Source: a virus
IMG/VR virus record: IMGVR_UViG_3300031569_000050
Coordinates: 1 to 20,906 of that record
Length of the DNA stretch: 20,906 nucleotides
Direction: 5' to 3' (one strand)
Under the pieces are notes generated by a model, which worked only from the letters and a program-made list of their open reading frames with translations, was not told the origin of the DNA and ran no database searches. This document shows, piece by piece, positions 1 through 20,906 of the stretch. Position numbers and translations under genes: made by a program. Numbering within the stretch: the stretch's first letter is position 1; every line of letters begins with the position of its first letter.

Positions 1-263
1 CAGGTTGTACTAGAGGAACAAGTGCACCCTACAGAGGCGCTACACCACAACGTACAACAGCAGGAACTCATCCTATTGGAGCTAAAGTTTTTGGTGCTTA
101 TAAAGTAGATTCTTTAAACACAACACAAGTTAAAGGTACCGGTCAACCTGAATTTACAACTCAATTTGATGGTGTAAATGTTACATTAGCAAGTAATGCT
201 ACAAGCACAGAAACAGGGGGCGGTTTATTATGTACAATCGGACCCATTAATGATAGAGCTTAA
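1..263 (+). CDS. C-terminal part of a phage structural protein (5' truncated)
   Basis: An open frame runs from the window edge (first full codon at position 3) to a TAA at 261-263 with no internal stop. About 86 residues are visible, rich in Gly, Thr and Ala, ending in CTIGPINDRA. Composition and position just before the adaptor gene suggest a head or neck virion protein, but I recognise no domain and the N-terminus is missing. The adaptor ATG follows two bases after the stop, so the two genes are probably co-transcribed. The function is an inference from context only. Confidence 0.7.
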   Translation, partial: GCTRGTSAPYRGATPQRTTAGTHPIGAKVFGAYKVDSLNTTQVKGTGQPEFTTQFDGVNVTLASNATSTETGGGLLCTIGPINDRA

Positions 264-265
264 TT

Positions 266-994
266 ATGGCATATACATACGCAACACTTACAACAACAAT
301 TAGAAATTACACTGAAGTTGATGATTCTGTATTTACTCAAGCAGTAATAGATAATTTTATTATGCAAGCAGAACATAGAATTAACATAGAGCTTCCTATG
401 GACTCTGATAGATTTGTACAAGAAGGTACTTTAGTTGCAGATGATAATACAATTAATTCTCCAGCCGGTGCTTTATTTATTAGAGGTGTTGAAGTATTTA
501 ACTCAACAGTAGACTCTACGGGTAATGGTAGTTGGTTAGAGAAAAAAGATCAAACATATTTATCTGAATATACTGATAGATTGACAGGACCAGAAGGTGA
601 TTTAACTGCACAAGATGTAACCGGTTTTCCAAAATATTATGCTATGTTTGGTGGAGCTACAGGTTTAACTGATACTACCTCTGGCGGTCTATATATAGCA
701 CCTACACCAGACGCAGCTTATCTATTTAGAATATATTATAATAAACAAACAACAGGATTATCAGCCAGTAATACGACAACATATCTAAGTAATTACTTCC
801 CACAAGGACTTTTATATGCGTGTTTAGCAGAAGCATTTGGGTTCTTAAAAGGTCCTATGGAGATGTTGACATTGTATGAGAATAAGTATAAAACTTCAAT
901 ACAACAGTTCGCAGGAATGCAAATTGGGAGAAGAAGACGAGACGATTACACTGACGGTACTGTTAGGATACAAGTCAAATCACCTTCACCGTAA
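266..994 (+). CDS. Phage adaptor (head-completion) protein
   Basis: A 242-residue protein that I match from memory to the adaptor family of short-tailed marine phages. Such proteins form the ring joining the portal to the tail (a role like that of P22 gp4). The N-terminal part is helical: 'TTTIRNYTEVDDSVFTQAVI', then 'NFIMQAEHRINIEL' around residues 30-43. A strand-rich middle follows, then a helical segment (about 180-215) and a basic tail with RRRR near residue 222. The ATG lies two bases after the upstream stop and has no strong Shine-Dalgarno, suggesting coupled translation. The family match rests on remembered sequence style and gene order (before the tail genes); a profile search was not possible. 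Confidence 0.7.
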   Translation: MAYTYATLTTTIRNYTEVDDSVFTQAVIDNFIMQAEHRINIELPMDSDRFVQEGTLVADDNTINSPAGALFIRGVEVFNSTVDSTGNGSWLEKKDQTYLSEYTDRLTGPEGDLTAQDVTGFPKYYAMFGGATGLTDTTSGGLYIAPTPDAAYLFRIYYNKQTTGLSASNTTTYLSNYFPQGLLYACLAEAFGFLKGPMEMLTLYENKYKTSIQQFAGMQIGRRRRDDYTDGTVRIQVKSPSP

Positions 995-1011
995 ACTAGG
1001 AGATAAAAATT

Positions 1012-1449
1012 ATGGCAATAACATCAGCAGTATGTAATAGTTTTAAAGCAGAAGTTTTACAAGCGTTACATAACTTTACAGCATCATCTGGAAACAGTTT
1101 TAAATTAGCTTTATACACAAGTAGTGCTACTTTAAATAAAACAACAACAGCTTACGCAACAACAAACGAAATTACTAACGCATCGGGTTCAGCTTATTCT
1201 GCAGGTGGTATAGCACTTACAAGTGTAACCCCAGTTTTATCAACTGACACTGCATGTTGTGATTTTGCAGATGCTAGTTTTACTTCTGCTTCATTTACAG
1301 CTAATGGTTGTTTAATATATAACGATACAAACGCTGATAGAGCAGTTTGTGCAATTGCATTTGGTGGAGATAAAACTGTATCAAGTGGAACTTTTACAAT
1401 TCAATTTCCAGTAGCAGACGCATCTAACGCAATCCTTCGTATAGCATAA
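1012..1449 (+). CDS. Small conserved phage virion/tail protein
   Basis: A 145-residue Thr/Ser/Ala-rich protein beginning MAITSAVCNSFKAEVLQALH. This N-terminus is one I recognise as recurrent in marine phage genomes, always listed there as hypothetical. The first 25 residues look helical and the rest looks like alternating beta strands ('SFKLALYTSSATL', 'AVCAIAFGGDKTV', 'GTFTIQFPVAD'), consistent with a small beta-sandwich tail or decoration protein. It has a good Shine-Dalgarno (AGGAG, about ten bases before the ATG). It sits between the adaptor and the repeat tail protein. No enzymatic motif is visible. Its stop codon lies inside the hairpin that covers the ribosome binding site of the next gene. 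Confidence 0.6.
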   Translation: MAITSAVCNSFKAEVLQALHNFTASSGNSFKLALYTSSATLNKTTTAYATTNEITNASGSAYSAGGIALTSVTPVLSTDTACCDFADASFTSASFTANGCLIYNDTNADRAVCAIAFGGDKTVSSGTFTIQFPVADASNAILRIA

Positions 1450-1465
1450 GGAGTAACTCCTTATG
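1445..1465 (+). promoter_or_regulatory. Hairpin enclosing the ribosome binding site and start codon of the repeat tail gene
   Basis: CATAAGGAG (1445-1453), TAA (1454-1456) and CTCCTTATG (1457-1465) form a perfect 9-bp inverted repeat with a three-base loop. The left arm holds both the stop codon of the upstream gene (TAA, 1447-1449) and the Shine-Dalgarno AAGGAG (1448-1453). The right arm ends with the ATG of the next gene (1463-1465). When folded, the ribosome binding site and start codon are paired with each other. A ribosome terminating on the upstream gene would melt the stem. There is no following T-run, so it is not a terminator. The sequence is direct; the regulatory role is inferred. 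Confidence 0.6.
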
Positions 1466-2326
1466 GCTAACACTTGGAGCACAGGGGTCTGGGGACAAAA
1501 CGAATGGGGCGATCAAGGTCCTGTTGTAATTACTTTATCCGGACAGTCTACCACTTCTAGTGTAGGTTCTGTTGTAGCTGCACCAACTACCACTATCGAA
1601 TTAACAGGTTTACCTACTACATCCTCAGTTGGATCATTATCTCTTGACCTAACTTCTCTTGTATCTTTAACAGGTCTACAATCTCAAACAGAACTTGGAA
1701 CTTTAGATAATGCGGGTACATTAGTCGGTTGGGGCAGAAACGGTTGGGGTGAAGAACCTTACGGCAATTCATTCAATCAACAAATTCAACCTGCTGGAGT
1801 AAGCGCTACATCTAGTGTAGGTTCTTTAGTAGTTGGAATAGGAGTTCCATTAACAGGTGTAAGTTCAACATCTTCTGTGGGTGCTTTAAATCCTGCGGAT
1901 GTAATGGGGCTAACTGGTCAAAGCGCTACATCTAATGTAGGATCTATTGTTCCTGAAATAGGGGTTCCGTTAACAGGAGTTAGTTCAACATCCTCTGTAG
2001 GTGCTTTAAGTCCTGCAGATGTAATGGGGTTAACGGGAGTATCTACAACTGCTTCAATAGGAACAGTAGAAATTACTTCAGTAGAAATAACTATACCAAC
2101 AGGTCAAAGCGCTACATCTAGTGTAGGATCTATTGTTCCTGAAATAGGGGTTCCATTAACAGGGGTGTCAACAACCTCTGCGGTAGGTTCAATTTCACCT
2201 GCAGATGTTATGGGTTTAACTGGACTATCAACAACATCTAGTGTAGGTACCCTAAGTATAATAGGGTATAAAAATATTGACATAACAGGTAATACGTCAT
2301 ATACAGATGTAACACACGTAGCTTAG
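1463..2326 (+). CDS. Repeat-containing tail protein with 11 'TG-x-S-T-T-S-S-V-G' units
   Basis: A 287-residue low-complexity protein. It starts with a Trp-Gly motif (WSTGVWGQNEWG, residues 5-16), echoed by GWGRNGWG near residue 90. It carries eleven copies of a short motif of the form L-T-G-x-S-x-T-S-S-V-G-S/T/A-I/L/V. Several copies are embedded in 40-residue super-repeats containing 'PEIGVPLTG' and 'PADVMGLTG'. Related proteins occur among tail genes of uncultured marine phages; their function is unknown. The repeat pattern suggests a fibrous or beta-solenoid virion element. There are no Cys residues and no membrane segment. Translation probably depends on the upstream gene because of the hairpin at its start. 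Tail role inferred from the collar and fibre-like genes that follow. Confidence 0.6.
   Translation: MANTWSTGVWGQNEWGDQGPVVITLSGQSTTSSVGSVVAAPTTTIELTGLPTTSSVGSLSLDLTSLVSLTGLQSQTELGTLDNAGTLVGWGRNGWGEEPYGNSFNQQIQPAGVSATSSVGSLVVGIGVPLTGVSSTSSVGALNPADVMGLTGQSATSNVGSIVPEIGVPLTGVSSTSSVGALSPADVMGLTGVSTTASIGTVEITSVEITIPTGQSATSSVGSIVPEIGVPLTGVSTTSAVGSISPADVMGLTGLSTTSSVGTLSIIGYKNIDITGNTSYTDVTHVA
1801..2226 (+). repeat. Three 120-bp coding repeats (1801-1920, 1921-2040, 2107-2226)
   Basis: Two 120-bp units lie directly in tandem, both beginning AAGCGCTACATCTA. A third copy starts 66 bp later. Each encodes a 40-residue block with two short repeats. Units 2 and 3 are most alike: over 1916-1977 against 2102-2163 they differ at only two of 62 bases. 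The near-identity at DNA level, not just protein level, points to recent duplication or gene-conversion-like exchange. Confidence 0.85.
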
Positions 2327-2338
2327 GAGAACAAAATT

Positions 2339-3079
2339 ATGGCATCAACATTTACAGACCTTGGTTTAGAGTTAATGGCAACTGGTGAAAACGCCGGTAC
2401 TTGGGGAACAAAAACTAACGCAAATTTAAGTCTTATTGAACAACTTACAGGCGGTGTCTTAAGTTTAGCTGTTGCAGGATCAGGGACTACAGCTTTAACA
2501 ATAGCAGAAGGTGCTTTAACAGGTACTGCTCAACACAGAGTCATAGAATTAACAGGTGCTCTTACAGGATCTAGAATTTTAACATTTCCTCTTCTTACGG
2601 AAACTTTTTACATTATTAAAAACGGAACTACTGGTGCAGAAACATTACAGTTAAAAGCTGTGTCTGGTTCAGGTGCAACAGTTACTTTTGCAACAGATAA
2701 CAAAGGTTATAAACTTATTTATCTTGATGGTGTTGCAACAAACACTGGTGTTTTTGAAATGCCTTTTGGTACTTCTTCATACACTCCTTCAGACTGGCTT
2801 ACTAAAACAGGAGCATATACAGCATTAGATCAAGATAGAATTTTTGTAGATACAAGTGGAGGAGCAGTTACAATAACTCTTCCTGCATCACCCGCTGTAG
2901 GTGCTCAAGTAAATTTTGTGGATTCAAGATATACTTTCGATACTAACGCATTGACTGTCGGAAGAAATAGTTCTAAAATAGCTAACGCAGCAGCAGACTT
3001 AGTAGTTAATACTGAGGGTGCAGCATTTGGATTGGTTTTTTCTGGTGCAAATGTAGGTTGGACATATACGGAGAAATAA
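2339..3079 (+). CDS. Tail-fibre-like virion protein
   Basis: A 246-residue protein beginning MASTFTDLGLELMATGENAG. This N-terminal block, with its 'GTWGTKTNANLSLIEQ' continuation, I recognise from tail-region proteins of many marine phages. Beta-rich repeats follow ('ALTGTAQHRVIELTGALTGSRILTFP'), and a C-terminal half (about 150-246) resembles beta-sandwich fibre domains ('AVTITLPASPAVGAQVNFVD'). It has a good Shine-Dalgarno (AGGAGA about ten bases before the ATG). The N-terminal block may anchor the protein to the tail while the C-terminal half is distal; this is an inference. No catalytic motif is seen. Located between the repeat protein and the collar protein. Confidence 0.6.
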   Translation: MASTFTDLGLELMATGENAGTWGTKTNANLSLIEQLTGGVLSLAVAGSGTTALTIAEGALTGTAQHRVIELTGALTGSRILTFPLLTETFYIIKNGTTGAETLQLKAVSGSGATVTFATDNKGYKLIYLDGVATNTGVFEMPFGTSSYTPSDWLTKTGAYTALDQDRIFVDTSGGAVTITLPASPAVGAQVNFVDSRYTFDTNALTVGRNSSKIANAAADLVVNTEGAAFGLVFSGANVGWTYTEK

Positions 3080-3083
3080 TATT

Positions 3084-3674
3084 ATGGCAAATTACGAAGC
3101 AACTAAATATAATTTTAATGGATCAGACCTTACGGGTATAGAGGGTATTCCAACAGCAACAATTGTTCCATGGTCTTCCAGTTCAGTACCAACTGGATTC
3201 TTAGAATGTGATGGTGCAGCAGTTTCAAGATCAACTTATTCAGCATTATTTGCAATCGTAGGTACTACTTACGGTGCAGGTGATGGATCATCTACTTTTA
3301 CCTTACCTAATTTAGCAGATAACGTACCGGTTGGAAAATCTAATAACAAAGCTTTAGCTTCAACGGGTGGAGCAAACACAGTAGCAGTTACTGCTACGGG
3401 AAATGTTGGTGGTTCAACAGCTAATGCAACTTTATCAACAGCACAACTTGCTTCTCACTCCCACTCAGGTAATAACAATATAGATCAAGTAGCAGGTTAT
3501 CAATTAAGCCCTAACCCCGGGTACGCTGGCAGAGCATCAAACTCAGGTAACACTGGAAATGCAGGTTCAGGTTCAGGTCACTCACATAATATGAGTGCAA
3601 CTTTTTCAGGTAGCGCAGTTAATGCTGCAATTATACAACCTTATTTAGCTTTAATTTATATTATAAAAACTTAG
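3084..3674 (+). CDS. Phage tail collar-domain protein, probable receptor-binding tip
   Basis: A 196-residue protein with a clear tail collar domain (Pfam PF07484 type) at about residues 22-85: 'VPTGFLECDGAAVSRSTYSA', then 'GDGSSTFTLPNLADNVPVG'. After a Gly/Asn/Ser-rich linker come two His-x-His motifs, HSH at 125-127 and HSH at 166-168. The end, IIQPYLALIYIIKT, is the usual C-terminus of such proteins. In T4 long- and short-fibre tips, HxH motifs coordinate metal ions along the trimer axis, so a similar arrangement is plausible here. GGAG lies upstream of the ATG. It probably contacts the host surface. Collar assignment is firm; the receptor-binding role is inferred. Confidence 0.85.
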   Translation: MANYEATKYNFNGSDLTGIEGIPTATIVPWSSSSVPTGFLECDGAAVSRSTYSALFAIVGTTYGAGDGSSTFTLPNLADNVPVGKSNNKALASTGGANTVAVTATGNVGGSTANATLSTAQLASHSHSGNNNIDQVAGYQLSPNPGYAGRASNSGNTGNAGSGSGHSHNMSATFSGSAVNAAIIQPYLALIYIIKT

Positions 3675-3682
3675 GAGAAAAT

Positions 3683-4081
3683 ATGGCAACAAACGCAAAT
3701 TGGACAGTAATATTTAATGACAAAATGATTGTAAAACAATCAGGTGATGCAGCGGGTACTTCATACACTATATCTGATGATTCTTTTTGGTCTAATTCTA
3801 AATTTTCTAATATTTGGGCTATTCAACATGGGACATCCGTTACTTCAGATGAAGTAGAGTATAGAGATGTAACACCTCATTCATCATTTGCTGATGCCAA
3901 CATTGGAGACATTAGTCAATTTTCATCTAAATGGGATTTAGCACATTTAACTAAATTACAATCTGATTGGGATAATAATAATGGTGATACTGTTGATTTA
4001 GAAGGTAATGTTACTCACGTAGAAACTGAAGCTGAAAAAATTACAAGATTAGGTGCAAGACCTACTTCTTATTCTTCTTAG
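3683..4081 (+). CDS. Small conserved tail-region protein
   Basis: A 132-residue acidic, Trp-rich protein (MATNANWTVIFNDKMIVKQS at the start, 'GARPTSYSS' at the end). I recall similar proteins following collar genes in marine phages, without known function. A beta-rich N-terminal half ('SYTISDDSFWSNSKFSNIWAI') is followed by an apparent helix ('QFSSKWDLAHLTKLQSDWDN'). It could be a fibre-tip accessory or chaperone-like factor, but nothing shows this directly. Strong AGGAG upstream. Its stop codon (TAG, 4079-4081) overlaps the stop of the converging oxygenase gene by three bases, leaving no room for an intergenic terminator. Confidence 0.6.
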   Translation: MATNANWTVIFNDKMIVKQSGDAAGTSYTISDDSFWSNSKFSNIWAIQHGTSVTSDEVEYRDVTPHSSFADANIGDISQFSSKWDLAHLTKLQSDWDNNNGDTVDLEGNVTHVETEAEKITRLGARPTSYSS

Positions 4082-4560
4082 TTTAAATTAAAAGCATAAC
4101 AAATTCTTTTTTCTGCTCGTTGCTCCGGTAATACGTAATGTAGTAAATTATTAGGAAAAATTAAACAATCGAAAAGTTTAGGTTTTATTTCAAAAATATT
4201 ATTATCACGTGCAAAATTAATATTATTGTTTTCATTAGATAGATACAACACTCCAGCCATTTTTATATAGTCTGCTAAATGAACATGAGGTTTATTGTAA
4301 GATTGATTTTTTAAAACATTTAGCCATCCATGAATTATTTTTAAATTATATATGTTAAATATGTGTTTATTTATAATTTTATCTAACTCTTTTTTACCAT
4401 TAAAATTTTCATGATATTGAAATCCATTTACACAAGAAATAGTATCTTTTTCTTCATATTTTTCTTCTACAAAATTTAATATTTTTTTATACGTATTTAT
4501 AGGAACAATAATTTTACTTTGAAATACATTTACAGCGAATAAATTATAAGTATGTATCAT
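4078..4560 (-). CDS. 2OG-Fe(II) oxygenase with HxH motif (island gene 5)
   Basis: A 160-residue protein from the ATG at 4560, which overlaps the upstream stop as TAATG. A longer form from a GTG at 4578 adds six residues but has no ribosome binding site. It resembles the 2OG-Fe(II) oxygenase_5 family (PF13759 type). 'NKPHVHLADYIKMAGVLYLS' carries the H-x-H motif (residues 92 and 94 in this numbering), followed by a distal His in LLHYVLPE (141) and an Arg in EKRICYAFN (152) expected to bind 2-oxoglutarate. The family uses H-x-H where most relatives have H-x-D. It is the last gene of the leftward island and the smallest oxygenase. Substrate unknown. Confidence 0.75.
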   Translation of the reverse strand: MIHTYNLFAVNVFQSKIIVPINTYKKILNFVEEKYEEKDTISCVNGFQYHENFNGKKELDKIINKHIFNIYNLKIIHGWLNVLKNQSYNKPHVHLADYIKMAGVLYLSNENNNINFARDNNIFEIKPKLFDCLIFPNNLLHYVLPEQRAEKRICYAFNLN

Positions 4561-5153
4561 TATCTCAACATCATCCACGAAGTTAGAATATATTTTTCAC
4601 CCGATAGAGGTGGATTACCTCTATGTAGATAAGGAAAACCTGCTGGCCAAATAACTATTCTACCTGTTTTAGGTTTTACTCTTTTACTAAAATGTAAAAA
4701 TTCTGTTTCTCCTCCATCTTCAACGTCATTTAAATATATAGAAAAAACAAAAGCTCTAGGCTCATTATCAAAACCTTTTTGATGTTCAATATGCCATACA
4801 TGATAGCCCTCTGTAGGTAAAGTTTTTTGTATTTTTAAAGTTGTAAAATGAAATGGAGTTCCATAAGCATCATTTGCTCCAGTGTTTTCAATATAATGCT
4901 TTAAGGCTATATCAAAATTAAACATCATGGGTTTTAAACTTTCCCACCAAACATCTACATTATTGTTTGCTGCAAAAAATTGTTGGTCTTGTTTTTGTAA
5001 AATAGAGGCTTTTTCAAAACCTACTCTATTTATTGTATTATTAAACTTATTTTGATTTTCGTATAATTTAATAGCTTTGTTACATTCTTCTTTAGTAATG
5101 TAATTGTCATACACACCTATAAAATTATTTATGTTAACTGTTTTTTCGTTCAT
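4560..5153 (-). CDS. 2OG-Fe(II) oxygenase, prolyl-4-hydroxylase-like, HxE type (island gene 4)
   Basis: A 197-residue protein. I chose the ATG at 5153 because GGAG (5163-5166) lies nine bases upstream of it; an in-frame ATG at 5168 adds five residues but has no such site. The core matches a prolyl-4-hydroxylase-like (P4Hc) oxygenase: 'YHVWHIEHQ' gives the iron-binding H-x-E (121 and 123). Then follow 'YLNDVEDGGETEF' (140-152), 'KTGRIVIWPAGFPYLHRGNPP' with the distal His (177), and 'SGEKYILTSW' with the Lys (187) in the place of the 2OG-binding base. This WHxE/HRGNPP pattern I recall from marine phage and bacterial oxygenases. Glu instead of Asp in the iron triad is notable. Substrate unknown. 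Confidence 0.85.
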   Translation of the reverse strand: MNEKTVNINNFIGVYDNYITKEECNKAIKLYENQNKFNNTINRVGFEKASILQKQDQQFFAANNNVDVWWESLKPMMFNFDIALKHYIENTGANDAYGTPFHFTTLKIQKTLPTEGYHVWHIEHQKGFDNEPRAFVFSIYLNDVEDGGETEFLHFSKRVKPKTGRIVIWPAGFPYLHRGNPPLSGEKYILTSWMMLR

Positions 5154-5154
5154 T

Positions 5155-5697
5155 TTATTTATCTCCATTTATAAATATTTGAATTGTTTTTCTAGGAACC
5201 ACTGGTTTCATAACAGGTGTTACTTTATGATCTAGTGGAGCTTTAACTATAACCATTGAATTACCAACTAGCGGTATAAAACCGTTAGCATTTTTATCTT
5301 TAAATAAAAACTCTCCGCCAAATTTAGGTTCCCATCTTCTGTTAATATAATATGTTATACCATATAAATGTCCTTGGTCATCATGCCAATTAATACCAGA
5401 ACCATCTTCCATTGAATGAATTAAGGGTTCAAAGTTTGTAAATTTAATTTTATGGAAGGGATTATTTTCTAATAATATTTTAATTTTTTCTAATGGTTTA
5501 TATTTAGTATCTAGCCTTGTATTTTCAACAAAATTTTTATGTCCGTGTTTTAACTCTTTTTGCCAATTTTTTTTAGTAGATTTTAGTTTTATTAAATTAC
5601 TTTTAAATACGTCATAATGTAATTTTTTATAGGTAGGGTAATCTAAAAAATTTTGAATGTAATAAAGTTTATCAGGTATCTGGTATATTAATTTCAT
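5155..5697 (-). CDS. 2OG-Fe(II) oxygenase, HxD type (island gene 3)
   Basis: A 180-residue single-domain oxygenase of the 2OG-FeII_Oxy_3 kind. The iron ligands are His105 and Asp107 in 'INWHDDQGHLYGITYYINR'. 'FGGEFLFKD' (126-134) is the usual strand after it. His157 in LDHKVTPV is the third ligand, and Arg169 in 'VPRKTIQIFING' should hold the 2OG carboxylate. The ATG overlaps the previous stop as ATGA (5694-5697), so translation is coupled. The N-terminal 70 residues are Lys/Asn/Tyr-rich and very AT-coded. The motif set is complete, so the enzyme is probably active. Substrate is not indicated; a protein side chain or a small metabolite are both possible. Confidence 0.85.
   Translation of the reverse strand: MKLIYQIPDKLYYIQNFLDYPTYKKLHYDVFKSNLIKLKSTKKNWQKELKHGHKNFVENTRLDTKYKPLEKIKILLENNPFHKIKFTNFEPLIHSMEDGSGINWHDDQGHLYGITYYINRRWEPKFGGEFLFKDKNANGFIPLVGNSMVIVKAPLDHKVTPVMKPVVPRKTIQIFINGDK
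5163..5166 (-). promoter_or_regulatory. Ribosome binding site GGAG for island gene 4
   Basis: On the minus strand GGAG is followed by nine bases and the ATG at 5153-5151. It lies inside the end of island gene 3. It favours this start over the ATG at 5168. Confidence 0.7.
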
Positions 5698-6284
5698 GAT
5701 TTTAAAAAACAGTTAATTGAATATCTTGTACCTTTTGTTACAGGTTCAGTGCCGTGAATCCATATAGGTTCTGCTGGAAATAAAATTGCATCACCTGTTT
5801 TAAATACCTCTTTAATTTGACCATCAAAAAATCTAAACTCCCCACCTTCATAATTTTCATTTAAATTTAAAGTGCAGGAAGCTCTTGTAACTCCTCCAAC
5901 ATCAGTATGGTCTTTTATAGATTGCCCTACCTCATATTTCAATATTCTAATATTTGAACTATGGTTAATTAACTTATCATTAAAAGTAGCAGATATTTTT
6001 TTAGATTTAATATGGAGTACATAATTAGCTATCATTATAGATATATATTTTTTAGCTTCATTTAAAGCATATAAAATATCTTCGTTTGGATTTTGTATTA
6101 TAGATAGATTTAAACATTTAAAATTATCAGTTTCATGTTTTTTAGTTTTATATTTATAGCTACCCTCTGTTAAAGTTAATTCAGGGTATTTTTCAAATAT
6201 ATCTATTATTTTCTGACAAACATTTACTGGTACTAAACCATTAATTCTATATTTTAAATCTGATATTTTATGATTATAAGACAT
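5694..6284 (-). CDS. 2OG-Fe(II) oxygenase, classic HxD type (island gene 2)
   Basis: A 196-residue protein with the most canonical motif set of the four. 'YEVGQSIKDHTDVGG' holds His126 and Asp128, and 'TLNLNENYEGGEFRFFDG' follows (138-155). 'KTGDAILFPAEPIWIHGTEP' has the third iron ligand His177, and 'KGTRYSINCFL' has the 2OG-binding Arg187. This is a prolyl-4-hydroxylase-like fold (PF13640 type). Its ATG overlaps the stop of the methyltransferase as TAATG (6282-6286), showing coupling to it. The four oxygenases in this island share only the motif skeleton and differ in their N-terminal halves, so they look like different subfamilies and not recent duplicates. Substrate unknown. Confidence 0.88.
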   Translation of the reverse strand: MSYNHKISDLKYRINGLVPVNVCQKIIDIFEKYPELTLTEGSYKYKTKKHETDNFKCLNLSIIQNPNEDILYALNEAKKYISIMIANYVLHIKSKKISATFNDKLINHSSNIRILKYEVGQSIKDHTDVGGVTRASCTLNLNENYEGGEFRFFDGQIKEVFKTGDAILFPAEPIWIHGTEPVTKGTRYSINCFLKS

Positions 6285-6928
6285 TATATTATTCTAACTA
6301 ACGCTTGTCTTGGCCCAAACATTTCATATCTATATTTTATATTATTATTATTTACAAACTCTTGCCAAGCCTTAAATTCACCATATTTCCAACCCACATA
6401 ACTAATATATTCATCAAATAAAATTATAGTATTGGGGACAAATCTTTTTGAACCTATAATATTTAAAGCTTCTAAAGTAGATTCATATGTATCACTATCT
6501 ACATGTAAAAAAGAAATATTTTCATCATGTGTGGTAAAAAAATCAGGCATGGTATCTTTAAAAAATCCTTTTATTAATTTAACATTATTATTAACCAAAG
6601 GTAATTTACCATCTAAAGAATAATATCCTTTTGAAAAAAATCCCCCTTTCCAATCTTCTTGGAAACCTATAAAACTATCAAACCCATACCAAATTTTTTC
6701 AGGTTTATTTTTTGAAAAAAAATTAATGCTGGTTCCTGTAAAAACACCTAATTCTAAACATAATCCATCTACCTCTATTTTAGAAATAGCGGTAGCCCAC
6801 CACCCGCAATCTGTTATTACAGCTTCCGATATATATTTTCTAATATATTCTGCAGATTCTTTTGCAGCTTCTTCATATAAAATATCATAGGCATCTCTAT
6901 TTGCAGGAGCTCCATCTTTTTTATGCAT
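6284..6928 (-). CDS. TylF/macrocin-type SAM-dependent O-methyltransferase (island gene 1)
   Basis: A 214-residue class I methyltransferase. 'LCLELGVFTGTSINFFSK' (57-73) is the SAM-binding motif I, and 'WYGFDSFIGFQEDW' (80-93) is the typical acidic second strand. 'ISFLHVDSDTYESTLEAL' (138-155) and 'NTIILFDEYISYVGWKYGEF' (166-185) carry acidic residues in the places of TylF metal ligands (Asp144, Asp172, Glu173). TylF relatives O-methylate sugars or small molecules. No DPPY/NPPY or Pro-Cys motif is present, so it is not a typical DNA methylase. As the promoter-proximal gene it begins 34-40 bases after the promoter at 6968-6996. Family call firm; substrate unknown. Confidence 0.85.
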   Translation of the reverse strand: MHKKDGAPANRDAYDILYEEAAKESAEYIRKYISEAVITDCGWWATAISKIEVDGLCLELGVFTGTSINFFSKNKPEKIWYGFDSFIGFQEDWKGGFFSKGYYSLDGKLPLVNNNVKLIKGFFKDTMPDFFTTHDENISFLHVDSDTYESTLEALNIIGSKRFVPNTIILFDEYISYVGWKYGEFKAWQEFVNNNNIKYRYEMFGPRQALVRII

Positions 6929-6967
6929 AATTTTCTGTTATTTTCTCGCTTTCATTATCTATATATT

Positions 6968-6996
6968 ACTATATAAGGTTTATTAAAGAATTTCAA
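6968..6996 (-). promoter_or_regulatory. Sigma70-like promoter of the leftward oxygenase/methyltransferase island
   Basis: On the minus strand, TTGAAA (6996-6991, five of six to TTGACA) is followed by exactly 17 bases and TATAGT (6973-6968, five of six to TATAAT). Transcription would start near 6961, giving a leader of about 33 bases before the methyltransferase ATG at 6928. It lies in the 79-base divergent gap between island and virion genes, the only gap upstream of the island. No equally good element is seen on the plus strand. Confidence 0.65.
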
Positions 6997-7007
6997 CAGG
7001 TTTTTAT

Positions 7008-9191
7008 ATGTTACAAAAATTAGGCTTTGCTCCAGGATTTAATAAACAAGTTACCGAAACAGGCGCTGAAGGTCAGTGGTTTGATGGTGATAATGTGCGT
7101 TTTAGATATGGCTCACCAGAAAAAATAGGTGGTTGGGAGCAGTTAGGTAGCAATAAGTTAACCGGTGCCGCAAGAGCTATACACAACTGGGATAATAATG
7201 TAGGTATAAAATATTCTGCAATTGGCACTAATAGAATTCTTTATGTTTTTTCAGACGGTCTTTACTATGACATCCATCCGATAAGAACTACAATTACTGG
7301 AGCAAATTTTACAAGTACAGCAGGATCACCAACAGTCACAATAACTGTTTCTTCTAACCATGGTTTATTAGATAATGATATAGTATTATTCGATGCTGTT
7401 TCTGGATTATCTGGGTCTACTTTTACAAACGCTACGTTTGAAGATGAAAAATTTATGGTAACTTCTGTACCAAGTAGTACCACTTTTACAATTACAATGG
7501 ATACTAATGAAGCCGGCACACCTGTGACTAATGCTGGTTCTGCTTCTGTTCTTTGTTATTATAGTGTAGGACCTGCTACACAGGAATCAGGGTTTGGTTG
7601 GAGTTCAGGGTTATTTGGTGGCGAGGTAAACGGGGCCGTAACCAATACTCTTGCTTCTACTATAAATGATGCTGTAACAAATATTCCTTTAACTAACTCA
7701 TCAACTTTTCCGGCATCGGGGACCATAAGAATAGGGACTGAAGATATATCTTACACAGCAAATAACACAGGAACAAATACTTTAAGTGGTGGGGCAAGAG
7801 AAGTTAATGGCACTACAAAATCTGCCCACAGTGGTGGTGCGACAGTCACAAATATTACAGATTTTAATGGATGGGGCGAAGCTTCATCAACTACACAGTT
7901 TACACTTAACCCTGGTTTATGGGTTCTTGATAATTTTGGTACAAAATTAATTGCTCTTATATATAATGGAGAATGTTTTGAATGGGATGGATCGGTTACA
8001 GATGCATTAACTACTCGGGCAACAATTATATCTGGAGCACCAACAGCATCACGTCACATGATAGTATCAACTCCGGATAGACACTTAGTTTTTTTTGGAA
8101 CAGAAACTACTATTGGTGATAAAACTACACAAGACGACATGTTTATAAGATTCTCTGACCAAGAAAATATCAACGAGTACACCATAAGAGCAGAAAATAC
8201 AGCAGGTTCTCAAAGGCTTGCTGCAGGATCTAAGATTATGTCTGCTATTAAAGGTAGGGATGCTCTTTATGTATGGACCGACACTGCATTATTTTTAATG
8301 CAATTTGTAGGTCAACCTTTTACTTTTGCATTTCAACAAGCAGGGACTAACTGTGGATTGATTGGCAAGAATGCCTGTATTGAAGTTGATGGCTCAGCTT
8401 ATTGGATGTCAGACAATGGTTTTTTTAACTATGATGGTCAGTTAAGATCGATGCCTTGTCTAGTAGAGGATTTTGTTTACTCCGTAGATCCCGGACTCGG
8501 ACTCAATAATACAACTAGAGATTTGATTAACGCAGGTATTAATAATCTTTTTGGAGAGATAAATTGGTTCTATTGTTCAGCTACAGCTACTTCGGTCGAT
8601 AGAGTGGTTAGCTATAATTATGTAGATTCTACAACTGAAAGACCTATTTGGACAACGGGGTCGTTAAATAGATCTGCTTGGGTAGATTCTGCTGTATACG
8701 AAAAACCTCATGCAACACTTTATAATGCCGACGATAACGCCTCTTATGATGTTACTGGAAACGTAGACGGAAGTAGTATATACTATCAACACGAAACAGG
8801 GACCGATCAAGTTAATGCCGGCAATGTTGTTACTGCTGTTAATGCCAACATTCTTTCCGGTGATTTTGATATTACTCAAAAAAGAAGTAATACAGGTCAA
8901 GCGGTAGGGACTCCTGATCTTAGAGGAGATGGTGAATATATGATGAGGATAAGTAGATTTATACCAGATTTCATAGAACAAACAGGTGATACTGAAGTTA
9001 GTTTTACAACAAGAAATTATCCAAATACCGCTGCAACAACTACAAATTTTACATCGACCGAAACTACAAATTTTAAAAGCACTAGACTTAGAGCTAGATC
9101 AATTGCACTAAAAGTATCCAATACAGGTACAGGAAAAAATTGGAAACTCGGTACATTTAGATTAGACATTGCACCAGGAGGAATGAGATAA
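7008..9191 (+). CDS. Large tail/stabilisation-like virion protein
   Basis: A 727-residue protein starting MLQKLGFAPGFNKQVTETGA, a beginning I recognise from marine podovirus contigs. The frame 'GQWFDGDNVRFRYGSPEKIGGWEQL' (22-46), then scattered blade-like repeats ('LYVWTDTALFLMQFVG', 'YWMSDNGFFNYDGQL'), resemble beta-propeller tail proteins such as P22 gp10, which plugs packaged DNA; this link is an inference. Residues about 95-285 look like inserted beta domains, including 'FPASGTIRIGTEDISYT' and 'GTTKSAHSGGATV'. That insertion would account for the size, larger than P22 gp10. The ribosome binding site is weak (CAGG). The stop forms TAATG with the next gene. Confidence 0.6.
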   Translation: MLQKLGFAPGFNKQVTETGAEGQWFDGDNVRFRYGSPEKIGGWEQLGSNKLTGAARAIHNWDNNVGIKYSAIGTNRILYVFSDGLYYDIHPIRTTITGANFTSTAGSPTVTITVSSNHGLLDNDIVLFDAVSGLSGSTFTNATFEDEKFMVTSVPSSTTFTITMDTNEAGTPVTNAGSASVLCYYSVGPATQESGFGWSSGLFGGEVNGAVTNTLASTINDAVTNIPLTNSSTFPASGTIRIGTEDISYTANNTGTNTLSGGAREVNGTTKSAHSGGATVTNITDFNGWGEASSTTQFTLNPGLWVLDNFGTKLIALIYNGECFEWDGSVTDALTTRATIISGAPTASRHMIVSTPDRHLVFFGTETTIGDKTTQDDMFIRFSDQENINEYTIRAENTAGSQRLAAGSKIMSAIKGRDALYVWTDTALFLMQFVGQPFTFAFQQAGTNCGLIGKNACIEVDGSAYWMSDNGFFNYDGQLRSMPCLVEDFVYSVDPGLGLNNTTRDLINAGINNLFGEINWFYCSATATSVDRVVSYNYVDSTTERPIWTTGSLNRSAWVDSAVYEKPHATLYNADDNASYDVTGNVDGSSIYYQHETGTDQVNAGNVVTAVNANILSGDFDITQKRSNTGQAVGTPDLRGDGEYMMRISRFIPDFIEQTGDTEVSFTTRNYPNTAATTTNFTSTETTNFKSTRLRARSIALKVSNTGTGKNWKLGTFRLDIAPGGMR
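9176..9181 (+). promoter_or_regulatory. Perfect Shine-Dalgarno AGGAGG
   Basis: AGGAGG lies nine bases before the ATG at 9191 and inside the last codons of the upstream gene. It is the strongest ribosome binding site in the window and, with the TAATG overlap, points to high expression of the 9191 gene. Confidence 0.75.
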
Positions 9192-10432
9192 TGGCTACTG
9201 ACGCAGAGATAAGAGCAAAAGGTATAAAATTTTTACCTCTTCAAAAATATTTACAGAAACCATATGAATTCCCTGTAGAAGAAGAAGAAATTATACCCGA
9301 TTCAGGTATTGTAAATACTGATGCTTTTGCAAATTCTGGTGGTGGTGATGGTGGTGGTGGTTTTACTGGACCCACTGGTCCCGGTAGTTATGATTCTGCT
9401 TTTGATCCTGAAACTCAAAATAAACAATTTAATGAAGATATAGGAGTAGGTACTGTTGCTGAAGAAGACGATAAAAAAGGAACAAGTTTAGGTATTGTAG
9501 ACGCACTTAGAGCCATGGGAGCTTTTACTTTTGGGGGACCTCTTAACGCAGTAAATTCACTTAGAAGATCTAATAATAGAAACAAACAAAAAGAAATGGA
9601 TAAAATGAATGCAGAGATCGATGCAAAAGATGCAAAATATGGAATAAGTGATGCTAGACTTACAGCGGGAGGAGCTAGTCAAGAGACTATGGATTCTTAT
9701 GAAAATTCTGATGGAAGCTATAGCGGAGCGAGCACTGAAGATTACGGCGGCGGAGAAAAAGATGGTGGATTTATTGATGGGTCTAATAGAAGACCGTTTA
9801 ATAGTGGCGGTAGAACCGGATACTTCTTTGGTGGTAGAGCAAGACTACAAGGTGGTGGTGGAGCTGATATGGGTGCTCCAGAAAAAGCAGCAGAAAGAGC
9901 TAGCAAAGGTTATGGAACCACACCAGACACCGGAAGTAAAAGTGGCACTAATGATTACAGCAGTTTTCAACAAAACGTTAATCATCAAAAAGCTATGAGA
10001 GATTATCAAAGAGAAAAACCTTCAACATTAGATAACGCCATGAACCTTGGATCAGAACTTAGTTATTTAAATAATCTAAAAAATTTAAATGTATTGGGAA
10101 TAGTTGGTAATATTGGGGTAAATAAATTTAGAAATTATTTAGATAATAAAAAAACTAAAAAGGAAGAAGATAAACTTTCTTACAACACTAATCCTTTGCC
10201 TACAGATAATTATATGACTGACTTAAATGCTACTCAAATAAAACAACTAGAAGGCCCTCAAAAAATGGGAAAAGAATATGGTAATTTTTCTGATCAACAA
10301 ATATTAGATAACATTACACCTTTTGGAGATGAGGAAACTGCTCCAGCTACTCTTAAAGATGTACAAACTTTTTACGGGTCGAACGGTGGTAGAGCTATGT
10401 TTAAAAACGGAGGCTTAGCAAGTATTTTATAA
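9191..10432 (+). CDS. Gly-rich virion protein with GGRxxYxxGG motif
   Basis: A 413-residue, largely disordered-looking protein. An acidic stretch (EEEE near 30-33) and a poly-Gly run lead to 'FTGPTGPGS' (58-66), a short collagen-like patch. A helical, charged region follows (100-150). 'GGRTGYFFGG' (206-215) and a C-terminal 'NGGRAMFKNGGLASIL' carry the motif that recurs in the next virion genes. I recognise no domain. Position after the large tail protein and before the ejection-like genes suggests an internal or scaffold-like virion component. Translation is coupled (TAATG) and strong (AGGAGG). The inner ORF at 9648-9998 in another frame is a shadow. Confidence 0.6.
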   Translation: MATDAEIRAKGIKFLPLQKYLQKPYEFPVEEEEIIPDSGIVNTDAFANSGGGDGGGGFTGPTGPGSYDSAFDPETQNKQFNEDIGVGTVAEEDDKKGTSLGIVDALRAMGAFTFGGPLNAVNSLRRSNNRNKQKEMDKMNAEIDAKDAKYGISDARLTAGGASQETMDSYENSDGSYSGASTEDYGGGEKDGGFIDGSNRRPFNSGGRTGYFFGGRARLQGGGGADMGAPEKAAERASKGYGTTPDTGSKSGTNDYSSFQQNVNHQKAMRDYQREKPSTLDNAMNLGSELSYLNNLKNLNVLGIVGNIGVNKFRNYLDNKKTKKEEDKLSYNTNPLPTDNYMTDLNATQIKQLEGPQKMGKEYGNFSDQQILDNITPFGDEETAPATLKDVQTFYGSNGGRAMFKNGGLASIL

Positions 10433-10596
10433 TGGCTAAACTTGTACAATCATTAACTAGAGCAGGTAAGGAATACACACAGGTTAATCTACAGTCATTG
10501 GTTAGAGACCTGGATAGTGTTATAATAAAATTAAACAGTACGTTTCAAGAAGAAGTTAAACAGGAGATAGAAGCTAAGAGTTTCTTTTTAGAATAA
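10432..10596 (+). CDS. Small 54-residue coupled protein
   Basis: The ATG overlaps the preceding stop (TAATG at 10430-10434) and its TAA overlaps the next ATG (10594-10598), so it fits exactly between two genes. The protein starts MAKLVQSLTRAGKEYTQ and ends AKSFFLE. It is helical and charged, with a possible amphipathic helix or short coiled coil ('SLVRDLDSVIIKLNSTFQEE'). There is no strong Shine-Dalgarno, so translation presumably relies on reinitiation. No family is recognised. The precise fit argues that it is a real gene despite its size. Confidence 0.65.
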   Translation: MAKLVQSLTRAGKEYTQVNLQSLVRDLDSVIIKLNSTFQEEVKQEIEAKSFFLE

Positions 10597-10931
10597 TGGC
10601 AGTAGTAAACCAATATAAATTTAAGGGCATAGATAACGATACAACAGGAAATGCTTTAGTTCCTTTGGGAGCAGGTAATCCTCTGGTCAATGAGACTATA
10701 ATTATTAAATCACTACTTGTCACATCTGCATCAACACCCACAGTTACTGTTACAAACAACGGTATTACAGCCATTAAATCAGCGGCATTAACAGCTGATG
10801 TTACTACACAATTATTAACCCAACCATTAATAGTAGAAGGCGGCAGTGCTTTCACGGTGCAGTCAAGTAACACAGGTTCATTTGACATAGCTATCAGCTA
10901 TTTAAACATTAAAAAGGAGAAAATAGACTAA
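10596..10931 (+). CDS. Small beta-rich virion protein
   Basis: A 111-residue Thr/Val/Ile-rich protein. Alternating strands such as 'TIIIKSLLVTSASTPTVTVT', 'FTVQSSNTGSFDIAISYLNI' suggest a small beta sandwich of the kind used as decoration or tail accessory proteins. The end is basic (KKEKID). Both start (10594-10598) and stop (10929-10933) form TAATG overlaps with neighbours. No specific family can be named with confidence. A minus-strand frame covering the same stretch (10574-10888) is a shadow. Confidence 0.6.
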   Translation: MAVVNQYKFKGIDNDTTGNALVPLGAGNPLVNETIIIKSLLVTSASTPTVTVTNNGITAIKSAALTADVTTQLLTQPLIVEGGSAFTVQSSNTGSFDIAISYLNIKKEKID

Positions 10932-11098
10932 TGAAAATATATGACGCTAAAGTAGAAGAAACTTACAGACACCTTAAAACCGGTGAAATTTTTAAAGAAA
11001 AAAAAGACTGGGAAGCCAAGGGTTATAAAGCAGAAGAGATGGCACAGGACGTAAAAGTTATCATGCCGCCTCTTGATTTGTCCGCAGAAACAAAGTAA
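10931..11098 (+). CDS. Small 55-residue protein
   Basis: The frame ATG 10931 to TAA 11096-11098 encodes MKIYDAKVEETYRHLKTGEI and ends in 'MPPLDLSAETK'. It has a good ribosome binding site (AAGGAG, 11 bases before the ATG) and starts within the stop of the preceding gene (TAATG). It is a charged protein with a short Tyr/Lys-rich middle and no membrane segment. No family is recognised. Codon use, ribosome binding site and tight packing support a real gene. A 24-base gap separates it from the next gene. Confidence 0.65.
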   Translation: MKIYDAKVEETYRHLKTGEIFKEKKDWEAKGYKAEEMAQDVKVIMPPLDLSAETK

Positions 11099-11122
11099 AA
11101 CAGATAAACTAAGGATAAATTT

Positions 11123-12469
11123 ATGGCAATTTCAAGAATGCAACAACCAAGACAGATGTACAATCAGGGTATGATGGTTCATGACCCTAGACAAGCCTAT
11201 GGTTTAGGCGGTTTCATTAAGAAAGCTGTTCGTGGTGTTAAGAAAATTGCTAAGAGTCCATTAGGTAAAGCTGCACTAATAGGTGGAGGTGCTTATTTAT
11301 TAGGTGGTTCATCATTTATGGGCGGTGGAGGCTTAGGGGGTGGTTTTAAAAATTTTGGCAATTTGCTTTCAAATACAAAAGGTAGGGGACTGGGTCAAAT
11401 ATTTGGTGGTGACGGTAAATTTTCTAAAGTTGGAAATCTTTTTAGACAAAGTCTTAAAGGTGAAGATGGTAAGTATAGCACTGAAGGTAATCCTTTTAGC
11501 CTGGGTAAATTAGGAATAGGTGCTTTAGGTGCAGCAAGTCTTGCACTTCCTTTTATGGGTGGTAAAGGTGATGACGAAGAATCATCAGGTTCTGATCCTA
11601 TGGATCCAGCAGCAGTTACACAAAGAGCGAGAAATTATTACAGCGGTCAAGGTGATGCCGGTGTTGGTTTAGATTTTATGCCTAAGAAAAAATATGTTAA
11701 TCAAAATTTTTATGCAGCTGATGGTGGTAGAGCCGGTTATGCAATGGGTGGTTCATTAGATGAAGATGAAGAAGATTATATAAGATCAAGTGCTGGTCAA
11801 AGCAGAAGAATGCCTACAGCATTTTTAAACATGGGTGGTGGTGCAGGAGAAGCGCAAGCTGAACAAATGTTAATGGCAGAATTTGTAAAATATAAAAACA
11901 AAGGTGGAGATTTATCTTTCCAACAGTTTGTACAAGCAGTAATGCAACAACAAGAACAATCTCAAGGTATGCAACAACCTACTATGATGGCAGCTAATGG
12001 TGGCCTAGCAGGTATGAGTGTACCAGGATATGGAACACCTGCAGGAACTAATCAATTTGGTTATCCTAGTGGTGGTGAAAGAGTTAATGCTGCAGAAGGT
12101 GGGATCATGGAAACCGAACAAGCAGAAATGATTGACATGGGTGGCAATGAAAAAGATTATAGAGATGAAGGTGGTTTTGTAGCAATGGGTGGCGAAGAAA
12201 GAGCTGATGATGTACCTGCAAGATTATCTAAAAACGAATTTGTATTCACTGCAGACGCTGTAAGAAATGCAGGCGGTGGAGATATAGATAGAGGATCTGA
12301 AGTTATGCAAAACTTAATGGATAATCTAGAACAAGGTGGACAAGTTTCAGAAGATTCACAAGGTTTAGGTGGTGGAGAAGAAATGATGTCTGAAGAAATT
12401 ATACAAGAACCAGACGGCGCGCAAGCAATGTATGAACAACAACAAGCATTACAATCAAGGATGGCATAA
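11123..12469 (+). CDS. Gly/Met-rich virion protein with 'LSKNEFVF' motif
   Basis: A 448-residue protein. A basic N-terminal segment (31-50) leads into a Gly-rich hydrophobic stretch ('AALIGGGAYLLGGSSFMGGG', 50-69). 'GGRAGYAMGG' (201-210) repeats the motif of the 9191 gene, with further GG-containing units to 355. The C-terminal block 'ADDVPARLSKNEFVFTADAV' (361-380) is a signature I recall from marine phage virion proteins, where it ends a Gly-rich repeat region. An acidic, Gln-rich tail follows. The hydrophobic stretch could cross or disturb a membrane during ejection. Ribosome binding site AAGGAT; TAATG with the next gene. Exact function unknown. Confidence 0.6.
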   Translation: MAISRMQQPRQMYNQGMMVHDPRQAYGLGGFIKKAVRGVKKIAKSPLGKAALIGGGAYLLGGSSFMGGGGLGGGFKNFGNLLSNTKGRGLGQIFGGDGKFSKVGNLFRQSLKGEDGKYSTEGNPFSLGKLGIGALGAASLALPFMGGKGDDEESSGSDPMDPAAVTQRARNYYSGQGDAGVGLDFMPKKKYVNQNFYAADGGRAGYAMGGSLDEDEEDYIRSSAGQSRRMPTAFLNMGGGAGEAQAEQMLMAEFVKYKNKGGDLSFQQFVQAVMQQQEQSQGMQQPTMMAANGGLAGMSVPGYGTPAGTNQFGYPSGGERVNAAEGGIMETEQAEMIDMGGNEKDYRDEGGFVAMGGEERADDVPARLSKNEFVFTADAVRNAGGGDIDRGSEVMQNLMDNLEQGGQVSEDSQGLGGGEEMMSEEIIQEPDGAQAMYEQQQALQSRMA

Positions 12470-13383
12470 TGGCAATATCAGATTTTTTAGAACCAGCGAT
12501 AGAAGATTACGCAACACAGGCCAAGGCCACTTATTCAGCACCGATTAACACTGATACTTTTACCGGTAGACAGTTTGTTGCTGGACAAGATCCTATGCAA
12601 ACACAAGCGGCAGCGCTTGCTACACAAGGTGTCGGTTCTTACTCACCATATTTACAAGCAGCACAAACTGCACAGACAGCAGGGGCCGGGGCTCTGGGAC
12701 AATCAGCACAAACTATTGGTGGACTGGGAGCTTTAACGGGACCACAAGCTTACCAACCTTTCATGTCTCCATATCAATCACAAGTAATTGATGCAACACT
12801 ATCTGAATTTGACAAATCAAGATTGGCCGGAGAACAAGGTATTAAAGATCAAGCAGTAATGTCTGGAAACTTTGGTGGTGGTAGAGAAGGAGCACAACTT
12901 GGTCAGTACCAAGCTAACTCACTAGCAGATAGATCAGCACTACAGGCACAAATGTTACAACAAGGGTTTGGTCAAGCTAATCAATTAGCACAACAAAATT
13001 TTGGTAATCAAAATCAAATAGCAAATGCACAACAAGGACTAGCTGGTGCATACGGCAATCAAATGAATCAACAGTTTGGTTTATCTGACTTTGGTAGACA
13101 AGGTATGGGTCAAGATATTAATGCATTAGGTTCTTTAGGTTCAATCAACCAAGCACAGAATCAAGCACAGTTAACAGCTGATCAACAACAAGCAAGAACT
13201 GGAGCTTACGAATCTTACGGAAGACTTGGTCAATATGGTAACGCACTAACTGGTTTAGCTGGTGGTGTAGCCGGATCACAATATCAAGATCAAGGTTCAG
13301 CAGATCCTTACGCAACGGCATTAGCTGGTGCTACAGGTGTTGCAGGATTATTCGGTCAAATCTACGGCGGCAGAAGAAACTAA
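12469..13383 (+). CDS. Ala/Gln-rich putative ejection (internal virion) protein
   Basis: A 304-residue protein rich in Ala, Gln and Gly and expected to be mainly helical. 'MSPYQSQVIDATLSEFDKSR' and 'MSGNFGGGREGAQLGQYQAN' form the conserved core I recall from marine phage genomes. Long Gln/Ala helices ('QQGFGQANQLAQQNFGNQNQ') resemble those of small podovirus ejection proteins (T7 gp14, P22 gp7). Size, composition and position as the first of three consecutive candidates with rising length support this role, but it is inference. TAATG overlaps on both sides tie it to its neighbours. A C-terminal Gly/Ala stretch (280-300) is mildly hydrophobic. Confidence 0.55.
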   Translation: MAISDFLEPAIEDYATQAKATYSAPINTDTFTGRQFVAGQDPMQTQAAALATQGVGSYSPYLQAAQTAQTAGAGALGQSAQTIGGLGALTGPQAYQPFMSPYQSQVIDATLSEFDKSRLAGEQGIKDQAVMSGNFGGGREGAQLGQYQANSLADRSALQAQMLQQGFGQANQLAQQNFGNQNQIANAQQGLAGAYGNQMNQQFGLSDFGRQGMGQDINALGSLGSINQAQNQAQLTADQQQARTGAYESYGRLGQYGNALTGLAGGVAGSQYQDQGSADPYATALAGATGVAGLFGQIYGGRRN

Positions 13384-14591
13384 TGAAAACTTTAAATAGA
13401 CCTATGTTCAGGTACGGCGGCCCTATCAAAGAAGGTGTTATGAACGGGATCCGGGAACCGAAAAGAAATGGTGGTGTTATGGGTGAACCTCAGGCAATCA
13501 ATACTGTAGGCAGTCCTTTGTCTCCAATGTCAAATGATGGTAGAGCTAACTATGCATTTCCTTTATTAGCGGCTGCGGGAACTGCAGCAATGAGATTTTT
13601 ACCAGCAGCCTACAGAGGATTTAAAGCTAACAGATATATAAAAGGTATGCTTCCTACAGGTACGTTTAAAAAAATGACAAGCCCAACTATTCCTTTTGGT
13701 TTTAGAGCAGGTGCTTTTGCAAAAGAAAACCCTGGTACAACTTTAACTTTAGCCAGTCTTGCCGGTTCAGGAGCAAATAGATTATTAAATAATGAACCAG
13801 CAAATAATAATAATAACAATAAAAATAGTTTTGGTGGCGGTAATAGAAAAAGGGGAACTTCTGGAGCACCTGGTGGCGGGGACTCGGGAATGTATTTAGA
13901 ACCTAGAGCACCCGAAGAAAAAGAATTATCAGAAGCAGAGAGAATAGCATTAGAAAACAAAGCAAGAAGAGAAAAAATGGAAAAGTTCAAAGAGATTATG
14001 GACATCAAAGGTATGAATAAAGATGCGGCTTACAAATCTTTAATTGATGCAAGTAAAATTATTCAAGAAGGTGGTAACCTAAAAGAACAACTTAAAGATG
14101 GTAGTTTAATTACTAACATAACACAAGCTGCAAGTAAAAGATTTGATAAAGTATCAGACACAGAAGCTGCACTAAGATCTCTTGTTGTTAAAGGTGAAAT
14201 TGATAATGAATTAAATAAAGAAGCTAAAGCATTAGCAAAAAGAAAAGATGAATTACAAATAAAAGCATATGAAAAACAAATAAGTGGAAAAACTATACAA
14301 GAAATTAGGGATGAAAAATTAATTAGAGATGGAGAATTAATTGAAGGTAATGAGCTGGCTAATTTAATTCGTGGAAGAAGTAAGGGAAAAATAAGTCCAA
14401 AAGTATTACCAGTAACCGGTTTTAAAGTAGGTCAGGACCCAATAGAATTTGCAACAAATATAATAATGAAGCAGAACGACGATGAGACAACACCAGATTA
14501 TCCAGAAGGTACTTATATTATAAAAGATAGGGTAATTTATGTTGATGCAAACGGCGGTATAACACCGGTAAATGATTTATCTGGTATATAG
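13383..14591 (+). CDS. Putative internal virion protein with 'MFRYGGPIKEG' N-terminus
   Basis: A 402-residue protein. The N-terminus 'RPMFRYGGPIKEGVMNGIRE' (6-25) is a signature I recognise from many marine phage contigs. A hydrophobic segment ('AFPLLAAAGTAAMRFLPAAY', 58-77) could act as a membrane helix. An Asn run (141-146) and a Gly/Arg linker lead to a long, highly charged helical region (175-310, probably coiled coil) and a short C-terminal domain. Position between the 304- and 1336-residue proteins suggests the middle ejection protein. TAATG at its start, and a separate ribosome binding site for the next gene after it. Function inferred. Confidence 0.55.
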   Translation: MKTLNRPMFRYGGPIKEGVMNGIREPKRNGGVMGEPQAINTVGSPLSPMSNDGRANYAFPLLAAAGTAAMRFLPAAYRGFKANRYIKGMLPTGTFKKMTSPTIPFGFRAGAFAKENPGTTLTLASLAGSGANRLLNNEPANNNNNNKNSFGGGNRKRGTSGAPGGGDSGMYLEPRAPEEKELSEAERIALENKARREKMEKFKEIMDIKGMNKDAAYKSLIDASKIIQEGGNLKEQLKDGSLITNITQAASKRFDKVSDTEAALRSLVVKGEIDNELNKEAKALAKRKDELQIKAYEKQISGKTIQEIRDEKLIRDGELIEGNELANLIRGRSKGKISPKVLPVTGFKVGQDPIEFATNIIMKQNDDETTPDYPEGTYIIKDRVIYVDANGGITPVNDLSGI

Positions 14592-14599
14592 GAGTTTAA

Positions 14600-17500
14600 A
14601 TGTCTTCTGAATTTGACTACTTATCTGCTTTTAAAAACGCAGAATCAAATAATAAAGTAGGTACAATCGAATCAATGCTATCAGGTGTAGCGTCTGGTCT
14701 TATTGGTATACCTAAAGGTTTCTTTTCACTGGGAGCAAGCATCATGGACCTTGGTGTCGACAGCGGTAAAGCTGCTCAAGTTGAAGCATGGTTTGATAAT
14801 CTTACAGAGTTTGATGAGAAAGCAGAAGCAACAGCTGCAGGAAAAATTACAAAACTATTAGTAAACATTGGTGTACCTGGTGGTTTAGCTTTTAAAAGTG
14901 CAAGTGGAATAGCTAAGACTTCTATGCTTGCTGGTAAAAATAAAACTTTATTTAAAGTAGCAGACCCATCTATGGTTAAAGCTGCTGACAAAGCTTTAGA
15001 ACTTACTGCCAAAGGAAAAGGCAGAGCGTTTATGGCCGGTGCATTAGGTGGTGGTATAGCTGAGGGTGTATTTATTGGTGACGTAGATCAAGCAGGAACT
15101 CTTGGAGATCTTATTGGTGGACCAACTCAAATAAATAGAAGTGAAACAGGCCCTGATGCTTCAAGAGAAATAATAAATAGAATTAAATTTGGTACAGAGG
15201 GTGCATTATTTACAGGTCTTATTGGTGGTACCGGTAAACTAATAGGTAAAATTACTAACAGGAATAAAAATTTAGATGTAGCAAATTCAGATTTAGATAG
15301 ATGGATTGATAAAACCATGGCTAACTTTAGAGCAAGAAGTGGTAAGACTGCAGAACAATTTAAATTAGAAAGAGAATCAATTGGTCTAAGAGCAGCTGAT
15401 GCCAACGTTGCAAGAAATTTATCTAGAGATTTAGATATGGATATAGATAAACTATTTCCGGCTATGCGTACTGTGTTTAATAAAGGCAGTGCCAAAGAAA
15501 GAAAACAATTTTTAGAAGAAGTTAATGATGCATTACTTTCAGGTAAGGCAGAATTTGGTGAAGAGTTAGTGGATGCTGCTGGAAAAACAGCAAGCCAAGA
15601 AGGTTTTGATGTTGCAACTGCAAGAACAAGAGCTCAGTTTGGTGAGATGGATGAAGCTTTACTTCAAAAAGTAAAGGATAAAGTAAGGAAATTTGCACCC
15701 AATGCAAACAAAGCTGATGAAATACAAAAAAGTATTATAGGTAGTTTGTCTATTATGAGAAGTAAATGGGCGGCGTTGTTTGATGAGCTTGGGGGAACAC
15801 TGGGTCCAGATGATCTTAAAGAATTTAAAGCTTTGTTTAGTGGTAAATTTAAAAACTATTTAGGTTCTACTTATGACATATTTCAAGACAAAAGTATTCT
15901 ACCTTGGTTAAGATACAAACCTTCAGCTGAAGCTGTGGAAAATGCAAAAGTATTATTTAAAGATAGTTTTGCAACAGCTAATCCAGGAAGAGTATTAACT
16001 GACCTTGAAGCGGAGGGCATGGTACAAAAAGTATTAGACTCATCTAGGCTTCCTAAAGGAATTAGATTTGATAAACCATCGGATGCTATTTTTGATATAC
16101 CTAATTTTTTTGTAAACCGAACTACATTAGATGAAGCTATGAAAAGATCTAAGACACCGATGGTATCTATTGGCGACTTAAGTGGTCCTGATGCAGCAAT
16201 ATTTAACAAATTATTAGGTAAACAAACTAACCCTATGCAAACTATGATTGGTGGTATGGCTAAGTTATCTATGATTACTAGACGTAATGTATTCTACAAT
16301 GATCTTATGAAAAAAAGTGATGAGATGGCTGAGATATGGAAAGCTGCTGATGACAAGTTAGCGGTACCTGAACCTATGTTTGCAAGATCAGAAGAAGAAG
16401 CAAGATTGTTTTTTAGAGATGATTATAGAAAAGTAGATCCGATTGATCAGGGACAAACTTTAAACGTAGGTAACTCAGCTAAAGCATCTAATCCTTTTGG
16501 GGATGCTCAAAATCCTTTTTATGCAAGAAATGGGGTAGCGGATGGTATTGAAAGAACATCTATCACTACTCAAAAAAAACCATTTTATGTATCTTTGTAT
16601 AATAGTTTAGTTTTATATCCTAAAGCCACATCGCAAATTGCTAAAACAATTTTATCGCCGGTAACTCACTTAAGAAACTTTGTAAGTGCTGGTGCATTTG
16701 CTGCTGCTAACGGTATCATACCTGCAGCCGACCTACCTGCTATCAAACAAGCTTACCAAGCATTACAGACTCCTTTGAAAGGAACTAATATGCAGAATGA
16801 TCTGTATCAAAAACTTTTAAAACTAGGTGTAGTAAACTCTAATGTAAGACTTGGAGATTTATCTAGACTATTAAAAGATGTTAACTTTGGTGAGACTATG
16901 ACATCAGAGAATGGCATGAGGTTATTATTAAAACCTTTGTCAAAATTAAAATCTGTATCACAGGATTTATACACAGCTGAAGATGACTTTTGGAAAATAT
17001 ATTCATGGGCTGTAGAAAAAAATAGAATAGAATCTAGTTTCTTAAAAGCAGGGATCAAGAAAAGTGATTTCTTTACAAGAAATGGTAAAGAATTTAAACT
17101 TACTGACGATTTTTTAGAAGAAGAAGCAGCTGATATTGTTAGAAATAACATACCTAATTATGATTATGTTTCTGAATTTGTACAGGCTACAAGAAAGTTG
17201 CCTTTAGGTAACTTCGTATCTTTTCCAGCAGAGATAGCAAGAACAGGAACTAACATTGTTAGACGAGCGTTAAGAGAAATTAATGAAACTATTGAGATTA
17301 CCGATGGTGCAGGTACAGTTTTAAGAACTGTTAAACCTTTTCAAGGTATTGGATACACAAGATTATTTGGTTTTACCACAACAGTTGCAGCTATACCTGT
17401 TGCAACAACCGCAGCATTCCAAGCTCTGTATGATGTAACTGATGAAGAAAGAGAAGCTATCAGAAGATTTGCAGCAGACTGGTCTAAGAATTCTACACTC

Positions 17501-18610
17501 CTTCCAATCAAGGACAAGGAAACAGGGGACTTTAAATACGTAGATTTTAGTCACGCTAATGCTTACGACACATTACTAAGACCTCTACAAACTGTAGTTA
17601 ATGCAGTACAAGATGGGAGAACAGACAATGATGGTATGATGGATGATTTTAGTAAAGGAGTTATAACTTCTATGAAAGAATTTGCTTCTCCATTTATATC
17701 AGAATCTATTTGGACCGAAGCTGCGTTAGATCTTATTGCAAGAAATGGTAGAACAAGAGATGGTTTTGAAGTCTATAGTGACCAAGATACTGACGGCGAC
17801 AAAATATATAAACAAATGATGCACTTAGTAAAAGCACAAATGCCTTTTTCTTTTGATCAATTAAAAAGATTAGACCGATCTATAAAACAAGTAGATGTTA
17901 TCACTAAATTTCCAGGACAAGGTGATGATGTATATGATAAGTATGGACAGGACTTCGAGTTCGGTGATGAGTTTGGTGGGTTGTTTGGATTTAGAGCAAT
18001 AAAAGTTAATCCAGAAAGAACTATGAATTTTAAAGTTGCAGAATTCCAAGAAGGTATAAGAGAATCTAGATCTTTATTTACTAGAGCGGTATTAAAAGGT
18101 GGACCTATTGAACCGAGAGATGTAGTTGATGCATATATAAATGCCAACCGTGCTATGTTTGATGTTAAGAAAAATTTAAAACAAGATATGGATGCTGCAA
18201 GATTATTAAATATATCAGAAGCAGGTATCACAGAATCTTTAGATAGAGTTTCTAAATCAGAAGTACGTTCAATTGATAATGGTAACTTTAGACCATACAA
18301 AATATCTTCAGAAGTTGCTAAAGCAATAAGAGATAACGCATTAGCTATTGGTGCAAACAATCCATATGATCAAGCTAAAGATGCAATATCACAATTAAGA
18401 AGTCAGATGTCTGATTTAAATCTTTTTTTACCTGAGTTCCCTGTATTCGAGAACCCGTTAATGCCTATCATGCAGGACACACCACTGACACCAACAAGCT
18501 TGAACCTTCCACAAGTTAACGCAGAAGCGGTAGCAGCACAGGTACAAGGTGGTAATTTTACTAACTTGACTAACAAACAAAAATTTGATTTACTCTTTCC
18601 CAATGGCTAA
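14600..18610 (+). CDS. Large internal virion / DNA ejection protein
   Basis: A 1336-residue protein, the largest in the window and close in length to T7 gp16 (about 1318). Hydrophobic Gly/Ala stretches occur at roughly 27-52 ('GVASGLIGIPKGFFSLGASI'), 140-160 and near 920-945 ('FTTTVAAIPVATTAAFQALY'), and could insert into the host envelope during ejection. The remainder is long helical and charged. I see no lysozyme or transglycosylase catalytic motif at the N-terminus, unlike T7 gp16. AGGAG lies seven bases before the ATG. It is the last of three consecutive ejection-type genes. The stop (18608-18610) overlaps the holin-like gene by eight bases. Minus-strand frames inside it are shadows. Confidence 0.65.
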   Translation: MSSEFDYLSAFKNAESNNKVGTIESMLSGVASGLIGIPKGFFSLGASIMDLGVDSGKAAQVEAWFDNLTEFDEKAEATAAGKITKLLVNIGVPGGLAFKSASGIAKTSMLAGKNKTLFKVADPSMVKAADKALELTAKGKGRAFMAGALGGGIAEGVFIGDVDQAGTLGDLIGGPTQINRSETGPDASREIINRIKFGTEGALFTGLIGGTGKLIGKITNRNKNLDVANSDLDRWIDKTMANFRARSGKTAEQFKLERESIGLRAADANVARNLSRDLDMDIDKLFPAMRTVFNKGSAKERKQFLEEVNDALLSGKAEFGEELVDAAGKTASQEGFDVATARTRAQFGEMDEALLQKVKDKVRKFAPNANKADEIQKSIIGSLSIMRSKWAALFDELGGTLGPDDLKEFKALFSGKFKNYLGSTYDIFQDKSILPWLRYKPSAEAVENAKVLFKDSFATANPGRVLTDLEAEGMVQKVLDSSRLPKGIRFDKPSDAIFDIPNFFVNRTTLDEAMKRSKTPMVSIGDLSGPDAAIFNKLLGKQTNPMQTMIGGMAKLSMITRRNVFYNDLMKKSDEMAEIWKAADDKLAVPEPMFARSEEEARLFFRDDYRKVDPIDQGQTLNVGNSAKASNPFGDAQNPFYARNGVADGIERTSITTQKKPFYVSLYNSLVLYPKATSQIAKTILSPVTHLRNFVSAGAFAAANGIIPAADLPAIKQAYQALQTPLKGTNMQNDLYQKLLKLGVVNSNVRLGDLSRLLKDVNFGETMTSENGMRLLLKPLSKLKSVSQDLYTAEDDFWKIYSWAVEKNRIESSFLKAGIKKSDFFTRNGKEFKLTDDFLEEEAADIVRNNIPNYDYVSEFVQATRKLPLGNFVSFPAEIARTGTNIVRRALREINETIEITDGAGTVLRTVKPFQGIGYTRLFGFTTTVAAIPVATTAAFQALYDVTDEEREAIRRFAADWSKNSTLLPIKDKETGDFKYVDFSHANAYDTLLRPLQTVVNAVQDGRTDNDGMMDDFSKGVITSMKEFASPFISESIWTEAALDLIARNGRTRDGFEVYSDQDTDGDKIYKQMMHLVKAQMPFSFDQLKRLDRSIKQVDVITKFPGQGDDVYDKYGQDFEFGDEFGGLFGFRAIKVNPERTMNFKVAEFQEGIRESRSLFTRAVLKGGPIEPRDVVDAYINANRAMFDVKKNLKQDMDAARLLNISEAGITESLDRVSKSEVRSIDNGNFRPYKISSEVAKAIRDNALAIGANNPYDQAKDAISQLRSQMSDLNLFLPEFPVFENPLMPIMQDTPLTPTSLNLPQVNAEAVAAQVQGGNFTNLTNKQKFDLLFPNG

Positions 18611-18794
18611 AATAGATCCCTTACAAAAGATTGAAGATCATGAAAAACTTTGCAGAATTATGCAGAGACAAACCCATGATAAAATATTAAAGCTTGAGAC
18701 CCAGATTAATAGGGTCGAAAGTATACTATTGGTGTCCGTAGGAGCGTTGATATCTGGTATGGCGTACGTTGTTTTTGCTTTAGCAATCAAATAA
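18603..18794 (+). CDS. Holin-like one-helix membrane protein
   Basis: A 63-residue protein from the ATG at 18603 (an upstream in-frame TTG at 18585 is less likely). The N-terminal 38 residues are charged and heptad-like ('KLCRIMQRQTHDKILKLETQ'). One membrane helix follows ('ILLVSVGALISGMAYVVFAL', 41-60), then a short cationic end. This coiled-coil-then-helix plan is that of XhlA-type or other one-helix phage holins. It directly precedes the endolysin and overlaps the large ejection gene by eight bases with no Shine-Dalgarno, so expression is probably coupled. A spanin or antiholin role is possible. Function rests on topology and position. Confidence 0.6.
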   Translation: MAKIDPLQKIEDHEKLCRIMQRQTHDKILKLETQINRVESILLVSVGALISGMAYVVFALAIK

Positions 18795-18805
18795 AAAAAT
18801 TTATC

Positions 18806-19291
18806 ATGCAATTATCGAAACATTTTACTCTTGAAGAGATGACACGGTCTATGACTGCTGTACGTAAAGGAATTGACAACATTCCAGGGCCCGGGGAGAT
18901 TAAAAACCTAGGAAACCTCTGTTATGAGGTCTTAGAGCCCGTTAGAGCACACTTCGACAAAGCTATAAGCATTAGCTCGGGATACCGCTCAGAAGCGTTG
19001 TGCGTAGCGATAGGAAGCAAAAAAACCTCACAGCACGCACTTGGGTGTGCTGCCGACTTTGAAATTAATTCTGTGCCCAATATTCAGGTTGCTTACTGGT
19101 TGACTAACAACGTTGACTTTGATCAATGCATTCTCGAGTATTATAAACCCGAAGATGATCAGGCGGGATGGATACACGTATCTTATGATGAAAAAGGATC
19201 TAACAGAAAACAAATACTTACCTTTGATGGTAAAAAATACACCGAAGGTTTACCAGAAATGAAATGGTCTGGTGGTAAAGTAGTTGGTTAA
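18806..19291 (+). CDS. M15-family peptidase endolysin
   Basis: A 161-residue single-domain peptidase of the M15A kind (PF08291 type), cutting cell-wall peptide cross-links at lysis. 'ISISSGYRSEAL' (55-66) is followed by the zinc-site motif S-x-H-x-x-G-x-A-x-D in 'SQHALGCAADFE' (His77, Asp84). 'GWIHVSYDEK' supplies the third ligand His124. Glu111 in 'ILEYY' is the likely catalytic base. The N-terminal 'LSKHFTLEEMTRS' is typical of the family. No signal peptide, so release through the preceding holin-like protein is expected. No Shine-Dalgarno is visible. The middle is richer in G+C than its neighbours. Its stop overlaps the converging helicase stop. Confidence 0.9.
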   Translation: MQLSKHFTLEEMTRSMTAVRKGIDNIPGPGEIKNLGNLCYEVLEPVRAHFDKAISISSGYRSEALCVAIGSKKTSQHALGCAADFEINSVPNIQVAYWLTNNVDFDQCILEYYKPEDDQAGWIHVSYDEKGSNRKQILTFDGKKYTEGLPEMKWSGGKVVG

Positions 19292-20730
19292 ATCCAATCT
19301 TTGAGTTGTTCACCCATAATCTGACTAGCTATATTAACTTTCTTTTTAAGAGCCTTAACAATTCTAGCATCAACAGTATTCTCACAATAAATATCTATGT
19401 ATGTCATAGGATACTTCTGACCAATACGATCTATCCTTGCTTCTGATTGTTGTCTCTTCTCAAGATCATAACCATTAGAATAATATACCATAGTAGACGC
19501 TGCAGTTAATGTAATACCGTAACCACCGGTCTGTGTTGTACCAATAAAGAATCTTACAGGCGAATCTGGATCTTGGAACTTCTTAATATTGTCTTGACGG
19601 TCTTTCATAGGAGTCAATCCATAATAATCTACAAAACTATTTGCGCCATATTTTTTAGATATCTCCCGGATTATCCTACTAACATCTCTTTGCCAGTGGG
19701 CCCATATAACAATCTTACCTTCTACTTCTTCTAATACATTCATTAGTTCTGGTAATCTGTTTGAGTCTAGATCTTTGATAGTCCCATCATCAGCAGTAAA
19801 ATGACCACAAGTAATTTGTTGCAATCTCATTAGCTGAGTCATAACTGTAGCTGTAGTCATCATCTTGTCATCCATTTGAGCAAGAGCTAAATTTTTCATT
19901 TGTAGATAAAGTTTTTTCTGTTCTGCACTTAGTGTAACAAGACGTTTAATAAAAGTCTTAGGTGGCAGATCTAAACAATCGTCTTTTAATACTCTATAAG
20001 AAAATGCTTTTAATTTTTCTGACAACTCTGGAAGATGTTGATAGCCTGTAACTATTTGTACGGACTTACCACCAAAATTAGCTGTTTTCATAACTGCATA
20101 TCTAGTTCTAAATGTATAGTAAGAAGTGTGTCCCAATAATTCTTTTTTAAGAAACTCACATTGTTTATATAAATCTAATGGTGATTTAGTAACAGGAGAT
20201 CCAGTAAGTATTCTTCTATATGAAGCATGTTCAGCAAGAGAACATATATGTTTAGTTCTTTTAGCATCTGGGTTTTTAATAGTAGTGGACTCATCTATAG
20301 CCATCATAGTTCTATGACATCTTAAAAACTTAGCCGCAAAACTAACACCTTTTGCAGTAGAGAAAGCTTCTACATTCATCATAAGAATATGTAAATCTTC
20401 ACCTGGTTTAAATAATGAATCTAATTCTAACTGTTGTTTTTTATTAGGTAAAGGATTCCACAACACAGAAGTTTTTTCAATGTGGTCTGGTAAGTGTGTA
20501 GGAATCTCTCCTTCATACCAGTTTTTATAAACACCTTTAGGTGCAATAATTAATACACCATTAATTTTTCCAGTATCATATAACATTGCAATGTTATCAA
20601 TTAATACTTTTGATTTACCTGTACCCATTTCCATAAAATATGCAAAGTACGGTTTATCCCATGATAACTCTAATGCTTTTATTTGATGCGCATAAGGCTT
20701 AGTCTTAAACTTATAGTTTTTTATTTCCAT
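19288..20730 (-). CDS. SNF2-type DEAD/DEAH-box helicase
   Basis: A 480-residue two-domain superfamily 2 ATPase with all main motifs: 'PYAHQ' (12-16), Walker A 'MEMGTGKS' (33-40), motif Ia 'LIIAPKG' (60-66), Walker B 'AIDEST' (144-149), and motif III 'ILTGSPVTKSPLDLYKQ' (174-190). Motif V is 'TQTGGYGITLTAAS' (399-412) and VI is 'QQSEARIDRIGQK' (427-439), whose RIGQ is characteristic of SNF2 proteins. Phage members probably act in replication, recombination or chromatin-free DNA remodelling; the specific role is unknown. It is leftward, opposite to the lysis genes it meets tail to tail, and is served by the palindromic promoter region. The start has only a weak AGAAG ribosome binding site. Confidence 0.9.
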   Translation of the reverse strand: MEIKNYKFKTKPYAHQIKALELSWDKPYFAYFMEMGTGKSKVLIDNIAMLYDTGKINGVLIIAPKGVYKNWYEGEIPTHLPDHIEKTSVLWNPLPNKKQQLELDSLFKPGEDLHILMMNVEAFSTAKGVSFAAKFLRCHRTMMAIDESTTIKNPDAKRTKHICSLAEHASYRRILTGSPVTKSPLDLYKQCEFLKKELLGHTSYYTFRTRYAVMKTANFGGKSVQIVTGYQHLPELSEKLKAFSYRVLKDDCLDLPPKTFIKRLVTLSAEQKKLYLQMKNLALAQMDDKMMTTATVMTQLMRLQQITCGHFTADDGTIKDLDSNRLPELMNVLEEVEGKIVIWAHWQRDVSRIIREISKKYGANSFVDYYGLTPMKDRQDNIKKFQDPDSPVRFFIGTTQTGGYGITLTAASTMVYYSNGYDLEKRQQSEARIDRIGQKYPMTYIDIYCENTVDARIVKALKKKVNIASQIMGEQLKDWI

Positions 20731-20749
20731 TTTATTTTCTTCTTTCTAG

Positions 20750-20778
20750 TTGACATCTTATATAGAACATCCTATATA
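20750..20778 (+). promoter_or_regulatory. Rightward promoter in the palindrome
   Basis: TTGACA (20750-20755, perfect -35), 17 bases, TATATA (20773-20778). Transcription would begin about 20785, only two bases or so before the ATG at 20787, implying a nearly leaderless message. Confidence 0.5.
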
Positions 20779-20787
20779 CATTGTCAA
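20759..20787 (-). promoter_or_regulatory. Leftward promoter of the helicase in the palindrome
   Basis: On the minus strand TTGACA (20787-20782), 17 bases, TATATA (20764-20759). Start near 20752 gives a leader of about 22 bases to the helicase ATG at 20730, with AGAAGAAAA as a weak ribosome binding site. Confidence 0.55.
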
Positions 20788-20906
20788 TGACAGAAAGCAA
20801 AAAAATAGTATACGTAATTCAAGAGTTACCAGGTACAAAAGCAGGTGCTCCTAAAATTAATATTATGAGTGCGAGCAAGTATGGTGAGTTTAAATTTTTA
20901 CTTCCA
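20787..20906 (+). CDS. Start of an unrecognised gene (3' truncated)
   Basis: The frame from ATG 20787 is open to the window end and gives 40 residues starting MTESKKIVYVIQELPGTKAG and continuing with 'PKINIMSASKYGEFKFLLP'. I recall similar short N-termini in marine phage genes of unknown function, which is not enough for a name. It diverges from the helicase and begins inside the palindromic promoter, with no ribosome binding site; it may be translated as a leaderless message. An in-frame TTG lies at 20781 but the ATG is preferred. Confidence 0.55.
   Translation, partial: MTESKKIVYVIQELPGTKAGAPKINIMSASKYGEFKFLLP

Follow-up and report, generated by a model that had tools for sequence, protein, structure and literature searches.

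The window, by which we mean the whole 20,906-nt stretch of DNA analysed here, belongs to an HTVC027P-like pelagiphage and carries, with rightward virion genes on both sides, an island of five minus-strand ORFs at positions 4078-6928: genes A (4078-4578), B (4560-5168), C (5155-5697), D (5694-6284) and E (6284-6928). Consecutive ORFs overlap by 19, 14, 4 and 1 nt, in agreement with an earlier note, made from the sequence alone, that had described five leftward, overlapping or tightly spaced genes flanked by rightward ones. The flanks can now be specified as a tail collar protein (3084-3674, plus strand; PF07484, 2e-21) and a protein termed X (3683-4081, plus strand), which has a convergent 4-nt overlap with A, on the left, and Y, a virion structural or 'stabilization'-type protein (7008-9191, plus strand; phrog_3287, 5e-84), on the right. 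The G+C content is 26.0% in the island versus 36.6% in the remainder of the window; the previously reported count of 53/240 at 5401-5640 is correct, whereas that at 2341-2580 is 97/240 rather than 98. Low G+C is a general trait of this site: all 150 comparable intervals have a lower value inside than outside. All five genes are under purifying selection, with NG86 dN/dS values against their closest relatives of about 0.07-0.15 for B, 0.16-0.18 for C, 0.13-0.20 for D, 0.20-0.23 for E and 0.32-0.43 for A.

Four oxygenases and a methyltransferase

Genes A to D are predicted members of the 2OG-Fe(II) oxygenase superfamily. In profile-HMM searches, all four exceed the Pfam gathering score for PF13759 (2OG-FeII_Oxy_5; A) or PF13640 (2OG-FeII_Oxy_3; B, C and D), and they carry the iron-ligand motifs HxH (A), HxE (B), HxD (C) and HxD (D), each followed by a distal His and an Arg or Lys. 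These matches and the conserved ligands confirm the four dissimilar oxygenases proposed in the note; a search for loss of iron-binding residues found the ligand set invariant or nearly so across 18-192 homologues. A double-stranded beta-helix is indicated for B by model and structure match, and for A, C and D by profile linkage only.

Gene A (PF13759, 1e-10; phrog_81, 3e-19) has H98, H100, H147 and R158 invariant in 18 homologues, the His at the second ligand position being a deviation. Its true start is most likely the ATG at 4560, coupled to the B stop codon through TAATG and yielding a predicted protein of 160 residues, because the six preceding residues correspond to the conserved 3' end of B in another frame. 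As a query in viral contigs A found a single relative, and its homologues were taken from other loci. Gene C (PF13640, 5e-8) conserves H105, D107, H157 and R169 in 100 sequences, and gene D (PF13640, 2e-12), which is P4H/PKHD-like, conserves H126, D128, H177 and R187 and matches PDB profiles of P4H (4e-18), PiuC (3e-16) and also PHD2. Profile comparison with hhalign links D to both C (E 6e-11) and A (E 6.5e-7). For B versus C no significant link was found, so that an origin of the oxygenases by a single recent duplication is unsupported.

Gene E, the promoter-proximal gene of the island, is a TylF/MycF-type SAM O-methyltransferase, as the note had it (PF05711, 1e-10, 41.6 bits against a cut-off of 23, with the C-terminal part of the profile covered; also Methyltransf_24). 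Its closest PDB profile matches are CalS11 (4e-12), NovP and MycF; with TylF and these enzymes it shares the family profile and conserved acidic residues, but it is shorter (214 aa) and phage-encoded. E59, D84, D144, D146, D172 and E173 are invariant in 23 sequences and, judging by the family, probably serve SAM- and metal-site roles.

Gene B resembles prolyl 4-hydroxylases

Gene B (PF13640, 5e-11; phrog_61, 5e-47) has the ligands H126, E128 and H182, with K192 conserved at the presumed 2OG-binding position. It matches P4H profiles at 1e-13, and its AF2 model (pLDDT 91) retrieves PBCV-1 vCPH and PHD2 as best Foldseek matches, almost all of the top 50 being prolyl hydroxylases; its neighbours by structure also comprise the B. 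anthracis P4H and the EF-Tu-bound P. putida P4H. By profile and predicted fold, the closest neighbours of B are thus P4H enzymes, which share its fold and iron-ligand arrangement and to which D also has profile similarity. B differs from them in HxE for the canonical HxD and in the Lys at the presumed 2OG anchor, at about 15-23% identity. The P4H-like fold favours a protein substrate, bearing in mind that likeness of fold does not fix the substrate.

Distant relatives of B in cyanophages adjoin capsid, gp3 or tail-fibre genes; others lie away from virion genes, amid cyanophage metabolic genes. In a genome scan the best matches were short contigs in a Maricaulis MAG (79-66%) and a SAR11 single-cell contig (64%) that reads as phage and also carries X, the collar gene and Y, while cellular relatives were about 30% identical. 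The one chromosomal context examined, in Shewanella, gave no clue to the substrate.

A modular hotspot around a constant gene

We surveyed 157 flanked intervals from IMG/VR contigs, including a subset of 53 sampled by flanking genes only. Gene B occurs in every one of them (157/157 and 53/53), amid 118 distinct gene orders. 2OG oxygenases make up 614 of the 717 cargo genes (86%), the remainder being mostly carbamoyl-, methyl- and sulfotransferases, tryptophan halogenase-like and JmjC proteins. Among the island clusters we recognised no gene for a glycosyltransferase, for an NDP-sugar or for building a scaffold. Orientation is nearly uniform (695/717 cargo genes) and spacing tight (median -4 nt; 94% within 20 nt).

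Neighbour relations within the islands recur well above within-island shuffles: C-D adjacency was observed 38 times versus 11 expected, B-C 26 versus 11.5, cluster 5-D 25 versus 6 and cluster 3-B 24 versus 9, and C and cluster 5 are mutually exclusive (p 3e-6). The conservation of gene order that the note had proposed to look for is thus partial: it is seen in these enriched pairs and in the contiguous B-C-D block of 29 of the 157 intervals, but the exact five-gene order occurs once, in the window itself. The TylF gene is present in 6/157 intervals and in 0/53 of the flank-sampled set. On these counts, a defined five-gene system acting in sequence is not supported. Relatives reassort cargo around B, and the island of the window is therefore one state of a modular hotspot, located between the tail-collar/X genes and Y in HTVC027P-type SAR11 phages.

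Cargo content showed no signal with sequence distance of the collar protein, X or Y (Mantel and partial Mantel; n=84, 59). A tracking of the repeat fibre seen at n=24 (partial r 0.26, p 0.003) was gone in the larger set (n=61, r -0.02) and was dropped for this reason.

One recurrent partner in relatives, island cluster 5, is phrog_2954, which published pelagiphage annotation calls a ferrochelatase. Four members gave no Pfam match and one member no NCBIfam match; the model (pLDDT 96) matches PKHD, P4H and PHD2 structures, and H90, D92, H136 and R138 are invariant. Absence of profile support, the oxygenase fold and the HxD...H motif argue against a ferrochelatase, and we assign phrog_2954, on its modelled structure, as an oxygenase-fold protein, which removes the haem link.

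The X tail and candidate promoters

X is present in 155/157 intervals and, among isolated phages, in HTVC027P only. It ends in the tail RPTSYSS (4058-4078, plus strand), which follows a variable linker and is nearly invariant (R.97, P.99, T.98, S.97, Y.94 in 181 sequences), while synonymous codons vary, indicating conservation at the protein level. We regard this tail as a candidate hydroxylation substrate, and for B as the foremost one. Because X shares its lineage with B, their co-occurrence is not independent evidence. Conservation of the tail could also reflect a role in assembly.

Upstream of Y lies a conserved element, CTTTCATT-N13-TATATAA (6949-6976, plus strand), a candidate dedicated promoter of Y. 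It has one match in the window and 0 in 100 shuffles, and it is found 5' of Y in 92/163 reversed-island loci versus 0/39 forward-array loci. The island itself may be read from a sigma-70-like consensus match, TTGAAA-N17-TATAGT (6968-6996, minus strand), to which a subset of relatives has a comparable element. A promoter scan of the region gave 20 promoter-like sites, fewer than the 26.6 in shuffles; since the region is not promoter-enriched, this leftward candidate rests on position and partial conservation only.

Discussion

We tentatively favour, at somewhat below even confidence, the view that the island is a modular tailoring cassette in which B hydroxylates a protein, most plausibly a tail protein of the virion from a neighbouring gene. 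During infection, B would hydroxylate a protein side chain; partner enzymes would hydroxylate further sites or modify the hydroxyls, E by O-methylation, and swapping of modules would alter the chemical surface of the product and so vary adsorption or recognition. This reading is suggested by the constancy of B amid a cargo of mostly 2OG oxygenases and group-transfer enzymes, by its fold, that of the PBCV-1 collagen prolyl hydroxylase, PHD2 and bacterial P4Hs, and by the similar profile of D. It is further suggested by the cyanophage relatives of B next to virion genes, the analogous array of HTVC008M, the protein-level conservation of the X tail, and the distant relationship of E to mycobacteriophage Che8 gp108, annotated as a glycosyltransferase, the Che8 capsid being glycosylated according to a report cited in PMC11256854. 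The reading is weakened by the lack of correlation between cargo and the collar, X, Y or repeat-fibre distances and by those relatives of B that lie among cyanophage metabolic genes; a limited search of the literature for hydroxylation of virion proteins in phages found nothing relevant. The specific scheme of combinatorial virion modification, in which B would act on RPTSYSS of X and swappable modules would then decorate tail proteins, we consider rather improbable.

Alternatively, the cassette might tailor a sugar, lipid head group or metabolite, either a host surface glycan or a phage-induced compound, which we judge rather unlikely. The nearest solved relatives of E are the antibiotic deoxysugar O-methyltransferases CalS11 and MycF, and NovP; carbamoyltransferase, halogenase-like and sulfotransferase genes are usual in the tailoring of natural products and glycans, and C weakly matches the FlmC oxygenase family. 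However, the island clusters lack any recognised gene for building or attaching such a scaffold, the similarities of B and D are to peptidyl hydroxylases or PKHD enzymes, and the modules combine freely, with no fixed pathway. Somewhat less likely still is that host proteins, for instance translation factors, are what B and its partners modify, the tail-gene site being merely permissive: the B. anthracis P4H is reported to modify EF-Tu, the P. putida neighbour of B was solved in complex with it, and a substrate other than a neighbour would be expected to leave the cargo independent of the flanking virion lineage, as is observed. Several cyanophage relatives of B nevertheless sit inside virion operons, and partners such as carbamoyl- and sulfotransferases or halogenase-like proteins agree less readily with control of host factors.

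A permissive hotspot gathering small genes with no functional connection would agree with 118 orders in 157 intervals and with the low G+C of all comparable islands. It is an improbable account of a cargo in which one superfamily supplies 86% of the genes, B is constant, orientation is nearly uniform, adjacency pairs are enriched and C excludes cluster 5. We see little prospect for the current reading of HTVC023P-type 2OG oxygenases as genes of iron or host metabolism with a ferrochelatase partner, by which host iron or 2-oxoglutarate metabolism would be reprogrammed. Iron-uptake genes do rise in HTVC027P infection and were linked to gp73 by the authors (PMC12753301), and seasonal viruses are enriched in phrog61 and phrog2954 (PMC11561400); yet the 'ferrochelatase' family has an oxygenase fold with a conserved HxD...H, and bulk 2-oxoglutarate or iron turnover needs no set of many dissimilar, ligand-conserved enzymes in recurring block order. 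DNA hypermodification by TET/JBP-like base oxidation and subsequent decoration is rejected as the main explanation, although genes for thymidine hypermodification can occur near polA in HTVC023P-type phages (PMC9599517): B matches P4H rather than TET/JBP, the Tet-like match of D is weak (6e-5) and far behind P4H, and the island lies in the virion module.

Hotspot architecture, a peptidyl-hydroxylase-like core and removal of the ferrochelatase together point to a modification function. Under the improbable combinatorial scheme above, the tail surface of SAR11 phages would be diversified chemically without change of protein sequence. If virion proteins are the target, post-translational chemistry would offer phages a new way to diversify. 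Phages of the HTVC023P type rank with the most abundant viruses that infect the most abundant bacteria of the ocean.

Comparison with known systems

Among the closest known systems is the site of the cultured Pelagibacter phage HTVC027P (MN698241), where gp72-gp74 have the same location and orientation; gp73 is B (87% identity), and gp72 and gp74 are likewise 2OG oxygenases, but with these three oxygenases the phage lacks C, D and the methyltransferase. For HTVC023P-type phages, Wittmers et al. 2022 (PMC9599517) described eight non-orthologous, nearby 2OG oxygenases, not adjacent and of varying order, with partner genes treated as ferrochelatases. The island, too, has several colocated non-orthologous 2OG oxygenases in the same phage group; it differs from that description in being contiguous, inverted and bounded by X and Y, in always including B, and in the oxygenase fold of phrog_2954. 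SAR11 phage HTVC008M (KC465899) has an opposite-strand run of 2OG/PhyH oxygenases with a phrog_2954 gene beside virion genes, between the neck and other late genes, but it is an unrelated T4-like phage with other genes at another site and a B relative of 32% identity. Cyanophages share the Pfam families and can carry many such genes per genome, with phrog_61 near gp23 or tail fibres and 24 2OG oxygenase genes in S-SCSM1 (PMC9602691); a single-site hotspot with a constant core is not described for them in the text consulted. The note's impression of a system not yet described therefore needs dividing: multi-oxygenase marine phages were already known (PMC9599517, PMC9602691), and the novelty lies in the fixed core, in the inverted, modular arrangement and in the correction of the ferrochelatase annotation.

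Composition of the island

The window is an entire 20,906-base IMG/VR virus record; of 50,697 phage records compared, SAR11 phage HTVC027P alone comes close to it (80% identity over 2841-5160). Since the genome behind the record is incomplete, further modification genes may lie elsewhere in the same genome. Open reading frames and profile matches bear out the earlier description of four 2OG-Fe(II) oxygenases (A-D) and a TylF-type methyltransferase (E) on the minus strand at 4078-6928, set among rightward genes: a tail-collar gene (3084-3674) and the small gene X (3683-4081) to the left, and Y (7008-9191), a virion structural protein, to the right. The island genes overlap one another, their catalytic residues are conserved across homologues, with no loss of the iron-binding residues, and dN/dS is low. 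The low G+C content already remarked upon is also general, the island lying below its surroundings in 150 of 150 relatives. The annotated GTG start of gene A is an artefact, B's conserved 3' end being read in a different frame, and translation probably starts from the ATG at 4560 (TAATG). At the record's right end, a leftward SNF2-type helicase (19288-20730) follows a rightward M15 endolysin.

The profile of B matched prolyl 4-hydroxylases (P4H) in the PDB at 1e-13, and the structures nearest to its AF2 model (pLDDT 91) are the PBCV-1 collagen prolyl hydroxylase, PHD2 and bacterial P4H; D matched P4H, PiuC and PHD2. By these matches, B and D resemble enzymes of the peptidyl-hydroxylase or PKHD type, a likeness of fold that leaves the substrate unsettled. 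A and C are linked to D by profile, C also weakly to P4H; a weak NCBIfam match of C (5158-5697) to the FlmC 2OG oxygenase family (5e-4) falls far under the cut-off. E has CalS11, NovP and MycF as its nearest relatives and so resembles O-methyltransferases that act on small molecules or sugars.

Cargo of related phages

Every island protein served as a query for IMG/VR loci, and so did the two flanking proteins, which guard against a bias by cargo; with the 80 best matches taken per query, the sample leans to the HTVC027P type. The contigs are fragments, genes below 80 aa were left out, and only exactly identical intervals were merged, yielding 157 distinct intervals with both flanks. Within this best-80 sample, B was present in all 157, including 53 of 53 flank-sampled ones; none of the 157 was an empty site, and the smallest carried B as its single cargo gene. 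Among the 53 flank-sampled intervals, 36 carried D, 21 carried C and 4 carried A, with a median of four oxygenases per island, while E was found in 6 of all 157. According to Pfam scans of cluster representatives, with a few clusters assigned by motif alone, 614 of the 717 cargo genes encode 2OG oxygenases (more than 20 clusters), the others including carbamoyltransferase pieces or genes (37), methyltransferases (20), sulfotransferase-like (11), JmjC/cupin (10), tryptophan-halogenase-like (7) and APS-kinase-like (2) genes; 695 of 717 read leftward. The tryptophan-halogenase-like flavoprotein (PF04820) is cargo in several pelagiphages (L361:6239-7384 and the cluster 18 loci). In one island (L188:3368-4374), an APS-kinase-like gene adjoins a sulfotransferase-like gene, which suggests that the phage may supply a sulfation step.

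Cargo order is neither fixed nor random. The adjacencies C-D, B-C, cluster 5-D, cluster 3-B and B-cluster 4 exceeded shuffles (p 0.001-0.004); C and cluster 5 tend to exclude one another, both being present in 3 of 108 orders where about 13 were expected (Fisher p 3e-6), so that the genes are not simply scattered. Of the ordered set proposed in the earlier note, relatives thus conserve a partial order, but the five genes do not form a fixed system: two intervals hold A-B-C-D without interruption, and of the 157 the window alone has A-B-C-D-E.

Comparable arrays also exist in related phages of the HTVC023P kind, where they run forward and in several loci include TylF relatives. An element, CTTTCATT-N13/14-TATATAA, lies directly upstream of Y (6949-6976, plus strand); its counterpart was found there in 92 of 163 reversed-island loci versus 0 of 39 forward-array loci. 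Across the window and about 190 loci, the conserved element precedes Y only in inverted-island phages. We infer that it may be a promoter enabling Y transcription where the inverted island breaks the rightward operon. A leftward sigma-70-like promoter candidate (6996-6968) is partially conserved.

The island, with X, collar gene and Y, also occurs on a contig of the SAR11 single cell AG-919-D18 (L402), which supports SAR11 as host. Glycosyltransferase genes lie downstream of Y in HTVC027P (L002:14367-15314) and HTVC023P (L003:10950-11879); none was recognised at the window's corresponding place.

The phrog_2954 'ferrochelatase'

Island cluster 5 corresponds to phrog_2954, a family named ferrochelatase and described as an auxiliary metabolic gene (AMG) enriched in seasonal viruses (PMC11561400). 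The 'ferrochelatase' annotated as a partner of pelagiphage oxygenases (PMC9599517) in all likelihood belongs to it, because HTVC023P gp67, so annotated, matches phrog_2954. Members (L123:6983-7507, L003:4289-4906, L004:6054-6707, L397:5566-6204) share an invariant HxD...H...R set and profile similarity to D, and the AF2 model (pLDDT 96) matches PKHD/P4H/PHD2 structures. Pfam gave no match for the members tested, nor did a sequence-profile search of the PDB, so that the assignment draws on model, motif and the comparison with D; these indicate an oxygenase-fold (P4H/PKHD-like) protein with conserved iron ligands. The 'ferrochelatase' label is likely a misannotation, and reading the family in terms of haem is best given up unless an activity can be demonstrated.

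Discussion

The island is a real, selected, modular tailoring hotspot centred on oxygenases. Its function we infer with moderate to low confidence; a virion protein is a candidate substrate. Its position speaks for such a substrate, as do relatives of B adjoining gp23, gp3 or tail fibres in several cyanophages, and HTVC008M, an unrelated SAR11 myophage with its own, analogous opposite-strand oxygenase array inside late virion genes (L397:3334-6613). The C-terminus of X, RPTSYSS (4058-4078), points the same way: across 181 sequences it is near invariant as protein, while its synonymous codons and the preceding linker vary. Against a virion protein, cargo does not track the lineage of the flanking virion proteins, and in cyanophages certain relatives of B are surrounded by metabolic genes; modification of a host protein and modification of a small molecule are rival readings.

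In the window, a repetitive, Ser/Thr-rich fibre-like protein with TSSVG repeats (1463-2326) varies strongly among relatives, and the collar protein (3084-3674) has two invariant HxH motifs, H125/H127 and H166/H168; motifs of this kind are of the iron-binding type in T4 fibre tips.

Marine phages with multiple oxygenases were already known. To these, the present analysis adds a constant core, an inverted architecture that has a boundary element of its own, the mix of tailoring enzymes, and the correction of phrog_2954.

Follow-up and report, generated by a model that had tools for sequence, protein, structure and literature searches.

The bacterial regulatory elements closest to the one analysed here are the bidirectional promoters described by Warman, Grainger and Wade, in which, according to the accessible part of PMC12825309, pseudo-symmetric DNA carries divergent sigma-70 promoters and engages one polymerase in either orientation, with -10 elements that are shared or overlapping and transcription starts that mostly lie 10, 18 or 23 bp apart. 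Operator-controlled divergent promoters offer a second comparison: at the E. coli bioA/bioB locus, overlapping promoters face each other at a palindromic site between divergent genes. This pair is also listed in PMC12825309. Two aspects of alphaproteobacterial transcription also bear on the comparison. The sigma-70 consensus of S. meliloti is given in the accessible text of PMC2873474 as CTTGAC-N17-CTATAT, and the part of PMC7566282 that could be consulted uses, for Zymomonas, a working definition of leaderless transcripts as those with a leader of 5 nt or less. A literature search retrieved no paper on palindromic, mutually exclusive overlapping divergent promoters.

In this study, we have analysed a 20,906-base fragment of an HTVC023P-type (pelagiphage-related) podovirus, hereafter the window, in which a short palindrome, TTGACATCTTATATAGAACATCCTATATACATTGTCAA (20750-20787), separates a helicase gene from a gene transcribed in the opposite direction, here called the rightward gene (Table 1). 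Among named phages, Pelagibacter phage HTVC027P and phage 023Pt_psg01 are the closest, with a helicase identity of 65%, and by analogy with these related phages the host would be SAR11 or a relative. Each strand carries a complete -35/-10 pair between the divergent genes, and the predicted footprints overlap if RNA polymerase is given its generally accepted extent, as in overlapping divergent sigma-70 promoters. The element departs from the Warman type in that its -10 boxes are separate and placed in each other's spacers, both -35 boxes are near-consensus, and the predicted starts are about 33-36 bp apart; neither a shared -10 nor a 10-, 18- or 23-bp start spacing is found. The palindrome of bioA/bioB is an operator bound by BirA, whereas nothing outside the -35 hexamers of the present element has the symmetry of an operator, and no regulator was found. 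It matches the alphaproteobacterial housekeeping promoter exactly on both strands and differs from it in that two copies are interlocked; likewise, the predicted rightward leader falls within the limit for alphaproteobacterial leaderless transcripts, the difference being that AGAAAG follows the ATG instead of preceding it. We consider it probable that the element is a compact two-way promoter for the host housekeeping RNA polymerase, whose symmetry comes from the promoters and not from an operator. Judged by its sequence, it is an interlocked form of the already known overlapping divergent promoters.

Table 1. Position of the element, its parts and the flanking genes in the window
Feature	Position	Strand	Remarks
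Putative interlocked divergent sigma-70-type promoter pair, imperfect palindrome, 38 bp	20750..20787	both	TTGACA-N17-TATATA and TTGAC-N17-CTATAT on each strand; kept in relatives
Rightward promoter -35, TTGACA	20750..20755	+	would also lie over the predicted helicase-transcript start region (dual role suggested by spacing)
Rightward promoter -10, (C)TATATA	20773..20778	+	17-nt spacer
Helicase promoter -35, TTGACA	20782..20787 (reads 20787-20782)	-	would also lie over the predicted rightward start region; covers the A of the rightward ATG
Helicase promoter -10, (C)TATATA	20759..20764 (reads 20764-20759)	-	17-nt spacer
Shine-Dalgarno-like AGAAAGAAG of helicase mRNA	20739..20747	-	AGAAAG 1-4 nt past the arm in 85/88 distinct elements
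Helicase, 480 aa, SNF2-related domain and Helicase_C	19288..20730, ATG at 20730	-	phrog_62, 1.2e-118; PF00176, PF00271
Rightward gene, first 40 codons, Pam3_gp32-like	20787..20906, ATG 20787-20789	+	PF23992, phrog_5888

Two interlocked promoter sequences between divergent genes

The initial annotation of this DNA had read TTGACA-N17-TATATA on both strands over the same 38 bases, and the window sequence bears this out. The two-fold symmetry of the palindrome is incomplete: pairing holds for the 6-nt arms and the TATATA blocks and fails at positions 7-9/30-32 and at two pairs in the centre. The -10 of each promoter sits inside the spacer of the opposite one, and the two -10 boxes are 14 bp apart and do not overlap. 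Spacing predicts a start at 20752 on the minus strand and, 7 nt past the -10, at about 20785 on the plus strand. The two near-consensus promoters would thereby interlock head to head, each -35 (TTGACA, or TGTCAA on the opposite strand) covering the start region of the other, and the palindrome would result from overlaying two strong promoters of identical sequence, with no protein operator behind it. The start codons of the two genes are 56 bp apart, and the rightward ATG has one base in common with the right arm.

Such an arrangement is not expected by chance from the composition of the window. Chance expectations were taken from 400 first-order Markov windows, and TTGAC-N17-CTATAT, the consensus of S. 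meliloti, has two exact matches in the window, both in the element and one per strand, against an expected 0.0125. The arm pattern TTGAC-N28-GTCAA was found once, with 0.025 expected from the same Markov windows. When two mismatches are allowed, TTGACA-N17-TATATA occurs 6 times in the window and 6.04 times on average in shuffles, so the surplus resides only in the two perfect sites of the element, which are the only perfect ones in the whole window. A search of viral contigs for the fully symmetric 38-bp pattern gave 6 exact matches, each of them next to a member of this helicase family, and a slightly looser version found nothing in the genomes of 84,980 species of bacteria and archaea. Because the element is also conserved in relatives, as described below, a chance origin is untenable.

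The same consensus is used elsewhere in these phages. In 26 window-type records (those closest to the window by helicase), TTGAC-N17-CTATAT has 23 matches, 17 of them at the element and 6 elsewhere, compared with a single match for a reversed-pattern control. All 6 of the other copies lie directly upstream of an ORF, which suggests that the consensus also serves as an ordinary one-way promoter. In five of them, two of which have the same sequence, an AGAAAGG-type site is present and the ATG follows the -10 by 20-25 nt; in the sixth (L351), one ATG comes 7 nt after the -10 and another lies behind AAAGGAG. A second set of TTGAC-N17-CTATA(T/A) sites was noted in G001 (L345:14902), G002:40564, G006:20276, G007:2815, G003:24228, G005:13082 and G029:297; most share a common ATATCCTATA stretch, and they lead small genes, the majority with AGAAAGG ribosome sites. 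From these sequences, they are likely to be early promoters of the phage group.

The rightward ORF is cut by the window end after 40 codons, and intact relatives of the window clade encode 118-131 aa. In relatives it is the first gene of the replication operon (order taken from HTVC027P and genome G001); in HTVC027P the operon has the rightward gene first and runs gp01-gp02-gp03-primase-gp05-helicase-(three small genes)-DNA polymerase A. This divergent order is not shared by every phage: helicase and gp32 point in the same direction in phage Pam3, and DSL-LC04 has the divergent arrangement. As for the rightward protein itself, a full-length PF23992 relative (L003:1059-1421, minus strand) has a predicted fold with a pLDDT of 79. 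Its top structural hits in the PDB are, with few exceptions, CARF/SAVED domains of cyclic-nucleotide receptors or ring nucleases (Foldseek, lowest E 0.011; VIA-align, highest Z 8.2 to Cap5, rmsd 3.0, 105 aligned; rank 50 Z 5.9), and comparison with PDB sequences gave no match. The modelled fold could indicate a phage counter-defence or signalling protein, but a Z near 8 may reflect just a common Rossmann arrangement.

Two further features of the window were noted. The segment 4078-6928 is a leftward block of low G+C (about 26% versus 36-40%) that encodes two 2OG-Fe(II) oxygenase-like proteins and one methyltransferase-like protein, and is probably acquired cargo. Next to it, at 6928-7008, another divergent gene pair is separated by a short gap with TATATA and TATATAAG blocks and no consensus -35 pair.

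Conservation of the element in related phages

Relatives were collected by four helicase scans and six pattern-matched loci, giving 326 loci (323 with helicase) that were typed by the best-matching query. Conservation was counted in loci with at least 110 nt upstream, the arms being defined as TTGAC...GTCAA 36-39 nt across, and a few contigs are present twice in the counts. Arms were found upstream of the helicase, at the same helicase/replication-operon junction, in 78/79 window-type loci and in 76/80 loci of a second clade, the psg01-type, so the palindrome that the initial annotation had proposed to look for in related phages is indeed there. The only window-type locus outside this definition, L002, has both arms at a span of 33 nt, and on visual reading each direction can still be assigned a -10-like box. 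Four psg01-type loci lack the arms, and the three of these that were listed (L100, L141 and L154) carry a different upstream sequence. Within long records the arm pattern occurs once per genome at the junction (16/16), one record having an additional match elsewhere.

The palindrome is absent from HTVC027P-type (0/77) and HTVC023P-type (0/78) loci. In most of the HTVC027P-type loci listed, the helicase promoter is present as TTGACT-N17-TATATA with an ATG directly past that -35; the other arm is lost, and the rightward promoter is rebuilt with a normal leader. In HTVC023P-type loci, which lack the palindrome, a strong ribosome site of the AAGGAGG type is usually seen. The loss of one arm with retention of the other promoter, which had been named beforehand as evidence against a shared element, does therefore occur between clades, in the HTVC027P-type, and was not seen within the clade of the window.

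What is held by selection was assessed in 88 distinct elements (45 window-type and 43 psg01-type) of 91, leaving out the chance one-mismatch elements L208, L211 and L042. The helicase -35 reads TTGACA in 44/45 window-type and 42/43 psg01-type elements, its -10 reads TATATA in 31/45 and 40/43, and its spacer is 17 nt in 43/45 and 36/43, respectively. The rightward -35 is TTGACA in 34 of the 45 window-type elements (TTGACT in 11) and in 41 of the 43 psg01-type ones; the rightward -10 is TATATT, TATATA, TATATG or TATATC in 40/45 window-type elements and is weaker in part of the psg01-type. The initial annotation had assigned the same bases to a helicase promoter and to a promoter of the rightward gene, and both are conserved across relatives.

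Pairwise mismatch among window-type loci (2108 pairs from 77 loci, the pairs not being independent) is 0.007 at the helicase -35 and 0.078 at the rightward -35, with reference values of 0.49 at four-fold helicase sites and 0.61 at the spacer centre, which evolves at a rate like that of neutral sites. For the best -10 boxes it is 0.083 and 0.127; reading the rightward -10 at a fixed 17-nt spacer gave 0.433, which is too high for 37-nt elements, and the best-box reading was used instead. The contrast between the boxes and the spacer centre is large, and indicates that the promoter boxes are held as the remainder drifts.

Operator, single promoter or origin

The initial annotation had suggested that a dimer binding the palindrome might control both genes, and the symmetry could indeed be that of an operator for a dimeric phage (or host) regulator that shuts or selects both promoters. 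The outer arms are near-perfect and stand at a fixed distance, 37 or 38 nt in 86/88 distinct elements, which is as uniform as an operator would be and counts against a promoter reading. So does the psg01-type, where the rightward -10 drifts (0.342) and the rightward -35 arm is nearly invariant (0.009), so that this arm could have another function. A candidate small regulator is a 57-aa protein of G001 (L345:15616-15786), ribbon-helix-helix-like by eye and without a Pfam or PHROGs match; among 39 mostly small G001 proteins, no helix-turn-helix family appeared in the 25 listed of 50 matched Pfam families.

The inner sequence, however, does not behave as an operator. In a covariation test, complementary cells at the inner symmetric pairs did not exceed the shuffle mean in the 38-nt window-type (128 vs 128.0, 18 elements), the 37-nt window-type (76 vs 87.4, 26 elements) or the 37-nt psg01-type (131 vs 171.3, 40 elements), and most elements have the 37-nt form, in which the TATA blocks miss two-fold register by one base. 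There is a single copy per genome, the palindrome is missing from the HTVC027P and HTVC023P clades, with the helicase promoter kept in at least the HTVC027P-type, and the 33-nt spacing of L002 still allows two promoter-like readings by eye. Dimer binding thus finds little support, and we regard an operator as improbable.

In part of the psg01-type the rightward -10 is a poor one, and it might also be argued that the helicase promoter is the single active one, with a second arm that is a by-product or has another role and a rightward gene that is read from elsewhere. In the window clade, however, the rightward -35 and -10 are conserved and the ATG stays at the arm edge, and a further rightward promoter would hardly fit between the two start codons; we regard this reading as very improbable. 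That the dyad heads the replication operon might suggest a replication origin or a site for an initiator protein, but GC skew has the same sign on both sides in HTVC027P and G001, no iterated repeats were seen nearby, and conservation tracks the promoter boxes; an origin is extremely unlikely.

Predicted transcript leaders and polymerase occupancy

With the element taken as a two-way promoter, a polymerase facing left would produce the helicase mRNA, with a leader of about 21 nt and an AGAAAG ribosome site, part of the Shine-Dalgarno-like sequence listed in Table 1, which is presumably complementary to the 3' end of 16S rRNA. AGAAAG is also found near 5/61 annotated HTVC027P starts, where 0.9 would be expected. 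A polymerase facing right would, in the window clade, give a replication-operon mRNA that begins at the ATG or a few bases from it. In this way, a single 38-bp site would supply both transcription units with no need for a regulator, and how much each receives would depend on how strong its promoter is relative to the other.

The position of the rightward ATG supports such a short leader. In window-type loci its offset from the arm is -1 in 64/80, +1 in 7 and +2 in 5, and 2/80 have an additional in-frame ATG at -7 (about 6 nt upstream) followed by the usual one; with these two included, 78/80 loci have the ATG at the edge of the arm or 2-3 bases beyond, and a start could be placed in 79/80. The predicted leader is 0-3 nt in the window (start 7 nt past the -10) and at most 5 nt across the window clade, and the nearly leaderless rightward transcript put forward in the initial annotation is thus predicted from a spacing that is conserved in the clade. 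In the psg01-type, the rightward ATG is mostly 10 or more nt past the arm. One locus, L031, has one base fewer than its relatives, which leaves the arm-edge ATG out of frame and an in-frame start at +10; this may be a genuine shift or an error in the sequence.

On the rightward side of window-type loci, AGAAAG comes after the ATG (window 20792-20797), 5 nt past its A. An extension of the DNA palindrome was considered for this motif and rejected, because its position is fixed to the ATG and it moves with it (arm offsets 4, 6 and 7). The serine at codon 4 is encoded by AGY in 22/22 distinct rightward sequences (L031 left out), as against 60/329 elsewhere; AGY is one step from AGA, which is commoner at codon 4, and common descent can explain the excess.

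At a promoter, RNA polymerase covers the DNA from -55 to +20. On that basis both footprints fall on the same 75 bp, which would leave room for one polymerase at a time. The proposal that two polymerases cannot use the element together is consistent with this geometry and with the steric rule of one polymerase at a time stated for bidirectional promoters in the accessible part of PMC12825309. The further idea, that helicase and rightward gene are mutually exclusive, does not follow, as single occupancy would mean taking turns: alternation is expected, not exclusion. In the same portion of PMC12825309, five E. coli bidirectional promoters were tested, and their basal activity proved too low for appreciable competition between the two directions. 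The near-consensus promoters of the present element could compete more than these basal E. coli ones.

Single occupancy might also be used as a timing switch, with the helicase and the replication operon expressed in different infection phases and traffic one way silencing the other. The coincidence of the footprints would allow it, and at E. coli bidirectional promoters activating one direction can repress the other (PMC12825309, accessible part), but the lack of basal competition in the five promoters speaks against it, as does the fact that no activator site or biased strength was seen, the two promoters of the window clade being similarly close to the consensus. We consider a timing switch unlikely. 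A point on the other side, against the two-way promoter itself, is that the accessible text on HTVC027P RNA-seq (PMC12753301) describes all early genes as being of unknown function, and there is thus no support from that phage, which does not have the palindrome, for strong immediate transcription of the helicase.

Beyond the reading as a two-way promoter, the sequence leaves some room, though we hold this as doubtful, for an undescribed self-switching promoter, in which the -35 boxes would double as the opposite starts and polymerase would be forced to choose without a regulator, yielding a leaderless mRNA with its ribosome-binding sequence behind the AUG, and which selection would have kept in pelagiphage-related phages.

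HTVC023P-type phages are widespread in the ocean, according to the accessible part of PMC9599517, where neither promoters nor palindromes are mentioned; the corresponding part of the HTVC027P transcriptome paper (PMC12753301) does not mention promoters either. For these phages, the element provides a defined, testable promoter and, from its spacing, a predicted conserved leaderless phage mRNA. It would also be a natural case of two near-consensus promoters bound to compete for polymerase, unlike the E. coli promoters tested, whose resting activity is too low for competition.
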